From Candidatus Palauibacter poriticola (lineage in GTDB: Bacteria > Gemmatimonadota > Gemmatimonadetes > Palauibacterales > Palauibacteraceae), in contig JAAXHJ010000023.1 of the NCBI GenBank assembly GCA_012270965.1, positions 79,462 to 143,461 on the forward strand: a stretch of 64,000 bases of DNA, given 5' to 3'. A program made the position numbers and the translations under genes. Below the pieces are notes generated by a model that was not told the origin of the DNA, ran no database searches, and worked only from the letters and a program-made list of their open reading frames with translations. This document shows positions 1 through 64,000 of the stretch, in pieces; the first letter of the stretch is position 1; each line of letters opens with the position of its first letter.

Positions 1-272
1 GCTCTCAGTCGCTTCCCAGCCGGTTCCGATCCGCAGCCAACTCTTGCCTCCCCCGAACGGCCCCCGGGAGCGCGCCCGAGCGCTTCATCGGCGGCATTGA
101 GCCAGGAACGCAGCCACGCTTTCGGGTCCTCCAGGGCGTCCGCACCCTCGTCCTCGCTCGGCCAGCCCCGATAGAGTTGCGTCGTCACCTCGCGAATCGT
201 AAGCCCTCGCAGGGCCGCCTCCGACTTGACCTGCCGGTGGAGATCATCCGGAATATCGATGGTCGCTCTCAT
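1..272 (-). CDS. Ribbon-helix-helix antitoxin-like protein, 3' end beyond window
   Basis: Reading leftwards from an ATG at 272, the frame stays open to the window edge (90 codons). The first 35 residues read MRATIDIPDDLHRQVKSEAA and continue with LRGLTIREVTTQLYRGW. This is the short beta-strand and two-helix pattern of RHH antitoxins of the VapB/Arc type, which bind DNA as dimers and repress their own operon. After the fold comes an acidic, Trp-containing tail (GWPSEDEGADALEDPKAW) of the kind that normally wraps a toxin. A PIN-type toxin would be expected downstream, outside the window, so the partner cannot be judged. The family call rests on the N-terminal pattern only; a stand-alone RHH regulator is the alternative. 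Confidence 0.6.
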   Translation of the reverse strand, partial: MRATIDIPDDLHRQVKSEAALRGLTIREVTTQLYRGWPSEDEGADALEDPKAWLRSWLNAADEALGRAPGGRSGEARVGCGSEPAGKRLR

Positions 273-487
273 GGCGCCACGATAGCCGTATCGCCGTATC
301 CCCTCAACGTGACTCGCTGTTGCCACCGTCGGCTGATCGCGTTGCGTAGGCACCGGTCTCCCCCGCCTGCGGAGGTAGCCCGGGCAGAGCAAGTTCCGCC
401 TCTACGGACAGTCCCCGGACGAATACGTGCGTAAGAGGCACCGCCGCGTCCACAAGGAATACGAGAAGGGGAACTGGGGCCCGAAAC

Positions 488-512
488 AACCTGTGCAAAT
501 CTTGCACAGGTT
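488..512. promoter_or_regulatory. Perfect 11-bp inverted repeat, operator-like, in a 341-bp gap
   Basis: The arms AACCTGTGCAA and TTGCACAGGTT are exact reverse complements separated by ATC. A 25-bp palindrome of this exactness in GC-rich DNA suggests a dimeric repressor site or a short hairpin. It lies about 215 bp upstream of the minus-strand RHH gene and beyond the 3' end of the DUF5107 gene. No other gene is evident between 273 and 613. A protein-like stretch at about 379-530 on the plus strand lacks a convincing start and is discussed as a finding. Confidence 0.45.
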
Positions 513-613
513 CGATCCGAAGGCGGGGGCCCGGTCGCGCGAGACGTCAAGTCAAGCAAGCGATTTCAACCTTGACCTTCATTCCGAAACCGACCGCGCG
601 CATGTGCCGGTTG

Positions 614-3600
614 CTAATGGGTGCCAGCCGCGGCGAGCGTGCGGCGTAGGAGGGTTCGCTCGATGGCTGCGGTCGGGGAGGTCGCGTTGGCGAGGGAATC
701 GGCGCGGGCCCGCAGCGAGGCGTCGCCTGCGGCCCCCGGCGCGGCCCCGGCCCCGGAGTCTCCCGACAGCGTGCCGAGAAGAAACCGGACCAGGCGCTCG
801 TCGGGGTTGAAGGGACGGCCTTGGCCGAGTGATTCCGGCCACAGGAGCGCGGCCTCCAAGTGACTGCGGGCGGCCGCGCGGTTCCCGGCTTCGAGTTCGT
901 CCAGCGCGGCTCCGACGTGCGCGAACTCGTATAGCCGGTGAGCCTCGCCGGCGTTCTCCGACGGTAGGACGCGGGTGTTGTCGAGGATCTGGATCGCGTC
1001 GCGATGATCGCCCGCTTGGATGAGCGCCCGAACGTGAAGGAGGTCGAGGTTGAAGTCGTCCGGGAAGCGTTCCCGTCCCTGGCCGGACGCCTCGAGCGCC
1101 TCCGCCCAGCGTCCCGCTTCCTGCAGGTGCCGGACGAGGGAGACGTGGAGGAGACGGCTATCGGGATCCACCTCGACCGCGCGCCGGAAATCGGACCCCG
1201 GGTCGCCGCCCATGGCCCCCGCGAGGTGCGCGCGCGCCGCGTAGGCGGGTCCGTAGTCGGGTTCGTCACCGAGGGACGCCAAAACTCCCGCGGCCTCGGC
1301 GTCGCGGTCGAGCGCCCACAGGTTGAGGCCGAGCAGATAGCGCCAAGCCCAGTGCGGGTGTTCGGCGGCGGCCCATTGCAGGACCGGCAGGGTTTCGGGG
1401 CGGTAGGGGAAGGCGAAGTCGGGGTCGGCCCCGGTCCTCGGCATGCGGCCGTCCTCCGTGAGAAAGGCGAGCCACGCCGTCGCTACGGGGCCGGCCCCCA
1501 CTTCGTCTGCCAACTCGAGCAGGCGGACGGCATCGTTCGTAAGCCCCCGGTTCGCGTAGCCTACCGCAAGTTCGAGCAACGTCTGGTCCGGATACTCGCT
1601 CCGCATCGACGCGGCGAGGTGCCCAGCGTCGGCCCCGCCCGCGGCTGCTTCAGTCGCGGCTGCTTCGCTCGCGGTGCCTCGGCCCGCGGCTGCTTCAGTC
1701 GCGGAGCCCTCGGTGCGCGCCTCGAGATAGCGCTCGGCCAGCACGAAGTGGTTGAGGGGGTCAAGTTCGAGCAGCTCCGCCCGCACCCGCTCGGCGCCGG
1801 TCTCGTCCCCCTCCAGACGCGCCGCGATGGCCAGCACCTCGCGCGCCGGAACGCTGACTCGATCATGGTCGAGCGCGAGTCCGGCGTGGCGGCGCGCCTC
1901 GGCCAAGTCCCCTGCGTCGAGCGCCAACTCGGCCAGCCGGACGCGCGCCGCGGCCCGGAAGGCCACGGAACGGGCGGCCCAGCCGAATGCGTCGTACGCG
2001 TCGGCATGGCGCCCCAAGGCGTGGTACAGGTTGCCCGCGAGGAAGTTGGCCTCGGGATCGTAGGTGTCGAGCTGGAGCGCGCGCCGGGCGTGGGCGAGGC
2101 CCTCCTCGTGGCGGGCCGACCTCAACGCCAGCCCGCCCAGACCCAACAGGGCCGCCCGGTTCCACGGCTCCGCCTCGAGCACTCGTTCGTAGAGCGTCCG
2201 CGCTTCGGCGTAGCGGCGGCCCCGCGCCAGCTCCCGCGCCTCGAACAGGAGGCGATCGGTTTCCGGCAGGTCGTCCCACGCCTCGGAGTTTGTCGCAAAC
2301 GGCCGCGACACCGAGGGCTCGCCACCGAATCCGCACACGCCAGCGAGACCGGGCCCTTCATCGTTCGAGCAGGCCTCCAGACCGATCCCCGGCACCGAGA
2401 CGCGCCACGGATGCTCGGGTGCGATGTCGAACTCCACGGCCACGGGTTCGAGGGGTTCGAGCGCCACATGCCGCGCGCCGACGGGAGAGTCGCCGGACCA
2501 CACCCTCACGGTGTCGGCCGCGGTCCCGAACGCCTGGACGACCACTCGCAGGCGGTCGTCCTCTCGTTCGACGTGCATGGCACCGAGAGGCGAGGCATCG
2601 GTGAGGCCGCCGGTCCCTTCCAGCGGGAACCACCACTCGGTCCAGCGGCTGGCCGAGAGGGGGTCGAACCCACCGTGCGAGATGGGGTTGCGGTGCGTTC
2701 CGGGCGAATACTGCACGTGCAGCCGCCCGGCTTGGAACTCGACGTACTGTCCGTCGGCGTCCGTGAGCAGGTCCTCCCAAATGCCGCCCGCGCGGGAGAG
2801 CGCCCACAGCCACATCTTGCGCCCCGGCATTTCCTCGTGAGGGGCCCAATGTCCCCAGCCGTAGTCCTCGTCGTGATAGTAGCCGCCGAAGAAGTCGTTG
2901 AACGCTCCCACGACGTGGTAGGACTTGTGGCCCCCGAAAGCGTTATTTCGGTACCGGGGAAGGAAGCGTCCCTCCTCGTCCTCGGGCCACGGGCGCTCGC
3001 GGCCGGAGTGCTCCAGATAAGCGCTGCCCGGCACAAACAACTCCAAGTCATCCTGCGCGAAAGCCGCGGCCGTCATCCAGTTGTAGTAGGGCTGCTCCAG
3101 CGGGGTCGGGTTGTACCACAGAACGCGCGTCTCGAAGGCGGCCCGGTCCGGGGGGAGGCGGATCTCGACCCGCCACGGGGTGCGCGCCGGGAGGTCGGTG
3201 GCGCCGACGATCGTGCTAACGCTCCCGTCCGCGTTCTCTCGCACCAGGTAATCGACCGGCGTGGCGGTGGCCGGCGTGTGGCCGATGACGCCGAAGTTGA
3301 ACTCGAGGCCGCCCGAGGTCCACGGCCCGCGCAGCGCGATGTCGCGGAACTTCATCACCTCGTTCCGATAGATGAACTCGTGGCCCGTCTCCTTGACCAC
3401 GGCCCCCCACACCTTGCCGCCCACTTCGGGAAGGACGAAGACCTCGATGAGGTCGTTCTCCATCCTCACGACCTTCCACTCCCGGGGCTCCGACGTGGCG
3501 GCGTATCCCTCGAACGTGTGGTAGGGATACAGCCGGCGGTCGGTGGCGAGCACCGGCACGGGGTTCGGGTCCGAGAACGGGTACGTGTCGAGGGTGCGCA

Positions 3601-3724
3601 CCTCCTCCGCGATGCGCGCTCGGGATCCGGGATCCGCGCACGAAGCTGCGGTCAGCGCGGAGCTTAGGATGGCCGCGTTCAGAAGACCGCGCTGGAGCGG
3701 CTTAAGGACGGAGACCGACGGCAC
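614..3724 (-). CDS. DUF5107-domain, tetratricopeptide lipoprotein
   Basis: 1036 residues. The N-terminus is a lipoprotein signal ending in TAASC (Cys29), so the protein should be anchored in the envelope. Residues about 40-430 match the DUF5107 pattern, a mutarotase-like beta-sandwich seen in proteins of glycan loci; WKVVRMENDLIEVFVLPEVG and the following GGKVWGAV stretch are its most recognisable part. Residues about 500-720 and 800-1010 are TPR-type helical repeats. Between them lies a Glu/Ala-rich degenerate repeat (nt about 1630-1715). The start is the ATG directly before the signal. It lies 6 bp downstream of the HicB-like gene and ends the sugar-locus run, which suggests glycan binding or hydrolysis at the cell surface. 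No catalytic residues can be assigned. Confidence 0.8.
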   Translation of the reverse strand: MPSVSVLKPLQRGLLNAAILSSALTAASCADPGSRARIAEEVRTLDTYPFSDPNPVPVLATDRRLYPYHTFEGYAATSEPREWKVVRMENDLIEVFVLPEVGGKVWGAVVKETGHEFIYRNEVMKFRDIALRGPWTSGGLEFNFGVIGHTPATATPVDYLVRENADGSVSTIVGATDLPARTPWRVEIRLPPDRAAFETRVLWYNPTPLEQPYYNWMTAAAFAQDDLELFVPGSAYLEHSGRERPWPEDEEGRFLPRYRNNAFGGHKSYHVVGAFNDFFGGYYHDEDYGWGHWAPHEEMPGRKMWLWALSRAGGIWEDLLTDADGQYVEFQAGRLHVQYSPGTHRNPISHGGFDPLSASRWTEWWFPLEGTGGLTDASPLGAMHVEREDDRLRVVVQAFGTAADTVRVWSGDSPVGARHVALEPLEPVAVEFDIAPEHPWRVSVPGIGLEACSNDEGPGLAGVCGFGGEPSVSRPFATNSEAWDDLPETDRLLFEARELARGRRYAEARTLYERVLEAEPWNRAALLGLGGLALRSARHEEGLAHARRALQLDTYDPEANFLAGNLYHALGRHADAYDAFGWAARSVAFRAAARVRLAELALDAGDLAEARRHAGLALDHDRVSVPAREVLAIAARLEGDETGAERVRAELLELDPLNHFVLAERYLEARTEGSATEAAAGRGTASEAAATEAAAGGADAGHLAASMRSEYPDQTLLELAVGYANRGLTNDAVRLLELADEVGAGPVATAWLAFLTEDGRMPRTGADPDFAFPYRPETLPVLQWAAAEHPHWAWRYLLGLNLWALDRDAEAAGVLASLGDEPDYGPAYAARAHLAGAMGGDPGSDFRRAVEVDPDSRLLHVSLVRHLQEAGRWAEALEASGQGRERFPDDFNLDLLHVRALIQAGDHRDAIQILDNTRVLPSENAGEAHRLYEFAHVGAALDELEAGNRAAARSHLEAALLWPESLGQGRPFNPDERLVRFLLGTLSGDSGAGAAPGAAGDASLRARADSLANATSPTAAIERTLLRRTLAAAGTH

Positions 3725-3730
3725 CCGAAT

Positions 3731-3940
3731 CTACGCCAGGACGACGGTCTGGGTGCCGACGTACTCGCCAACGAGTGCGGGCGTCCTCTCCTCGCGAAGC
3801 ATGGCGATCACTTTCTTGAGATTCCAGTTGAGTTCCTCAAGGGTCTCGCCTTGGCTGTGCGCACCTTTGAAACCCGGCACGTAGCCCACGTACAGGCCCG
3901 TGTCGGGGCAGCGCTCAACGACGGGAGTGTACGTTTGCAT
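3731..3940 (-). CDS. HicB-like antitoxin, no HicA partner
   Basis: 69 residues from ATG 3940, chosen because MQTYTPVVERCPDTGLYVGY is the usual N-terminus of small HicB-like proteins. The frame is open further upstream, but that part looks like non-coding DNA. The core (strand, strand, then ETLEELNWNLKKVIAMLREE helix) is the partial RNase H-like HicB fold, without the C-terminal DNA-binding extension of full HicB. A HicA toxin (about 60-80 residues, dsRBD-like with a catalytic His) is absent on either side: upstream is the galactokinase fusion and 6 bp downstream is the DUF5107 gene. It may be an orphan, or co-opted in the local operon. Confidence 0.75.
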   Translation of the reverse strand: MQTYTPVVERCPDTGLYVGYVPGFKGAHSQGETLEELNWNLKKVIAMLREERTPALVGEYVGTQTVVLA

Positions 3941-4030
3941 CGACAACACCCTGTCTTCGTCCACCCGTACCATTCTACCCACCGCCGGTCGGGACGGCCA
4001 ACGGCGCACCGCCAACCATCGAACCAACGT

Positions 4031-6250
4031 TTACGACGTCACGGTGGCTCCGTTGGACGGCGTGGCAACGAACGGCAAGCGGTCGCCAACGACTCCCCGG
4101 GGCGCATAGAACCGATCGCGGAGGGCGGCGATCACGCCGTCCGACACGCTCGCCCGGCAGAGGGCGATCGCGGAGCCGCCGAACCCCGCACCGGTGAGCC
4201 GCGCCCCCGCCGCGCCCGCGTCGAGGGCCACGTCCACGATCTCGTCGAGTGCCGCCGTGCTCACGCCGAAGTCATCGCGCAGGCTGGCGTGCGAGGCGTT
4301 CATCAGCCGGCCGAAGGCGGCCATGTCCGCCCGGCGCAGCGCGGCCTCGGCTTCGGTCACGCGCCGTCCCTCCCTCGCCACATGACGAAAGCGCCGCCAC
4401 AGCGTGGGGGGCAGTGCCCGGCGCGCCCTCTCCATGACGGATGCGAACTCGGCCTCGTCGGCGTCGACCACCTCCAGCCAGGAGGCACGGCCCAGCCGCT
4501 CGATCGCCTCGGTGCACTGGGACCGACGCGTGTTGTAGGCCTCGCGCGCCGCTCCGGCCTTCTCGGCGCGCGCCAGCGACGAGGCGACGACCCAGCGCCA
4601 GCCCTCCGGCACCGGCACGATCGTCACGCGCAGGGGGTCGAAATCGATCCGCAACGCATGACCCTTCGCCCCGCAGAGAGATGCCGCCTGGTCCATCCCG
4701 CCGCCCCGCACGCCGACGAATCGCTCGGCGCGGGCCAGCAGCGCGGCGAGTTCCAGCGCGTCCACCTCCATCTCGTTCGCGTGCAGCAGAGCCAGCGCCG
4801 ACGCCACCACGAGGGCGGATGAGGAAGACAGCCCCTCCGCCACCGGCACGGTGCCGGCGACCGTGCCCCCGATGCCGCGCTTCAGTTCCACGCCGTGGTC
4901 CAGCAACCCCCGGGCGGCGGCCCGCACGTAGTTCGACCAGTGGCCTTGGGGCGCGGGCTCGATCGGCCGGTCCAGGCGGAAGGCGAAGGGGCCGTGCGCG
5001 GCAGCGCCGTCGAGTTCCACCGCGGGCTCGCGCAGCACTTCGAATGTGAAGCGGACATCCCGGTCAAGCGCCATCGGCAACACGGGGAGGCCGTTGTAGT
5101 CGATGTGCTCGCCGATCAGGTTGATGCGCCCGGGTGCCGTCGCGACCCCTCGGGAAGGGGCCCGTGATCGACGGCCGTGCGGGGTCTCCGTGCGGCGGCG
5201 CACCGAGGCCGGACCCACGGAGCGCGTCCACAGGTCGGCGGGGTAGACCCCGGCCTCGGTCAATTCCCGAAGCGAGGCCGCCACCTCCGCGCGGTCACCG
5301 GGAAAGGTGATGCCCATCCAGCCCTCTTCCGTCGGCAGGAGCCCGCAGCGCATCCGTCCGTCCTCGACAAGGTCGCTCACGGTTTCGGAGAGATAGAACT
5401 CTTCGTCGTCACCGGGGTCGCCGGCGATAAAGGCGCGGAAGCGTTCCGCCAACAGCGGCAGAACTTCGGGATAGAACCCCCAAAGACCCAGGCACGCCTG
5501 GCTGTCCGCGCCGACGCGGAGCGGCATTCCGGCGGCGGTGCGTCCGACGACGGCGGACGCGGCGGCCGTGCTTTCGGGACCGGCGGCGTGCCCCGCGACG
5601 GCTGGCCGGGCACCGGTGGACTTGGCACCGGACATCGGGCGCGGCACATGACGCTCAAGGTGCAGGTCCAAGCCCTCGGTCATGCGGCGCAGCGTGCCGT
5701 CCGACTGCACTTCGCAGAGGCCCCTCGACACGCCGCCGGAGCCGGACAGCGTGTCGGCCAGGGGATAGGTGACGGTGAGGGCCCGGACCTCCGGGGGAGG
5801 GGCCGCGAGGGCGCGCGTCAGGTTCTCGTACGCGGCGCGCCCGTAGAAGTCGTCCGCGTTGCAGACCGCGAACGGACCACGGCGGGGCAGGGCGGCCGCG
5901 GCGGCCAGCACCGCGAATCCCGTGCCCCACGGCCGAACCCGCCCGGATGGAGGGAGCGGCACGAGGTCGGCGTGCGCGAGGCGCTGGCAGGCGAAGGAGA
6001 GCCCGACCCCCGCCGTCCGCAGGGGAGCCAGCCGTGCCTCGAACTCGTCTCTTTGACTCTCCCGCACCACGAGCACGAAGCGCGGGAAGCCCGCCCGCAT
6101 GGCGTCGTACACGGCGTATTCGAGCAGAGATGCGCCGCCCGGCCCCACGGGTTCGAGCTGCTTGGCGCGGCCGAACCGGGTGGACCGCCCGGCGGCGAGG
6201 ATCACCAGCGTCGGCCGCTCCGGCCTAGCGGCCGGCTCCGCGCCCCTCAT
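4031..6250 (-). CDS. Sugar nucleotidyltransferase-galactokinase fusion
   Basis: 739 residues with two enzyme halves. Residues about 12-340 are a nucleotidyltransferase: LVILAAGRSTRFGRAKQLEP carries the G-x-G-x-R and Lys signature, and CNADDFYG is the metal-binding region. Residues about 370-735 are a GHMP kinase of the galactokinase type: GRINLIGEHIDYN, the ATP loop EGLSSSSALVVAS, GGGMDQAAS, and LTGAGFGGSAIAL near the end. The product should phosphorylate a hexose at C1 and then couple it to a nucleotide, like the fucokinase/GDP-fucose pyrophosphorylase (FKP) fusion but built from different families. An Ala/Gly-rich linker (about residues 197-245) interrupts the first half. It starts 4 bp after the GH63-like gene. 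The sugar and nucleotide are unknown. Confidence 0.85.
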   Translation of the reverse strand: MRGAEPAARPERPTLVILAAGRSTRFGRAKQLEPVGPGGASLLEYAVYDAMRAGFPRFVLVVRESQRDEFEARLAPLRTAGVGLSFACQRLAHADLVPLPPSGRVRPWGTGFAVLAAAAALPRRGPFAVCNADDFYGRAAYENLTRALAAPPPEVRALTVTYPLADTLSGSGGVSRGLCEVQSDGTLRRMTEGLDLHLERHVPRPMSGAKSTGARPAVAGHAAGPESTAAASAVVGRTAAGMPLRVGADSQACLGLWGFYPEVLPLLAERFRAFIAGDPGDDEEFYLSETVSDLVEDGRMRCGLLPTEEGWMGITFPGDRAEVAASLRELTEAGVYPADLWTRSVGPASVRRRTETPHGRRSRAPSRGVATAPGRINLIGEHIDYNGLPVLPMALDRDVRFTFEVLREPAVELDGAAAHGPFAFRLDRPIEPAPQGHWSNYVRAAARGLLDHGVELKRGIGGTVAGTVPVAEGLSSSSALVVASALALLHANEMEVDALELAALLARAERFVGVRGGGMDQAASLCGAKGHALRIDFDPLRVTIVPVPEGWRWVVASSLARAEKAGAAREAYNTRRSQCTEAIERLGRASWLEVVDADEAEFASVMERARRALPPTLWRRFRHVAREGRRVTEAEAALRRADMAAFGRLMNASHASLRDDFGVSTAALDEIVDVALDAGAAGARLTGAGFGGSAIALCRASVSDGVIAALRDRFYAPRGVVGDRLPFVATPSNGATVTS

Positions 6251-6254
6251 CGCC

Positions 6255-8354
6255 TCACCGCGACAGCTCGACCGTCCGCGCTTCGCCCGCGACCCGGAGC
6301 CCCTCGATGCCGGACCGCGCGGCGGCGCCGGAGCCGACGAACGCGGGCAGGCGGGAGCCCGTGCGCACTCCGCGCCACGGACAGGCGTCGACGAATTCCT
6401 CGATCGCGCCCAGCGCGAACAGCGGCCCCCAGCTCTGGAACCGATGCCCCCTCCCCCGCCCGCTGCGCGCGTCGAAGTTCTCGCGGCAGAACCCGGTGCG
6501 GCGCTGGTCCGCCAGGAACATGAGCGCCCCCTTCCACGCCAGCTGGCCGGCGAGTTCGTCGAAGCCGTAGCGCCGCAGTCCCTGCAGCACGAGGTAGTTC
6601 ATCGGCGGCCAGATGGAGCCCCGCCAGTATTGCTGGTCGTCGAACGCGGGGTCGTCGCGCGAGATCGTGGGCAGCACCCACTCTCCCCAGAAGCGTGCGG
6701 GGTCGCGCAGCACGGAAACCATGCGGCGCGCCCGCCGAACCGACGGCACGCCCGCGATCAGGGGAAGAAAGTTCGACGCCGCCACGCGCGGAGAGCGGCC
6801 CCCGGGCAGTTCGTCCAGATAGAGCCCGGCGCTCTCGGACCACAGCACCCGGTTCATCGTCTCGATGAGGCGGCCGCGCTCGGCCTCCAACCGATCCGCT
6901 GCCGACGGGTCGCCGAGAATGCGGGCGATCCGCCCCAGGCACTCCAGATCCAGAGCGCGGTAGCTGCACAGATCGACGGCGGACATCGCGAGGACTTCCC
7001 GTCGGGGATCCCATTCCACGTCGTCCCACAGCGGGAGGTCGTCCTGGCCCGATTCCCACGCCGCCAGCTGGTGGCCGCTCGCGCCGGCCTCCCACTTCGG
7101 AACCCGCTCGCGCGACGGTACCAGCGCCGCATCCGAACCCCACGCGAACAGTCCCGGCGTGAGACCCTCGCGGCGCGGCCGTCCACCCTTGTCGGCCACC
7201 CACCAGTCGCTCCACTCGCGAAGTCCGGGCCACGCGGCGGCCAGTGCTTCCGCATCGGGGCAGGCAAGATGCAGCTTCAGCGCCGCGAACGACCCGACCG
7301 GGGGCTGCGAGCGGTCGGGCGTGCCCCCGCGCCGGCTCCTCCAGTTGGGCACGTTTCCATTCGGGTAGCGCGACTCGATCCCGGCGAGGAGAACGTCCCA
7401 GGCTGGGCGCCCCGACACGGTGGCGAGCGCGAGCGCGTTGAAGAACGAATCCCACCCGAACACCGTCCAATCATCGGGAGCCGGCCCGCCCTCCCGCGCG
7501 CCATTTTCCGGTGCGCCCTCCTGCGGTGCGCCGTCCCTCGGCCTCGGGAAGATCCAGCGGCGCCCGGCCGGCGCGTAGAGGCGGCCGGTCTCCGGCTGGA
7601 GGAGGACGGTCCAGATCAGATGGTCCGTGACGGCCTCCACCAGTCCCTCCGCGGCCCCCGACGAGCGCGGACGGCGGCGGTCCCAGTCCGCGCGCGCATC
7701 GTCGATCCAGCGGTCCAGCCCGGGGAGAAGTCGCTGGGCGCGGTCAAGCGCGACTGCGGATCGAGACCCCGCGCCCCCGGGCTCCCAAGCAACGACGCCC
7801 GCCGCGCGGTCCCCCGCCCGAGGCCCGAAGGCGGCGGCGATCTCCGCGCCTCCCAGCGTGGCCTGCCAGCCGTCGGACGCTTCCTCCCACCGTCCCGTCC
7901 ACCCCCACGGATCATCCCCCACCAGCTCCACCCGGCCCGGCCCGTGCGCCACCGCCCGCAGCGCCACGGCATCCCCGCGGCGCGACCACTCCCATACGAG
8001 CGTGCCCTCCCGGGGGCGGGAATCCGGCGACGGCTCGGCGGCGGCGTCGAACTCCATGCGCGCGTAGGATCCATCCGGCGCGTGGGGACCGACGCGGGAG
8101 ACCATCCAGTACCAATCCTCCAACTCCCGTCGCCGCCCGCCGGGCGGAGTGAAGACCAGGCGCAGGCCGATCCCGTCGTTGAGTCCGGCCGCGAACACGA
8201 GCCCTCCCCAGCGGCGCGCCTCAAGGGCCCCGACCCGCATCACGTTGAAGCTGCCTAAGTTCTCGGTTGGGAGGAATCCATGCCCTGCCAGTCTACGGCT
8301 GGCCGACCCACCCGGCGACGGCCAGAGCAAGAGGAGGACGAAGATCGACCCCAA
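6255..8354 (-). CDS. GH63/MGH1-like glycosidase, (alpha/alpha)6 barrel
   Basis: Up to 699 residues. The C-terminal two thirds contain the GH63-type blocks FGWDSFFNALALA, WESGQDDLPLWDD and QYWRGSIWPPMNYLVLQG; the first two contain the acidic positions expected for inverting catalysis. The family cleaves alpha-glucosides or mannosylglycerate-type substrates. A repeat-like insert rich in Gly, Ala and Glu (nt about 7477-7545) lies just before FGWDS. The start is uncertain: the longest frame uses TTG 8354 and gives a short hydrophobic leader, but its first 15 or so codons overlap the helicase remnant on the other strand. An ATG near 8240 (MRVGALEARRWGG) would give a cytoplasmic protein. The gene is followed 4 bp later by the kinase fusion. 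Confidence 0.8.
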   Translation of the reverse strand: MGSIFVLLLLWPSPGGSASRRLAGHGFLPTENLGSFNVMRVGALEARRWGGLVFAAGLNDGIGLRLVFTPPGGRRRELEDWYWMVSRVGPHAPDGSYARMEFDAAAEPSPDSRPREGTLVWEWSRRGDAVALRAVAHGPGRVELVGDDPWGWTGRWEEASDGWQATLGGAEIAAAFGPRAGDRAAGVVAWEPGGAGSRSAVALDRAQRLLPGLDRWIDDARADWDRRRPRSSGAAEGLVEAVTDHLIWTVLLQPETGRLYAPAGRRWIFPRPRDGAPQEGAPENGAREGGPAPDDWTVFGWDSFFNALALATVSGRPAWDVLLAGIESRYPNGNVPNWRSRRGGTPDRSQPPVGSFAALKLHLACPDAEALAAAWPGLREWSDWWVADKGGRPRREGLTPGLFAWGSDAALVPSRERVPKWEAGASGHQLAAWESGQDDLPLWDDVEWDPRREVLAMSAVDLCSYRALDLECLGRIARILGDPSAADRLEAERGRLIETMNRVLWSESAGLYLDELPGGRSPRVAASNFLPLIAGVPSVRRARRMVSVLRDPARFWGEWVLPTISRDDPAFDDQQYWRGSIWPPMNYLVLQGLRRYGFDELAGQLAWKGALMFLADQRRTGFCRENFDARSGRGRGHRFQSWGPLFALGAIEEFVDACPWRGVRTGSRLPAFVGSGAAARSGIEGLRVAGEARTVELSR

Positions 8355-8777
8355 GCGCCTGCGAGACCTGCGCCGAGACTACGATCTGCAGACGATTCAG
8401 CTCCCCGAAAGCTACCGCTGTCCGCCCGCGACTGTCTCGCTTGCGAACCGCCTGATCGGCCACAACATTGGCGAATTGCGGAGAAACGAATCCTGACGGT
8501 TCACGACCCTCAGCAGGCCTACGCCGGGGAGATCAAGTACAGCGTGTTCCCGTCTCCACCCGAAGAGGCGGAATTCGTGGGAAGTGACATCGGCGAGCGC
8601 GGGATGCCTCCGTCCGAGTGCGTTGTCCTCGGACGCACGACGCGCCTTGTCCGAGACGCGGCCAACTCGCTGCGGTCCGCCGGACATGACGCCTACGTGC
8701 GAGGAAATCGCGCTTGGAAGGGTCTGCACGACGAAATCGTTGCGGAATACGGTGCCGGGGTCGCGTCCCACGATTGA
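8341..8777 (+). pseudogene. UvrD/REP-type helicase remnant, frameshifted
   Basis: In one frame, 8341-8475 reads DPKRLRDLRRDYDLQTIQLP then ESYRCPPATVSLANRLIGHN, which is the motif IV region of superfamily 1 helicases. The frame then runs into a TGA at 8494-8496. From about 8472 the neighbouring frame continues the same protein (AEKRILTVHDPQQA, then GMPPSECVVLGRTTRLVRDA) to a TGA at 8775-8777. Both ends and all catalytic motifs except this segment are missing, so it cannot be functional. It sits between two minus-strand sugar operons and probably marks an old insertion or deletion. From 8778 to 8879 I see nothing. Confidence 0.75.
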
Positions 8778-8879
8778 CCCTTTGGTCCTGCGACGCCAAC
8801 GATCCTCGAACCGCGCGGCAGCCTCATACCGCGATAGCTTCGTCCTTGACGAGGTGGAGCGAAGCCCGGCGGGGCAAAG

Positions 8880-9701
8880 CTATCGAATCCCCTCCAATTG
8901 AATCCCGCGCACGAAATACCGCTGGGTGAAGAGGAAGAGGAGGGCGATGGGCAGCACCGCGGCGACGCCCGCGGCCATCTGGTAGGGCCAGTTGATCTCG
9001 TAGGTCGCATGGAAAGCGGCGATTCCCACCTCCACGACCCGCATTTCCGTGGACCGGGTCACGAGGAGCGGCCACAGCAGGTTCTTCCACGCATCGACGA
9101 ACGCGAACAGGGCGAGCGTGGCCACGGCGGGCTTCGCGAGCGGAAGGGCGACGCTCCAGAAGATGCGGGTGCGTCCGGCCCCATCCACGCGCGCGGCGTC
9201 CTCCAGTTCCCGCGGCACCGTCCGGAAGTACTGACGCATGAGGAAGATGCCCCACACCGAGACGAGTTCGGTGGAGATGAGTCCCTGGTAGGTGTCGATC
9301 CAGCCGAGGGCCTCGATCATGAGGAAACGGGGGATGAGAACGACGACGGCAGGTACCATCATCGTCGACAGAAAGAGCATGAAGAGCCCGTTGCGTCCCG
9401 GGAAATCGAGCCGGGCGAAGGCGTACCCGGCCGTGGCGGAGGTCGCGACCTGGCCCGCCGCCACCGCGGTTGCGAACACAAGCGAGTTCAGGAAGTAGCG
9501 TCCGAAGGGCTGGACCGTCAGCGCCTCCGGATAGTTCGACCACCGCGGCGTCCGCGGCAGGAGGCCGCCGCCGGAGAACACCTCGAGCTGTCCCATGAGG
9601 CTCGTGAGCGCCATCCACGCGAAGGGCGCGGCCATGACGAGGCACGCCGCGGCGAGCAGGAGTCCGCGGGCCGTTTGCGGCGCCGTCGCGCGGTCAGCCA
9701 T
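8880..9701 (-). CDS. Carbohydrate ABC transporter permease, MalG type
   Basis: 273 residues, the usual size for a MalG/MsmG-like inner-membrane permease, with six predicted hydrophobic segments. The cytoplasmic EAA loop reads ELEDAARVDGAGRTRIFWSV and is followed by ALPLAKPAVAT; this is the contact site for the ATPase. The second conserved stretch, FVDAWKNLLWPLL, is also typical. ATG 9701 overlaps the end of the MalF-like gene by 8 nt, so the two are translationally coupled. It is the last gene of the five-gene glycosidase-transporter operon that begins at 16431. Confidence 0.93.
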   Translation of the reverse strand: MADRATAPQTARGLLLAAACLVMAAPFAWMALTSLMGQLEVFSGGGLLPRTPRWSNYPEALTVQPFGRYFLNSLVFATAVAAGQVATSATAGYAFARLDFPGRNGLFMLFLSTMMVPAVVVLIPRFLMIEALGWIDTYQGLISTELVSVWGIFLMRQYFRTVPRELEDAARVDGAGRTRIFWSVALPLAKPAVATLALFAFVDAWKNLLWPLLVTRSTEMRVVEVGIAAFHATYEINWPYQMAAGVAAVLPIALLFLFTQRYFVRGIQLEGIR

Positions 9702-11478
9702 GGGCGCGCCGCGTATCGAGGAAGCGGAAGTGGAGCCACGTGGCGGCGAACACTACGGCGAACAGCATCCAGCTCATGGCCGCCGCGTTGCCGAACTGCA
9801 GGAACTCCCACGCTTCGCGGTAGATGTGATAGACGGCGACGTTGGTGGCGCCCAGTGGGCCGCCCTCGGTCATCACGTAGACGAGCCCGAACACTTGGAA
9901 GGATCCGATGACGGACGTGACGAGCACGAAGAACAGGGTGTGGCGCAGGCCGGGCAGGGTAACGTGGCGGAAGCACTGCCACGATCCGGCGCCGTCGACC
10001 CGGGCCGCGTCGTACCAGTCGCGCGGAATGGCGGCGAGGCCCGCTTGGAATACGACGAGCTGATAACCCACGACCATCCAGATGCCGATGATCATCAGGC
10101 TGATGAGCGCGGTGTCGGGCGAGGTGAGCCACGGGACGGACTCCAGCCCGACGCGCTCCAGACCCCGGTTCAGCAGCCCGTACCGGTCGCTCAGCAGCCA
10201 CTTCCACACCACGGCGATCGCCGCCACGCTCGTGATGCCGGGCAGGAAGAGGGCGAGCCGGGCCCAGCGCATGGCGCGGCGCGACCCTCGGGTGAGGAGC
10301 GCGAGCGCGAGGGCGAGGGCCATCGCGGCGGGGACGTGCAGCGTGAACAGCGCGGTGTTGCCGATGGCCGACCACCACTCCCCGTCCGCGAGCAACCCCG
10401 CGTAGTTGTCGAGTCCGAGGAAGAGGGGCGCGGGGTCGATGAGGCGCCATTCGTGCAGCGAGATCCACAGCGAGAAGAGGAGGGGCCCGAGGGTGAACGC
10501 GAGGATGATGGTCGCGGCCGGCGCGAGGAGCCCCCACGCGGCCAGGGTTCGGCGCAGGACGCGGGGACGGGAGGCGAGCTGTACGAGGTGGAGTGCTAGC
10601 GCGAGCAGGGCGGCGGCGAGCGCGCCGCCGCCGGCCAACGCGAGAGCGGGAGAGGCGGTGCGCTCGTACCCGAGGAAGGCGAGGTGGATGTCGGCGGCGC
10701 GGGCGGTGTACCAAGTCGCGCCGTCCGCCGTCACCGTGTACGGCACGCCCGCGGTCGCGCCGGTGGTGGCCGCCGTGCCTCGTTCGGGTGAGGCGGCGAT
10801 GGCCGCCGCGACGGCCGGCGGCATCGTCCACTGCTCGCTCGTGGTCTCCAGCGCTCCGTCACCGGCCCACGGGAGGTGGGCGACCCGGGCGGCGCGCGCC
10901 TGATCCATCCCGCTCGCCAGCGCGAGTTCCGCGGCTCGCGTGCCCTGGGTCACCGTGGCTGTGCTCAGCGAGCCGAGTTCGACAGCCGCCCACCGGCCGG
11001 CGGCGACCGCGGTCAGGGCCACGCAGCCGACGGCGAGGAGCGCGATGCCAAGGGGGTATCGTGAGCGCGATGGGCTGCGGCGGCGGGCCACGGCCCAGCC
11101 CGAGATGAGTGCCACGCCGGCGAGCGCAACGACGACGGCGGCGCCGGGGAGGGCGCCAAAGGGGCCGTCCGCACGGCGGGGCGCGACCGCGATCCATGCG
11201 GCGGGGTCGAGCGCGCCGGTCTCATAGGCGTACGCCCCCGCCCCGTCGCCTCCGTCGCCCGCGTCGAGGATCGTTGCCCGTTCACCGAGAAGTCCGGCGA
11301 CGGCGCGGGCGCCGCCCGCCTCCTCCCACAGCGCGGCCGCCATGCGCGCCTCGGCTTCCGCCGACGCCACCCGTACGCTCTGCACCCGGCCGGCGGCGAT
11401 GGCCAGCACGAGCACCAGGCCGGCGGCCAGGACGACGACGGCGAGGGCGGCGAGCGCCGGCTGCCGCGCGCCGCTCAC
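9694..11478 (-). CDS. Carbohydrate ABC transporter permease, MalF type, long N-terminus
   Basis: 594 residues, about twice the usual 290-320. Residues about 310-590 are an ordinary MalF/UgpA-type permease with the EAA loop (WYDAARVDGAGSWQCFRHVT). The first 300 residues carry a hydrophobic segment at 7-28, a soluble stretch, two more hydrophobic segments near 105-125 and 140-165, another soluble stretch and a segment near 275-295. That is the layout of a membrane-anchored sensor-like region and resembles no transporter part I know. The start is GTG 11478, overlapping the binding-protein stop by 4 nt (GTGA). Upstream codons in this frame belong to the other reading frame. The extension may read substrate or contact the binding protein; this is inference. 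Confidence 0.87.
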   Translation of the reverse strand: MSGARQPALAALAVVVLAAGLVLVLAIAAGRVQSVRVASAEAEARMAAALWEEAGGARAVAGLLGERATILDAGDGGDGAGAYAYETGALDPAAWIAVAPRRADGPFGALPGAAVVVALAGVALISGWAVARRRSPSRSRYPLGIALLAVGCVALTAVAAGRWAAVELGSLSTATVTQGTRAAELALASGMDQARAARVAHLPWAGDGALETTSEQWTMPPAVAAAIAASPERGTAATTGATAGVPYTVTADGATWYTARAADIHLAFLGYERTASPALALAGGGALAAALLALALHLVQLASRPRVLRRTLAAWGLLAPAATIILAFTLGPLLFSLWISLHEWRLIDPAPLFLGLDNYAGLLADGEWWSAIGNTALFTLHVPAAMALALALALLTRGSRRAMRWARLALFLPGITSVAAIAVVWKWLLSDRYGLLNRGLERVGLESVPWLTSPDTALISLMIIGIWMVVGYQLVVFQAGLAAIPRDWYDAARVDGAGSWQCFRHVTLPGLRHTLFFVLVTSVIGSFQVFGLVYVMTEGGPLGATNVAVYHIYREAWEFLQFGNAAAMSWMLFAVVFAATWLHFRFLDTRRAHG

Positions 11479-12920
11479 CACCCGAACTCCGCGTCGATGC
11501 GGCGGGCCACGTCCGAGGCGCTCGATGCAAGGGGCTCTCCCCGAATCAGGCGGCGGTCCATGATCTCCACCGCGAGCGCCTCGATGCGGGAGAAGTCGCG
11601 CACGCGGGCGCCCCACGTCATCCGCGCGCCGTCCACGAGCGCGATGAACGCGTCCTCGACGCCGGTGTCGTCCGCCACCGCGATCTCCGCCGCCACATCC
11701 ATCCGCGAGGGAATGGCGAGTCCCGACCGCGCCCGAATGCGCTGGGCCTCCGGCGAGGCGAGGAACCCGGCCAGATCGATGGCACGGCGCAGGTGCCGTG
11801 CGTTCGGCGGCACGGCCCATCCGGAGGCGTACAGCACGCTGGTCGCCGCGTTCCGCGAGGGATGGTGCGGAACGGGGACGATGGCCAGGTCCAAGGCGTC
11901 CGTCTCCACCAGATCTCGGAACACGGGTAGCGTCCAGTGGCCCGAGAGCAGAAACGCCTGTCCGCCCGCTGCGAAGCGCGCCTCCCGCGCAGGGTCTCCC
12001 TGCTGAACGAACTGGGCGCCCGGTGTGAGGCCGTCCTCCGCCAGGGTCGTGAGGAAACGGTAGGCCTCCAGCGCTTCCGGCCCGTCCAGATACCCCGTCG
12101 CCCCGCTGCCGCCGGGTGCCAGGATGTCGCCTCCCGCCGACCACACGAAGGGAACCCACTGGTACAGGTTGCGGGGGAAGTCGAACCCGAACACGTCCTT
12201 CCTGCCGTCGCCATCGGTGTCCGCGACGACCGCCGCCGCGGCCCGCCGGAAGTCCGCCCAAGTCCAGCCCGACGCGGACTCGGCGGCCGGTGCCCCTGCG
12301 GGCGGCGGCTCAGCGGTCGACGGCTTGGCGGGCGGCGGCTCGGCTGTCGGCGGCTCGGCGGTTGACGGCACCACGGGCAGAAGGTCTTCGACGCCTGCGG
12401 CGGCGAGCAGGCTCCGGTTCGCGTACAGGACCATCGGCGTGAAGTCCTTCGGAAGCGCGAACATGGATTCGCCCCGGCGAAACGCGTCCACGACCTGCCC
12501 GAACACGCTGTCCGGCCGAAAGCCGAGCGCCTCCTGGTACGGCGCGAGGTCCAGCGCCAGCCCGCGCTCCACGAACGTCGGGGTGTCGGGCGAATCCAAC
12601 AGATAGACATCGGGCGGACGCCCCGCCGCGATCGATGTGAGCAACCGCTCTTCGTATCCGTTCGGGGCCGATTCGAGCGCGATGCGAACACCCGGGTGCA
12701 GCGCCTCGTAGCGATCCGCGACCTGCCGCTCGATCTCGAGTTCGTGTCCACCCGCCCAAAGAGCCACGCGCAACACCGTGCCCGATTCACCGGTGGCGCA
12801 GCCGACCGCCGCCAACACGAGGGCGACGAGGACCACGGCGAGGGGAGCCGAGGCGAGGCCGGCGGTCGCGCGACCGATGGCGGCCGGGAGAGGCCGGCGG
12901 CGTGACCGGAGGGTCGTCAT
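11475..12920 (-). CDS. Extracellular solute-binding lipoprotein, sugar ABC transporter
   Basis: 481 residues beginning at ATG 12920, which overlaps the ATPase stop (ATGA). Residues 1-41 are a basic region and a hydrophobic core ending in AVGC (Cys41), so the protein is lipid-anchored. The family-1 binding fold follows, with GYEERLLTSIAAGRPPDVYL near residue 88, YANRSLLAAAGVE near 166, and PNARHLRRAIDLAGFLASPE towards the C-terminus. A Pro/Glu/Ala insert of degenerate 5-residue repeats (STAEPP, TAEPP; residues about 184-215) sits in the loop before SGWTWADFRRA, exactly where homologues run straight on. It should deliver an oligosaccharide to the two permeases downstream. Confidence 0.9.
   Translation of the reverse strand: MTTLRSRRRPLPAAIGRATAGLASAPLAVVLVALVLAAVGCATGESGTVLRVALWAGGHELEIERQVADRYEALHPGVRIALESAPNGYEERLLTSIAAGRPPDVYLLDSPDTPTFVERGLALDLAPYQEALGFRPDSVFGQVVDAFRRGESMFALPKDFTPMVLYANRSLLAAAGVEDLLPVVPSTAEPPTAEPPPAKPSTAEPPPAGAPAAESASGWTWADFRRAAAAVVADTDGDGRKDVFGFDFPRNLYQWVPFVWSAGGDILAPGGSGATGYLDGPEALEAYRFLTTLAEDGLTPGAQFVQQGDPAREARFAAGGQAFLLSGHWTLPVFRDLVETDALDLAIVPVPHHPSRNAATSVLYASGWAVPPNARHLRRAIDLAGFLASPEAQRIRARSGLAIPSRMDVAAEIAVADDTGVEDAFIALVDGARMTWGARVRDFSRIEALAVEIMDRRLIRGEPLASSASDVARRIDAEFGW
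12286..12372. repeat. In-frame degenerate 15-nt repeats in the binding-protein gene
   Basis: Imperfect copies of GGCGGCTCGGC(T/G)GTC encode Ser-Thr-Ala-Glu-Pro-Pro-type pentapeptides. They insert about 30 residues into a surface loop without breaking the frame. Confidence 0.65.
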
Positions 12921-14032
12921 CGTGCCGCCGGCCGGCCCGCCGGCTGCGGCGAGGCGTCCTCGCGGCGGCCATTCGGGCCGAACAGGTGGCCGCGCTCCCA
13001 GGCGACGGTGACGCTCACGCGGTCGCCGGGGACGATCCGGAGGGCGGGGGCCGTGCGCGCCACCCACGCCGCGTCGCCGGGGCCGCCCAGGTGCACGCGC
13101 TGCTCGCTGCCCAGCGCCTCCATCCGGAGCACGGTGGCCCGGAAGTCGCCGGGGCCGCTCGCGTCGCGATCCCGGCCAGCGGCCACCGCAAGATCCTCGG
13201 GCCGCACACCGAGCGTAGCCCGGTCGAGTCCCGCCGGACGCTCGAGCGCAAATGGACCGCCCGTCAGGCACCCTCGGTCGTCCCGGGACAGGGAGATGCG
13301 GTTGATGGGCGGCGACCCCACGAAGCCGGCCACGAACAGGTTGCTCGGCCGGCGGTAGACCTCCTCCGGCGTACCCACTTGGTGGAGTCGGCCGCGGTCC
13401 ATGACCGCCACCCGCTGGCCCAGCGACAGCGCTTCCACCTGATCGTGCGTCACGAAAATCATCGTCGTGCCCAGCCGCCGGTGCAGGGCGGCGATCTCGT
13501 CGCGCGTCCGCAGGCGCAGCTCCGCGTCGAGGTTCGAGAGCGGTTCGTCGAAGAGGAAGACGCCCGGATCGCGGACCATGGCGCGCCCCAGCGCCACCCG
13601 CTGGCGTTGCCCCCCGGACAACTGGCCTGGCTTCCGCAACAGCAACTCGGCGAGCCCGAGCGCGGCGGCGACCCGCGAGACGCGCCGCCCGATCTCGACG
13701 CGCGGCATGCCGCGAACGCGCAGGCCGAAGCCGAGGTTCCCGGCCACGGTCATATGCGGATAGAGCGCGTAGCTCTGGAACACCATGGCCACGTCCCGGG
13801 CTCCCGGCTCGACATCGTCCACGCGCCGTTCCCCGATCCACACCTCTCCCGCCGTGGGGTCGTCGAGCCCGGCGATGAGCCGGAGCAGGGTGCTCTTGCC
13901 ACACCCCGAAGGACCCACGAGCACCATCAACTCCCCCGGCCGCACCTCCAAGTCCACCGACTGCAGGGCCACCACCTCGCCGTAGTGCTTTTCCACGCCG
14001 CGCAGCACGACGCCCCGCGTCTCGCGACTCAC
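12917..14032 (-). CDS. ABC transporter ATP-binding protein, MalK/UgpC type
   Basis: 371 residues. Walker A is GPSGCGKST (residues about 39-47), the Q-loop is VFQSYALYPHMTV, the signature is LSGGQRQRVALGRA, Walker B is VFLFDEPLSNLD and the H-loop is IFVTHDQVEA. The C-terminal 120 residues (LGVRPEDL, then an OB-like TOBE stretch ending LFGPNGRRED) mark a carbohydrate-uptake ATPase of the CUT1 group. The start is GTG 14032, inside a GTGA overlap with the preceding glycosidase. The upstream open frame is unrelated sequence. It energises the two permeases downstream in the same transcript. Confidence 0.93.
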   Translation of the reverse strand: MSRETRGVVLRGVEKHYGEVVALQSVDLEVRPGELMVLVGPSGCGKSTLLRLIAGLDDPTAGEVWIGERRVDDVEPGARDVAMVFQSYALYPHMTVAGNLGFGLRVRGMPRVEIGRRVSRVAAALGLAELLLRKPGQLSGGQRQRVALGRAMVRDPGVFLFDEPLSNLDAELRLRTRDEIAALHRRLGTTMIFVTHDQVEALSLGQRVAVMDRGRLHQVGTPEEVYRRPSNLFVAGFVGSPPINRISLSRDDRGCLTGGPFALERPAGLDRATLGVRPEDLAVAAGRDRDASGPGDFRATVLRMEALGSEQRVHLGGPGDAAWVARTAPALRIVPGDRVSVTVAWERGHLFGPNGRREDASPQPAGRPAAR

Positions 14033-16431
14033 GGCGCCCACGCGACACGCAAGGCCCCGCCGCGCGGTCCGTCGAAGCGCTCGCCGTCCACGGTGATGCT
14101 CACCCGCTCGGGTTCCAACTCGACGGAAACGGCGCGTCCTCGCGCGGCGACCGGTCCCAGCGACAGGCGGGCGGGACCGTTCGGCAGCGGCCGCACCTCG
14201 ATCCCCGCTGCGTCCATGTGGAGCCCGCCGAATCCGCGCGCCAGCAGGTCGAGGATCCACGAGTGCTGGTAGTCGTCGATTCCCCGGAAGTGGCACGCGC
14301 GCCCCGTGTGCGGGTTGTAGTGCTCGAAGCAGTTGGGGCGCGAGAGATCGCCGTCGGTGAACATCATGCGCGCGAAGCGGTGGAGCATGTCGGTCGCCAG
14401 CGCGCCGGCCCGCGCGTTCCCGTGGCGCCAGCAACGCAGCAGCCCTTCGATCACGTGGCTCGTCGTCATCGGCCACACCCGTCCGTTCCACGGGCAGTTG
14501 CGGCGCTTCCCCCGCCAGATGCCCTCCGCCGAAAACCTCGGGTCGTCCACGCTGGACGACGGCAGCGGGAAGCGCGTGCCGAACGTCACGGGATCTTCCA
14601 AGTGATCGAGCAGGGCGTCGAGCCGGCCGTCGTCCACCCGCCCCGTGAGCAGCGGATAGAACCCCACCGCCGCCTTCACGCCGGTCTGCTCGCCGGTGCG
14701 CCCGTCCACATCCGTGAACAACCGAGCCTCCTCGGACCACATGAATTCGTCGATCGCCCTCCAGCAGCGGGCCGCAAGCCCGCGCCACTCGGCCCCGTCC
14801 CCCGGCCGCTCCAAGCGGCGCGCCACGGAGAAGAGAGCGCGAAACAACTGGTGCGCGTATACCGTGATGTCGATCCCCTTGAGGCGGAGCCGGGGACGCC
14901 ACCCCGCCACGTCGGCCTCGTCGTCCACGGCCATGTAGCGCGACATGTACTCCTGTCCCGTCTCGAAGTGGTTCGTCACGGTGAACATCCCCGACGCCTC
15001 GGGATCGCGCGCCGCCGTGAGCCAGCGGGCGTAGCGCGACAGCCCCTCGTAGCAGCGGGCCAGCGCCGCCGCATCGGGGTGCATGTCATCGACCGCGAGC
15101 AGCGCGTCGCCCCAGTTCGCGTGGTAGAAGTCAGTCCCCTCGAGGCGCTCGGGATAGAGGCGCCCGTGAAAGGAGCCATCGGGCTTCTGGTTGTCGACGA
15201 AGTTGAGGAGCGAGCCCCACGCCTCGCGCCCGCCCTTCCGCCAGCGCATCTCCATCATGTGGCACTGCGCGCTGTAGGCGATCGGTATGTGGAAGTACTC
15301 CGGGCCCTCGGCGATGGAGGGGTGCCGCACCGGGCCCCACCGCCCCTCGATGCGGTTGAGGCCGAGACCGTAGATGCGGTAGTCGAAGGTGCGGTCGAGA
15401 TATGGATCGCCGCACCGGAAGTGGGGGAAATCGCCGAAGAAGGACTCCCAGGCGGAGGCCTCCGGGGTCTCGCCGACTGCGATGGTCGAGGACTTCAGGG
15501 CCGGGAGCGTCGAGGACTTCGGGGCCGGGAGCGTCGAGGGCGTTGCGGCCGGGGGGATCGAGGAGGTCCGGCCCGGGGGGATCGAAGATGTCGGGGCCGG
15601 GTGCCGATACTCGCTGCCCCGGAGGCGGAGGGTCAGCCGAATGGCCGGCCGGCCTCCGCCGCCGGTCCCCGCCGACGGAAGGGCGACGGCGATCCAGATC
15701 CACCCCGAGCGGCCCACCTCCGCGTCGGAGTTCGGGCCGGGACACGCGCCGAGCGCGGGATCGATGTCCGCCGACGCGGTGGCGGCGTTCCCGGGGGCGC
15801 CTCCGCCATCCTCCGCGAACGGCGAGTGCCGCCATTCGGGCGTCCCGCCCCCCTCGGACGGCACGATGCGCCGCCACGCCGGCGAAACGGAGCCAGCGAG
15901 TTCCACGCGCAGGGCCATTTCCTGCCCGCGCCGGTCCGAAACAGTCCGCGTCCAGCCCATTCCGGCCGGCGTGGGTTCCACCGCACCCGTCGCCTCCGCT
16001 GGCTGCGCCGTGAAGCCCACGAGGTGGCCCTCGAACTCGGGAGGGAGGCACCAAGAGGATTCCAGGATGCCGCCCGGCAGCACCTCCCGGCGCTCCTCGA
16101 AGAGGATGTCTCGCTCGTCCAACCACCGAGCGACCAGACGGCCGGGCCGCCACCGGCGCGGCGTCGGTTCGCAGCCGCCCGGGCCGCGGGTCGCTCCGCG
16201 GAGGGGGCTCTCCGGCCCGCCGGGACGCACGAGAGCCACCGAAAACCCCGGGCCGACCTCGTGCTGCAGCAGATGAACGGGATCCCAGAACCCCGGCCGG
16301 TGAAGCCACCGCGGGAACGGAGGGGCCCACACCACGCCGTCCAGCCCCCCCAGGAACCACTTGTCGTCCCGAGCCAGCGCCGCGATGCGGGCCTGCGGCG
16401 ACACGGGGGAAGGGGACGGGCGGGGGTTCAT
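14029..16431 (-). CDS. MGH1-like glycoside hydrolase, first gene of transporter operon
   Basis: 800 residues from ATG 16431. The frame continues upstream through the tandem repeat, but MNPRPSPSP is the first plausible start. No signal peptide is seen, so it probably acts in the cytoplasm. Residues about 1-300 form a beta-rich N-terminal domain (DKWFLGGLDGVVWAPPFPRW). The C-terminal (alpha/alpha)6 domain has GPEYFHIPIAYSAQ, FETGQEYMSRYM and NCPWNGRVWPMTTSHVIEGL, as in amylo-alpha-1,6-glucosidase/GH63-like proteins. A five-copy 24-nt repeat (15485-15604) separates the domains. It is the first gene of the operon and overlaps the ATPase gene by 4 nt, so it probably hydrolyses the imported sugar. 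The precise linkage is unknown. Confidence 0.8.
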   Translation of the reverse strand: MNPRPSPSPVSPQARIAALARDDKWFLGGLDGVVWAPPFPRWLHRPGFWDPVHLLQHEVGPGFSVALVRPGGPESPLRGATRGPGGCEPTPRRWRPGRLVARWLDERDILFEERREVLPGGILESSWCLPPEFEGHLVGFTAQPAEATGAVEPTPAGMGWTRTVSDRRGQEMALRVELAGSVSPAWRRIVPSEGGGTPEWRHSPFAEDGGGAPGNAATASADIDPALGACPGPNSDAEVGRSGWIWIAVALPSAGTGGGGRPAIRLTLRLRGSEYRHPAPTSSIPPGRTSSIPPAATPSTLPAPKSSTLPALKSSTIAVGETPEASAWESFFGDFPHFRCGDPYLDRTFDYRIYGLGLNRIEGRWGPVRHPSIAEGPEYFHIPIAYSAQCHMMEMRWRKGGREAWGSLLNFVDNQKPDGSFHGRLYPERLEGTDFYHANWGDALLAVDDMHPDAAALARCYEGLSRYARWLTAARDPEASGMFTVTNHFETGQEYMSRYMAVDDEADVAGWRPRLRLKGIDITVYAHQLFRALFSVARRLERPGDGAEWRGLAARCWRAIDEFMWSEEARLFTDVDGRTGEQTGVKAAVGFYPLLTGRVDDGRLDALLDHLEDPVTFGTRFPLPSSSVDDPRFSAEGIWRGKRRNCPWNGRVWPMTTSHVIEGLLRCWRHGNARAGALATDMLHRFARMMFTDGDLSRPNCFEHYNPHTGRACHFRGIDDYQHSWILDLLARGFGGLHMDAAGIEVRPLPNGPARLSLGPVAARGRAVSVELEPERVSITVDGERFDGPRGGALRVAWAP
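15485..15604. repeat. Five 24-nt in-frame tandem repeats inside the glycosidase gene
   Basis: Five consecutive 24-nt units begin GTCGAGGACTTC or ATCGA(A/G)GA and end in GGCCGGG(A/G)GC or close variants. On the coding strand each encodes eight residues of the type xxSS(I/T)(L/P)P. Units 1 and 2 differ at a single base, while 3-5 have diverged. The array forms a flexible linker between the beta domain and the catalytic barrel. Confidence 0.85.
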
Positions 16432-16451
16432 GCGAACACCATCGAACTGCC

Positions 16452-16626
16452 CGGGCCGCCGGTCAACGGGCCGCCGGTCACGGGCCGCCGGGTTTTCAAC
16501 GGGCCGCCGGTCAACGGGGCCGCCGGTCAACGGGGCCGCCGGTCGATGGGGCCGCCGGTCAACCCGCGGTCGGTCAACGGGCGGTCGGTCAACGGGGCCC
16601 GCCGGTCAAACGGGCCGCCGGTCAAC
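16452..16626. repeat. Intergenic array of about 11 GC-rich 14-19-nt units
   Basis: Copies of CGGGCCGCCGGTCAA and close variants (14-19 nt, mostly 15 or 16) follow one another between the divergent glycosidase and lipoprotein genes. Irregular unit lengths break any frame, so the array is not coding as it stands, although 15-nt runs read as DRRPV or GPPVN pentapeptides. There are no spacers, so it is not a CRISPR array. The remaining DNA of the gap (16432-16451 and 16627-16802) shows no gene; the lipoprotein promoter must lie in it. Confidence 0.85.
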
Positions 16627-16802
16627 GGCCCGACGGAATTCGCGCCGACGCACGGGCTCTTCGGCCAGCCGTCTGACACTTCCCTCCGGCGAGGCGCGTA
16701 GGCGCGCACAGGCCTCCGCGCCGTCAGGGCGGTGGCCCCGGCAGCGCGGGGAACCCCGCCCGCGCCGCCCGCACAACCCCGATTCAGCGTCTGGAGGAAG
16801 AG

Positions 16803-17525
16803 ATGTCTTGGAAGCGTCGTGCCCACCGCCGTCCCTCGCGGCGGATCGCCGTCGCGGGCACCCTGTTCTGCGGCCTCATGCCGGCGGGTTGCATCTTCGT
16901 CGGCGACAACGAGTCGCACGACGAAGCGGAGGAAGTGCGGGAAGACCTGCGCGATGCGGCCGACGACATCGCGGCCAGCATCACCGACGCGGTGGAGGAG
17001 ATCGGCGAGCGCGTGTCCGACTTCGCCGAGGAACTGGGCGCCGACGCGCTGGTCGATCACCCGATCCCCTTCCGCGAGTTCTACGATTTTCTACCCGAGC
17101 GGGCGGGGGAGCTGCGGCGAACCTCCCGGGAGGGAGCGACGGCCGGAGCGCTGGGCTTCCACCTGTCCGTGGCCGAAGCCGAGTACGAGGGGCCCAGCGG
17201 GGCCGAGGTCGAGGTCTCCATCATCGACACCGGTGCCCTTCCGGTGATCGGCTCGGAGGGCTTCGTGGAGTGGCTCGATCTCTCGGTCGACCGGGAAAGC
17301 GACCGGGGGTGGGAACGTACGATCGAATACGAGGGCTATCCGGCCCTCGAGGAGTTCCGCCGCACGCGCGGCGACCGCGGCCGCGTGGAGTTCACTTGGT
17401 TCATCGAGGATCGTTTCGTCGTCGAGCTGGACGGCCGGAACCTGACGATCGACGAACTCCGCGAGCTTCGAGACGCGATCGACACCGACGCGCTGGCCGA
17501 CCTGCGCGACCGCGAGGGCGATTAG
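16803..17525 (+). CDS. Predicted lipoprotein of unknown function
   Basis: 240 residues from ATG 16803, preceded by a strong GGAGGAAGAG ribosome site. An Arg-rich start and hydrophobic stretch end in the lipobox MPAGC (Cys30). Residues about 40-75 are an acidic amphipathic helix, probably coiled coil. The rest alternates beta strands (EVEVSIIDTGALPV, RVEFTWFIEDRFVVELDGRN). I do not recognise the family. It is the only plus-strand gene between 8.8 and 24.5 kb, is flanked by a repeat array upstream, and converges on the LRR-metalloprotease gene 25 bp away. The call as a real gene rests on the signal, ribosome site and codon use. Confidence 0.8.
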   Translation: MSWKRRAHRRPSRRIAVAGTLFCGLMPAGCIFVGDNESHDEAEEVREDLRDAADDIAASITDAVEEIGERVSDFAEELGADALVDHPIPFREFYDFLPERAGELRRTSREGATAGALGFHLSVAEAEYEGPSGAEVEVSIIDTGALPVIGSEGFVEWLDLSVDRESDRGWERTIEYEGYPALEEFRRTRGDRGRVEFTWFIEDRFVVELDGRNLTIDELRELRDAIDTDALADLRDREGD

Positions 17526-17549
17526 CGGAGGTGGCGCGGCCGGTCGGCG

Positions 17550-20153
17550 TTAGCGGTCCCAGTCCGCGGGGTCGGGGATCCCGCGGCTGACGCGCACCTC
17601 CAGGGCGGGGTCCAAGGCCAGCGCCTCCGCCGCCGCCCCGGCCAGTCCGGCGGGCGACGAACCCCGCAGAATCGCGCGCACCCGCCGGGTCGCGGGGTCG
17701 CGCACGATGGCGGTGGGATGGCCGCTCTCCCCGTCGAGCGTGAACGATCCGCCGGGCCCGGAGAGCGTGAGACTCGCCAGCGCCCCCGCCCAGCCGGGCC
17801 GGACGGGCACGGCGAAGGCGAAACCCGAGCCTCCGTTCCCATGCGCGATCCGCCACATGTCGAAGCGCAATGCGAACAGTTCCTCACCGGACGCGTTCCG
17901 GCCGCGAATACGATAGTCGCCGCCGCGCCGGGGCATAGCCGGCGGAGCATCGAGGACGAACGCGGGCTCGAGGTAGAGGGTGCCTTCCTCGCTCACGCCG
18001 CCCCAGAGCAGCAGCGTGCGGTCATTGCCGCCGCTGGCCGGGCGCGAGGCGGAGGCGGGCGGCTCGGTGCGCAGGCGAAAGCGCATCGCGTTGTAGAAGT
18101 GATAGTCGCCGATCCAGTGCGGATGGCAATATCCCATGATATCCGGCGTGTCCGGCGGAACGAGTTGCCCCCCGTCGCGAAAATCGTATCCCCACGCGCC
18201 GATCTGCCCGCTCTCCCCGGGATACCACGGATCGACGCCGGTCGCGCTGCACGGGGCGTGGCTGAGGCTCATGTTGTGCCCGAATTCGTGCCCGACGATG
18301 TCGGGTCGATCGTGACTGGAGAAGCTGGCGAACCCGCCGACGTAGGCCAGGCCTCCTCCGTCGCTGTTCGTCATCGTACCCATGTAGTGCCCGGCTCCCC
18401 CCTCCGCGGCGCGTATCGCCGCCGTCTCCGCGAGGAGGGCGTTCTGGTTGTTGGTGGAGGTCATCACGGCCTCGTGCGCCGTGACCGTCATGGCTCCGAC
18501 CGGGAGCAGCGTACGCGTGTGCCAGAAGAGTTCGTGGTCCGGCGTAAGGCTGTTCACAAGGCTCACGATCGAGGCGTCCGGGTCCGACGTCAGCACGAAC
18601 GGAATCACCGTGAGACTGAACGTGGGCATCGTCCGCACGTCGACGGCGCGCCGGCCGCTGCCGGGGATCCGCCGCGTGAGTCCCAGGGCCGGGTCCAGCG
18701 TGCCGTCGGGATCCGTCTCGACGACGACTTCGAGGCCGGGTTGCACGACCCGCCCGGGGATTACGGCGTTCGCGGATGTGGCGAGGTCGCCTTCCTCGAT
18801 CGCCGTCGGCACGGGGTTCGACTGCGCGGGAATATCGACGAGGTGGGTCTCGGTGCCCTCCACGTAGAACCGGGCTCGGACGGCGGGGAAATCGACGGAC
18901 ACCCCTTCGGGGGCGGTGAGAAACACGCGCAGGAGCGTGGAATCGCCGGCGACGAGCGGCACCGGGAACCGTGACGACTGTACGGCCTGCGTGAGCACGA
19001 CCGACGCGTCCTGCCCGCACGCGGCGACCCGGTGTCTGTGCAGCCGCTCGAGCCAGTCCCGGAAAGCGGGTTCGGCGGGCGCGCAGAGCGCCGTGCCTCC
19101 GAGGTGGAGCTGAACGAGCCATGGGATCGACGTCAACTCGACGGGCAGGGGACCGGACAGTCCGGCGTTGTCGGACAGGTTCAGAACGCCCAGCGCCGCC
19201 AGGCGCCCGAACGCCGCCGGCACCCGCCCCTCGAGGTCATTGCGCATGAGCAGCAGGGTCTCGAGCCGACCGAGGTCTCCCAGTTCGGACGGGAGGGGCC
19301 CGCTGAGGTCGTTGTCGTTCAGGTCCAGCCGATGCAGCGCGCCGAGGTTGCCCAGCGCGGCCGGGATACGCCCCTCGAATCCGTTGAGGCTCAGATCCAG
19401 TTCCTCCAAGTAGCTGAAGCTTCCGATCAGCGGCGGAATCTCGCCATCGAAGTGGTTGTCGCGAAGATCCAGTCGCAGGAGGATCGGCAGGCGGCCCAGT
19501 TCCGGCGGGATGGGCCCCGCGAGCGCGTTTCGCGACAGTACGAGCGACTGGAGCCGATCGAGGTCGCCGAGTTCCGGGGGCAGCTGTCCCTCGAGTCGGT
19601 TGAAATCGAGGTGGACGTTCGTCACCCGCCCCTCCTCGTCCACCTCCACGCCATGCCACGTATCCAGCGGCCGGCCGGTCAGCCAGTTGTCATCGCTGGT
19701 CCAGTCTTCGCCGCCCGTCGCTTCGTAGAGCGCCCGGAGTGCGACGTGGTCCGCGGTCACGAGCTCGGGCACGAGGACGCTGAAGTCGAGTCGGGCCTGA
19801 AGCCCTCGCGGATCGCGGCCCCGGATCGTGACCCGCGCTTCGCCGGGGGCAACCGCGACGACGGTGACCGCGGCTCCGAAAAGCGAGGCGGAGGCGACGC
19901 CGGCGTCGGAGGTCTCGACCGAAAACGTGAGCGCGTCCCCATCCGGATCGGTGAAGTAAGCCGCCGCGTCGACCGTCAGCGTGTCGCCGGCCGCCAGTTC
20001 CTGCGGCGGGATCGTGCTCGTCGGCGTGGGCCGGCGGTTGGGAGAAGCCGTGGACGGCGCCGTGGCTTCGTCGCCGCACGCCGCGGCCGAGAGGACGAAG
20101 AGCCCCAGCAGGCCCGCGCATACGACCGGCGAGTCTCTCCCCCGCCGGCTCAT
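17550..20153 (-). CDS. LRR-metzincin metalloprotease lipoprotein
   Basis: 867 residues. The signal ends at LSAAAC (Cys26), so it is a surface lipoprotein. A cadherin/dystroglycan-like domain (about 40-125) is followed by LRALYEATGGEDW and about eight plant-type leucine-rich repeats (about 165-360, e.g. LPPELGDLDRLQSLVLSRN). The C-terminal half holds HEFGHNMSLSH near residue 620, a metzincin zinc site with three His and the catalytic Glu, then DIMGYC as Met-turn. The canonical Gly after the second His (HNxG) is Ser here. The repeats probably bind a protein target and the protease cleaves it. ATG 20153 overlaps the coiled-coil gene by 4 nt. It is the third gene of the operon starting at 24326. 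Confidence 0.85.
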   Translation of the reverse strand: MSRRGRDSPVVCAGLLGLFVLSAAACGDEATAPSTASPNRRPTPTSTIPPQELAAGDTLTVDAAAYFTDPDGDALTFSVETSDAGVASASLFGAAVTVVAVAPGEARVTIRGRDPRGLQARLDFSVLVPELVTADHVALRALYEATGGEDWTSDDNWLTGRPLDTWHGVEVDEEGRVTNVHLDFNRLEGQLPPELGDLDRLQSLVLSRNALAGPIPPELGRLPILLRLDLRDNHFDGEIPPLIGSFSYLEELDLSLNGFEGRIPAALGNLGALHRLDLNDNDLSGPLPSELGDLGRLETLLLMRNDLEGRVPAAFGRLAALGVLNLSDNAGLSGPLPVELTSIPWLVQLHLGGTALCAPAEPAFRDWLERLHRHRVAACGQDASVVLTQAVQSSRFPVPLVAGDSTLLRVFLTAPEGVSVDFPAVRARFYVEGTETHLVDIPAQSNPVPTAIEEGDLATSANAVIPGRVVQPGLEVVVETDPDGTLDPALGLTRRIPGSGRRAVDVRTMPTFSLTVIPFVLTSDPDASIVSLVNSLTPDHELFWHTRTLLPVGAMTVTAHEAVMTSTNNQNALLAETAAIRAAEGGAGHYMGTMTNSDGGGLAYVGGFASFSSHDRPDIVGHEFGHNMSLSHAPCSATGVDPWYPGESGQIGAWGYDFRDGGQLVPPDTPDIMGYCHPHWIGDYHFYNAMRFRLRTEPPASASRPASGGNDRTLLLWGGVSEEGTLYLEPAFVLDAPPAMPRRGGDYRIRGRNASGEELFALRFDMWRIAHGNGGSGFAFAVPVRPGWAGALASLTLSGPGGSFTLDGESGHPTAIVRDPATRRVRAILRGSSPAGLAGAAAEALALDPALEVRVSRGIPDPADWDR

Positions 20154-21109
20154 CGGGCGACGTGCGACAACTGCCGCTCCAGATCCTCGATCGCGGAGCG
20201 CTCGCGGTCGGAACTCTCGATGATATGGTCCGCGAAGTACTCGATGTTGTCCACCGGGGCCTCTCCGGCGAGCGACTTGATTCCCACCGTGGCGACCCCT
20301 CCGAGCGCTTCCGCGATCGTCCGCGCCTCGGCCACGAACTGTTGCGCGATGGTCTGAAGCATTCCTTCCGCCTGCGCAATCACGACATCCGCCCGGCCCG
20401 ACAACTCCTCGAGGCGCCGCGATTCATCGAGGTCGCGGTTGCAGCGGTCCATGACCGCGAGCCGGGCATCGCAATCATTGTAGAACTTGCGGAGAGCGGC
20501 CGAACGCAGGTCGAGCTTCTCGAGGGCTTCCGCGAGCTTCGCCTCCAGCCGATCCGCGATCCGGCCCTGTGCCTGCGCGAGGTCGCTACCCGGCTCGCCG
20601 CGAAGGCGCTCGCGCCAGTACGCGGCGGAGCGCTGAGCCTCGTCCGCCGCCTCGGCCAGTTCGGATCGCGCCCGTCCCCACTCCGAACCCCGCCCCAGCG
20701 TGCGCTCGCGGTGCGTCTGGATTCGCTCCCGGAACTCGGTCACCGCAAACTCGTGTACGCAAAGCACGGCCCAGGGTTCTCCGTTCCGGTAGGCTGCAAT
20801 CCCGTCCGTGACCGTCTCCCGGATCTCCGCTCGCCGCCGTCTGGCGGGGGCGCGTCTGGCCGCGTTGACCCACAGCGCGATCACTGCGGCCGACACGATG
20901 ACCGACAAGAATCCTGCGGCCCCGCCGGAGGCGGAGGCGGCCATGCTCAAGAGGAACACGAGGGTCGCTATGCACCCGACCGCCCTGCGTCCATCTTCGG
21001 AGAGCTTGGAACCGGCGATCTCGCGGTCGAGGCGGCGCTCCGCCTCCCGCGCCGTGCGCTCGAAGCAGCGGCGGGCGAGCGCGTTGATCGAAACGACGGA
21101 ATCGCTCAA
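20150..21109 (-). CDS. Two-helix coiled-coil membrane protein, function unknown
   Basis: 319 residues if TTG 21109 is the start (MSDSVVSINALARRCFERT). No ATG or GTG gives a better N-terminus, and the upstream gene ends 16 nt earlier. Two adjacent hydrophobic segments (about residues 43-80: FLLSMAASASGGAAGFLSVI then VSAAVIALWV) form a hairpin, and residues about 130-310 are almost entirely charged heptad-like helix, including a long stretch rich in Arg, Glu and Ala. This resembles a membrane-tethered coiled coil but belongs to no family I know. It lies between a VPS10/BNR propeller and an LRR metalloprotease with which it is translationally coupled, so a scaffold for them is plausible. Confidence 0.75.
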   Translation of the reverse strand: MSDSVVSINALARRCFERTAREAERRLDREIAGSKLSEDGRRAVGCIATLVFLLSMAASASGGAAGFLSVIVSAAVIALWVNAARRAPARRRRAEIRETVTDGIAAYRNGEPWAVLCVHEFAVTEFRERIQTHRERTLGRGSEWGRARSELAEAADEAQRSAAYWRERLRGEPGSDLAQAQGRIADRLEAKLAEALEKLDLRSAALRKFYNDCDARLAVMDRCNRDLDESRRLEELSGRADVVIAQAEGMLQTIAQQFVAEARTIAEALGGVATVGIKSLAGEAPVDNIEYFADHIIESSDRERSAIEDLERQLSHVAR

Positions 21110-21125
21110 CGGACGCCCACGCCGA

Positions 21126-24100
21126 TTAGCTCGTGGCGCGGGGCGGAGTACGCACGATGACGCCCGGGACGCCGGCCTCGCGTAGGCGGTTGTTGAACTC
21201 CGCCACGTCCGTGTCGATGATCTGCTGGAGCGTGCCCAGCCATCCGCCGAGTTCGGCCTCGAGTTCGTCGGCGCGGACGGCCGCGATCCGGTTTGGCCGA
21301 TCGTACGTGGACGAGATGTAGCCGTACAGGTTCGCGATCTCGTTGTCGAGCATGGGCGGGAAGTTGAGCATGTCCTGCCCCGAGCGGTTCCTCGTCTGGA
21401 AGAGTTCCTCCTCGACATCCGTGAGCTTCTCGCCCGCCGCCTCGGCCATCTCCGTGAAGTCGTCGCCGTAGCCGGCCTCCTCCACGGACGCCGCGATGTC
21501 GCTCATCTGCGACCGGACCGACCGCACCTCGCGCACCGCGTCGTGCGACTGCTGGAGAAGACCGCGCACGCGGACCATCAGGTCGTGCTGGGCCTGCAGG
21601 TCGGCGACCGTGACTTGGCCGGCCACCCGCGGGTCGACATGGACCGCCAGCGGCCGCGTCTGCGTCGCGTCGCCCGCCGTCAGACGCACCTCATAGCGCC
21701 CGGGCACGGAGGGAACCCGGCCCGTGAAGCCCCAGATCCGGGCACCCTCGACGAGGTCCGGTCCTTCTCCTTGAAGATTCCACGTCATCCGGTTCAGACC
21801 GGCGCTCGTCTGCAGGCGGTCCGGCGCCCAGCTCGACGCGCGTCCGATCGCCGCCTTCGCCTCATCATCCCACGAACCGGGGTTCGAGGAGTAGACCCGC
21901 ACGACCTCGCCTCCCGCATCCACGATCTCGAGGTTGACCGTCTCCTCCATCTCCTCGCCGAGTGCGAAGTGAATCGACGCCCCGCTGGGGAAGACGCCCT
22001 GCGCGCGCACCGCATCGCGCGTGGCGTAGAGGTGGACGTCGGCCGCCAGCGTGGCCGCGGACATCGTACGGAGCGGCGACACGTCGTCGAGAATCCAGAA
22101 CGAGCGGCCCTGCGTCCCGATGACGAGGTCGCCCTCGTGCACCTGCATGTCCGTGATCGGCGTGATCGGCAGGTTCTGCTGGAAGCGCTGCCAACTGTCC
22201 CCGCCGTCGAAGCTCACGTAGAAGCCGAACTCCGTGCCGGCGTAGAGGAGGCCCTCCCGCACCGGGTCCTCTCGCACGACGCGCACGAAGTGCCCGGGTT
22301 CGATGCCGTTCGCCGAAAGGCGGGTCCAGCTCTCCCCGTAGTCGTCCGTGCGCCACATGTAGGGGGTGTCATCCTGCATCCGGTAGCGGTAGACGGCGAC
22401 GTGCGCCCGCCCCGGGCCGTGCGCCGAAAGGTCGATCATGTTGACGGTCGAGAACTCGGACAGGTCGCCGGGCGTCACGTCCGTCCATGTCGCCCCGTCG
22501 TCGCGCGAGACGTGGATGAGGCCATCGTCGGAGCCCGCCCACAGGACGCCCGCCTCGTGAGGCGATTCCTCGAAGGCGAAGATCGTCCCGTACATCTCAA
22601 CCCCGGTGTTATCCCATGTGATGCGACCGCCCGCGTGCAGCATCTTCGTCGTGTCGTTGCGCGTGAGGTCGGGGCTGATCGTCTCCCACGAATATCCCGC
22701 ATCCCGCGTCCGGTTCACGTATTGCGAAGTGTGATAGATGACGTCGGGGTCGTGCGGGGAGATTCGGATGGGCGCGTTCCACTGAAAGCGGTGCCGCATC
22801 GTCTTCGGGGCCTGCCCCAGCTGGAGCTGCGGATAGAGGAGCATCTGCCGCACGTCGCCGGTCTCGCGGTCCACGCGGTTGATGCTGCCGCCGTAGCAGC
22901 CCGCGTAGGTCACGTTCGGGTTCCGCGGGTCGATCGCGATGTGGCCGCTCTCGCAACCCCCGACCGCCGCCCAGTGCTGTGCCGGCCGCACCGCCGGCAT
23001 GCCGCGGCTCGGTACCATGATGGTCGAGTTGTCCTGCTGCGAGCCGTACACGCGGTAGGGGAACTGGTTGTCGACGAACACCCGGTACATTTCAGCGGTG
23101 ACTTGGTTGTAGTAGGTGGACCAGCTCTCCGCGCCGGTCAGCGTCACCTGCCCGCCGCCGTCGTTCGCCACCACTTGGAAATCGGGGTTCTCGTAGTTGA
23201 TCCAGAGGTCGTGCACGTCCCCGTGCGGGACGCCGTACCCCTGCCATGTCACGCCCCCGTCGATGGACTTGTTGTAGCCCACGTTGAGGGCGTACACCGT
23301 GTTTTCGTCCACCGGGTCGGCGTAGATGTGCGTGTAGTACCAGGCGCGCTGCTGGAGCCCGCGATCGTCGTTCACTCGCCGCCAGCTGTCGCCCCCGTCA
23401 TCGGAGCGGTAGACGCCGCCCCGGTCGTTGGGTGCCTCGATGAGCACCCAGATCCGGTCGGGGTTGGCGCGGGAAACGGTGACCGCCGCCTTGCCGACAA
23501 GTCCGGTGGGGAGTCCGCCCTCGAGCCGGTTCCACGTGTCGCCGCCATCGGTCGACCGAAAGACGCCGGATTCCTCGGAGCCCGAGATCGCGGTCCACGG
23601 CTTCCGCTCGCCACGCCACGCCGCGGCGAAGATGATGCGCGGATTCGCCGGGTTTATCGCCAAGTCCACGACGCCCGTGGTGTCGGAGATCGCGAGGACG
23701 TGGTCCCAGGTCTCCCCGCCATCCATGGTGCGGAAGACGCCTCGCTCGGGGTGGGATCCGAAGGGGTCGCCGACGGCGGCCACGAAGGCGATGTCCGCAT
23801 CGTGGGGGTGGACCTCGATGCGGCCGATCTGCCCCGCGTTCGGGAGGCCGATGTGGGTCCACGAGTCGCCGCCGTCGGTGCTGCGGTAGACGCCGATCCC
23901 CTTCGACACGTTCCCCCGAATGGGTGCCGAGCCGGTGCCCACGTAGATGACGTTCGCGTCGCTGTCCGCCACGTCGATGGCCCCAATGGAACCGGTCTCG
24001 ATGTAGCCGTCGGAGATGTTGCGCCAGTTGAGGCCGGCGTCGTCCGTGCGCCACACGCCGCCCCCGGTCGCGCCCATGAAATAGGTGAGCGGCTGCTCGG

Positions 24101-24326
24101 TGATCCCGGCCACGGCCGTGCTGCGCCCCCCCCGCGGCGGCCCGATGGAGCGGAAGCGGAGGCCCGCCACATCGGCGGAGTCGAACACCACGGCTTCCTG
24201 GGCGGCCAGCCGCGGAGGCCCGGCGGCGAGGCTCGTCGCGGCAAGGCTCGCAGCCGCCAGCCCCGCCGCGAGGAGGGTGGCCGGGGCGAGGGTACGCGTG
24301 ATCGTGGAGACGGCTTGTGTTCGCAT
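21126..24326 (-). CDS. Secreted VPS10/sortilin-like BNR-repeat propeller protein
   Basis: 1066 residues from ATG 24326, which has a good GGAAGGAGCC ribosome site. The open frame upstream is non-coding. A Sec signal ends around AGPPRLAAQ. At least nine Asp-box/BNR repeats follow (STDGGDSWTHIG, TMDGGETWDHV, SIDGGVTWQGY, SFDGGDSWQRF and others), giving the ten-bladed VPS10 propeller. The last 350 residues are a beta-sandwich and a helical end with heptads. Large families of these proteins occur in Gemmatimonadota and related soil and marine bacteria, and the catalytic role, if any, is unknown. It heads the three-gene operon with the coiled-coil and metalloprotease genes. Confidence 0.9.
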   Translation of the reverse strand: MRTQAVSTITRTLAPATLLAAGLAAASLAATSLAAGPPRLAAQEAVVFDSADVAGLRFRSIGPPRGGRSTAVAGITEQPLTYFMGATGGGVWRTDDAGLNWRNISDGYIETGSIGAIDVADSDANVIYVGTGSAPIRGNVSKGIGVYRSTDGGDSWTHIGLPNAGQIGRIEVHPHDADIAFVAAVGDPFGSHPERGVFRTMDGGETWDHVLAISDTTGVVDLAINPANPRIIFAAAWRGERKPWTAISGSEESGVFRSTDGGDTWNRLEGGLPTGLVGKAAVTVSRANPDRIWVLIEAPNDRGGVYRSDDGGDSWRRVNDDRGLQQRAWYYTHIYADPVDENTVYALNVGYNKSIDGGVTWQGYGVPHGDVHDLWINYENPDFQVVANDGGGQVTLTGAESWSTYYNQVTAEMYRVFVDNQFPYRVYGSQQDNSTIMVPSRGMPAVRPAQHWAAVGGCESGHIAIDPRNPNVTYAGCYGGSINRVDRETGDVRQMLLYPQLQLGQAPKTMRHRFQWNAPIRISPHDPDVIYHTSQYVNRTRDAGYSWETISPDLTRNDTTKMLHAGGRITWDNTGVEMYGTIFAFEESPHEAGVLWAGSDDGLIHVSRDDGATWTDVTPGDLSEFSTVNMIDLSAHGPGRAHVAVYRYRMQDDTPYMWRTDDYGESWTRLSANGIEPGHFVRVVREDPVREGLLYAGTEFGFYVSFDGGDSWQRFQQNLPITPITDMQVHEGDLVIGTQGRSFWILDDVSPLRTMSAATLAADVHLYATRDAVRAQGVFPSGASIHFALGEEMEETVNLEIVDAGGEVVRVYSSNPGSWDDEAKAAIGRASSWAPDRLQTSAGLNRMTWNLQGEGPDLVEGARIWGFTGRVPSVPGRYEVRLTAGDATQTRPLAVHVDPRVAGQVTVADLQAQHDLMVRVRGLLQQSHDAVREVRSVRSQMSDIAASVEEAGYGDDFTEMAEAAGEKLTDVEEELFQTRNRSGQDMLNFPPMLDNEIANLYGYISSTYDRPNRIAAVRADELEAELGGWLGTLQQIIDTDVAEFNNRLREAGVPGVIVRTPPRATS

Positions 24327-24524
24327 TGGGTCTGGCTCCTTCCGGCAGCGCGTGCGTCGAACCGCGGGGCGCCAACGTAGGCGACCGATGGCCGGCGTGA
24401 CAATCGCCAAGCGGTTGGGGAACTTGCCGCCCGCGGTGCCGGTGTTCGGGGGAGTGGTGCGCCCTTCGACTCGACGGGCGGAGAATCTTTGGTCGATGGT
24501 CGGGATCGTGGTGTTTTTCGTGCC

Positions 24525-24887
24525 ATGAACACTACCATCGACAAGGCCGGTCGCTTGGTCGTGCCCAAACCGGTTCGCACGCCGGCCGGTCTGCACCCCG
24601 GGACGCGCGTCCGGTCCCGCGTGCGGGAGGGCCGGGTCGAAATCGAGCCCGTACCGCTGGACAGCTCGCTGGAACGGCGCGGCAACGTTGTGGTCGGGAT
24701 CCCCCGCGAGGACCAGCCGGTACTCACCGCCTCAGAGGTCGAGGCGACGATCTCGACGCTCCGCGAAGGCGTTGCCCGGGGGGCTCAGGCGCCGGTCGAC
24801 GCTTCGGTGAAGAAGTTGCGCAGGCGGCGGAGCACGAGCGCGTCCTCGCCCTCTCGGAGCAGGCGCGTGCGGACCGTCATCAGGTAG
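24525..24887 (+). CDS. AbrB/MazE-type antitoxin, C-terminus reading into opposing gene
   Basis: Residues 1-45 (MNTTIDKAGRLVVPKPVRTP then AGLHPGTRVRSRVREGRVE) are the swapped-hairpin AbrB DNA-binding fold of VapB/MazE antitoxins. ATG 24525 is chosen over an upstream in-frame start because the family begins here. A normal protein would end near residue 85, after VEATISTLREG. Here no stop occurs until 24887, and the last 103 nt overlap the 3' end of the opposing PLP-enzyme gene. The original stop was probably lost, which adds an Arg/Ser-rich tail. No PIN toxin follows. It could still bind DNA as a dimer. Confidence 0.65.
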   Translation: MNTTIDKAGRLVVPKPVRTPAGLHPGTRVRSRVREGRVEIEPVPLDSSLERRGNVVVGIPREDQPVLTASEVEATISTLREGVARGAQAPVDASVKKLRRRRSTSASSPSRSRRVRTVIR

Positions 24888-26077
24888 GCGAGACGGGGCT
24901 CTCCGGCCATGAGCGCGGCCTTCGCCTCGTCGGTTGAGAGCGAAATGACCCCGGGATCCCAGATCAACTCCACATCCTCGTACCCGGCCGTGTTCGTCAC
25001 CACCTTGGCGGTGAGGCCGGGGATGTCGGCCAGGCCCGCGGCGATGCGATGGGCCATGTCGGACCAGCCCGCGACCCACGACTCGACGTCGCGCTCCACG
25101 TAGCGGTCCAAGGCAACCACGAGACCGACGATCTCCTCCTTTCCGACTTTCATGCCCCGGCCGATGCCATCGTTCGGCGAGGCGTTCAGACGGGCCGCTT
25201 CCACGAGGTCCGCCCGCCCGGCCAGGATGCCGGACGACTGCGGGCCGCCGATCCCCTTGCCGCCGCTGATCACGATCAGATCCGCCCCCGCCTCGGCGAA
25301 CTCGCCGAGGCCCACCCCGGTCGGAAGGTCCGACGCCATGTCCACCAACACGGGGACGTCCGCCGCGCGCCCGATCTCGATCTGCTCGCGCACGGTCATG
25401 ACCTCGGGTCCCGGGGGCACCGCCCAATCCACGGGGGCCGGAGGCGCGAACAACGTCTGGCGTTCGGCCGTCGCGAGCGCGGCGATCATCGCGGTTCGCT
25501 CGCTCAGCTTTGCCCGGAAGTCCTCCCGCGTCTCCGCCTCGACGATCGTCATCCCGGCGTCCCGGTACGCCCGGTCGTAGCCGAACCGGTGCTGCGTCTG
25601 GATCAGGCACTCCCGGCGCGGCCACGTGGGGAGGGGAAGCGCGTGGACCCGCTCCGGATCCGTGCCGGTCAGGCAGCCCGCCGCCCCCAGCACCATGGCC
25701 GAGAACCCTCCAGCCGCGACGAGGGCGGCCTCCGTCCCGAGCCGCTCCGCGATCCGCGCCCCCGCCGCCTCGAGCAACTCGTGCATGTCGACGAGGAACT
25801 CATTCGCCTCGGCCATGGCCGCGATGACCTCGGCGTCCATCCGTCCGCCGCCCAGCCGTGAGATGTGCTCGTGCGCCGGGAGGTGCGGCCGGACGCCGAG
25901 GAGGCGCGTGTAGATGTTGTCGCGGTAGAGGGTTTCGAGTGCGTCCGGGTCGGTCGGCCAGTCCCCGGAGCCCGATCCGGGGACGCCGCGGCCGGCCCCC
26001 GGCGCGCACCCCGAAAGACCGATCGTGAGGCCCGCCGCCCCCGTCCGGATCACGAACCCGCGACGGTCGACGGTCAC
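24785..26077 (-). CDS. SelA-fold PLP-dependent protein with Tat lipoprotein signal
   Basis: 430 residues from GTG 26077, placing VDRRGFVIRTG and a hydrophobic stretch ending LSGC (Cys24) at the N-terminus: a twin-arginine signal with a lipobox. The longer TTG frame would bury it. The body is a fold-type I PLP enzyme related to SelA and D-glucosaminate-6-phosphate ammonia-lyase: VLVDMASDLP holds the PLP Asp and VISGGKGIGGPQSSG the Schiff-base Lys (about residue 272). Real SelA is cytoplasmic and works with SelB and tRNA-Sec, none of which is seen here. An exported lyase or racemase acting on an amino sugar or amino acid is likelier. The reaction is unknown. Confidence 0.82.
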   Translation of the reverse strand: MTVDRRGFVIRTGAAGLTIGLSGCAPGAGRGVPGSGSGDWPTDPDALETLYRDNIYTRLLGVRPHLPAHEHISRLGGGRMDAEVIAAMAEANEFLVDMHELLEAAGARIAERLGTEAALVAAGGFSAMVLGAAGCLTGTDPERVHALPLPTWPRRECLIQTQHRFGYDRAYRDAGMTIVEAETREDFRAKLSERTAMIAALATAERQTLFAPPAPVDWAVPPGPEVMTVREQIEIGRAADVPVLVDMASDLPTGVGLGEFAEAGADLIVISGGKGIGGPQSSGILAGRADLVEAARLNASPNDGIGRGMKVGKEEIVGLVVALDRYVERDVESWVAGWSDMAHRIAAGLADIPGLTAKVVTNTAGYEDVELIWDPGVISLSTDEAKAALMAGEPRLAYLMTVRTRLLREGEDALVLRRLRNFFTEASTGA

Positions 26078-26365
26078 GATCCGGGGCCGAGATTCCGCGG
26101 TGGTCCGCGCATGAGTAAGGGCTCCCTGTCGGTGGTTCGCTTCACCGCTCGCCGCGCCGACGAAACACGCCGGACGACACACCCCAACAACATACGCCGA
26201 CCACAATAGTGCGGCTTCGCGGAAGTTCGCGAGCCATCGAGAGCGCCGAGGTGCCGAGTTCCCCCAAGGCTCGTCGACCTCGGCCCCGCGCCCTCCAACC
26301 GCGCCCGCCCCCCCGCCGCGCCCGCGCCCCGCTGGTGGGATTAGTCCGAGCGGTCCGCCGCGCCG

Positions 26366-27763
26366 TCAGAGCTGTTTCACTTCCTCCGTGATGCGGGCGA
26401 GGGCGTCGGCCGCGTCTCCGAAGAACATGCGGTTGTTGCGCAGATAGAAGAGCGGATTGTCGATGCCGGCGTACCCCACGGAGAGCGAGCGCTTGATGAC
26501 GATGCACGTCTTCGCCCGGTCCGTCTCGATGATCGGCATGCCGCCGATCGGGCTTGAGGGGTCGTCACGCGCGAGCGGGTTCACGACATCGTTCGCTCCC
26601 ACGACCACGGCGACGTCGATGTTCTCCATGTCCGGGTTCACGTCCTCGGGCTCGCAGAGCTGCTCGTAGGGCACGTTCGCCTCGGCGAGGAGGACGTTCA
26701 TGTGGCCGGGCATCCGCCCCGCCACCGGGTGTACGCAGTAGCGCACCGCGACGCCGCGCTCGGTCAGCAGGTCGGCGAGCTCGCGAATCCGGTGCTGCGC
26801 CTGCGCCACCGCGAGACCATAGCCGGGGACGAAGATGACCCGCGAGGCGTACCCCAGAACCATGGCGGAGTCCTCGGCCTCGATCGGCGTCGCGACCCGG
26901 TCGCCGTCCGCCGCGCGCCCCGCCGTCGCCGCCCCCGTGCCGAAGGCGCTGAACAGGACGTTCGCCAGCGAACGGTTCATCGCGCGGCACATGATGCCGG
27001 TGAGGATGAGTCCCGAGGCCCCGACCAGCGCGCCCGAGATGATGAGCGCGTTGTTCTCGAGCACGAACCCGGCGGAAGCCGCCGCGAGCCCCGAATAGGA
27101 GTTGAGCAGCGCCACCACGACCGGCATGTCGGCGCCCCCGATCGGGATGACGAACAGGATGCCGAGCACGAGCGCGGCCGCGATGAGACCCCAGTAGAAG
27201 AGGAGGTTCGACTCGAAGCCGATCAGATAGACGGCCAGACCCAGCGCGACGGCGAGGAGGAAGCCCGCGGAGAACTTCACGAGCGGGTTCGAGATCGCGT
27301 TGCCGGTCACGAACCCCTGCAGCTTCCCGAACGCGATCATGCTTCCGGAGAAGGTGACGGCGCCGATGAGCGTCCCGGCCATGATCGACACCCCCGAGTC
27401 GATGGCGAGCGTCTCCGCGCCACTCACGCGCAGGTATTCCCCGACTGCGACGAGACCGGAGGCGGCCCCGCCGAACCCGTTGAAGACCGCCACCATCTCC
27501 GGCATGGCGGTCATCTTCACGGTTCGGGCCATGATGGCGCCGATCAGTCCCCCCGCGGCGACGCCGGCGATGATCCAGGTGTAGTCCAGACCGCGCTCCA
27601 GCAGCGTCGCGATCACCGCGAGCAGCATGCCGACCGCGGCGAGGCGGTTGCCGCCGGCCGCCGTATCCGGATGGCTGAGCCGCTTGATCCCGAGGATGAA
27701 GAGAACGGCGGACGCCAGGTAGGCGAGCGGGATGATCGTCGTCAGTCCTCCCGAGATTTCCAT
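26366..27763 (-). CDS. pntB: NAD(P) transhydrogenase, beta subunit
   Basis: 465 residues. About nine hydrophobic segments (residues 5-290) form the proton channel of domain II, and the C-terminal domain III binds NADP(H): GYGLAVAQAQHRIRELADLL, HPVAGRMPGHMNVLLAEANV and VGYAGIDNPLFY are nearly invariant. It transfers hydride between NADH and NADP+ using the proton gradient. It starts 3 bp after the small alpha2 gene, so the subunits are made together. Length and motifs are complete. Confidence 0.97.
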   Translation of the reverse strand: MEISGGLTTIIPLAYLASAVLFILGIKRLSHPDTAAGGNRLAAVGMLLAVIATLLERGLDYTWIIAGVAAGGLIGAIMARTVKMTAMPEMVAVFNGFGGAASGLVAVGEYLRVSGAETLAIDSGVSIMAGTLIGAVTFSGSMIAFGKLQGFVTGNAISNPLVKFSAGFLLAVALGLAVYLIGFESNLLFYWGLIAAALVLGILFVIPIGGADMPVVVALLNSYSGLAAASAGFVLENNALIISGALVGASGLILTGIMCRAMNRSLANVLFSAFGTGAATAGRAADGDRVATPIEAEDSAMVLGYASRVIFVPGYGLAVAQAQHRIRELADLLTERGVAVRYCVHPVAGRMPGHMNVLLAEANVPYEQLCEPEDVNPDMENIDVAVVVGANDVVNPLARDDPSSPIGGMPIIETDRAKTCIVIKRSLSVGYAGIDNPLFYLRNNRMFFGDAADALARITEEVKQL

Positions 27764-27766
27764 CGC

Positions 27767-28060
27767 TCAGCTCGCGTCCCTGCTCTTGAACATCTGGAGC
27801 ATGCGGTCGGTGACGAGAAAGCCGCCCACGACGTTGATCGTGGCGAGGATCAGCGCCGCCAGCCCGATCCACCGCATGAGAACCGCGTCTCCGGCGCGTC
27901 CGATCACCAGCAGCGCGCCCACGATCGAGATGCCGGAGATCGCGTTGGATCCCGACATGAGGGGAGTGTGCAGGGTGGGCGGCACCTTCGTGATGAGTTC
28001 GAAGCCCACGAACATCGCGAGCACGAACACATACAGTCCGATCAGGAGCGTTCCTTCCAT
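27767..28060 (-). CDS. pntA2: NAD(P) transhydrogenase, alpha2 membrane subunit
   Basis: 97 residues with three hydrophobic helices, matching the membrane part that is fused to the end of E. coli PntA but split in many bacteria. PPTLHTPLMSGSNAISGISI is the family's conserved loop. It lies between the soluble alpha1 gene (103 bp upstream) and pntB (3 bp downstream), which makes a complete three-subunit enzyme. Confidence 0.95.
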   Translation of the reverse strand: MEGTLLIGLYVFVLAMFVGFELITKVPPTLHTPLMSGSNAISGISIVGALLVIGRAGDAVLMRWIGLAALILATINVVGGFLVTDRMLQMFKSRDAS

Positions 28061-28112
28061 CGGCTAGGCCTCGTCGTTGGGTTGCGCCCGGGGTCGACCG
28101 CCCCGGGCTCCG

Positions 28113-28150
28113 TCATCATGCGCGGTTCACGATCATCATGCGCGGTTTAC
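28113..28150. repeat. Tandem 19-nt repeat between transhydrogenase genes
   Basis: Two adjacent copies of TCATCATGCGCGGTTCACGA, the second with T for C in GGTTTAC. The function is unknown; it occupies a third of the 103-bp gap. Confidence 0.75.
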
Positions 28151-28163
28151 GGTCCGTCGCTCT

Positions 28164-29321
28164 TCACGCGCCGAAGCGGACCTCTCCCGCGTGCGTCACG
28201 CAGCAGGGCCCGATCACATCGTCCTCCAGATTCACCGCCACGCCCTCCTCTCCGATCATCGGCTTCACGAGCGCGGAGAGGTTGCGTCCGAGCAACTGGC
28301 TGGCGTGGTAGGGAAGCGAACCGGGCACGTTGAGCGGCGCGTGGATCGTCACGCCGCCCTCCACGACCGTCTCGCCGGGCGTCGACAGGGCACAGTTGCC
28401 TCCCGCCTCGCCGGCCAGATCGACGAGGACCGAGCCCGGCTTCATCCGGTCCACCGTCTCCTCGGTGATCAGCACGGGGGCGGGTCGGCCGGGCACGAGC
28501 GCGGTCGTGATGACGACATCCGCTCGAGCGACATGCCGCGCCAGCAACTCCCGCTGCCGCGCCTGCTCCGCCTCCTCGAGTTCCTTCGCGTAGCCGCCCT
28601 CGGTCTCCATGTCGTCCGCCGCGCCATCGTCGTCCGCCCCGCCATCATCGCGCGCCGCGCCCTCGTCGAGGTCCACGAACTTCGCCCCGAGGCTCTCGAT
28701 TTCCTCGCGTACGGCGGCGCGGATGTCGTAGCCCCAGGTGTCCGCGCCGAGCCGGCGGGCCGTCGCGATCGCTTGAAGACCGGCGACCCCGGCTCCCAAC
28801 ACGAGCACGCGCGCCGGGGAGAGCGTCCCCGCCGCCGTCATGAGGAGGGGGAAGATGCGTCCGAGCGAGTTCGCTCCGAGGAGGACGGCCTTGTACCCCG
28901 CCAAGTTGCTCTGCGACGAGAGGGCGTCCATCGATTGCGCGCGCGTGATCCTCGGCACCAGTTCCAGCGCGAGCGTCGTGACCCCGCACCCGGCGAGGCG
29001 CTCGATCAGCGCCGCGTTCTCGTGTGGACGGAGAAGGCAGGCGAGCACCGCCCCCCTCCGGAGTCCGTTCACCTCGGCATCGGAGGGCGGGGCGACCTTG
29101 AACACGACATCGGCTGCGCCCAGAAGCCGGCCGGGATCGGGGAAGATCTCCACGCCCACATCCTCGTAGGCCGCGTCGGGGAAGCCGGCCGCCCGTCCCG
29201 CTCCCGTCTCGATGGCGATCGAAACGTCATCCGAGAGCAGGCGCCTGGCCCCGTCCGGCGTGAGGGCGACCCGCGACTCCCCGGCGGCGGTCTCCCGCGG
29301 GACACAGATTCGAACGCTCAA
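28164..29321 (-). CDS. pntA1: NAD(P) transhydrogenase, alpha1 soluble subunit
   Basis: 385 residues. The N-terminal domain begins with RICVPRETAAGESRVALTPD. The NAD-binding site is VLVLGAGVAGLQAIATARRLGA, of which GAGVAG is the dinucleotide loop, and PGRPAPVLITEETVDRMKPG with the following SVLVDLA closes the fold. An acidic insert of three degenerate 18-nt repeats (about residues 219-236) lies after EIESLGAKFVDLDEG. Homologues have a short loop there, so it should not block catalysis. It is the first gene of the transhydrogenase operon; the 253-bp gap to the divergent gene at 29575 must hold its promoter. Confidence 0.96.
   Translation of the reverse strand: MSVRICVPRETAAGESRVALTPDGARRLLSDDVSIAIETGAGRAAGFPDAAYEDVGVEIFPDPGRLLGAADVVFKVAPPSDAEVNGLRRGAVLACLLRPHENAALIERLAGCGVTTLALELVPRITRAQSMDALSSQSNLAGYKAVLLGANSLGRIFPLLMTAAGTLSPARVLVLGAGVAGLQAIATARRLGADTWGYDIRAAVREEIESLGAKFVDLDEGAARDDGGADDDGAADDMETEGGYAKELEEAEQARQRELLARHVARADVVITTALVPGRPAPVLITEETVDRMKPGSVLVDLAGEAGGNCALSTPGETVVEGGVTIHAPLNVPGSLPYHASQLLGRNLSALVKPMIGEEGVAVNLEDDVIGPCCVTHAGEVRFGA
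28612..28665. repeat. Three 18-nt in-frame repeats in pntA1
   Basis: Units TCGTCCGCCGCGCCATCG, TCGTCCGCCCCGCCATCA and TCGCGCGCCGCGCCCTCG follow without gaps. On the coding strand they encode acidic hexapeptides (DDGxAD type) in the loop after the NAD-binding region. Confidence 0.8.
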
Positions 29322-29574
29322 GGGCGACTCCCATCATCCACGGTGTTGATCCACGGTCCGGCCGCGTGGGCGGCTGCGATCCGGGCGCGAATCTTGAGAG
29401 GTCAACCGTCTGGCGCAACGCGGGAACCTTCCGGTGAGACCGCCGCTGCCCCGGCGCGTTCGCGTCGATTGCGCGGGGGCGGCGTGGAGCGCCTATTCAT
29501 GCTGCCGGCGCGGACGCGAGAGATCCCGCCTGCGGGCGCCGTGCAGGGCGCCGCATTCCCGCCAAGGAGGAACC

Positions 29575-30138
29575 ATGTCACGCCGTTCGTTCGCCACCCT
29601 GGCAGCGCTGATCCCCGCCCTGTTGACCGCGGCCGCGCCGGACGCGGCCGCCCAGGACGCGATCGCCCTCGCCGTCGCGCCCATCCCCTCCGAGACGGAG
29701 CAGGCAACCGCGAAGGTCATCCGGAAGCAGGGGAACGAGTGGGTGATGCTGCGCGAGGGTGCCGGACCGTTCATCTGCATCGCGGACGACCCGGGTGCCG
29801 ACGGATTCCACTCCGCCTGCTACCACGAGTCGCTCGAGCCCTACATGGCGCGCGGCCGCGAACTCACGTCGCGGGGCGTCACGGGCCGGGAGAACGTCGA
29901 GACGCGAATGGCCGAGATCGAGGCGGGTACGCTGGAGATGCCGAGTTACGCCTTCCTGCACGCGATTTTCGCCGCCGATGGGTGGTCCGGCGACATGGAC
30001 GCCGTCCAGAGGCATCACTCCGTCATCTACACTCCCTTCGCGACGGCCGAGGACCTGGGCCTCCCCACGCGGGCAACGAGGGGCGCGTGGCTGATGGCGG
30101 GCGGCACGGCGAACTCGCACATCATGATCACGCCCTAG
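29575..30138 (+). CDS. Secreted protein of unknown function
   Basis: 187 residues from ATG 29575, preceded by an ideal AAGGAGGAACC site. The first 24 residues are a Sec signal, probably cleaved at PDAAA-QD. The mature part (WVMLREGAGPFICIADDPGA, FHSACYHESLEPYMARGREL) has two Cys that could form a disulphide. I do not recognise a named family. It is the first of four plus-strand genes ending at 36887 and lies 25 bp before the next one, so it may be cotranscribed with the CRTAC1-like pair. Confidence 0.82.
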   Translation: MSRRSFATLAALIPALLTAAAPDAAAQDAIALAVAPIPSETEQATAKVIRKQGNEWVMLREGAGPFICIADDPGADGFHSACYHESLEPYMARGRELTSRGVTGRENVETRMAEIEAGTLEMPSYAFLHAIFAADGWSGDMDAVQRHHSVIYTPFATAEDLGLPTRATRGAWLMAGGTANSHIMITP

Positions 30139-30163
30139 GCGATCCCGGAGCGTCGGACGAACG

Positions 30164-30853
30164 GTGGCCGAAGTCACGCGACACCAGCTGAGCGCACTGC
30201 TCCTCAGCGCCCTCCGGGAAAGGGGACTGGGCGCGCGGGACCTCTTCGAGGGCCGCCAGGAACCGCTCTCCTGGTTCTTCCGCGCCGTCGCCTACGACCA
30301 GTCCGAACTCGACATCCTCGAGTCCGGCGCGCTGGACGCCCTTCACGCGCCGTCGGCCATGGTCGAACTCGTCATCGACGAGATGGCGCTCGGACTCGCC
30401 AACATCGGCACCGGGGGGCTCGCAACCTACCTGGCCCTCCCCGCGTCGGATGTCCCGGGCCACGACGCCCCGGAACTGGAACTCGATGGCGAGGTGATGC
30501 TCGGATACGTCCATATCGACGTCGCGCCGCCCGCCCTCTGGCTCGACGAGCGGGAGTCGAATCCCTCGCGGAACGACGCCCTCGCGACCCGGCTCTCCAG
30601 GGTGGCGCAGGCGGTGGGAGCGGTCTCGGACACCGTCGAGGTGCATATCGAGGGCGCCCTCGACCCGGAACGCGGGTGGACCGATCCGACGGAAAACGTG
30701 CGCCCGGCCGGCGTGGCGGTCCACTTCACCTTCGACATTCCGCTCGTCGGCACGGGGAAACGGGAAATCGCCGCCATCTTCGCGCGCGCGGCGGAAGGGG
30801 CCGGCGACGCGGTGGAGGGGATGAGGTCCGTCTTCCGCGGAGACCACGAATAG
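30164..30853 (+). CDS. Conserved-looking protein of unknown function
   Basis: 229 residues from GTG 30164. No signal or membrane segment is apparent. The N-terminal third is helical (VTRHQLSALLLSALRERGLG), and the rest mixes strands and helices, including GYVHIDVAPPALWLDE and AVHFTFDIPLVGTGKREIAA. The family is not recognised. Codon use is like the neighbours. It ends within the presumed start of the FG-GAP gene, and the two are probably coupled. Confidence 0.7.
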   Translation: MAEVTRHQLSALLLSALRERGLGARDLFEGRQEPLSWFFRAVAYDQSELDILESGALDALHAPSAMVELVIDEMALGLANIGTGGLATYLALPASDVPGHDAPELELDGEVMLGYVHIDVAPPALWLDERESNPSRNDALATRLSRVAQAVGAVSDTVEVHIEGALDPERGWTDPTENVRPAGVAVHFTFDIPLVGTGKREIAAIFARAAEGAGDAVEGMRSVFRGDHE

Positions 30854-33800
30854 CCGCCCGCGGTAAAACCCGCTTCCGCCTTTTTCCCGCCGCAGCCTGC
30901 GCCGCCGGCCTCTTCGCCGCCTGCGATGCCTCCGCCCCGCCGGTCTCGATCGACTGGATCGAGGGGGTCGGAACCCGGGCGCGCCTCCTCTCGTTCCGGG
31001 GGGAGCCCGAAGGCGGCTTCACCTCGCTGGCGCCGCGGAGAACGGGCATCGAGGCGATCCCCACCGTCTCGCGGGAGGCGCGGCTCGCGAACCGCACCCT
31101 CATCCACGGCGTCGGCGTGGCGCTCGGGGATGTGGACGGAGATGGCTGGGCCGACCTCTACCTCTGCATGCTGGACCGGCCGAATGTCCTCTACCGCAAC
31201 GCGGGAGGCTGGCGCTTCGAGGACGTGACGGAGCGCTCCGGGGCCGGGCTCGGGGACCGGCTGTCGCGGGGCGCCGTCCTCGCGGATGCGGACGGCGACG
31301 GCGACCTGGACCTCTTCGTGGCCGTGCACGGGGGGACGAACGCGCTTCTCCTGAACGACGGGAGCGGAGTCTTCGAGGAAGTGGAGCCGGGGTTCGAGGG
31401 GGAATGGGGGAGCAGCACGCTCGCGCTCGCCGACATCGACGGGGACGGGGATCTCGACGCGTACTTCGCCAACTACAAGACGGTCCAGGGCGACGACCTC
31501 TTCAGCCCCGCGGAACGAAGCCCGCGCGAGATCGCCGAGCCCGTGGGCGACGAGTTCGTGATCGCGCCCCCGTTCGACGAGCACTACCGGATCGAGCGCG
31601 AGGGGGAGGCGGTGCTGCGCCTCGAACTCGCGGACCCCGACGAATTCTACCTGAACGATGGATCGGGCGGCTTCGCGCCGGTCGACCTCGAGGGCGGCGC
31701 CTTTCGGGACGCGGCTGGCGAGCCGATCTCCGGCGTCCCCCGCGACTGGGGGCTCGTCGCGCGCTTCTTCGACGCGGACGACGACGGGGACTCCGACCTT
31801 TTCGTCGCCAACGACCTGGGAAGCCCGGACGGGTTCTGGCTGAACGAGGGAGGCGTCTTCACGGCGGCGTCCGGACTCGCCTTCCGCACCGAGAGCACCT
31901 CCTCGATGGGGGTGGACTTCTCCGACATCGATGGAGATCGCGACACGGACTTCGTGACGACGGAGATGCTCTCGTTCGATCCGGTGAGGAGGCGGGAGCA
32001 GGTCGCCCTCGGTGCGGCCGGATGGACGCCCCCCGGCGGGCACGGGACGCGGATGTCGGCCGACCGGAACACCCTGCAGCTCAATCGGGGCGACGGGACC
32101 TGGGCCGAGACGGCGCGCGCCGGGGGGCTCGACGCCTCGGAGTGGACCTGGGGCGCGATGTTCCTCGACGTCGAACTCGACGGCTACGAGGATTTGTTGA
32201 TCACGAACGGACACGGATGGGATCCGCTCGACGGGGATACGCAGGAGGCGCTGCGGACGGGCCGCATCCGGGTGGACTGGCGCGAGGAACTCGGGGTGTT
32301 TCCGCCGCTCCGGCTGCGGAACCTCGCCTTCCGCAACCTTGGCGACGGCACCTTCGCCGACATGACCCGCGGCTGGGGATACGGGACGGAGCCGGACGTG
32401 AGCCACGGGATCGCGGCGGCGGACTTCGACCGCGACGGCGACCGGGACGTCGTGATCACGCGGCTGGACGAACCGCCCCTCCTCCTGCGGAACGATGCCG
32501 GGAGGGCGCGGGTCGCCCTGCGCGTACTGGGCGAGGGGGGGAACACGCAGGCGATCGGCGCGCGCGTCGTGCTCTCCGGAGCGCCGCCGGACCAGACGCG
32601 GCAGGTGACGTCGGGCGGCATGTACCTCTCCGGTTCGGATCCGGGGCTCACCTTTGCGATGGGCGATCGCGATGCGGCCGAAGCGACGATCACCTGGCCC
32701 TCGGGGCGGAGCCGGACCGTCCGGGTGCTCGCGAACCACGCCTACGAGGTGCGGCCGCCCCCGGATGGCGGGGCGGCGGGGGGCGGCCCGGAGAGTGTGG
32801 CCGACACGGGTGGCGATGCCGACATGGGCGCGGATGCCGGGACGGGGAGCCGCACGGCCCTCTTCCGCGACGCCGGGGCGATCGGGCGGCACGGCGAATC
32901 GGCCTTTGACGAGCTGGCCCGGCAGCCGCTCGTGCCGCTCGAGCTTTCCCGGGGCGGCCCGGGCGTGGCGTGGGTGGATGCGGACGCGGACGGCGACCCG
33001 GACCTGCTCGTCGGGGCGGGGGCGGGAGGCCGCGCCCAGCTCGCCGTCAACGAAGCCGGACGGCTGGCGGACCCCGTGCCCATCGGCGCCCCCGCCGTCG
33101 GCGACCACACGTCCATCATCGCGCTTCCCACGTCCGGCCGCCCGGTCATCATCGCGGGTGTCAGCTCTTGGGAGGCCCGCTCGCCCGCCGACCTCGACGC
33201 GATTCCGCCCCTCGCCCGCCTCGATGCGGGCCCCGCGCCGACCGTCCCGCCGACCCGCGACGCAACGGGGCCCCTGGCGGCCGCCGACGTCGACGGAGAC
33301 GGCGACCTCGACCTCTTCGCCGGCGCCCGCGCGACCCCCGGAGCCTACCCCCTGCCCGCCGACTCGAGACTGCTCCTCGCCGACGGCGCAGACTGGATCG
33401 TCGATCCGGAAGAGACGCTGCGGCAGATCGGCCTCGTCTCCGGCGCGGTGTTCTCCGATGTGGATGTCGATGGCGATTCCGACCTCGTCCTCGCGCTGGA
33501 GTGGGGACCCGTACGGCTTCTGGAGAACGACGGGGGACGCTTCAGCGACGCGACCGACGCCTGGGGTCTGGGCTCGCACACCGGCCGCTGGAACGGCATC
33601 GCGACGGGAGACTTCAACGCGGATGGCCACCCGGACTTGGTGGCGACCGCGTGGGGAACGAACACCGGGCGTTTCGCGAGCCCCGGCCGGCCGGCGGGCG
33701 CGGTCGCGTCCGACTTCGACGGGAACGGACTCGTCGACCTCATCGAGTTCGAGACCGGAGCGGACGGCGTCCAACGGCCCGTGCGCGACTATCTCACGCT

Positions 33801-34584
33801 CGGAACGACGCTCCCCTTCCTGCGGAGGGCGGCCCCCACCTTCGAGACCTTCGCCCGGAGTTCCGTCAACGACCTCCTCGGAGCCGGACGCACGGGACTC
33901 TACCGGACGAGCGCCGTCACACTGCTCCACACGGTTTTTCTCAATACCGGCGGCCGCTTCGAGCCGCGCCCGCTGCCGGCGACCGCCCAACTTGCCCCCG
34001 CCTTCGGCGTCGCGGTGGCGGACTTCGACCGGGATGGCCGCGAGGATCTCTTTCTGGCGCAGAACTACTTTGCCACGCCCCAGGGTCTTGGACGCCATGA
34101 CGCCGGTCGCGGAGCCGTGCTGCTCGGCGATGGGGCGGGCGGGTTCAGGGTCATCGAGGCGGCGCGAAGCGGGGTCGAAGTGTACGGGGATGCCCGGGCG
34201 GCCGCCGTGGCCGACTTCGACGCCGATGGGCGCTGGGACTTGGCCGTCGGGCAGAACGGAGCCGAGACCGTCATCTTTCGGGGGTGGGGCGGACCGCCGG
34301 GGCTGCGCGTTCGGCTCTCCCCGGGCGGGGCGTCTCCGGGTGCCGCCGGCGCGCGGCTGCGTCCGAGATACGCCGATGGAAGCGAGGGTCCCGCTCGCGA
34401 GGTTCAAGCTGGGAGCGGGTATTGGTCCTTCAACGGATCCGTGCAGGTGCTGGGGCGGGCGGCGGACATCCGGGCCGTGACGGTACGCTGGCCGGACGGC
34501 GTCGAGGAGACGTTCCCGGTCGAGGCGGGAGCGGCGCCGTCCGGCGCGCCGGAGATCACGCTGAGGAGAGGGGAAGGTTCATGA
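30850..34584 (+). CDS. FG-GAP/CRTAC1-type lipoprotein, 13 or so repeats, start unresolved
   Basis: About 1244 residues. A lipoprotein leader (RLFPAAACAAGLFAAC) precedes at least 13 calcium-binding-like FG-GAP repeats (DVDGDGWADL, DADGDGDLDL, DIDGDGDLDA, DFDRDGDRDV and so on), arranged in two propeller-sized halves. Each half ends in an ASPIC/UnbV-like beta domain (SGGMYLSGSDPGLTFAMG; GSGYWSFNGSVQVLG). A Gly/Asp-rich linker at about 32750-32850 joins the halves. No ATG, GTG or TTG lies in frame between the leader and GTG 30676, deep in the previous gene; I mark the ATA at 30850 only as the leader's beginning. The role is probably surface binding or assembly. The stop overlaps the next start (ATGA). 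Confidence 0.82.
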   Translation: MAARGKTRFRLFPAAACAAGLFAACDASAPPVSIDWIEGVGTRARLLSFRGEPEGGFTSLAPRRTGIEAIPTVSREARLANRTLIHGVGVALGDVDGDGWADLYLCMLDRPNVLYRNAGGWRFEDVTERSGAGLGDRLSRGAVLADADGDGDLDLFVAVHGGTNALLLNDGSGVFEEVEPGFEGEWGSSTLALADIDGDGDLDAYFANYKTVQGDDLFSPAERSPREIAEPVGDEFVIAPPFDEHYRIEREGEAVLRLELADPDEFYLNDGSGGFAPVDLEGGAFRDAAGEPISGVPRDWGLVARFFDADDDGDSDLFVANDLGSPDGFWLNEGGVFTAASGLAFRTESTSSMGVDFSDIDGDRDTDFVTTEMLSFDPVRRREQVALGAAGWTPPGGHGTRMSADRNTLQLNRGDGTWAETARAGGLDASEWTWGAMFLDVELDGYEDLLITNGHGWDPLDGDTQEALRTGRIRVDWREELGVFPPLRLRNLAFRNLGDGTFADMTRGWGYGTEPDVSHGIAAADFDRDGDRDVVITRLDEPPLLLRNDAGRARVALRVLGEGGNTQAIGARVVLSGAPPDQTRQVTSGGMYLSGSDPGLTFAMGDRDAAEATITWPSGRSRTVRVLANHAYEVRPPPDGGAAGGGPESVADTGGDADMGADAGTGSRTALFRDAGAIGRHGESAFDELARQPLVPLELSRGGPGVAWVDADADGDPDLLVGAGAGGRAQLAVNEAGRLADPVPIGAPAVGDHTSIIALPTSGRPVIIAGVSSWEARSPADLDAIPPLARLDAGPAPTVPPTRDATGPLAAADVDGDGDLDLFAGARATPGAYPLPADSRLLLADGADWIVDPEETLRQIGLVSGAVFSDVDVDGDSDLVLALEWGPVRLLENDGGRFSDATDAWGLGSHTGRWNGIATGDFNADGHPDLVATAWGTNTGRFASPGRPAGAVASDFDGNGLVDLIEFETGADGVQRPVRDYLTLGTTLPFLRRAAPTFETFARSSVNDLLGAGRTGLYRTSAVTLLHTVFLNTGGRFEPRPLPATAQLAPAFGVAVADFDRDGREDLFLAQNYFATPQGLGRHDAGRGAVLLGDGAGGFRVIEAARSGVEVYGDARAAAVADFDADGRWDLAVGQNGAETVIFRGWGGPPGLRVRLSPGGASPGAAGARLRPRYADGSEGPAREVQAGSGYWSFNGSVQVLGRAADIRAVTVRWPDGVEETFPVEAGAAPSGAPEITLRRGEGS

Positions 34585-36887
34585 CCGCCGCCGGCGCGAC
34601 CACGAACGCCGGCGGCGCGGGCATCCGGACGCGGGGCCGGCGCACGGCGGCGGCGGCGCTGCTCGCCGTGGCGCTGCCCGCCGTGGCGCTGTCCGCCGGC
34701 TGCGGAGAACCGGCTGCCGCCCCCCCCGGTCCCACGGCCGGAACGCTCGAGATGGCGGCCCGCCTGCTCGCGCTGGCCGATTCGGCGGACCCGTTGCTCG
34801 ATGAGCAACTCAACACGGCCCGCCTCCGCTACCTCACGAACCTACCGCCGTCTCCGGACGGTGCCGAGATGCTCGTCCGCGCCGCGAACGCCGCCCGGGA
34901 ACTCCTGAACGCTGGGCACACCCAGCCCGCGCTCGAACAGCTCATCTTCGTCGACCAGACGCTGGACGGGATACCGGCCGAGCCTTTCCCCGGCTTCCGC
35001 CGTTCCATCGAAGAACTCATCGGGATCGCCTTCCTGCGCCTTGGCGCCGAACTCGTATGCCCCGCCGGGGGGCCTGCCGCGGGAACCATCGAGCCGGCCT
35101 TGGAGCGCTCGCCGTGCTGGCCCGCCGTGCCCTCGACCGCCCCCGGTCCGGTCTCCGATTCGGCGCGCGCGGCGCTCAACGCGGCGATCGGGTGGCACCG
35201 GTCGCTCCTGAGGCTGCGCCCCGATGACCTGCGGGCGCGCTGGGTCTTGAACCTCGCTGCGATGACCGCCGGCGCGTGGCCCGACAGCGTCCCGCCCGAG
35301 TACAGGATCGGGGGGACGGCAGTGGGCGGCGCCGGAGAGTTCCCCCGTTTCGAGGACGTAGCCGCGCGGGTGGGTCTGGACGCCGTCTCCCTCTCCGGCG
35401 GCGCCATCGTCGATGACCTCAACGGCGACGGCCTGCCCGACGTGATGACGTCCTCCCGCGGCCTGCTGCACCAACTCCGCTACTTCGAGAGCGACGGCGC
35501 GGGCGGCTTCATCGATCGGACGGACGAGGCGGGGCTGCAGGGCCTGTTGGGCGGGCTCAACCTCGTCCACGCCGACTACGACAACGACGGCGACGCGGAC
35601 ATCTTCGTCCTCCGCGGCGGCTGGCTCGTCCAGCCGCTCCCCAACTCCCTCCTGCGCAACGATGGCGGCGCCTTCTCCGACGTGACTCGGGAGGCCGGAC
35701 TCTATTCCGAGCACCCGACCCAGACCGGCGCTTGGGCCGACTTCAACGGCGACGGCCGGCTCGATCTCTTCATCGGTAACGAGTCCAGGGACAGCCTGGC
35801 GCACCGCAGCGAACTCTACCGGAACCGGGGCGACGGCACCTTCGAGGAGGTGGCCGCCGAGGTCGGAATCGAGGTCTCCGACTTCGTGAAGGGCGTCGCG
35901 TGGGGGGACTACGACAACGATGGCCGCCCCGACCTGTACCTGTCGATCCTCCACGCCTCCAACCGCCTGTACCGGAATCTGGGTCCGGCCGGCGATGGAG
36001 GCTGGGCCTTCGAGGATGTGACCGCGCGGGCCGGCGTCGGGGAGCCGCTGGCCAGCTTCCCGACCTGGTTCTGGGATTTCGACAATGACGGTTGGCTCGA
36101 CATCTACGTCGCGGGCTACGCCGCGCAGACGGCCGACCTCGTACGCGAGATGACCGGCGAACCGCACTCCGCCGAACTCCCCCGCCTCTACCGGAACCTA
36201 GGGGACGGCACCTTCGCCGACGTCACCGCCGGGCGGGGTCTCGACCGGATCATGTACGCGATGGGATCGAACTACGGAGATCTCGACGGCGATGGTTGGC
36301 TCGACTTCCTCGTCGGGACGGGCGATCCCGATCTCCGCCAGTTGATGCCGAACCGGATGTTCCGCAACCTCGGCGGCCACTTCGTCGAGATCACCGGCGC
36401 GGGCGGGTTCGGGAGCCTGCACAAGGGACACGGCGTCTCCTTCGTGGACATCGACAACGACGGCGACACCGACCTCCACGTGCAACTCGGAGGGGCCAAC
36501 GAGGGGGATCTTTCACCGAACGCTCTGTACGAGAACCCGGGGCTCGGCCACCGCTGGCTCGCCCTCGCTTTGGTCGGCGAGCAGGCCAACCGGCCCGGCA
36601 TCGGTGCCCGCATCACCGTGACCGTCGAGGGGCCGGAGGGGATGAGACGGATCCACCGGCGGGCCGGCACGGGGGGGAGCTTCGGCGCCAACCCGCTCCG
36701 CCAGGAGATCGGCCTCGGCCGGGCGACTCGCATCGAATCCGTGGAGATTCGCTGGCCGGGTTCGGGCACCGTGGACAGGCTCACCGGTCTCGTCCTGGAC
36801 CGTGCCTACCGCATCATCGAGGGCACCGGCGCCGCCGAACTGCTGAATCGCCCCCAGATCCGCCTCGGACGCCGCAACCTACGCTAG
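34581..36887 (+). CDS. FG-GAP/ASPIC-UnbV (CRTAC1-like) lipoprotein
   Basis: 768 residues from ATG 34581, with a GGGGAAGG site and an ATGA overlap with the previous gene. The signal peptide ends ALSAGC (Cys44). Residues about 60-240 form a helical, TPR-like region. Seven FG-GAP repeats follow (DLNGDGLPDV, DYDNDGDADI, DFNGDGRLDL, DYDNDGRPDL, DFDNDGWLDI, DLDGDGWLDF, DIDNDGDTDL), and then a C-terminal ASPIC/UnbV domain (GIGARITVTVEG, GTGGSFGANPLRQEIGLG). The paired genes probably arose by duplication and diverged. Function is unknown; exported adhesin-like or polymer-binding roles are usual guesses. Confidence 0.85.
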   Translation: MTAAGATTNAGGAGIRTRGRRTAAAALLAVALPAVALSAGCGEPAAAPPGPTAGTLEMAARLLALADSADPLLDEQLNTARLRYLTNLPPSPDGAEMLVRAANAARELLNAGHTQPALEQLIFVDQTLDGIPAEPFPGFRRSIEELIGIAFLRLGAELVCPAGGPAAGTIEPALERSPCWPAVPSTAPGPVSDSARAALNAAIGWHRSLLRLRPDDLRARWVLNLAAMTAGAWPDSVPPEYRIGGTAVGGAGEFPRFEDVAARVGLDAVSLSGGAIVDDLNGDGLPDVMTSSRGLLHQLRYFESDGAGGFIDRTDEAGLQGLLGGLNLVHADYDNDGDADIFVLRGGWLVQPLPNSLLRNDGGAFSDVTREAGLYSEHPTQTGAWADFNGDGRLDLFIGNESRDSLAHRSELYRNRGDGTFEEVAAEVGIEVSDFVKGVAWGDYDNDGRPDLYLSILHASNRLYRNLGPAGDGGWAFEDVTARAGVGEPLASFPTWFWDFDNDGWLDIYVAGYAAQTADLVREMTGEPHSAELPRLYRNLGDGTFADVTAGRGLDRIMYAMGSNYGDLDGDGWLDFLVGTGDPDLRQLMPNRMFRNLGGHFVEITGAGGFGSLHKGHGVSFVDIDNDGDTDLHVQLGGANEGDLSPNALYENPGLGHRWLALALVGEQANRPGIGARITVTVEGPEGMRRIHRRAGTGGSFGANPLRQEIGLGRATRIESVEIRWPGSGTVDRLTGLVLDRAYRIIEGTGAAELLNRPQIRLGRRNLR

Positions 36888-36917
36888 GACCGTAACGGCT
36901 AGGGCCGCAACCAAACG

Positions 36918-37610
36918 CTAGGGTTGATCCACTCCCTTGAGGATTAGGAGCGTGTCGATCGCCGAGGAGAAGGTGCCGAAGTCGGCGGCGCCCCGAAGGG
37001 CCACGCTGTCGCCCAAGATGAAATAGGGCGTACTCGAGATCCCGGCCGCAGTGACGCTGGTGTAGTCGCGGAGCACGAGCGGGGCCAGCGTGCTGTTGCG
37101 GAGGCAGGAGCCGAACGACTCGGGGTCGATGTCGATCTCCTCCGCGTACCCGACGAAGAGCGCATAGGGGTCGGCCGCGCCGCTCCATTCGTCCTGGCGC
37201 TCGAACAGGATGTCGTGCATGGGCCAGAACTTGCCCACGGCCCCCGCGCAGTAGGCCGCCTCCGTCGACACGAAGGCCTGCGGGTGTCCGGGGTTTGCGT
37301 AGGCGATCCACAGATAGCTGACCTTGCCCTCCGAGATGTAGGCGCTGTCGATCTTCGTCAGCGTCTGCTCGTGGAACTGCCGGCAGTAGGGGCACTGGAA
37401 GTCGGAGATCTCCACCACGCGCACGGGAGCCCCCTCCTCCCCCTTGATTCGGCTGCGGTCCGCGCGCTCGCGAGCCACTTGGGCATCGGGCGGCACGATG
37501 GAGCGTTCCTGCGTGCTCCCGGCCTCCGCCGCGCAGCCCGCCGCGAGAACGACGCCGGTGAGCAGGCCGGCAACGGGTACGAAGGGTCCGAAACGGAATC
37601 TGGCGTTCAA
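36918..37610 (-). CDS. DsbA-family thioredoxin-like lipoprotein
   Basis: 230 residues. The lipobox LAAGC (Cys26) places it in the envelope. The thioredoxin fold starts at APVRVVEISDFQCPYCRQFH, with the redox pair CPYC at 73-76, and has the cis-Pro loop ISSTPYFILG near 200. Two more Cys (AAYCAG and FGSCLR) flank the inserted helical domain. It should form, isomerise or reduce disulphides in exported proteins; the neighbouring secreted proteins with paired Cys are possible clients. ATG 37610 overlaps the decarboxylase stop by 4 nt. The gene converges on the CRTAC1-like gene, 30 bp away. Confidence 0.88.
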   Translation of the reverse strand: MNARFRFGPFVPVAGLLTGVVLAAGCAAEAGSTQERSIVPPDAQVARERADRSRIKGEEGAPVRVVEISDFQCPYCRQFHEQTLTKIDSAYISEGKVSYLWIAYANPGHPQAFVSTEAAYCAGAVGKFWPMHDILFERQDEWSGAADPYALFVGYAEEIDIDPESFGSCLRNSTLAPLVLRDYTSVTAAGISSTPYFILGDSVALRGAADFGTFSSAIDTLLILKGVDQP

Positions 37611-39085
37611 CCCGGTTCTCCCGGCGAAAGGTCGGCGGCGGCCCGATGGAGCGCCTCGAGCGCCTCGTCGAGGTGGCGCTCCTCCGTATGAACGCTCCCG
37701 ACGGACAACCGTACAGTATAACGTCCGTCGAGTTCGGTGTGCGAGAGAAACGAGCGACCAGCCGCGTTAACCCGGGCGAGAATCTTGCGGTTCCACCGCT
37801 CCTCGCCCGCCGGATCGCCCTCCCGTGCGGCGCGGAAACAGACGGTGCTGAAGGAGACCGGCGCCGCCAGTTCGAACACGCCGCCCTCGACGAGCCGGGC
37901 CGCGGCCGCTTCGGCCATCGCGATGTGACGGCGCATGGTCGCGGCCAGCCCGTCCGTCCCCGCGCACCGGAACAGCACCCACAGCTTGAGCCCGCGGAAG
38001 CGGCGGCCGAGTGCGAGGCCGATGTCCATGAGGTTCGTCTCGTCGTTACCGGATTCCAAGTAGATCGGCGTCAGCGCGAGCGACGCCCGGAAGGGGGCCG
38101 CGTCGCGATACAGCAGCACCGAACAGTCGAGCGACGTCCCGAGCCACTTGTGGGGATTGAGGACGATGGAGTCCGCCGCCTCCCAGCCGCGGAAGAGGGG
38201 CCGCTGCTCGGAGACCATGGCTGCCGGCCCCGCGTAGGCGGCATCCACGTGGAGCCAGACGCCGGTCCGTTTCGCGATGGCGGCGAGGGCGGGGACCGGG
38301 TCGATGCTCGCCGTGGAAGTCGTGCCGATCGTCGCGCACACCATGGCCGGCCGAATCCCCCTCTCGAGGTCGTCGGCGATGGCGGCCTCGAGCGCCTCCG
38401 GGCGCATCCGGAAGGCGGCGTCCGTCTCGATGCGCCGCACCGACCGTCGCCCCAATCCGGCCGCGATGGCCGATTTTTCCACCGAGGAGTGGGACTGCTC
38501 GGAAGTGTAGACTGCGAGAGCGGGCCCCCCGGGGAGCCCGTCGTCCCGCACCGCGACGCCCGCGCGCTCCCTGGCCGCGAGGAGGGCCGTGAAGGTGGAG
38601 GTCGACGCCGTGTCGAAGATTAGCCCCGAGAAGGTGTCCGGGAGGCCGACGGCCTGCCGCAGCCAGTCGACCGCGGTGCGCTCGACTTCGGTCGCGGCGG
38701 GCGAGGTTCGCCACAACATTGCGTTCACGCCGACGGCGGCAACCAGGAGTTCCGCCACGATGCTCGGTGCCCGCGTGGAACTTGAGAAATAGGCGAGGAA
38801 GCCCGGATGATTCCAGTGCGTGAGACCGGAGACGATGTGCTCGTCGAAGTCGGCCAGCACGCGCTCGAAGGGTTCCGGGGTGCGCGGCGGCGCCTCCGCG
38901 AGCGCGCGTCGCACGTCGCCCGGCGCGAGATCGGGGAAGACCGGCCGCTGCTCGACGCGCGCTCGGTAGTCGATGGTCCATTCCGCCGCGCGCCCGAGTG
39001 CCGCGCCGAGGGTCTCCCCGCTCCAGTCCCCGGCGGTCGCGGCCGCCGGGGACTCGCGGTTCGGTCGATCGATGTGGTCCGGCAT
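37607..39085 (-). CDS. Group II PLP-dependent (aromatic) amino acid decarboxylase
   Basis: 492 residues. The fold-type I motifs are complete: SGLTHWNHPGFLAYF near the N-terminus, WLHVDAAYAGPAAM with the PLP-binding Asp, and the Schiff-base Lys in IVLNPHKWLGTSLDCS (about residue 310). This is the layout of aromatic-L-amino-acid and tyrosine decarboxylases, which yield amines such as tryptamine. Substrate choice cannot be read directly. ATG 39085 has an excellent CAGGAG site 5 nt upstream. It is cotranscribed with the DsbA-like lipoprotein. Its start codon overlaps that of the divergent helicase gene within CATG. Confidence 0.92.
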   Translation of the reverse strand: MPDHIDRPNRESPAAATAGDWSGETLGAALGRAAEWTIDYRARVEQRPVFPDLAPGDVRRALAEAPPRTPEPFERVLADFDEHIVSGLTHWNHPGFLAYFSSSTRAPSIVAELLVAAVGVNAMLWRTSPAATEVERTAVDWLRQAVGLPDTFSGLIFDTASTSTFTALLAARERAGVAVRDDGLPGGPALAVYTSEQSHSSVEKSAIAAGLGRRSVRRIETDAAFRMRPEALEAAIADDLERGIRPAMVCATIGTTSTASIDPVPALAAIAKRTGVWLHVDAAYAGPAAMVSEQRPLFRGWEAADSIVLNPHKWLGTSLDCSVLLYRDAAPFRASLALTPIYLESGNDETNLMDIGLALGRRFRGLKLWVLFRCAGTDGLAATMRRHIAMAEAAAARLVEGGVFELAAPVSFSTVCFRAAREGDPAGEERWNRKILARVNAAGRSFLSHTELDGRYTVRLSVGSVHTEERHLDEALEALHRAAADLSPGEPG

Positions 39086-41147
39086 GCAAACTCCTGACTC
39101 CTTGGAGTCACTGTGGCCTCTGTTGGCCGATCTCCGCGTCGCGATCGAGGACGAAATCGAGGCGATCGCGGCCGACCTCTCCCGTCGCCGTCTGGACCGG
39201 CCGATTGCCGTGCTCTCCGGACGCCTGCGGGGAGAGGCGGGGATCGGCTATCGCTACGCCTTCCAGATCGCGGGGGAAACATACGACATTCGTGCGGACG
39301 ACCGCGTACGCATCCACGCGGGCGGGCGGGACGCGCTCGGGGTCGTTCACCGCTTCGACCGCACGCTTGGGCTCCTACAGGCCGTGAGCCCGGAGTGGCT
39401 CGGCGAACGCCTCGATGGCTCCGAACTCGAGTTCGACCCCACGTGGCTCCTGCGCGAACTCTCCGCGCGGCTGGCCGAGGTCGGGCAGGATCCGGCGGAC
39501 TTCTTCCCGGGCACGGTGCTCGAAGCGTTCGGCCGGCTGCCGCCGCGCCTCGGCCGGGGGACTCTCCGGCTCGACTCATCCGCCGACCTGAACGAGCCGC
39601 AGCGCGACGCCCTGGAACGGGTGTTGGGAAGCAGCGTCCAACTCGTCTGGGGTCCGCCCGGCACCGGCAAGTCCCGCCTCGTGGCGCGCGCGGCGCTGGA
39701 ACTTGCGCTCCGCGGGCGGGTGCTCGTCGCGGCGACGACCAACGGAGCCGTGGACGAGATCGCGCGCCGTCTCGCCTCCATCGCCGAGCCGGCCGCGCTC
39801 GACCGCGACCGGATCATCCGCGTGGGGTTCGACTTGGGTGCCGCGCCCGATTCGCGCATCGACTTGGGCGCGGCGCTAGCGCGGCGGATCGAGGGCGGTG
39901 CCGGCGGCGTGGACCGCACCCTCGCGGACCTAGAGGTCCAGCTGCGGGCTCGCCCGCCGGCCGGAAGGCGCGAGGGTGCCCCGGCCCCGAATCCCTACGC
40001 CCGGGCTGGACGCCTGCGCTCGCTCGCCCGTTCACGCAACGATGCGGAGGCCGCGCGCCAGGTGGGCCGCGTCATGCTCGAGATCGCGCGCCAGGCGGAA
40101 CTCGTACTGAAAGAGGCGGATATCGTCCTCACCACCTTCGCCCGACTCGCGATTCGGGAGGAACTCCGCGCGCTGAGATTCGAGTCCCTGCTGATCGACG
40201 AGGCGAGCACGGCGCCGCTCCCCCAGGTGGCGCTCGCCGCCTCGAGGGTCGCGGGCCCCGCGATCGCCGTGGGCGATTTCCAGCAGCTTCCCCCGGTCGT
40301 GTCGAGCAAGACCCCGGCGGCCGCGCGCTGGCTGCGCACGGACCTGTTCAGGGAAGCCGGCGTGGTGGACGGGGCGCGGGTCGTGGGCGGGGTGGACCCC
40401 GTGGGCGGGGTGCCGGCCGTGGGCGCGGCGGAGGCCGTGAGCGCAGCCCGGGCCATGGACGGAGTGGGGGCCGGAAGCGCGCTGCCTTCTCCGAATGACG
40501 GGCTATGCGCCATGCTCGATCTCCAATACCGGATGGCACCCGACATTCGCGAGCTGGTGAGCGAGTTCTTCTACGGCGGACGGCTCCGGGACGCGCCCGA
40601 GATCGCAGAGCGCGTGACGCAGCGGGCCGCCCTCTCGGTGCTCGACACGAGCGGTCTCGATCCGCGGGTCGAACGCGTGGACGGATCGCGGCGGAACCGC
40701 GCCCACGCCCACGCCGTGGCGGACTTCCTCGGCGGCGCGGCACAGGATGGGCTCGACGACATCGCGGTGGTCTCGCCCTACCGCGCCCAGACTCGGCACC
40801 TGAGCGATCTCATCCGGCGTCGACTCGGTCGCGCTGCGCCCGCCGGTCTCGACGTGAGCACGATCCATCGCTTCCAGGGGCGCGAGAAGCGCCTCGTCGT
40901 CATCGACACCGTGGATGCGCCTCCCGGCCGCAGTTGGTTCCTCGATGAGCGGCGGAACCGAGATCTCCCCCGGCTGCTCAACGTCGCCCTCTCCCGGGCG
41001 CGCGAGCAGCTCGTCATCGTCGCCACCGTCGCCGGCCTGCGGCGGACACTGCCTCGCGGAGCCCTCCTCAACCGTCTCCTCGCCCACGTGGAGCGGTCCG
41101 GCTCGCGCATCGACGCCGCCCCCGCGGATCTCTGGCGCGGCCGCTGA
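39084..41147 (+). CDS. Superfamily 1 helicase/ATPase, Upf1/Dna2-like
   Basis: 687 residues. An N-terminal beta domain (about 30-120) precedes LNEPQRDALERVLGSSVQLV and Walker A GPPGTGKS (about 188-195). Walker B is LIDEASTA, motif III is VGDFQQLPP, motif IV LDLQYRMAP, motif V STIHRFQGREKRLVVID and motif VI LNVALSRAREQLVIVA, the AAA_11/AAA_12 arrangement. It should unwind or translocate on nucleic acid; DNA or RNA preference is unknown. A six-unit 18-nt repeat (40365-40472) lengthens the loop before motif IV. ATG 39084 has no clear ribosome site; TTG 39102 is the alternative. Confidence 0.9.
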   Translation: MQTPDSLESLWPLLADLRVAIEDEIEAIAADLSRRRLDRPIAVLSGRLRGEAGIGYRYAFQIAGETYDIRADDRVRIHAGGRDALGVVHRFDRTLGLLQAVSPEWLGERLDGSELEFDPTWLLRELSARLAEVGQDPADFFPGTVLEAFGRLPPRLGRGTLRLDSSADLNEPQRDALERVLGSSVQLVWGPPGTGKSRLVARAALELALRGRVLVAATTNGAVDEIARRLASIAEPAALDRDRIIRVGFDLGAAPDSRIDLGAALARRIEGGAGGVDRTLADLEVQLRARPPAGRREGAPAPNPYARAGRLRSLARSRNDAEAARQVGRVMLEIARQAELVLKEADIVLTTFARLAIREELRALRFESLLIDEASTAPLPQVALAASRVAGPAIAVGDFQQLPPVVSSKTPAAARWLRTDLFREAGVVDGARVVGGVDPVGGVPAVGAAEAVSAARAMDGVGAGSALPSPNDGLCAMLDLQYRMAPDIRELVSEFFYGGRLRDAPEIAERVTQRAALSVLDTSGLDPRVERVDGSRRNRAHAHAVADFLGGAAQDGLDDIAVVSPYRAQTRHLSDLIRRRLGRAAPAGLDVSTIHRFQGREKRLVVIDTVDAPPGRSWFLDERRNRDLPRLLNVALSRAREQLVIVATVAGLRRTLPRGALLNRLLAHVERSGSRIDAAPADLWRGR
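40365..40472. repeat. Six 18-nt in-frame repeats inside the helicase gene
   Basis: Six units of the form GTGG(A/G)CGGGG(C/T)GxxxxCC encode hexapeptides such as VGGVDP and VGGVPA. The first four are close to one another; the last two have drifted. They insert 36 residues between motifs III and IV, a loop at the surface in related helicases. Confidence 0.85.
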
Positions 41148-41192
41148 CCCCGGGCCGCTCACCGGAGTGCCGCAGAAAATCCGTTTTTCTCT

Positions 41193-41264
41193 CGCGAATC
41201 CCTACGGAAAATGGCCATCCCATCAACGAATTTTTGAAAAAAACACGATTCGCGACCATTCGCG
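41193..41264. promoter_or_regulatory. ATTCGCG operator-like heptamers upstream of the RNA promoter
   Basis: ATTCGCG occurs at 41248-41254 and 41258-41264, one helical turn apart and ending 1 bp before the -35 box, and once inverted as CGCGAAT at 41193-41199. The surrounding DNA (41165-41290) is AT-rich for this genome. An activator or repressor binding here would control the RNA downstream. Confidence 0.4.
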
Positions 41265-41265
41265 G

Positions 41266-41294
41266 TTGACGGCCGAAAAAAATCATTTTAGAAT
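41266..41294 (+). promoter_or_regulatory. Sigma-70-type promoter of the structured RNA
   Basis: -35 TTGACG (41266-41271), a 17-bp spacer and -10 TAGAAT (41289-41294), so 5 of 6 bases match consensus in each box. Transcription should start near 41301. No protein-coding frame follows until dtd about 700 bp downstream. Confidence 0.7.
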
Positions 41295-41300
41295 CAGGGC

Positions 41301-41594
41301 GTGCTAAGGGAGGCGGCACCGACCGACCGGAGGTCGAGGCCGATGACCGCACCGCGAGTTGCCCGACGCGAGATCGCGAAACCGGGGCGCAAGTCCCGGG
41401 CCTGAGGGAGCGGAGTTCCGGCAACGGAACGAGGCGACCGAGGGAAGAGGGATCGAGCACAGCTGGTCGGGCGGACGGTACCAAGGCTCGCGAGGTTCTG
41501 GAAGACCGCGCAAGCTACCAGGGCCGGGCGGTAGTTGGCCGTAAACAAGCCTCTTGGCTCAGCCCCTGACACCTTCGGGTGGACAGGGGCTGAG
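41301..41594 (+). ncRNA. Candidate structured non-coding RNA, about 290 nt, family unknown
   Basis: It runs from the predicted start to a strong hairpin, with no coding frame. Two hairpins are capped by GNRA (GCAA) tetraloops: 41382-41399 (7 bp, CCGGGGC/GTCCCGG) and 41415-41430 (6 bp, GTTCCG/CGGAAC). The 3' hairpin has 11 bp, then 4 bp closed by UUCG. Paired GNRA loops are typical of large folded RNAs and ribozymes. I find no RNase P P4 elements, tmRNA tag or acceptor end, SRP Alu/apical sequence or 6S bubble. No IscB, TnpB or reverse transcriptase is near, so a transposon-linked RNA is not supported. It could be a new regulatory RNA or a divergent known one. Confidence 0.55.
41558..41594 (+). 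terminator. UUCG-capped hairpin ending the candidate RNA
   Basis: CTCAGCCCCTG (41558-41568) pairs perfectly with CAGGGGCTGAG (41584-41594). Inside, CACC/GGTG is closed by TTCG, with a small asymmetric bulge. The following DNA is only moderately T-rich, so it may be a 3' stabilising element rather than a classical intrinsic terminator. Confidence 0.6.
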
Positions 41595-41667
41595 TGCATC
41601 TATCCATGTTCCTCGCTATGCCCGGACTCCCCCGGTTTGTGTGCCCGGGTCGCGGGGATCGCGCAGG

Positions 41668-41739
41668 CGTGTTGGCCGGGCCCCGGGTGTTGGGCCGGGC
41701 CCCCGCGTGTCGGCCGAGCCCCGTCTGTCGGCGGGCCCC
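41668..41739. repeat. Four degenerate 17-19-nt tandem units, intergenic
   Basis: Units of 17, 19, 19 and 17 nt share the pattern GTGT(T/C)GGCCGGGCCCC; the third has CGAGCCCC and the last reads GTCTGTCGGCGGGCCCC. They are palindromic in part (GGGCCC). They follow the RNA hairpin by about 70 bp, and the DNA between shows nothing else. Confidence 0.65.
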
Positions 41740-41845
41740 GTAATGATGATCGACGAGCGTCCCCATGTTGAATTCCTTCACACGCTCCTTCGGATCGGAC
41801 TTCCGGTTGGCGCATGATGCGTCAATTTTTTCCAAAAAAATGATG

Positions 41846-41983
41846 TCCACAAGTTGTGGATATTCTGTCCAAATAACGTGGATTTCGGAGTTGGCCGGCA
41901 ACTCGGCCGGAGGCGGAGTCGCCTGGGACCGAGTGCTGTCGCATCTTCCTGGCCGTTGGCGGCTTTCCACGTTATGTGGAAAA
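41846..41983. promoter_or_regulatory. DnaA-box-like palindromes upstream of dtd; operator or origin element
   Basis: TCCACAAGTTGTGGA (41846-41860) is a perfect palindrome; its right half read on the minus strand matches TTATCCACA at 8 of 9 positions. TGTGGAAAA (41975-41983) is an exact TTWTNCACA box on the minus strand and lies in the hairpin TTTCCAC/GTGGAAA (41964-41982). CCAnATAACGTGGA occurs at 41869-41882 and inverted at 41966-41979. An AT tract (41823-41840) precedes them. This could bind DnaA or a local repressor of the dtd operon. Confidence 0.4.
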
Positions 41984-42009
41984 CCGGTTTGCCGAACATC
42001 AACCGGGCG

Positions 42010-42450
42010 GTGCGATTGCGAGTCGTGATTCAGCGAGTCAGCCGGGCGCGCGTCCGGGTCGGAGGCGAGGTCGTGGGCACGATCGGCCGCGGGCTCGTCG
42101 TGCTGGTGGGTTTCGCGCCGGACGACTCCGAGGCGGCGATGGTTTGGATGGCGAGTAGGCTCTGGGACCTGCGTCTGTTCGCGGACGAGGAGGGCCGCAT
42201 GAACCGCTCGGCACGGGAGGTCGGGGCGGCGCTCATGGTCGTGTCTCAATTCACCCTGTACGGGGATGCGTCGCGTGGACGGCGCCCCTCCTTCACGCGG
42301 GCGGCGCGGTCCGACGCGGCTCGGGCGCTTTACGACCGCTTCGTCGAGCTGTGCCGGCAGGGGGGTGAGGTCGCGGAGGGAGAGTTCGGGGCGATGATGG
42401 GGGTGGAACTGGTCAACGACGGTCCCGTCACCCTGCAACTGGAGCGGTGA
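42010..42450 (+). CDS. dtd: D-aminoacyl-tRNA deacylase
   Basis: 146 residues from GTG 42010; TTG 42016 would give the textbook start MRVVIQRVS. The enzyme removes D-amino acids (and Gly mischarged on tRNA-Ala) from tRNAs. Signatures are complete: VVIQRVSRARVRV, the substrate-binding VSQFTLYGD with RGRRPSF after it, and the Gly-cis-Pro region MGVELVNDGPVTLQLE at the end. It starts about 27 bp after the DnaA-box-like palindromes, and its stop overlaps the next start as GTGA, so it heads a four-gene run. Confidence 0.93.
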   Translation: MRLRVVIQRVSRARVRVGGEVVGTIGRGLVVLVGFAPDDSEAAMVWMASRLWDLRLFADEEGRMNRSAREVGAALMVVSQFTLYGDASRGRRPSFTRAARSDAARALYDRFVELCRQGGEVAEGEFGAMMGVELVNDGPVTLQLER

Positions 42451-42932
42451 GATTGCGTCCGCTGCGGATCGGAGTCATCGGCTCGGGACGGGCGGCTCCG
42501 GAGGAGGCGGGTCTGGCCCACGCCGTGGGAGCGGCTCTCGCCCGCGCCGGGGCCATCGTCGTTTGCGGCGGGTTGGGTGGGGTCATGCGGGCGGCGGCCG
42601 ACGGAGCCTCCTCGGAGGGGGGGATCGCGGTGGGAATCCTTCCCGGAGGCGACCCGCACGCCGCGGCGGACGGGGTCGCCATCCCGATCCCGACCGGGCT
42701 GGGCGAGGCGCGCAACGTCGTCGTCGCGCGGGCGTCGGAGGCGGTGGTCGCGATCGCCGGCGAGTGGGGCACGCTCAGCGAGGCGGCCTTCTGCCGGAAG
42801 TTCGGGATTCCCGTGATTGGGCTCGCTTCATCGCTGCCGGAGGATGTGGTTGACGAGACGGCCGAGGACGCGGCGGCGGCGGCGGCGAGGGCCCTCGAAC
42901 TTGCGCAATCTCGGCGGAGCGTGGACGAATGA
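42447..42932 (+). CDS. TIGR00725/LOG-like Rossmann nucleotide-binding protein
   Basis: 161 residues from GTG 42447. Its pattern is that of the SLOG superfamily: LRIGVIGSGRAAPEE at the start, VVCGGLGGVMRAAADGA as the phosphate loop, GILPGGDPHAAA, and GEWGTLSEAAF near residue 112. Close relatives are annotated TIGR00725; LOG-type relatives release cytokinin bases from nucleotides, but this subgroup's substrate is not established. Translation is coupled to dtd upstream and to the zinc-ribbon gene downstream by 4-nt overlaps. Confidence 0.85.
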   Translation: MRLRPLRIGVIGSGRAAPEEAGLAHAVGAALARAGAIVVCGGLGGVMRAAADGASSEGGIAVGILPGGDPHAAADGVAIPIPTGLGEARNVVVARASEAVVAIAGEWGTLSEAAFCRKFGIPVIGLASSLPEDVVDETAEDAAAAAARALELAQSRRSVDE

Positions 42933-43315
42933 CGGGATTCGTGCTCTTCGGCAGCATCCTCGTGGTGCTGCTGGTCACGATCATCTGGGCCGCGATCCGG
43001 TCCGGCGAGGACACGGGCGCGTCGCTGGACGCCGCGGAGCGCCGCGACGCCGCCATCGAGGCGCTGCGGGATCTCGAGCTGGAATACCGGACGGGCAAGC
43101 TCCGCGAAGAGGAGTACCGATCCACGCGGGCCCGTCTGGAGCGGACGGCCATCGGCGCCCGGGACGCCGCCGCCCAGGGGCGCGCGGAGGATCCGGCCCC
43201 AGCGCCCGGGAAGGCCCCGGCGCCCCCCCGGTCGTGCCCGGAATGCGCCACCGCGCTGACCGGCGACGAAGCCTTCTGTCCCGCCTGCGGAATCGGCCTC
43301 CCGCCGCGCGCCTGA
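42929..43315 (+). CDS. Membrane-anchored zinc-ribbon protein
   Basis: 128 residues. A single N-terminal transmembrane segment (about 4-22, FVLFGSILVVLLVTIIW) is followed by a charged helix (AIEALRDLELEYRTGKLREE then EYRSTRARLE) of the kind seen in CcmI-like or SHOCT-type proteins. A Pro/Ala linker leads to a C-terminal zinc ribbon with CPEC and CPAC pairs 12 residues apart. It may anchor a cytoplasmic complex at the membrane. It is coupled to the previous gene by an ATGA overlap. The family is not recognised with certainty. Confidence 0.75.
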   Translation: MTGFVLFGSILVVLLVTIIWAAIRSGEDTGASLDAAERRDAAIEALRDLELEYRTGKLREEEYRSTRARLERTAIGARDAAAQGRAEDPAPAPGKAPAPPRSCPECATALTGDEAFCPACGIGLPPRA

Positions 43316-43418
43316 TGACGACGCGATGATCTTGTCCCGGACCATCATGAGGGCACACCTTGGGATGCGCAGGGAGCGGATGCGCGGAGATCCGTTCCGA
43401 GACAGGAGGCTTGTCGTT

Positions 43419-43592
43419 GTGATCAGCGTAGATACGGTTGCCGTGATCCTCACCGTCGCCCTTGCGGTCGGCGGGGCCTACGTCGGGCTTTCGCGGAATT
43501 TGGCGCAACTCGGGGAGCGGCTGGCGAAGGTCGAGGGGATCATCGAGGGCTGGCTCGACCCGCCGCCGAAGACGACTGGCGACCGATCCTAG
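43419..43592 (+). CDS. Small single-span membrane protein
   Basis: 57 residues from GTG 43419, chosen because AGGAGG (43404-43409) lies 9 nt upstream; longer in-frame starts give Arg-rich, unlikely N-termini. Residues about 6-24 are hydrophobic (TVAVILTVALAVGGAYVGL), followed by an amphipathic helix NLAQLGERLAKVEGIIEGWL. The layout resembles small XhlA-like or DUF-type membrane proteins with a short coiled coil. The role is unknown. Confidence 0.6.
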   Translation: MISVDTVAVILTVALAVGGAYVGLSRNLAQLGERLAKVEGIIEGWLDPPPKTTGDRS

Positions 43593-43605
43593 CTCTCCTC
43601 CCCGG

Positions 43606-43690
43606 CGAACGGGCGGCGTCCAGCTCGGGCTCTCCCCCGCGCGCTCGCGAATGGGTGGCATCCAACTCGGGCTTTCCTCCGGGGCGCTCG
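43606..43690. repeat. Two tandem 42-43-nt units upstream of recA
   Basis: Copies at 43606-43647 and 43648-43690 share CGAA(C/T)GGG(C/T)GGC(G/A)TCCA and CTCGGGCT(C/T)TCC. In one frame they read GGVQLGLSP and GGIQLGLSS, but no start or stop makes a gene. The rest of the 43593-43909 gap holds only the recA promoter candidate. Confidence 0.7.
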
Positions 43691-43794
43691 CGCCCGGGCG
43701 GTAAGCCCCGCGGGCATTTGATCCGCCGTTGAGACGTGGCGCCATCATGATGGGGGAACGACCCGGTACCAGGGTCGGACGAAACCCGAAGAAA

Positions 43795-43823
43795 TTGCGA
43801 AAGGTCATCCGGCGTGGTATTGT
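43795..43823 (+). promoter_or_regulatory. Candidate recA promoter
   Basis: TTGCGA, 17 bp and TATTGT, 87 bp before the recA start. No LexA-type palindrome that I can recognise overlaps it, so damage control of recA is not evident from the sequence. Confidence 0.45.
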
Positions 43824-43909
43824 CAACCTCCGCCGCGGCGGGTGATCGACTTCCCGTCATCGGCCTTCGTGGACCCCTCGGGCGGGAGAGCGCGTCGGGA
43901 GAGCGTGAA

Positions 43910-45010
43910 ATGGGTGTGGAGATGAACCAGGAACAGAAGAAGGCGTTGTCCGTGGCCCTCAACCAGATCGAACGGTCCCACGGCAAGGGGGCGATCATGC
44001 GGCTCGGGACGGAGGGTGCCCGGGTCCGAATCCCCGCCATTTCGACCGGGGCGCTCAACTTGGACCACAGCACCGGGATCGGCGGCATCCCGAGGTCGCG
44101 CGTCACCGAGATCTTCGGTCCCGAGTCCTCCGGCAAGACCACCCTCACCCTCCACGTCATCGCCAATGCGCAGAAGGACGGCGGCGTCGCGGCGTTCATC
44201 GATGCCGAGCACGCGCTCGACGTCGGGTATGCGCAGCGACTGGGCGTCGACATCGAGAACCTGCTCGTGTCGCAGCCGGACACGGGTGAGCAGGCGCTCG
44301 AGATCGCCGGAGTGCTCGTCCGGTCCGGCGCTCTCGACGTCATCGTGGTGGACTCGGTGGCCGCGCTCGTGCCGCGGGCCGAGATCGAGGGCGAGATGGG
44401 GGATTCGCACGTCGGCCTTCAGGCGCGGTTGATGTCGCAGGCCCTCCGCAAGCTGACGGGCGCGATCGGGCGCTCCAACACCGCCGTGATCTTCACGAAC
44501 CAGATTCGCGAGAAGATCGGCGTCATGTACGGGAACCCGGAGACCACGACGGGAGGCCGGGCGCTGAAGTTCTATTCCTCGCTTCGACTCGACATCCGCC
44601 GGATCGCCTCCATCAAGGAGGGGAGCAACCTGGTCGGCAGCCGGACGCGCGTGAAGGTGGTCAAGAACAAGTGCGCACCGCCGTTCAAGCAGGCCGAATT
44701 CGACATCATGTTCAACCAGGGCGTGAGCCGGGAGGGTCTGCTTGTGGACATGGGCGAAAGCATCGGCATCGTGCGTCGCGCGGGCGCTTGGTACTCGTAC
44801 GGCGGAGATGTCCGGCTCGGGCAGGGGCGCGAGAATTCGAAGGCCTTCCTGCGCGAGAATCCGGACATCGCGGAGGAGATCGAAGCCCGAATCCGCGATG
44901 AACTCGGGATGACGATTCCGGACCCGGATGCGGCCGAGGGTGCGGCGGAAGCGGGCGCGGAAAAGTCGAAGAACTCCCGGCCGCCCTCGAAGCAGGCCAC
45001 CGGGCGCTGA
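43910..45010 (+). CDS. recA: Recombinase RecA
   Basis: 366 residues from ATG 43910; an in-frame ATG at 43922 ([10 protein letters not shown]) is possible, but GGAG sits too close to it. The ATP site is GPESSGKTT (70-78), Walker B is [14 protein letters not shown], loop 1 is [20 protein letters not shown] and loop 2 follows [20 protein letters not shown]. All catalytic and DNA-binding elements are present. The acidic/Ser-rich C-terminus ([17 protein letters not shown]) is short. It drives strand exchange and the SOS response. The stop shares bases with the presumed recX start. Confidence 0.98.
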
Positions 45011-45684
45011 GTCCCGGCCGCAACCGCCACACAACCGGGGAGATCACCGGCCTCCTCCCCGTCAAGCGCCGCTCCGGCTGGACCGAGGTCCAGTTGGACG
45101 GCGCTTCCCTCTGTCGGCTTCCCGACGAAGAAGTGTGCCGACTTCGGCTCGACGTCGGACTCCGGCTCTCATCTGCGGACGTCGACGCCGTCCGGGCCGC
45201 GGGCGGGCGCGCCGAAGCGCTGTTCGTCGGGCTGCGCTACCTTTCCGTGCGCCCGAGGAGTCGCCGGGAAACGGAGCGCCGGCTGCGGCGGGCGCGGATC
45301 GACCGGGCGGCGATTCAACACGCGCTGGAACGCCTGGCGGCGCTGGGGTATCTCGACGATGCGCAGTTCGCCGCCAGCTTTGCGCGGGATCGCATCCGGC
45401 TCCGGCCGTGTGGCACCCGTCGCCTGCAATCCGACCTTCTCGCTCGGGGCGTGTCGCGGGAGGATGCGGATCGCGGCATCCGCGAGGCGATGGCGGAGGA
45501 GGGCGCGACGGAGGAGGCACTGCTCGAGCGCGTGGCGACGGCGCGGACGCGGAGGCTGGCCGGGGCGGACCCGTCGAAGGCGCGGCGACGGCTGTTCGAC
45601 TATCTGGCTAGGCGCGGGTTCGCCGCGAGTCGCATTCGCGCCTGGATCGAGGTCAACTGGCAGGCTGAGGCGGATACACGATGA
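45007..45684 (+). CDS. recX: RecA regulator RecX, apparent CTG start
   Basis: 225 residues if translation begins at CTG 45007, where CTGA overlaps the recA stop. The family's N-terminal motif is visible from there ([14 protein letters not shown], then WTEVQLDG), but no ATG, GTG or TTG precedes it. The first standard start in frame, TTG 45094, would remove that motif. Three RecX three-helix repeats follow: [40 protein letters not shown] and [20 protein letters not shown]. RecX caps RecA filaments and limits recombination. It is coupled to alaS by an ATGA overlap, giving a recA-recX-alaS run as in many bacteria. Confidence 0.87.
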
Positions 45685-48434
45685 CGGCGGACGAACTCCG
45701 GCGGAGCTTCATCTCCTACTTCGAACGGCAGGGGCACGACCATCGGCCCAGCGGCCCGCTCGTCCCCGCGGATGACCCGACCCTCATGTTCACCAATGCC
45801 GGGATGGTGCAGTTCAAGGGCATCTTCACGGGAAAGACCGAGTGCCCGATCCCCCCGCGCGCGGTCACGTCCCAGAAGTGCCTCCGCGTCAGCGGCAAGC
45901 ACAACGACCTCGAGGAAGTGGGGCGGACGGCGCGCCATCACACGTTTTTTGAGATGCTCGGGAACTTCTCCTTCGGCGACTACTTCAAGCGCGAGGCGAT
46001 CGACTTCGCCTGGGAGTGGGTGACCGGAGACCTCGGTTTGGAGCCCGACCGTCTGTGGGCCACCGTGCACCACGACGACGATGACGCGTTCGACCTCTGG
46101 CTGGAACGAACCTCGATCCCGGAATCGCGCATCCGGCGCATGGGGGACAAGGACAACTTCTGGCAGATGGGCGACACGGGTCCGTGCGGTCCCTGCTCGG
46201 AGCTGCACTACGACCTGAGGGCGGTACGCGATGACCGCATCACCGATGCCCAGTTCGAGGCGGCCGGCGAGGCGGACCGGATCATCGAGTTCTGGAATCT
46301 CGTCTTCATGCAGTTCGACCGCGAGCCCGACGGCACGGATACGCCGCTCCCCGCGCCCTCGATCGACACGGGTGCCGGACTCGAGCGGATCGCGGCGCTG
46401 CTGCAGGGGGTGGGAACGAACTACCACACGGACCTCTTCCTCCCGATCATCGCGGCGGCGGAGGACGGACTCGGGATCGAGTACTCGCGGGCGCCGGAAG
46501 ACTGGGACGACGGCGTCGCCTTCCGCGTATTGGCGGATCACGCCCGGGCCGTCGCCTTCCTGCTCGCCGATGGCGTCTTCCCCTCGAACGAGAAGCGGGG
46601 GTACGTGCTGCGCCGGATCCTGCGCCGGGCGGTGCGGCACTACTGGCTTCTCGGCCGCCGCGACCCGCTCCTGCACGATCTCGTGGGCGTGGTGGCGGAT
46701 CGCATGTCGGCCACCTTCCCCGAGCTGGAGGCGAGGCGGGAGCACCTGCTCTCCACGACGCGAGCGGAGGAGGAACTCTTTCTGTCCACCATTGAGGGCG
46801 GCATGCGGGAGATCGACCGTGCGATCCCGGAGGGCGGCTCGGGCACGGTCGCAGGCGATGTCGCGTTCAAGCTCAAGGACACGTACGGCATTCCCGAGGA
46901 CCTGACCGGCCTCATCGCCCGCGAGCGCGGCTACAGCGTCGACTGGAAGGGCTTTGACGAGGCCTTGGAGCGCCAGCGCGCCCGCTCCCGGGGCGTCGAG
47001 GTACCGGCCATGACCATGGACCCAGTGTCAACGGCGTCACTCGAGGTGGGCACCATCGGAGGTGGGTCTAGGGGCGCGCTCACGGTCATCCCGTCCAACG
47101 GGGAGGCGAAGCAGGAGTTTGTGGGCTACACGGACCTCGAAACCGAAACGGGGTGTCGGCGACGGTCCGTCGACGGTCGGCACTGGTTCCTGCTCGAGCG
47201 GAATCCCTTCTACCTGGAGAGCGGGGGTCAGGTCTCCGATACGGGGCGCGTTACCGGCCGCGTCGCGGGGGACGATTGGGCGGTCGACATCTCCGAGGTG
47301 TGGGGTGCCGACGGGCGGACCGTGGTCGCGGGAGCGCTGGCCGAGGGTTCGCTTCCCGAGGCCGACGACTGGGTCGCGGACTCCGTGTGCGCGCGGGTGG
47401 CTCCGTCGCGGCGCGAGACGGAGCGGAATCACACGGCGACGCACCTCCTGCACGCCGCGCTCCGCAACCGGTTGGGCGAGCACGTGCAGCAGGCCGGATC
47501 GCTCGTTGCACCGGACCGGCTTCGCTTCGATTTCAGCCACAGGGGTCCGCTGACGCTGGAGGAGCGGGCGGACATCGAAGCGGAGGTCACGGAGGCGATA
47601 CTCGGAAACCACGATGTCGACGCGTCGCAGCGAGGTTACGACGAGGCGATCGCGGCCGGGGCCATGGCCCTGTTCGGGGAGAAGTACGGGAACATCGTGC
47701 GGGTGATCGAAGTGCCGGAACTCAGCCTGGAGCTGTGCGGCGGCACGCACGTCCGCACGACGGGTCAGATCGGGACATTCCGGATTGTGTCCGAGACGGG
47801 TGTCGCGGCGGGCATCCGGCGCATCGAAGCGGTGACGGGACAGGAGGCCTATCGACGCGAACTGGCGCGTGACCGGCTCCTCGCGGAACTGGCCGCGCGG
47901 TTGCGCTGCGCGCCGGCGGATCTGGCGGCCCGCATGGAGCGACTCCTCGAGGAGCGCGACGCGCTCGCCGAAGAGGTTCGGGGACGGAGAGGAGATGCCG
48001 CGGAGCGACAGTTGGAAACGCTTCTCGCGGGCGCGGGTGCGGGCGCGGGCTCGGGTGCGGGCGCGGCGGGCGCGCAGGACGCGAACGGGGCCCGCTTCGT
48101 GTCGGGGTGCCTGGAGGTGCCTGCGGGTACGGACCTCGGAGCGCTCGCCGATCGCCTGCGCGGCGGGATGGGGTCGGGCGCCGCCGTCGTTCACGTCGTG
48201 TTCGCGGACGAGGACCGCCACGCGTTCATCTCGGTCGTGTCGGACGACCTCATCCGGCTGGGCCTAAGGGCGGGAGACCTCGTCCGCGTTTCGAGCCGGG
48301 CGACGGGTTCCGGCGGCGGCGGCGGCCCGCGCTTCGCGCAGGGGGGTGTGGGCGATCCGTCGCGAACGGAGGACGGGCTCGGAGCGGCCCGGGCTTGGGC
48401 TTCCGAACGGGTGCCCGCCCTGTCGGGTGGCTGA
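45681..48434 (+). CDS. alaS: Alanyl-tRNA synthetase
   Basis: 917 residues, slightly longer than the usual 870-880. The class II catalytic core has MFTNAGMVQFKGIFTG and HNDLEEVGRTARHHTFFEML, the latter holding motif 2. The editing domain has HTATHLLHAALRNRLGEHVQ and CGGTHVRTTGQIG, whose His and Cys residues bind zinc. The C-terminal C-Ala domain ends AAVVHVVFADEDRHAF and then GSGGGGGPRFAQGG. A Gly/Ala repeat (nt 48026-48074) lies just before C-Ala. It charges tRNA-Ala and clears Ser and Gly; dtd upstream has a related proofreading role. Confidence 0.98.
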   Translation: MTADELRRSFISYFERQGHDHRPSGPLVPADDPTLMFTNAGMVQFKGIFTGKTECPIPPRAVTSQKCLRVSGKHNDLEEVGRTARHHTFFEMLGNFSFGDYFKREAIDFAWEWVTGDLGLEPDRLWATVHHDDDDAFDLWLERTSIPESRIRRMGDKDNFWQMGDTGPCGPCSELHYDLRAVRDDRITDAQFEAAGEADRIIEFWNLVFMQFDREPDGTDTPLPAPSIDTGAGLERIAALLQGVGTNYHTDLFLPIIAAAEDGLGIEYSRAPEDWDDGVAFRVLADHARAVAFLLADGVFPSNEKRGYVLRRILRRAVRHYWLLGRRDPLLHDLVGVVADRMSATFPELEARREHLLSTTRAEEELFLSTIEGGMREIDRAIPEGGSGTVAGDVAFKLKDTYGIPEDLTGLIARERGYSVDWKGFDEALERQRARSRGVEVPAMTMDPVSTASLEVGTIGGGSRGALTVIPSNGEAKQEFVGYTDLETETGCRRRSVDGRHWFLLERNPFYLESGGQVSDTGRVTGRVAGDDWAVDISEVWGADGRTVVAGALAEGSLPEADDWVADSVCARVAPSRRETERNHTATHLLHAALRNRLGEHVQQAGSLVAPDRLRFDFSHRGPLTLEERADIEAEVTEAILGNHDVDASQRGYDEAIAAGAMALFGEKYGNIVRVIEVPELSLELCGGTHVRTTGQIGTFRIVSETGVAAGIRRIEAVTGQEAYRRELARDRLLAELAARLRCAPADLAARMERLLEERDALAEEVRGRRGDAAERQLETLLAGAGAGAGSGAGAAGAQDANGARFVSGCLEVPAGTDLGALADRLRGGMGSGAAVVHVVFADEDRHAFISVVSDDLIRLGLRAGDLVRVSSRATGSGGGGGPRFAQGGVGDPSRTEDGLGAARAWASERVPALSGG
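48026..48074. repeat. In-frame Gly/Ala hexanucleotide-type repeat in alaS
   Basis: Degenerate GCGGGCGCGGGT-like units encode an AGAGAGAGSGAGAAGA stretch that lengthens the linker before the C-Ala domain. Confidence 0.65.
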
Positions 48435-48792
48435 CGTGCCGGCCGAACCCGACCCTCTCACACTCGAGGAGTGGCTCGACGGGCGGCTCGAGAGCGCGCC
48501 GGTGGAGCTGGCGGAAGCGGTGTGGTCGCTGGTTGGGGGGCGTCTCGCGGAGGGCGAGGATGGACTCGTCCGTGCGGCGCTCGAGGCGCTGGACATCGCG
48601 GCGGAGGGCGCGGCGACCCGCTCGGACGCGGTGACCCTACTCGCCGCGGACGCGATCCTCACCTACGCGCTCGAGGCGGCCGCGGATCCGGCTCTGGGGG
48701 GGAGCGCCAAGCGGGCACGCCGACTCGCCGAGAGGGTGGGTCCAGGAGGGTTGATCGGCGAACGGTTCAACGAGGAGGAGAGGACGGAATGA
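48427..48792 (+). CDS. Small helical protein of unknown function
   Basis: 121 residues from GTG 48427, overlapping alaS by 8 nt; GTG 48436 is the alternative start. The sequence is acidic and helical throughout (LTLEEWLDGRLESAPVELAE, AVTLLAADAILTYALEAAAD) with no signal or membrane span. I do not recognise the family. The ATGA overlap with the SDR gene and the overlap with alaS show it is part of the run. Codon use matches its neighbours, which supports it as real. Confidence 0.7.
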   Translation: MADVPAEPDPLTLEEWLDGRLESAPVELAEAVWSLVGGRLAEGEDGLVRAALEALDIAAEGAATRSDAVTLLAADAILTYALEAAADPALGGSAKRARRLAERVGPGGLIGERFNEEERTE

Positions 48793-49571
48793 CATCGGGG
48801 GTTCCGGGGTTGCCCGGTCTCGCGGGCAAGCGCGTGCTCGTAACCGGGGGTTCGCGCGGGATCGGACGCGCCACCGTGCGGTGCCTCGCGGCATCCGGTG
48901 CGTCCGTCGGCATCGCCTACCACCGAGCGGAGGCGAAAGCGCGACGCGCGGTCGAGGAGGCGTGCTCGCTCGCCCCCGGCGGGCACCACTGGTGCGCCGC
49001 CGCGGATCTGGCCGAGCCCAATGAGTGTCGGACCCTGTTCGAGCGCGCGGACGCCGAGTTCGGCGGACTGGATGGGTTCGTGGGCAACGCCGGCATCTGG
49101 AACGCGGACGCGCGGCCGATCGAGTCGCTCGAGGCGGACGAGTGGCGACGCATGATCGAGACGAACCTCACGTCGATCTATGCGAGCACGCGGGAGGCGG
49201 CGCTTCGCATGCGGGCGGATGGGAGAATCGTCCTCGTCTCCTCGACGGCGTCCCAGCGGGGAGAGGCGGAGCACAGCCATTACGCCGCGTCCAAGGGGGC
49301 GATCAACGCATTCTGCAAGTCGATCGCGACCGAACTCGGCCCGAGGTCGATCAACGTGAACGCCGTCGCCCCCGGCTGGGTCGACACGGACATGTCCGCC
49401 CCGGCGCTTCGGGGCGAGGCCGGGCGCGCCGCGCTGGCCCTCATTCCGCTCGGGCGCATCGCGACGGCCGAAGACATCGCGGGGCCCATCTGCTTCCTTC
49501 TCTCCGACGCGGCCCGGCACATCACGGGAGAGATCCTCAACGTGAACGGCGGCAGCGTGCTGTGCGGCTGA
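48789..49571 (+). CDS. Short-chain dehydrogenase/reductase, FabG-like
   Basis: 260 residues from ATG 48789. The NAD(P) loop is VLVTGGSRGIGRA (TGxxxGxG), the NAG motif is FVGNAGIW, the catalytic Ser is in LVSSTASQRG, and Tyr and Lys are in HYAASKGA. The C-terminus VAPGWVDTDM is typical. It reduces a 3-oxoacyl or similar carbonyl with NAD(P)H. FabG itself is one possibility, but no fatty-acid genes are near, so the substrate is open. It is coupled upstream by 4 nt and lies 2 bp before the CCA enzyme. Confidence 0.93.
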   Translation: MTSGVPGLPGLAGKRVLVTGGSRGIGRATVRCLAASGASVGIAYHRAEAKARRAVEEACSLAPGGHHWCAAADLAEPNECRTLFERADAEFGGLDGFVGNAGIWNADARPIESLEADEWRRMIETNLTSIYASTREAALRMRADGRIVLVSSTASQRGEAEHSHYAASKGAINAFCKSIATELGPRSINVNAVAPGWVDTDMSAPALRGEAGRAALALIPLGRIATAEDIAGPICFLLSDAARHITGEILNVNGGSVLCG

Positions 49572-49573
49572 GA

Positions 49574-50956
49574 ATGATCGATCCGGGCCGATTCTCCCCG
49601 CCGCCCGGGTTCTCCGGCACCGCGGAACGGCTCGAGGCCGCGGGTTTCGAGGCGTGGGCCGTGGGCGGCTCGATCCGTGATGCATACGTCCTTCAGCTCG
49701 GAGGCGCGTCCGACCTGCCCGAGCCGGACTGGGACCTGACGACGGACGCGCGGCCGGAGGACGTCATGCGTCTCTTTCCGCGGACCGTCCCGGTCGGGGT
49801 GTCGCACGGGACCGTGACGGTGCTCGATGGGGACGACGAGTACGAGGTGACGACCTTCCGGCGCGATGTCGAGACGGATGGCCGGCACGCGCGGGTCGCC
49901 TTCGCCGATTCGATCGAGGACGACTTGAGCCGCCGGGACTTCACGGCGAACGCGATCGCTTGGCGGCCCGCCTCCAACGAGGTGCGCGATACGTGGGGCG
50001 GCGCGGAGGACATCGAAGACGGGATCCTGCGCGCGGTGGGGGAGCCCGAGGCGCGCTTCCGCGAGGACTACCTGCGCGTCCTGCGCGGTTTCCGGTTCGC
50101 GGGACGCTTCGAGTGGGCGGTGGAGGCGCGCACGGACGAAGCGCTGCGGGAGGCCGTGGAGGGGCTGTCCGGGCTGTCGGCCGAGCGCGTGCGCGAAGAG
50201 TTGCTCAAGGTCATGGCGGATCCGAAGCCTTCGGCCGCGCTGGACCTGTATGCGGCCTGCGGGGCGCTGAGCCATTGGTACCCGGAGCTGGTGGGGCTCG
50301 CGGCCGGCGGCGACGCGTGGCGGTCCGCGCTCGGCGCCGTCGATGAGGCCCCGGCGAAGGCCGCATACGTACGCCTTGCGACTCTGCTCGCGTGCGCGTC
50401 CGACACGCCCGGCGGGCGGGCCGCCGCCGCCGAGTCGCTGCTCTCCCGGCTGAAGTTCTCCAACGCGGATCGGCGCTACGTCGCGCGGCTCGCCCGGCTA
50501 TACCTCCCCTTCGTGGGAGCGTTGGACTCCGCCGCGGAGCATCGAAGCTGGCTCGCATCGGTCGGCGACGCGTGGGAGGATCTGTTCGAGGTGCACTTCG
50601 CCGTCGCCCGCGCCGCCGGAGAGGTGCGGGCGGAACGCTACCTGCGGGCGACTTGGGAGCGCGTGCGGGAAGAGCGCGAGCGAAACCCGGTTCTCGACCT
50701 CGCGGGTCTCGCGGTCGGGGGGGACGACCTCCTCGCGCTCGGCATGTCGCCGGGTCCGCTCATTCGGCTGCTGCTCGAGGAGTTGCTCGAACAGGTCATC
50801 GAGGACCCCGGCCGCAACGAGCGCGCGGCCCTCCTCGAAGAGGCTCGCCGGCTGATCGAGATCGGCTCGCTCGCGGAGGCTTCGCGGCCGCGCGACGCAC
50901 CCGCCGCCGGCGACGCACCGCCCGCTGGCGACCCGTTGTCCGGCGGCGATGACTGA
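49574..50956 (+). CDS. CCA-adding enzyme / poly(A) polymerase family protein
   Basis: 460 residues from ATG 49574. The nucleotidyltransferase head has AWAVGGSIRDAYV and DWDLTTDARPEDV, whose acidic pair binds metal. DDLSRRDFTANAIAWR follows, then RFREDYLRVLRGFRFAGRFE as the conserved flexible loop and neck. The helical body and tail bind tRNA. It probably adds or repairs the CCA end, which suits tRNA-Gln here (no CCA encoded). The last 23 residues come from an 18-nt repeat that runs into the next gene. It overlaps rarA by 8 nt. Confidence 0.92.
   Translation: MIDPGRFSPPPGFSGTAERLEAAGFEAWAVGGSIRDAYVLQLGGASDLPEPDWDLTTDARPEDVMRLFPRTVPVGVSHGTVTVLDGDDEYEVTTFRRDVETDGRHARVAFADSIEDDLSRRDFTANAIAWRPASNEVRDTWGGAEDIEDGILRAVGEPEARFREDYLRVLRGFRFAGRFEWAVEARTDEALREAVEGLSGLSAERVREELLKVMADPKPSAALDLYAACGALSHWYPELVGLAAGGDAWRSALGAVDEAPAKAAYVRLATLLACASDTPGGRAAAAESLLSRLKFSNADRRYVARLARLYLPFVGALDSAAEHRSWLASVGDAWEDLFEVHFAVARAAGEVRAERYLRATWERVREERERNPVLDLAGLAVGGDDLLALGMSPGPLIRLLLEELLEQVIEDPGRNERAALLEEARRLIEIGSLAEASRPRDAPAAGDAPPAGDPLSGGDD
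50891..50944. repeat. Three 18-nt in-frame repeats at the end of the CCA enzyme gene
   Basis: Units CGCGACGCACCCGCCGCC, GGCGACGCACCGCCCGCT and GGCGACCCGTTGTCCGGC encode a (R/G)D(A/P)xxx tail ending just before the stop and overlapping the rarA start region. Confidence 0.8.
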
Positions 50957-52424
50957 CGAGCCGAGCCTGTTCGCCGGCGCGGAAGCGCGCACCGAACCCG
51001 TGGACGCCGGTGATCCGAGGGCCGCCCGGGCTCGAGAGCCCGATCTGGCCGACTCGCCGCTCGCCGCCCGGATGCGGCCTCGGACGCTAGAGGAGTTCGT
51101 CGGCCAGCCGAAGCTCGTGGGCGAGAGTCGGCCCCTGCGCCAGCTCATCGAGAGCGGACGTGTCCCGAGCCTCATCTTCTGGGGTCCGCCGGGCACCGGT
51201 AAGACCACCCTCGCCGGGCTGCTGGCCGGCCGGATGGAAGCCGCGTTCGTCCCCTTCTCCGCCGTGACCGACGGAATCCCCCGCGTCCGCCGCGTTCTGG
51301 AGGAGGCGAAGGCGCGCCGCGCCGCCACCGGCCGCGGCACCGTCCTCTTCGTCGATGAGATCCACCGCTTCAACAGGGTGCAGCAGGATGCGCTCCTTCC
51401 GCACGTGGAGCGCGGCGCCGTCACCCTCATCGGGGCCACGACGGAGAACCCCAGCTTCGAGGTTGTCGGGCCGCTCCTCTCCCGCACGCGGGTCTTCGTC
51501 CTTGAGCCGCTGGCGCCGGAAGAGGTCGCGGAAATCTGCGCCCGGGCGCTGCGGGATCGGGAGCGCGGGCTCGGAGACACCGGCCTCTCCATCGATCGGG
51601 AGGCCCTGACATGGCTCGGAATCGAAGCGGACGGCGACGCCCGCCGCGCCCTCAACGCGCTCGAGACGGCGGCGGATCTGGCCGAGGTGGCTGGCGTCCC
51701 GGCGATCTCCGCGGACCACGTGGCGGCGGCGCTCCAGAAACGGTTCGCGCGGTTTGACAAGTCGGGCGAGGAGCATTTCAACCTCATCTCCGCTTTGCAC
51801 AAGGCCGTGCGCGGCTCGGACGCGGACGCCGCCCTCTACTGGCTGGCGCGGCTCTTGGATGGCGGCGAGGACCCCATGTACTTGGCACGGCGCATCTTGC
51901 GCATGGCGGCCGAGGATGTCGGACTTGCGGATCCCGGTGCGCTGGCGGTCACGATCGCGGCGCGCGACGCGTACCACTTTCTCGGCAGCCCGGAGGGAGA
52001 TCTGGCCCTGGCTCAGGCGGTGACCTACCTGGCCCTCGCCCCGAAATCGAACGCGGTCTACCGGGCGTTTGGCGGAGCCGCCGGCGCGGCGCGCGAAACG
52101 CCCGCCGAGCCCGTCCCGTTCCATATCCGCAACGCGCCCACGCGGCTCATGAAGGAACTCGGCTACGGGTCGGGGTATCGCTACGATCACGACGAGGAAG
52201 ACGGCGTGGCCGCCCAATCCTACCTTCCCGAGTCGTTGCGCGGAAGCCGCTGGTACGATCCCGTGGAGCGCGGTTGGGAAGTGGACGCGAAACACAGGCT
52301 TGACGCGATTCGCGCCAGCCGGGCACGAGCGGGGGCGAAAGCGCGTCCCGGGGGAGAGAAGAGGCCCGAGACGGGCGACGAGACGGGCGGCGAGAGCACG
52401 GAGGAGAATCGATCGACGAAGTGA
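50949..52424 (+). CDS. rarA: Replication-associated recombination protein RarA/MgsA
   Basis: 491 residues. The AAA+ core begins LAARMRPRTLEEFVGQPKLV; Walker A is FWGPPGTGKTTLAGLLAG (about 76-93), Walker B is VLFVDEIHRFNRVQQDALLP and sensor 1 is TLIGATTENPSFEV. The C-terminal half has the tetramerisation region LISALHKAVRGSDADAALYW and LARRILRMAAEDVGLADPGA. It acts at stalled forks with SSB and the polymerase. The last 35 residues are a charged, repeat-like tail. ATG 50949 overlaps the CCA gene by 8 nt and its stop overlaps hflX (GTGA). Confidence 0.96.
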   Translation: MTDEPSLFAGAEARTEPVDAGDPRAARAREPDLADSPLAARMRPRTLEEFVGQPKLVGESRPLRQLIESGRVPSLIFWGPPGTGKTTLAGLLAGRMEAAFVPFSAVTDGIPRVRRVLEEAKARRAATGRGTVLFVDEIHRFNRVQQDALLPHVERGAVTLIGATTENPSFEVVGPLLSRTRVFVLEPLAPEEVAEICARALRDRERGLGDTGLSIDREALTWLGIEADGDARRALNALETAADLAEVAGVPAISADHVAAALQKRFARFDKSGEEHFNLISALHKAVRGSDADAALYWLARLLDGGEDPMYLARRILRMAAEDVGLADPGALAVTIAARDAYHFLGSPEGDLALAQAVTYLALAPKSNAVYRAFGGAAGAARETPAEPVPFHIRNAPTRLMKELGYGSGYRYDHDEEDGVAAQSYLPESLRGSRWYDPVERGWEVDAKHRLDAIRASRARAGAKARPGGEKRPETGDETGGESTEENRSTK

Positions 52425-53707
52425 CGTTGGACCGGGCGGCGGAGCGTGCGGTGCTCGTGGGCGCGCCGCCGCTCGACATGCCCCAGGAGACGGTGGACGA
52501 ACACCTTGAGGAACTTGCCCGGCTCGCGGGGACGGCGGGAGCCGATGTGCGGGGCGCGGTCGTCCAGCGCCTGCGCACGCCGAACGCCTCGACCTTCATT
52601 GGCAAGGGGAAGGTCGAACGCTTGAGGCGGGCACTCCGGGAGCACGACGCGACGCTCGCCATCTTCGATGAGGAACTCACGCCGGCCCAGGGGGCGAATC
52701 TCGAAGCGGCGCTCGGCGTGCGCGCCCTCGACCGCACCGAACTCATCCTCGACATCTTCGCGCTCCGGGCCCGGACCTCGGAGGCGAAGCTCCAAGTCGA
52801 ACTCGCCCAGCTTCAGTACATGCGGACGCGGTTGAAGCGGATGTGGACCCACCTCTCACGCGAGGGCGGAGGCATCGGCGCGCGCGGCCCCGGGGAGCAG
52901 CAGATCGAGACCGACCGCCGGCTCATCGACCGGCGCCTCGCCCGGCTACGGCGCAAGCTCGACCACATCGCGCGGGCGCGGGTCACGCAGCGCCGGGCAC
53001 GGAGCGAGCGGTTCACCGTGGCGCTCACGGGCTATACGAACGCGGGCAAGTCCTCCATTCTGCGCGGCCTCTCGGGCTCGGACGCATTCGTGGAGGACCG
53101 GCTGTTCGCAACGGTGGATCCGGCGACCCGGGTTTGCGATCTCGAAGGTCCGGGTCCGATCCTCCTCACCGACACGGTCGGGTTCATCCGGAAGCTGCCG
53201 CACCATCTCGTGGCGTCCTTCCGGGCGACGATGGAGGAACTCGCCGAGGCCGACCTCCTGCTGCACGTGATCGATGCCTCGTCGCCGAGCCGGGAGGCCC
53301 AAAGCGAGGCCGTGCGGGGGGTGTTGACGGAGGCCGGCGCGGGGGATCGGCCCGTGATCGAGGTCTTCAACAAGGTCGACCGGCTTACGCACGAGGAGGA
53401 GCGGGCGCTGCGCGAGAGGGCTGCGGCGGCCGGCCGACCGCATGTGCTGACCTCGACCGTGGAAAGGGGCGGGTTGAAGCCGTTGCGCGAGGCCCTTCAG
53501 GCGGCGATGCGGGCCCGCCTCGAGACGGTGCGCGTGAGTCTGCCCACCGGGGACGGGGCGCGGCTTGCGGAGGCGTACCGGGAGGGCGAGGTGCTGGAGC
53601 GCGCGTACGAGGCTGGGTGCGTGGTCATCGTGGCCCGCGTACCCGCCGGGGTGGCCGGCCGCTGGCGCGCGAGCGGTCTGGTCGTGGAGCGGGCCGACGC
53701 CGCCTGA
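52421..53707 (+). CDS. hflX: Ribosome-associated GTPase HflX
   Basis: 428 residues from GTG 52421. The N-terminal domain has STFIGKGKVERLRRAL and ELTPAQGANLEAALGVRALD. The glycine-rich helical linker reads LSREGGGIGARGPGEQQIET. The G domain has GYTNAGKSSILRGL (G1, about 204), DTVGFIRKLPHHLVASFRAT (G3) and FNKVDRL (G4). HflX splits stalled 70S and 100S ribosomes under stress. It overlaps rarA by 4 nt; pdxJ follows after 33 bp. Confidence 0.97.
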   Translation: MTLDRAAERAVLVGAPPLDMPQETVDEHLEELARLAGTAGADVRGAVVQRLRTPNASTFIGKGKVERLRRALREHDATLAIFDEELTPAQGANLEAALGVRALDRTELILDIFALRARTSEAKLQVELAQLQYMRTRLKRMWTHLSREGGGIGARGPGEQQIETDRRLIDRRLARLRRKLDHIARARVTQRRARSERFTVALTGYTNAGKSSILRGLSGSDAFVEDRLFATVDPATRVCDLEGPGPILLTDTVGFIRKLPHHLVASFRATMEELAEADLLLHVIDASSPSREAQSEAVRGVLTEAGAGDRPVIEVFNKVDRLTHEEERALRERAAAAGRPHVLTSTVERGGLKPLREALQAAMRARLETVRVSLPTGDGARLAEAYREGEVLERAYEAGCVVIVARVPAGVAGRWRASGLVVERADAA

Positions 53708-53740
53708 GGCGGACGGCCGAGCCGAACACGGGAGCACATC

Positions 53741-54496
53741 ATGGCGAACAGCAGCTTCTCGCATCTGATCGACTGCCGGCTGTGCGTGAACATCGATCAC
53801 GTGGCGACCGTCCGGCAGGCGCGCGGCACGGACGAGCCCGATCCGGTGCGGGCCGCCGTGCTCGCCGAACTCGGGGGCGCGAACGGAATTACGGTGCACC
53901 TCCGCGAGGACCGGCGGCACATCCAGGACCGCGATGTGGAACTTCTGCTCGGAACCGTCCGCACCTTCGTCAACCTCGAACTCGCGGCCGAGGAGGAGGT
54001 GCTCGCCCTTGCCGAACGCTGGCGGCCGGCCCAGGCGACGCTCGTGCCCGAAAAGAGGGAGGAGCTGACGACGGAGGGCGGGCTGGACCTTTCCAGCGAT
54101 CCGGCGCGCATCGCCGCCGCCGTGGCGCGGCTCCATGAGGCCGGGATCCGTACGTCGCTCTTCATCGATCCCGATCCCGCGGCCGTCGACGCCTCGGCCG
54201 AGGCGGGCGCGGCGGCGATCGAACTTCACACCGGGGAATACGCGAACGCGCCGGACCGAGCGGGCGCAGACCGCGAACTCGCGCGGCTGGAGGATGCGGC
54301 GCTGCGGGCCGGAGGCGCCGGCCTCGGGGTGCACGCCGGGCACGGTCTCACCTACGAGAACGTCCAGCCGGTGGCGGCGATCGCGGTGTGCGAGGAACTC
54401 AACATCGGCCACTCGATCGTGAGCCGCTCCGTGCTCGCGGGAATCGAGCGGGCGGTGCTCGAGATGTCGGAACTCGTGCGCGAGGCGCGCGCGTGA
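53741..54496 (+). CDS. pdxJ: Pyridoxine 5'-phosphate synthase
   Basis: 251 residues from ATG 53741. The TIM barrel starts [20 protein letters not shown], with [18 protein letters not shown] for phosphate and substrate binding, [16 protein letters not shown] for the catalytic Glu, and [18 protein letters not shown] near the end. It condenses 1-deoxyxylulose 5-phosphate with 3-amino-2-oxopropyl phosphate, the ring-closing step of DXP-dependent vitamin B6 synthesis. The window also holds ispE of the DXP isoprenoid route, which shares the same precursor, though DXP synthase itself is not here. The next gene overlaps by 4 nt. Confidence 0.97.
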
Positions 54497-55527
54497 GAGG
54501 CCGTCTCACAGTCCTCATCGGAGTGCTCGTCTCGGTCGCGCTCCTACTCTGGGCGCTCCGGGACGTCTCGGCCGCCGAACTCCTGAGACACTTGGGCGAG
54601 GCGAACGTCTGGCTGCTCATCGCCGCGACCGTTGTGGCCACGCTCACCTTCAACCTCCGGGCGATCCGGTGGGAGATCCTCCTCCGCGCCTCGAACGGAG
54701 ACCTGCCGTTCCGTTCGCGCTACGCGGCCGTGTGCATCGGCTTCATGGCGAACAACGTCCTGCCCGGCCGGCTCGGAGAGTTCGCCCGCGCCTACTCGCT
54801 GTCACAGATCACTCCGGTGCCGCTCAGCGCCGCGCTGGCCTCGCTCGTCGTGGAGCGCCTCCTCGACGCGATCGTTCTCATGGTGTTCCTCGTCCCCGCC
54901 TTCTTCATCGTCGGCGTCGACGAAGCCGCCTCCGGGACGCTGCGCGACCTGTTCACCGTGGGCGTCGTCCTCGTCTCCGCGAGCCTGCTTGGGCTTGCCC
55001 TCCTCGTCCGCTCTCCGGACCGCTTCCTCCGGTTGGCCGCCAAGTGGTTCCACCGGGTCGCGCCCGACCGCGTCGCCGACCGCATCATGGACGTGCTTGC
55101 CGCGTTCGTGGACGGCCTCGGGGCACTGCGCCACGCGCACGTCTTCGCCCGCGCGATGCTGTGGTCGTTCGCGGTCTGGGCTTGGAACGCCGCCTCCTTC
55201 TATCTCGGGTTTCTCGCCTTCGGCATCGTCGGGCCCGGGTTCCTCGGCGCACTCGTTCTCCAGACCACGATCAGTTTCGCGGTCGCGATCCCGTCGACGC
55301 CGGGGTTCTTCGGGCCGTTCGAGACGGCGGCCCGCGTCGCGCTCGAACTCCACCAGATCGAGCCGGCGAGGATCATCAGCTTCGCCGCGGGCTACCACAT
55401 CCTCACCTTCCTGCCCATCACGGTACTGGGGATCTGGTACATGCGGCGCCTCGGGATCAGCCGCCGGGAGCTGGGACGGAGCGAGGCCCCGGCGCGTGAG
55501 GCCCCGGCGCGTGAGACGTCGGCGTGA
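54493..55527 (+). CDS. LPG-synthase-TM/UPF0104-type flippase-like membrane protein
   Basis: 344 residues from GTG 54493 (GTGA overlap with pdxJ). About eight hydrophobic helices carry the family's conserved turns: [54 protein letters not shown], and [20 protein letters not shown]. This is the membrane part of MprF/AglD-type lipid flippases without the catalytic domain. It may move lipids or lipid-linked sugars. The tail ends in three 15-nt repeats ([14 protein letters not shown]). Confidence 0.92.
55483..55527. repeat. Three 15-nt in-frame repeats at the end of the flippase-like gene
   Basis: GAGGCCCCGGCGCGT occurs twice exactly, then GAGACGTCGGCGTGA carries the stop codon. The last 4 bases overlap the ispE start. 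Confidence 0.85.
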
Positions 55528-56537
55528 CCGCCGCCGGAGAGATCGGAACGGCCGAAGCGCGCGCGAAGGTCAACCTGCGCCTGCGCGTGTTCGCCCGGGA
55601 TGAGACGGGCTTTCACGGCGTTGAAACCCTCCTCGCCCGCACGAGTCTGTCCGACACGGTGAGTCTCTTCGCGGGCGAGCCCATGAGGGGTCGGCCGAGG
55701 GCTCCCGGACGGGAGGGTGCCGGGCCGAAGGGCGCCGGGCCCGAGGGCGCTAGGCCGAAGGGTACCGGCCCGGAGGGTGCCGGGCCGGAGGGCGGGGGGC
55801 GCGGCGTCACCCTCTCCGTCGACGGACCGCTGGCCGATGGCGTGCCCGAAGGCGCGGACAACCTTTGTCGGCAGGCGGCCGTGCGGTTTTTGGAGCGGGT
55901 CTTCGGAGGGCGGGCGTGGCCCGCCGTGCACATCCGTCTCACCAAACGGATTCCGATGGGCAGCGGACTCGGTGGAGGGAGCGCGGATGCGGCTGCGACG
56001 CTCCGCCTGCTCGCCGACCGGTGGCCCCGCCTGGACGAAGGCGAACTCCTGGCGCTCGCCGGCGAAATCGGGAGCGACGTGCCCTTCGCCCTCCTCGGCG
56101 TTCCAATGGCGCTCGGCTGGGAGCGCGGCCGCCGGCTCCTCCCGCTCCGCCCCCCGCGGCCCCGCCCCGCGCTGCTCCTCTGCCCCGGAATCCACGTTGC
56201 CACGCCCGAGGCGTACAAATGGCTCGGACGGACGGGTGCCGATGCCGGAGGGGCCACGGTGTTTCCCGGCGCTACGCGGCTGGCGGCGTGGGACTCCCTC
56301 GAGCGCGTGGCCCGGAACGACCTCGAGGCGCCCGTCCTCGCCCGGCACCCGGAGCTGTCGGACCTTCTCGAGCGGCTTCGCTCGCGCGAGCCGGCGGTGG
56401 CCGCGATGACGGGCTCGGGCTCGGCTCTGTTCGCCGTCTTTCGTTCCGCCGCGGAGCGGGCCCGCGCCCGCCAATCGTTGGCCGTCCTCGAACGACGTGA
56501 GGGTCTCCGAATCTTGGACGCCGCACTCCCCGTCTGA
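55524..56537 (+). CDS. ispE: 4-diphosphocytidyl-2-C-methyl-D-erythritol kinase
   Basis: 337 residues from GTG 55524; about 30 residues longer than usual. The GHMP signature is IPMGSGLGGGSADAAATLRL, preceded by ARAKVNLRLRVFARDETGFH with the catalytic Lys, and followed by GSDVPFAL and MTGSGSALFAVF. It phosphorylates CDP-methylerythritol in the MEP isoprenoid pathway. A collagen-like stretch (GPKGA, GPEGA repeated; nt 55707-55796) splits the first domain between two strands. Whether the protein tolerates this loop is an open point, but the frame is intact. tRNA-Gln follows 131 bp later. Confidence 0.93.
   Translation: MTAAGEIGTAEARAKVNLRLRVFARDETGFHGVETLLARTSLSDTVSLFAGEPMRGRPRAPGREGAGPKGAGPEGARPKGTGPEGAGPEGGGRGVTLSVDGPLADGVPEGADNLCRQAAVRFLERVFGGRAWPAVHIRLTKRIPMGSGLGGGSADAAATLRLLADRWPRLDEGELLALAGEIGSDVPFALLGVPMALGWERGRRLLPLRPPRPRPALLLCPGIHVATPEAYKWLGRTGADAGGATVFPGATRLAAWDSLERVARNDLEAPVLARHPELSDLLERLRSREPAVAAMTGSGSALFAVFRSAAERARARQSLAVLERREGLRILDAALPV
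55707..55796. repeat. Six 15-nt in-frame repeats inside ispE
   Basis: Six units of the form GGGCC(G/C)(A/G)AGGG(C/T)(G/A)CC encode GPKGA/GPEGA-type pentapeptides. The insert is in a loop of the N-terminal domain that is short in other IspE proteins. Confidence 0.88.
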
Positions 56538-56629
56538 GGCTCGTCCTTGCAGGCCGCGGCCAAACCCCGCGTCAGCGCCGCTCGAACCCAGCGGGGGTCT
56601 GGTTCCGGCCTGGCAGGCGTCGGCGTGGT

Positions 56630-56659
56630 TTGACGCCGCTGGCCGGATCGCGCCATCTT
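56630..56659 (+). promoter_or_regulatory. Possible tRNA-Gln promoter
   Basis: TTGACG, 18 bp and CATCTT, ending 9 bp before the tRNA. The -35 is good and the -10 is weak. No other promoter-like pair is apparent in the 131-bp gap. Confidence 0.35.
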
Positions 56660-56668
56660 CGGCGCCGC

Positions 56669-56739
56669 TGGCCCCTCGTCTAATGGCAAGACACCGGCCT
56701 TTGGAGCCGATGATCCAGGTTCGACCCCTGGGGGGCCAA
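56669..56739 (+). tRNA. tRNA-Gln (anticodon TTG)
   Basis: Acceptor strands TGGCCCC and GGGGCCA pair perfectly over 7 bp with discriminator A. The D arm is GTC...GAC, the anticodon loop is CTTTGGA (anticodon TTG) on a 5-bp stem with one C-A mismatch at its outer pair, and the T arm CCAGG/CCTGG holds TTCGACC. The CCA end is not encoded, so it must be added by the enzyme at 49574-50956. The next ATG is only 4 nt after the discriminator base. Confidence 0.96.
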
Positions 56740-56743
56740 TCCC

Positions 56744-58882
56744 ATGCCCCATTCCGGCCCCCGCCCCAACCGGCTCGCGCGTGAGAAGAGTCCCTACCTT
56801 CTCCAGCACGCCTTCAATCCCGTGGACTGGGTTCCGTGGGGGGAGGAGGCCTTCGCGCGCGCCCGGGCCAAGGACCGTCCGATCTTCCTTTCCATCGGGT
56901 ACGCGACCTGCCACTGGTGCCACGTCATGGAGCGCGAGTCCTTCGAGGATGCCGATGTGGCCGCGCTCCTCAACCGGGACTTCGTATCGATCAAGGTGGA
57001 CCGCGAGGAACGGCCGGACATCGACGGCGTCTACATGACCGCGTGCCAGCTCATGACGGGTCGGGGGGGATGGCCGCTCACGATCGTGATGACGCCGGAC
57101 AAGCAGCCCTTCTTCGCCGGCACCTATTTCCCGCGCGGGAGCGTGGCCGGGCGGGTGGGGATGCTGGACCTGCTGCCGCGGCTCGCGTCCCTGTGGCGGG
57201 AGCGGCGGGCCGATGTCGAGGCGGCCGGAGCCTCGGCGCTGGCGGCGATCCGGGAGGTCGAGGTCCGCGGCCTGAGTTCGGGGGAGGGCGCGCTCGACGA
57301 GGAGACGCTCCGCCGCGGCTTCCGCGACCTGCGGGCGCGCTTCGACCCTCATCAGGGCGGGTTCTCCCGGGCTCCGAAGTTCCCGGCGCCGCACCAACTC
57401 CTCTTCCTCCTGCGCTGGAGCGACCGTACCGGCGACCGGCGCGGCGTGGAGATGGTGGAGAAGACCCTCGTCTCCATGAGGCGGGGAGGGGTCTTCGACC
57501 ACGTCGGGTACGGCTTCCACCGCTACTCGACGGACGCCCGCTGGCTCGTCCCGCACTTCGAGAAGATGCTGTACGACCAAGCGCTGCTCGCCATGGCGTA
57601 CACGGAGCTGTGGCAGGTGACGGGCGACCCCGCCCACCGGACGGTGGCCCGCGAGATCTACGAGTACGTGGCGCGCGACCTCACGGACGCGGAGGGGGGC
57701 TTCTATTCCGCGGAGGACGCGGACAGCGAGGGGCGCGAAGGGGCGTTCTACGTGTGGACGCGGGATGAGTTCGACGCGGTGCTGTCGAAGGCGCTGGGGG
57801 AGAACGCGGCCGAGCTTGCGCGACGCGCCTTCCGGGTCGAGGCGCGCGGCAACTTCGCCGATGAGGCGTCGGGGCTCCGCACCGGAGAGAACATCCTGCA
57901 CGCCGGAGAGACGCCCGCCGTGATCGCGGCCGCGCTGGGAGAGGACGTCGGCCGCGTCGAGAACCGTCTGGAGGAGGCGCGCCGCGTCCTGTTCAAGAAG
58001 CGGGCGAGGCGGGAGCGCCCGCTGCTTGACGACAAGATCCTCACCGACTGGAACGGCCTCATGATCGCCGCGCTGGCGCGGAGCGGGCGCGCGTTCGCCG
58101 ACGAATCGCTCGTCGCGGCGGCGGCGCGGGCGGCGGACTTCATCCTCGAGCGCTTGCGCGACGGCGAGGGGCGGCTCCTTCACCGCTACCGGGACGGGGA
58201 GTCGGCCATCCCGGCGGGAGCGGCGGACCACGCCTGCCTCATCTGGGGACTGATCGAGCTGTACGGGGCGACGTTCGACCCGCGCTGGCTCCGGGCTGCG
58301 CGCGAGCTGCTCGACCCGCTTCTGGAGCGCTTCTGGGACCCGGAGCGGCTCGGCGTGTTCAACGTGGACGCGGCGCAGAGCGACGTGCCCGTGCGGCAGA
58401 AGGAGCTGTACGACGGGGCCACGCCCTCGGCGAACGCGACGACGTGGTACGTGCTCCTCCGGCTTGGCCGCCTCACGGGCGACCTCGAACTCCTGGACCG
58501 GGCGGAGGCGCTGCGCGGGGCGCTCGCCGGCCCCGTGGGAGGCGCCCCTGCCGCGCACACGATGTCGCTTGTAGCGCTCGATCTCGCGCTGGGGCCCGCG
58601 CGGGAAGTCGTCGTGACCGGGGATCCCGGCGAACCCGGCACGCGGCGCATGCTCGCCGCCCTCGCCGGCCGCTACGCGCCCCGTACGGCGGTCCTCTTCA
58701 AGCCGGTGGGCCGCCGGGCCGAAATGCCCAACGAGACCGCGGTGGATCCTCTCGCGGAGATCGCGCCCTTCACCGCGCCGCACGGTCTCCTGGACGGGAA
58801 GGCGACGGTATACGTTTGCACCGGCTTCGCGTGCCGGCGCCCGACGACCGACATCCGGGAGATGATGGAGCAACTCGCCTGA
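56744..58882 (+). CDS. DUF255/YyaL thioredoxin-domain protein
   Basis: 712 residues. The N-terminal DUF255 domain starts [20 protein letters not shown], with the redox-like motif CHWCHVME near residue 57 and [13 protein letters not shown]. An (alpha/alpha)6 barrel fills the rest ([54 protein letters not shown]). Human SPATA20 and bacterial YyaL belong here; the reaction is unknown. The ATG lies 4 nt after tRNA-Gln with no room for a normal ribosome site, so initiation may use the tRNA 3' end before processing, or be leaderless. Confidence 0.92.
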
Positions 58883-58963
58883 TCTCCCGCGAACGTCGAT
58901 TTCCCGCGAACGCTGATCACCCACGACAACCGACCGCTCACCACGGAAACCGGAGTTCGAGGC

Positions 58964-60055
58964 ATGGGCCTGGACCAGACCATCTACGGAAACACGCTGT
59001 CGGCCTGGCTGATCGCCGCCGGCATCTACGCCGTCACGACCTTGGCGCTGTGGCTGCTCGAACGTTACGCGCTGCGGGCGTTCGCGCGTTTCGCGAGCCA
59101 GACCCGGACCTCGATCGACGATCTCGTCGCCGCCGTGCTCGGCGAGACGAAATTCGGCCTCATCCTCTTCGTGGGGCTCTTCGCCGCCTCGCTCGTGCTC
59201 GAACTCGATTACGTCGTGGCGCTCGTGATTCGCCGTGCCGCGGTCATCGCCATCGTCGTCCAGGGCGGCATCTGGGCGAGCGGCGCGATCGCCTTCCTGG
59301 TGCGGCGGTTCGTGGATGCGACGGAGGGCGAGGATGCGGAGGCCGTAACCATGGTCCGCGCTCTCTCCTTCGTGGGCCGGCTCGCCGTGTGGTCCGTCGT
59401 CCTCCTCCTCATCCTCGACAACCTCGGGGTCGAGGTCGCGGCCCTGCTCGCGGGCCTCGGGATCGGAGGCATCGCCGTCGCCCTCGCGGCCCAGAACGTC
59501 CTCGGAGACCTGCTCGCATCGCTCTCCATCATCCTCGACAAACCCTTCGTCATCGGCGACTTCCTCGTCATCGGCGACTTCCAGGGGTCGGTGGAGCACA
59601 TCGGCCTCAAGACGACTCGGCTGCGGAGCTTGGGGGGCGAGCAACTCATCCTCGGGAACAGCGACCTCATCAACGCTCGGATCCGGAACCTCGGGCGCAT
59701 GGCGGACCGGCGCGGGACGCTGAAGATCGGCGTGACCTACGACACGCCGCGCGAGACCCTGGCACGGATCCCCGGTTGGATCGAGGAGATCGTGCGGACC
59801 GAGGAGGATATCCGCTTCGACCGATGTCACCTATCGGGTTTCGCGGACTCCGCGATCGAGTTCGACACCATCTTCCACATGACCGTCCCCGATTACGGTC
59901 GCTTCATGGATGCGAGGCAGCGGATGCTGCTCGCGATCCACGAACAATTCGAGCGCCACGGTGTCGCCTTCGCCTACCCGACGCAGGTCGTCTACACGAT
60001 CCCCGCGGAGTCCGCCGCCGGAGAGCCGGCTGGTGGGCCGCCGAAAACGGGGTGA
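58964..60055 (+). CDS. MscS-family mechanosensitive channel
   Basis: 363 residues from ATG 58964. Five hydrophobic helices lead to the MscS pore helix and beta domain: GLGIGGIAVALAAQNVLGDL with the Gly/Ala packing pattern, IILDKPFVIGDFLVIGDFQG, and VEHIGLKTTRLRSLGGEQLI. The C-terminal vestibule (GTLKIGVTYDTPRETLARIP) is complete. It releases solutes on hypo-osmotic shock. A tandem repeat built on TCCCGCGAACG (58881-58915) lies in the 81-bp gap before it. Confidence 0.93.
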   Translation: MGLDQTIYGNTLSAWLIAAGIYAVTTLALWLLERYALRAFARFASQTRTSIDDLVAAVLGETKFGLILFVGLFAASLVLELDYVVALVIRRAAVIAIVVQGGIWASGAIAFLVRRFVDATEGEDAEAVTMVRALSFVGRLAVWSVVLLLILDNLGVEVAALLAGLGIGGIAVALAAQNVLGDLLASLSIILDKPFVIGDFLVIGDFQGSVEHIGLKTTRLRSLGGEQLILGNSDLINARIRNLGRMADRRGTLKIGVTYDTPRETLARIPGWIEEIVRTEEDIRFDRCHLSGFADSAIEFDTIFHMTVPDYGRFMDARQRMLLAIHEQFERHGVAFAYPTQVVYTIPAESAAGEPAGGPPKTG

Positions 60056-60065
60056 TGAGGACGCA

Positions 60066-60229
60066 ATGACCGAGAAGCTCATCGACAGGAACCCGACATC
60101 TTGGGCGGCACGCCCGTGTTCTCGGGGATCCGGGTTCCGGTGCGCATCCTGATGGAGCACCTCGAGGCGGGCGACCGGCTTGACGACTTCTTGGACGACT
60201 ACCCTAGGTGGAAACACCGAAACCGATAG
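60066..60229 (+). pseudogene. DUF433 (VapB-like) antitoxin remnant
   Basis: ATG 60066 starts MTEKLIDRNP. One base is then missing near 60094, and the next frame continues ILGGTPVFSGIRVPVRILME then HLEAGDRLDDFLDDYP, the DUF433 core. The family's last 25 residues are replaced by a chance stop at 60227-60229. DUF433 proteins are antitoxin-like partners of PIN toxins; none follows. The rest of the 577-bp gap between the MscS gene and prs holds an IS3-like fragment and the prs promoter. Confidence 0.75.
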
Positions 60230-60395
60230 CCATCCACCCTACTGGCTGCAACATGCAATCTGGTCCAGCGGCACATGAGCCCGGCTTGGCTGCACTAGGA
60301 CCGCCGAGCCTGTCGCCGCCGGGGCCGAGGTGGTCCGGTTTTGACAGGTCGTCGTGGTGGATTCCGGTAGCTGTAGCGAACGGGAGGGCACCGAG

Positions 60396-60444
60396 ATGGC
60401 CGGGACGGAACGACGATTCGCGGCGGAGTTCAAAGGGGACACGC
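60396..60444 (+). mobile_element. Possible IS3-type transposase OrfA fragment
   Basis: MAGTERRFAAEFKGDTRG resembles the start of IS3 OrfA proteins (RR(F/Y)xxEFK). It is followed at once by unrelated DNA, so at most 16 codons remain. No terminal inverted repeats or target duplication are visible. Chance similarity is possible. Confidence 0.3.
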
Positions 60445-60458
60445 GCGGGAATACCTCA

Positions 60459-60487
60459 TTGACAGGAGGGGGGCGCGGCGGTATTCT
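60459..60487 (+). promoter_or_regulatory. Consensus-like promoter of prs
   Basis: TTGACA (60459-60464), a 17-bp spacer and TATTCT (60482-60487). Transcription should begin near 60494, giving a 139-nt leader before prs. The leader contains the hairpin TGGGT/ACCCA but matches no riboswitch I know. Confidence 0.75.
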
Positions 60488-60632
60488 CGGCGGCTGCCGC
60501 GGCCGGGTTGGGCCGTGCGGTGCATGGGTTCGGGACCCACACAGTTTCTCTCCATTCCGGCAGGGCTTCCGCGTGCCGCGTGCGCGCTGAGCTGGCTAGC
60601 GCCGGAACCAGACCAGCGAGCCATCGACACGC

Positions 60633-61598
60633 ATGGACACGACGGACTTCTCGTTTCATACGAGTCCGATCATGCTGCTTTCGGGTACGGCGAATCCCGC
60701 CCTCGCGCGGGGAATCGCCGACGTGCTCCGAGAGCGGCTGTGCGATGTCACGATCAAGCGGTTCGCCGACGGCGAGATTTTCGTGCGCATCGACGAGAAC
60801 GTGCGCGGACGCGACGTCTTCCTCATCCAGCCCACGAACCCGCCCGCGGAGAACGTTCTCGAACTGCTCATCCTGATCGACGCGGCGAAGCGCGCCTCGG
60901 CGGCGCGGGTCACGGCGGTCGTGCCGTACTACGGGTACGGTCGCGCGGACCGGAAGGACCAGCCGCGCGTGTCGATCGCGGCGAAGCTGCTCGCGAACCT
61001 GATGACGGCCGCCGGCGCGGACCGGGTGCTCTCGATCGACTTCCACCAGCACCAGATCCAGGGCTTCTTCGACATCCCCGTGGACCACCTCTACGCGGCC
61101 CCAGTCTTCCGGCGCTACTACGAGATGAAGAAGCTCGACAACCTGGTCGTCGTCGCGACGGATGTGAGTGCGGCGAAGATGGCGCGGGGCTATGCGCGCC
61201 GCCTCGGGGGAGACCTCGCGATCATTGACAAGCGGCGTCCGGCGCCGAACGAGGCCGAGGTCTCGAACATCGTGGGCGAAGTCGAAGGGAAGCACTGCAT
61301 CGTGCCCGACGACATGATCGACACCGCCGGAACCATGGTGTCGGCCATCGAAGTGCTGAAGGAGCGCGGCGCCCTGGACATCTATGTCCTCGGCACGCAT
61401 CCGCTCTTCTCGGGGCCGGCGCTCGAGCGCCTCGCGTCGGCCGACGTGAGGGAGATCACGGTCACGGACACCGTGCCGCTCGCTCCGGGGGTGCGGGAAG
61501 CGCTCCCCAACCTGACCGTGCTCTCGGTGGCGAGCCTGCTCGCGCAGGCGATCGAGAGCACGCACACGAACAGTTCCGTGAGCAAGCTGTTCGCGTAG
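60633..61598 (+). CDS. prs: Ribose-phosphate pyrophosphokinase
   Basis: 321 residues. MLLSGTANPALARGIADVL opens the fold. The ATP site includes RADRKDQPRVSIAAKL, LSIDFHQHQIQGFFDIPVDH lies between the two domains, and the PRPP signature is VPDDMIDTAGTMVSA. All catalytic and allosteric positions look normal. It makes PRPP from ribose 5-phosphate and ATP for nucleotide, His and Trp synthesis. The leader from its promoter is 139 nt. rplY and pth follow, a common bacterial order. Confidence 0.98.
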   Translation: MDTTDFSFHTSPIMLLSGTANPALARGIADVLRERLCDVTIKRFADGEIFVRIDENVRGRDVFLIQPTNPPAENVLELLILIDAAKRASAARVTAVVPYYGYGRADRKDQPRVSIAAKLLANLMTAAGADRVLSIDFHQHQIQGFFDIPVDHLYAAPVFRRYYEMKKLDNLVVVATDVSAAKMARGYARRLGGDLAIIDKRRPAPNEAEVSNIVGEVEGKHCIVPDDMIDTAGTMVSAIEVLKERGALDIYVLGTHPLFSGPALERLASADVREITVTDTVPLAPGVREALPNLTVLSVASLLAQAIESTHTNSSVSKLFA

Positions 61599-61713
61599 CG
61601 GACGGTTCCGGTACCGAAATCAGCGAACGGTCCATGGCCGCTTGGTCGGCCACCCCGGAGCTTTGGAGCCCAGAGAGCTTCACAGAAAACCGAAGAAGAA
61701 TCGAGAGAGGGAG

Positions 61714-62361
61714 ATGACGAACGAATCCGCCAGACTGACGGCGCGGACAAGGACCTCCTCCGGAACGGGCGCCGCGAGACAGCTTCGCCGGAGCGGTCAG
61801 TTGCCCGCGGTCGTGTACGGTCGCCGGGACGAGGCCGAGTCGCTGGCGCTGGACACGCGCGAGCTGTCGCGCCTGCTGAGCCGGATCCATGCGGCCACGA
61901 CGGTGATCGACCTCGAGGTCGACGGCGGCGAGCCGCGCCCGGTGCTGATCCGAGAGATACAGCGCCACCCTTATCGGCCCCAGCTTCTGCACGTGGACTT
62001 CCTAGAGATCCGTTCGGACGTGAAGATCCGGGTTCCGGTCCCGGTCCACCTCCGGGAGACGCCGGCTGGCGTGGAGATGGGCGGTATGCTGCAGTTCCTC
62101 CGGCACGAACTCGAGGTCGAGTGTCTACCGAACGAGATCCCGGCCGGATTCGACGTCGATGTCTCGGGCCTCGGGATCGGCGACTCGCTTCACGTCTCGG
62201 ATGTGGATCCGGGCGGTGTCGTGATCCTCGACGACGAAACGGTCACGATCTGCACCGTCGTGCCGCCGACAGTCGCCGAAGGCGAGGAAGATGAGGCAGT
62301 GGCCGAGGAGGTGGAGGGCGCGGAGGCTGCGGCCCCGAGCGACGAACCGGAGCAGAACTGA
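61714..62361 (+). CDS. rplY: Ribosomal protein L25, Ctc type
   Basis: 215 residues from ATG 61714 with GAGAGAGGGAG upstream. The L25 domain is LTARTRTSSGTGAARQLRRS and AVVYGRRDEAESLALD; the C-terminal TL5/Ctc beta domain has LHVDFLEIRSDVKIRVPVPV and LHVSDVDPGGVVILDDETV. It binds 5S rRNA and is often general-stress controlled. The tail is acidic (EGEEDEAVAEEVEGAEAA). A hairpin TGGCCG/CGGCCA at 61635-61652 precedes it and might attenuate readthrough from prs. Confidence 0.96.
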   Translation: MTNESARLTARTRTSSGTGAARQLRRSGQLPAVVYGRRDEAESLALDTRELSRLLSRIHAATTVIDLEVDGGEPRPVLIREIQRHPYRPQLLHVDFLEIRSDVKIRVPVPVHLRETPAGVEMGGMLQFLRHELEVECLPNEIPAGFDVDVSGLGIGDSLHVSDVDPGGVVILDDETVTICTVVPPTVAEGEEDEAVAEEVEGAEAAAPSDEPEQN

Positions 62362-62393
62362 GCCGGGGCCGGGATCGGGTCCATCGGCGCGCC

Positions 62394-62963
62394 ATGCGGC
62401 TGCTCCTCGCGCTGGGAAACCCCGGTGCCAAGTATCGGGATACGCGGCACAACATCGCTTGGTGGCTCGCGGATCGCTTGGCGCTCCGGTGGGGCGGCGA
62501 GCCGTTCCGCGCGGACGGCGCCACCGCGTGGACCACGGGATGCGGGCAGCCCGGAGTGGAGATTCACAAGCCGTTGACGTACATGAACCGGAGCGGCGAG
62601 GCGCTGGCGCACCTGCTCGCCGCGCGCCGGTTCGACCCCGCGGCCGACATGCTCGTCCTCGTCGACGATGTCGCTCTGCCCGCAGGTCGCTTTCGCCTGC
62701 GGAGGAGGGGGTCGCCGGGCGGGCACAACGGGCTCGCCTCGATATCGGCGAGTCTCGGTTCCGACGCTTACGGCCGTCTCAGGCTCGGCGTCGGGCGGCC
62801 GCCGGACGAGCGCATCGAATTGGCGGCTTGGGTGTTGGCACGGATGCCGCAAACGGAGGAGGAGGCGGCGCTGGGCGCCTTCCCCCGTGCCGCGGAAGCG
62901 GTGGAGTACTGGCTGGAACATGGCTCGGAAGCGGCGATGAACCGCTTCAACCGTCCGGGGTGA
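62394..62963 (+). CDS. pth: Peptidyl-tRNA hydrolase
   Basis: 189 residues from ATG 62394. LLLALGNPGAKYRDTRHNIA contains Asn and the catalytic His (about residue 19); KPLTYMNRSGEAL and LVDDVALPAGRFRLRRRGSP followed by GGHNGLASI complete the active site. It frees tRNA from peptidyl-tRNAs dropped by ribosomes, often encoded beside rplY as here. It starts 33 bp after rplY. Confidence 0.98.
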   Translation: MRLLLALGNPGAKYRDTRHNIAWWLADRLALRWGGEPFRADGATAWTTGCGQPGVEIHKPLTYMNRSGEALAHLLAARRFDPAADMLVLVDDVALPAGRFRLRRRGSPGGHNGLASISASLGSDAYGRLRLGVGRPPDERIELAAWVLARMPQTEEEAALGAFPRAAEAVEYWLEHGSEAAMNRFNRPG

Positions 62964-63006
62964 ACCCCCGCTGATCAAGGGACGCTGATCAAGGGAGCAG
63001 GGAAAC

Positions 63007-64000
63007 GTGGTCGGAAACATCGATTCTGCGGTCTGGCTCGGCGTGATCGGGCTCTTCTTCTCCTTCGCGCTCTTCATGTACGTGAAGGCGCAGCCCGTCG
63101 GCAACGAGAAGATGGCCGAGCTTTCGGAGGCGATTCATTCGGGCGCGATGGCGTTTCTGCGGCGCGAGTACACCGTGCTGCTGCCGTTCATCGTCGTCGT
63201 CGCGGCCCTTCTGTTCTGGCTCGTCGGTCCTCGCACGGCGATCGCCTACGGACTCGGGGCGGCTTGCTCGGTCATGGCCGGCTTCTTCGGGATGAAGGCG
63301 GCGACGGCCGCCAACGTCCGGACCTCCGAGGCGGCGCGCGCGGAAGGCCAGGCCAAGGCGCTCCGGGTTGCCTTCTCGGGCGGAGCCGTGATGGGGATCG
63401 CGGTGGCGGCGCTCGGCCTGCTCGGAATCGGCGCGGTGATCGTGATCTACGATCCTCAGGCGACCGGCTTCCGCCCCTTCGGCGAGATCATCTCGGGCTT
63501 CGCGATGGGTGCCTCATCGATCGCGCTCTTCGCGCGGGTGGGCGGCGGCATCTACACGAAGGCGGCCGATGTAGGGGCGGATCTGGTGGGTAAGGTCGAG
63601 GCCGGCATCCCGGAGGACGACCCCCGCAACCCGGCGACGATCGCCGACAACGTGGGCGACAACGTGGGCGACGTGGCGGGGATGGGGGCGGACATCTTCG
63701 AATCGTACGTCGGCTCGGTCATCGCCACGATCGTCATCGGCGTGACGAGCGCGATGATCCTCGACGGGGCGCGGCTTCAGGCCGTGGCGCTGCCGGTCCT
63801 TTACATCATGGCCGGCTTCCTCGCGAGCGCGGTCGGCGTCCTCGCCATCCGCGTCCTCGAGCGCATGAGTCCCGCGGCCGCTCTCCGCTGGGCGCCGATC
63901 ATCGGAGCGGTGATCTTCTGGGTCGTGGCGTACGCGATCACGGTGAACCTCCAGCTCTTCGACGCCGCGGCACAGGGCAAGTGGGTCTTCATCCACCCGA
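63007..64000 (+). CDS. hppA: Membrane-bound pyrophosphatase, 5' part only
   Basis: The first 331 residues, from GTG 63007 with GGGAGCAGGGAAAC upstream, reach the window end open. At least seven hydrophobic helices are present. The substrate-binding site is [20 protein letters not shown], followed by [20 protein letters not shown], the hallmark of ion-pumping inorganic pyrophosphatases. It would couple PPi hydrolysis to H+ or Na+ export. The residues that tell K+-dependent Na+ pumps from H+ pumps lie beyond the window. A 14-nt direct repeat (CGCTGATCAAGGGA, twice) sits at about 62969-62996 next to the ribosome site. Confidence 0.97.

Follow-up and report, generated by a model that had tools for sequence, protein, structure and literature searches.

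OLE RNA and other orphan structured RNAs of bacteria are structured, conserved, and limited to particular lineages, and their precise function is open (PMC11332333, PMC12265935, PMC12054373); OLE RNA is approximately 600 nt long and found mostly in Bacillota (PMC12054373). No description of the RNA reported here was found in the literature searched, which left subscription papers and preprints mostly outside its coverage, and PMC10469786 held no mention of non-coding or small RNA under the terms searched, with riboswitch appearing only in the reference list. Compared with OLE RNA, our RNA is likewise strongly structured, conserved, and lineage-limited, but it is approximately 300 nt long, found in 1 family, and without an Rfam match. 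6S RNA, which is duplicated in some bacterial lineages, is alike in being a stand-alone bacterial RNA with its own promoter, whereas it forms a rod with a central bubble and the RNA here has a multi-helix fold with a likely pseudoknot and a length of 250-309 nt among its members. GGA in a hairpin loop is the motif of CsrB/RsmZ-type RNAs and is found here too, but probably engaged in internal pairing. A short run in the RNA resembles what we take to be the UACCAGG...GGAAGG of bacterial small SRP RNA, but no SRP (RF00169) match was obtained here at E <= 10.

The window, by which we mean the whole 64-kb stretch of DNA analyzed (G000:C36:79462-143461), belongs to a 3.56-Mb assembly of 99 contigs. 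Searching Rfam 15 (4227 families) at gathering score gave no match at the locus and only a tRNA in the window, where ARAGORN identified only tRNA-Gln; at E <= 10, the locus had 3 unrelated matches, all far under their cut-offs, and at E <= 1, there were none in 6 loci of divergent members. The candidate for an undescribed element, put forward in an earlier sequence-only reading of this DNA, stands, and the RNA family appears to be new in having no Rfam match. That reading had also seen no hallmarks of RNase P, tmRNA, SRP, 6S, or omega RNA, and for the locus itself we agree. The genome's only RNase P RNA match (RF00010, G000:C22:73153-73532) and only small SRP RNA match (RF00169, G000:C36:158503-158598) lie elsewhere, as does a tmRNA over cut-off (RF00023, G000:C31:64994-65364). 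RF00013 (6S RNA) had no match at the locus, at 6 member loci, or in the genome; over the class, it matched 3 of 198 genomes, 2 of them over the cut-off, and 6S RNA is either absent from those 198 genomes or too divergent to be seen. For omega RNA or another transposon guide RNA, the argument comes from gene linkage, with no IscB/TnpB-type nuclease among 9 ORFs at 36918-48434, which Pfam assigned to a helicase, dtd, recA, recX, alaS, and others. A CsrB/RsmZ-type sponge was likewise rejected: the sole CsrA (PF02599) match among 43 genomes of the order is in G004 (G004:C208:5869-6024), not in the window's genome, and a CsrA partner is unlikely because the other 42 genomes have no match.

The features of the locus are given below. 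Helix counts are from the fixed alignment A3 (26 members, aligned by sequence only and scored with the structure written on member L017), the initial helix search being biased by stems chosen for complementarity.

38973-41147, plus strand: upstream neighbor, helicase-like AAA_11/AAA_12 protein (Pfam)
41230-41243, plus strand: AT-rich block 5' of the promoter, ATTTTTGAAAAAAA, which we take to be UP-element-like
41266-41271 (TTGACG) and 41289-41294 (TAGAAT), plus strand: sigma-70-type promoter TTGACG-17-TAGAAT, 10 of 12 consensus matches
41300-41601, plus strand: RNA gene, the conserved span from the CGTGC start to the TGCATC tail, with putative transcript ends
41301-41305 with 41315-41319, plus strand: helix H1, loop AAGGGAGGC, 130 of 130 cells paired, partly by construction, as an H1-like pattern had set each member's 5' end
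41309-41314, plus strand: putative pseudoknot 5' strand GGAGGC in the H1 loop, complementary to 41549-41554
41320-41323 with 41333-41336, plus strand: helix H2, 103 of 104 cells paired (99.0%)
41338-41350, plus strand: 5' strand of junction helix P3 (MFE fold), partner within 41527-41540 in the window's genus
41352-41358, plus strand: 5' strand of helix P4a, partner 41487-41493, 176 of 180 cells paired (97.8%)
41361-41367, plus strand: 5' strand of helix P4b, partner 41466-41472, 154 of 154 cells paired, 6 pairs counted
41382-41399, plus strand: GCAA hairpin 1, CCGGGGC(GCAA)GTCCCGG, 7 bp, tip of arm P4
41415-41430, plus strand: GCAA hairpin 2, GTTCCG(GCAA)CGGAAC, 6 bp, tip of arm P4
41477-41482, plus strand: conserved unpaired GGUACC, 3' side, between P4b and P4a
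41495-41501 with 41518-41524, plus strand: hairpin P5, loop with invariant GCGC
41549-41554, plus strand: putative pseudoknot 3' strand GCCTCT, just before the terminal hairpin
41557-41595, plus strand: UUCG-capped terminal hairpin, 12 bp, internal loop, 4 bp
41595-41600, plus strand: conserved tail UGCAUC or UACAUC, in 31 of 33 members, a tail-containing pattern (matching once in each) having set the 3' end in 19 of the 33
42022-42450, plus strand: downstream neighbor dtd, D-Tyr-tRNA deacylase (Pfam on ORF 41854-42450), its start presumably near 42022

The near-consensus promoter claimed from the letters is borne out. The promoter search returned 1 site in the region, where shuffled versions of it averaged 0.2 (sd 0.4), and TTGAC, TTGCA, or TTGCG lies at the same distance in 33 members. 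By eye, -10-like boxes were seen across the 33 members, and T-run or A-run blocks resembling 41230-41243 lie at about equal distance in all of them. The putative 5' end of the RNA was placed from the position of this promoter.

The stretch 41299-41610 (312 nt) folds better than 100 of 100 dinucleotide shuffles (z -3.8), the 302-nt core reached z -5.6 (60 shuffles), and 9 members folded singly gave z -2.6 to -5.6 (60 shuffles each). In A3, the 50-pair structure is paired in 93.3% of 1285 cells against 35.3-46.7% when slid, a comparison in which a structure written on one member wins partly for that reason alone. Both sides changed in 21 of the 50 pairs, against a mean of 14.7 in column shuffles (0 of 500 reaching 21) and 13 pairs when the structure was slid by +1; the covariation score was 0.350 against 0.215 +/- 0.008 in shuffles (0 of 500 as high), and further pair types showed no excess (53 vs 51.3, with 136 of 500 shuffles as high). 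In all, 4 of the 5 measures of compensatory change lay beyond all 500 column shuffles, which leave the relatedness of the members in place, and the fifth did not. The cells of H1, H2, P4a, and P4b comprised 497 Watson-Crick, 60 G-U, 1 A-C, and 4 other combinations, and the plus strand is taken as the RNA because G-U outnumbers A-C by 60 to 1 in these 4 best helices; over all helices except the pseudoknot, the picture is less clean (997 Watson-Crick, 100 G-U, 22 A-C, and 36 other). The folded RNA claimed earlier, for which covariation in relatives had been proposed as a check, is upheld by the fold statistic and by compensatory changes beyond the controls at a conserved locus. We consider it very probable that 41300-41601 on the plus strand is a real non-coding RNA gene.

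The predicted core runs from a 5' hairpin and a small hairpin through a long arm to a hairpin with a conserved loop and the terminal hairpin. Within the arm, 5 of 7 pairs of P4a changed on both sides, with the outermost pair being a mismatch in the window's own copy, and the further helix P4c is weakly supported across groups (73 of 104 cells paired). The GG and the first C of GGUACC are invariant columns of A3. Sequences and pairs of P3 differ between genera; of 12 hand-listed members, 10 pair fully and 2 with 7 of 8 pairs, which is weaker evidence as these pairs were picked for complementarity. P5 is paired in 80.8% of cells, with 8 rows shifted by one base. In the terminal hairpin, which is long and close to a palindrome, 95.6% of cells are paired and both sides changed in 6 of its 16 pairs; the UUCG-capped hairpin described earlier is in place, with 16 pairs and not the 15 then counted. 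The 2 GCAA-capped hairpins, of 7 and 6 bp, are also present, and the compensatory changes named beforehand as support for their stems were found in L012 (GTTTCG/CGAAAC vs GTTCCG/CGGAAC) and L015 (TCGAAGC/GCTTCGA), but both hairpins are absent from other genera. As drawn in our fold, they are a genus-level decoration of the tip of 1 arm, and we place them outside the conserved core because of that absence.

Complementarity between the H1 loop and the strand that precedes the terminal hairpin was seen in 33 of 33 members (6 of 6 positions in 30, and 5 of 6 in L015, L016, and L086), with the partner strand being the best of 10 positions per sequence, and the loop contains GGAGG in 30 of the 33. 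In the best register, an A-U pair is replaced by C-G in 13 close g1 members and a G-C pair by A-U in L091 and L093. Within A3, 78.5% of pseudoknot cells are paired with 0 pairs changed on both sides, the figures there for both P5 and the pseudoknot being affected by register shifts. Duplex energies of 13 representatives averaged -8.7 kcal/mol, compared with -4.5 for shuffled strands, whose 200 means went no lower than -6.2, and in 9 of these 13, the RNA's own strand beat all other 13-mers tested in the same RNA; specificity was weaker in L082 (8 of 183 as good or better) and in 3 g5/g4 members (21-35 of 155-164). A pseudoknot between the H1 loop and the 3' strand is likely on this evidence.

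The terminal hairpin had been called a terminator. Its conservation holds, but no U-run follows it in the window, and only 1 of 33 members has one (U5), whereas the tmRNA of G006 has a hairpin and then U7. The 2 members without the conserved tail have UUUUUC and GUAUGC in its place. The 3' end may be formed by a weak terminator or by processing. Behind the 16S rRNA in L094 (G327) and an atpC-like gene in L125 (G192), GC-rich hairpins with a poor U-run were also seen, and terminators of the phylum may often be without a clean U-run. The same reading had reported no coding frame. In this GC-rich DNA, ORFs of 61 aa (plus strand) and 101 aa (minus strand) do exist wholly within the RNA, but there is no sign that either is conserved: the plus-strand ORFs vary in start, length, and sequence over 16 members, and the 101-aa frame is broken in a relative with 96% identity. 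Coding on either strand was rejected.

We searched for the RNA in other genomes by several routes. DNA similarity matched 21 of 60 genomes, including the window's own and some short chance matches, and a pattern of the terminal hairpin had exact matches in 12 contigs from a collection of named genomes, every one of them labeled Gemmatimonadetes, Gemmatimonadales, Gemmatimonadota, or named Ca. species (Palauibacter rhopaloidicola, P. denitrificans, and Benthicola marisminoris). Covariance model R1 (3' half of the RNA, 16 sequences) matched 28 of 394 genomes of the class, comprising 27 in the family and 1 chance match. Model R2 (20 sequences) matched 27 of 43 genomes of the order, being 27 of 35 in the family and 0 of 8 outside it, and 24 of 395 genomes drawn from the phylum, being 22 in the family and 2 weak matches; searches of more than 40 genomes used stricter filters, and distant relatives may be missed by them. 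Members used to build the models match by construction, whereas G017, G024, G029-G034, and the second copies were found by R1 independently. By genus, the RNA was identified in 15 of 17 genomes of g1, 6 of 6 of g6, 4 of 6 of g5, 1 of 2 each of g2 and g4, and 0 of 1 each of g3 and g7. G019, in which the contig ends inside the promoter and 5' hairpin, probably has it too. The RNA is not essential, because it is absent from the near-complete genomes G014, G018, and G022 (93-95% complete).

Weak matches outside the family look like chance and were set aside: that in G327 is, by eye, a 16S rRNA 3' end followed by a GC hairpin, that in G192 is a hairpin behind what by eye is atpC, and that in G373 covers only model positions 108-138, within the terminal hairpin. 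Three viral contigs carried the 5'-hairpin pattern, and the 2 examined are near-identical and without the rest of the RNA. Weak minus-strand matches to the terminal hairpin in a few genomes arise because it is nearly palindromic.

The gene neighborhood seen in the window (copy A) is retained in relatives: among 16 copy-A loci whose flanks were examined, the helicase gene precedes the RNA on the same strand in all 16, ending approximately 1.4 kb before the RNA in G031, and dtd follows the RNA on that strand in 15; in the sixteenth, L096, the sequence ends 498 bases past the RNA, before any dtd. Homologues of recX and alaS lie further downstream in some copy-A loci. Among genomes without the RNA, G014, G018, G022, and G023 have the helicase followed by dtd, with the genes nearly touching in G022 and G023, G013 and G039 have a helicase match without a dtd match in the flanking stretch examined, and in G020, the contig ends. 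A second RNA (copy B) was identified in all 6 g6 genomes. None of these 6 loci has the helicase or dtd, and copy-B ORFs had no match at 1e-10 to ORFs near copy A in the window and L044. Homologous genes lie downstream of copy B in the 6 genomes; of the 4 scanned, G021 and G028 have a JAB-domain match that exceeds the cut-off, G026 has one that falls short of it, and G032 has none, and the upstream gene is an M1 peptidase in G021, the 1 genome scanned. A tree built from 26 RNAs separates copy A from copy B as 2 clades (support 0.97 and 0.99), and the branching order of the 6 g6 genomes is identical in both, as expected from 1 duplication with both copies retained.

Some further observations concern the surroundings of the RNA. 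The contig G000:C48 carries a partial second copy (L002:888-1234, 347 bases, 97.7% identical to window 41048-41392) that covers the helicase end, the promoter, and the first 103 nt of the RNA without difference and then passes into other sequence with a 187-aa ORF; it may represent a duplication supplying this ORF with a promoter and leader, or sequence assembled from another strain. Window 41840-41990, which lies between the RNA and dtd, is AT-rich with the inverted repeat TCCACAAGTTGTGGA, and TGTGGAAAA at 41975 is the sole match in the 64-kb window to a relaxed pattern that we take to be that of a DnaA box, with no strict box of the TTATCCACA type in the window. In the g6 copy A of L017, an extra stretch before the pairing strand (L017:1487-1497) contains GGGUCGAAUCC, which in our view resembles a tRNA T-loop.

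We favor, as the probable explanation, a gene for a stand-alone, trans-acting structured RNA of approximately 300 nt. The RNA would be transcribed from its own promoter and fold compactly, with the 5' hairpin loop pairing to the strand just before the terminal hairpin; the unpaired conserved blocks (GGUACC in the arm, the P5 loop, and the junctions) would then offer a binding surface for a protein partner, with which the RNA may work as an RNP regulator or scaffold. Action in trans is the firmer part of this proposal, and we hold it with good confidence because the RNA has its own promoter, occupies 2 sites without shared neighbors, and is missing from some versions of 1 site. A cis-acting, riboswitch-like leader of dtd at copy A and of the JAB-like gene at copy B, with the terminal hairpin as attenuator, is unlikely. 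Both copies do lie upstream of a gene on the same strand, which is compatible with a cis role, and the proposed pairing strand abuts the terminal hairpin like a possible expression platform. However, the genes downstream of the 2 copies are unrelated, the next called ORF begins approximately 260 to 690 bp beyond the RNA end (by mechanical ORF starts), and 32 of 33 members have no U-run behind the hairpin; as a main role, a leader of dtd was rejected on the different neighbor of copy B. It is hardly credible that the locus works at the level of DNA, or is a chance structure of GC-rich sequence, with no functional RNA: the terminal hairpin is near-palindromic and chance hairpins are common at this GC content, but the preponderance of G-U over A-C, the both-side pair changes across genera, and the conserved promoter speak against it.

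How the trans-acting RNA would work is a more tentative matter. The unpaired blocks conserved between covarying helices point to a specific partner, and that the RNA is a protein-binding regulator, as against a ribozyme or base-pairing RNA, is possible at somewhat short of even chances. The same blocks would suit a ribozyme, and the H1 loop resembles a Shine-Dalgarno sequence, so that GGAGGA/UCCUCC might mimic Shine-Dalgarno and anti-Shine-Dalgarno sequences and touch ribosomes or mRNA starts; in L091 and L093, however, the loop is GGAGAA and its partner UUCUC, a change that follows internal pairing and not the 16S rRNA, and a ribozyme or base-pairing regulator is improbable. More doubtful still is a reading as 6S RNA, either in divergent form or as a lineage-specific substitute that binds RNA polymerase. 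The window genome lacks a 6S match while having its RNase P, tmRNA, and SRP RNAs elsewhere, and the 2 copies in 1 genus recall the 6S duplications mentioned above, but no 6S model matched at the locus or the 6 member loci, the fold lacks the shape of a long rod opened by a bubble at its center, and the rarity of RF00013 over the class means that an undetected 6S RNA is not special to this family.

We consider quite unlikely a new class of housekeeping-like RNA with a conserved catalytic or polymerase- or ribosome-binding core that would replace a global regulator such as 6S RNA in this marine family, a reading that includes the strong promoter and the single duplication with both copies retained. 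The biological interest lies in an RNA family without an Rfam match, in uncultured bacteria from sponges and marine samples, most of whose fold is fixed computationally by compensatory change. RNAs that bind a specific partner or act as catalysts usually show such conserved unpaired blocks between covarying helices, and with coordinates, promoter, fold, RNA-free loci, and a 2-copy genus in hand, its function would be directly testable.
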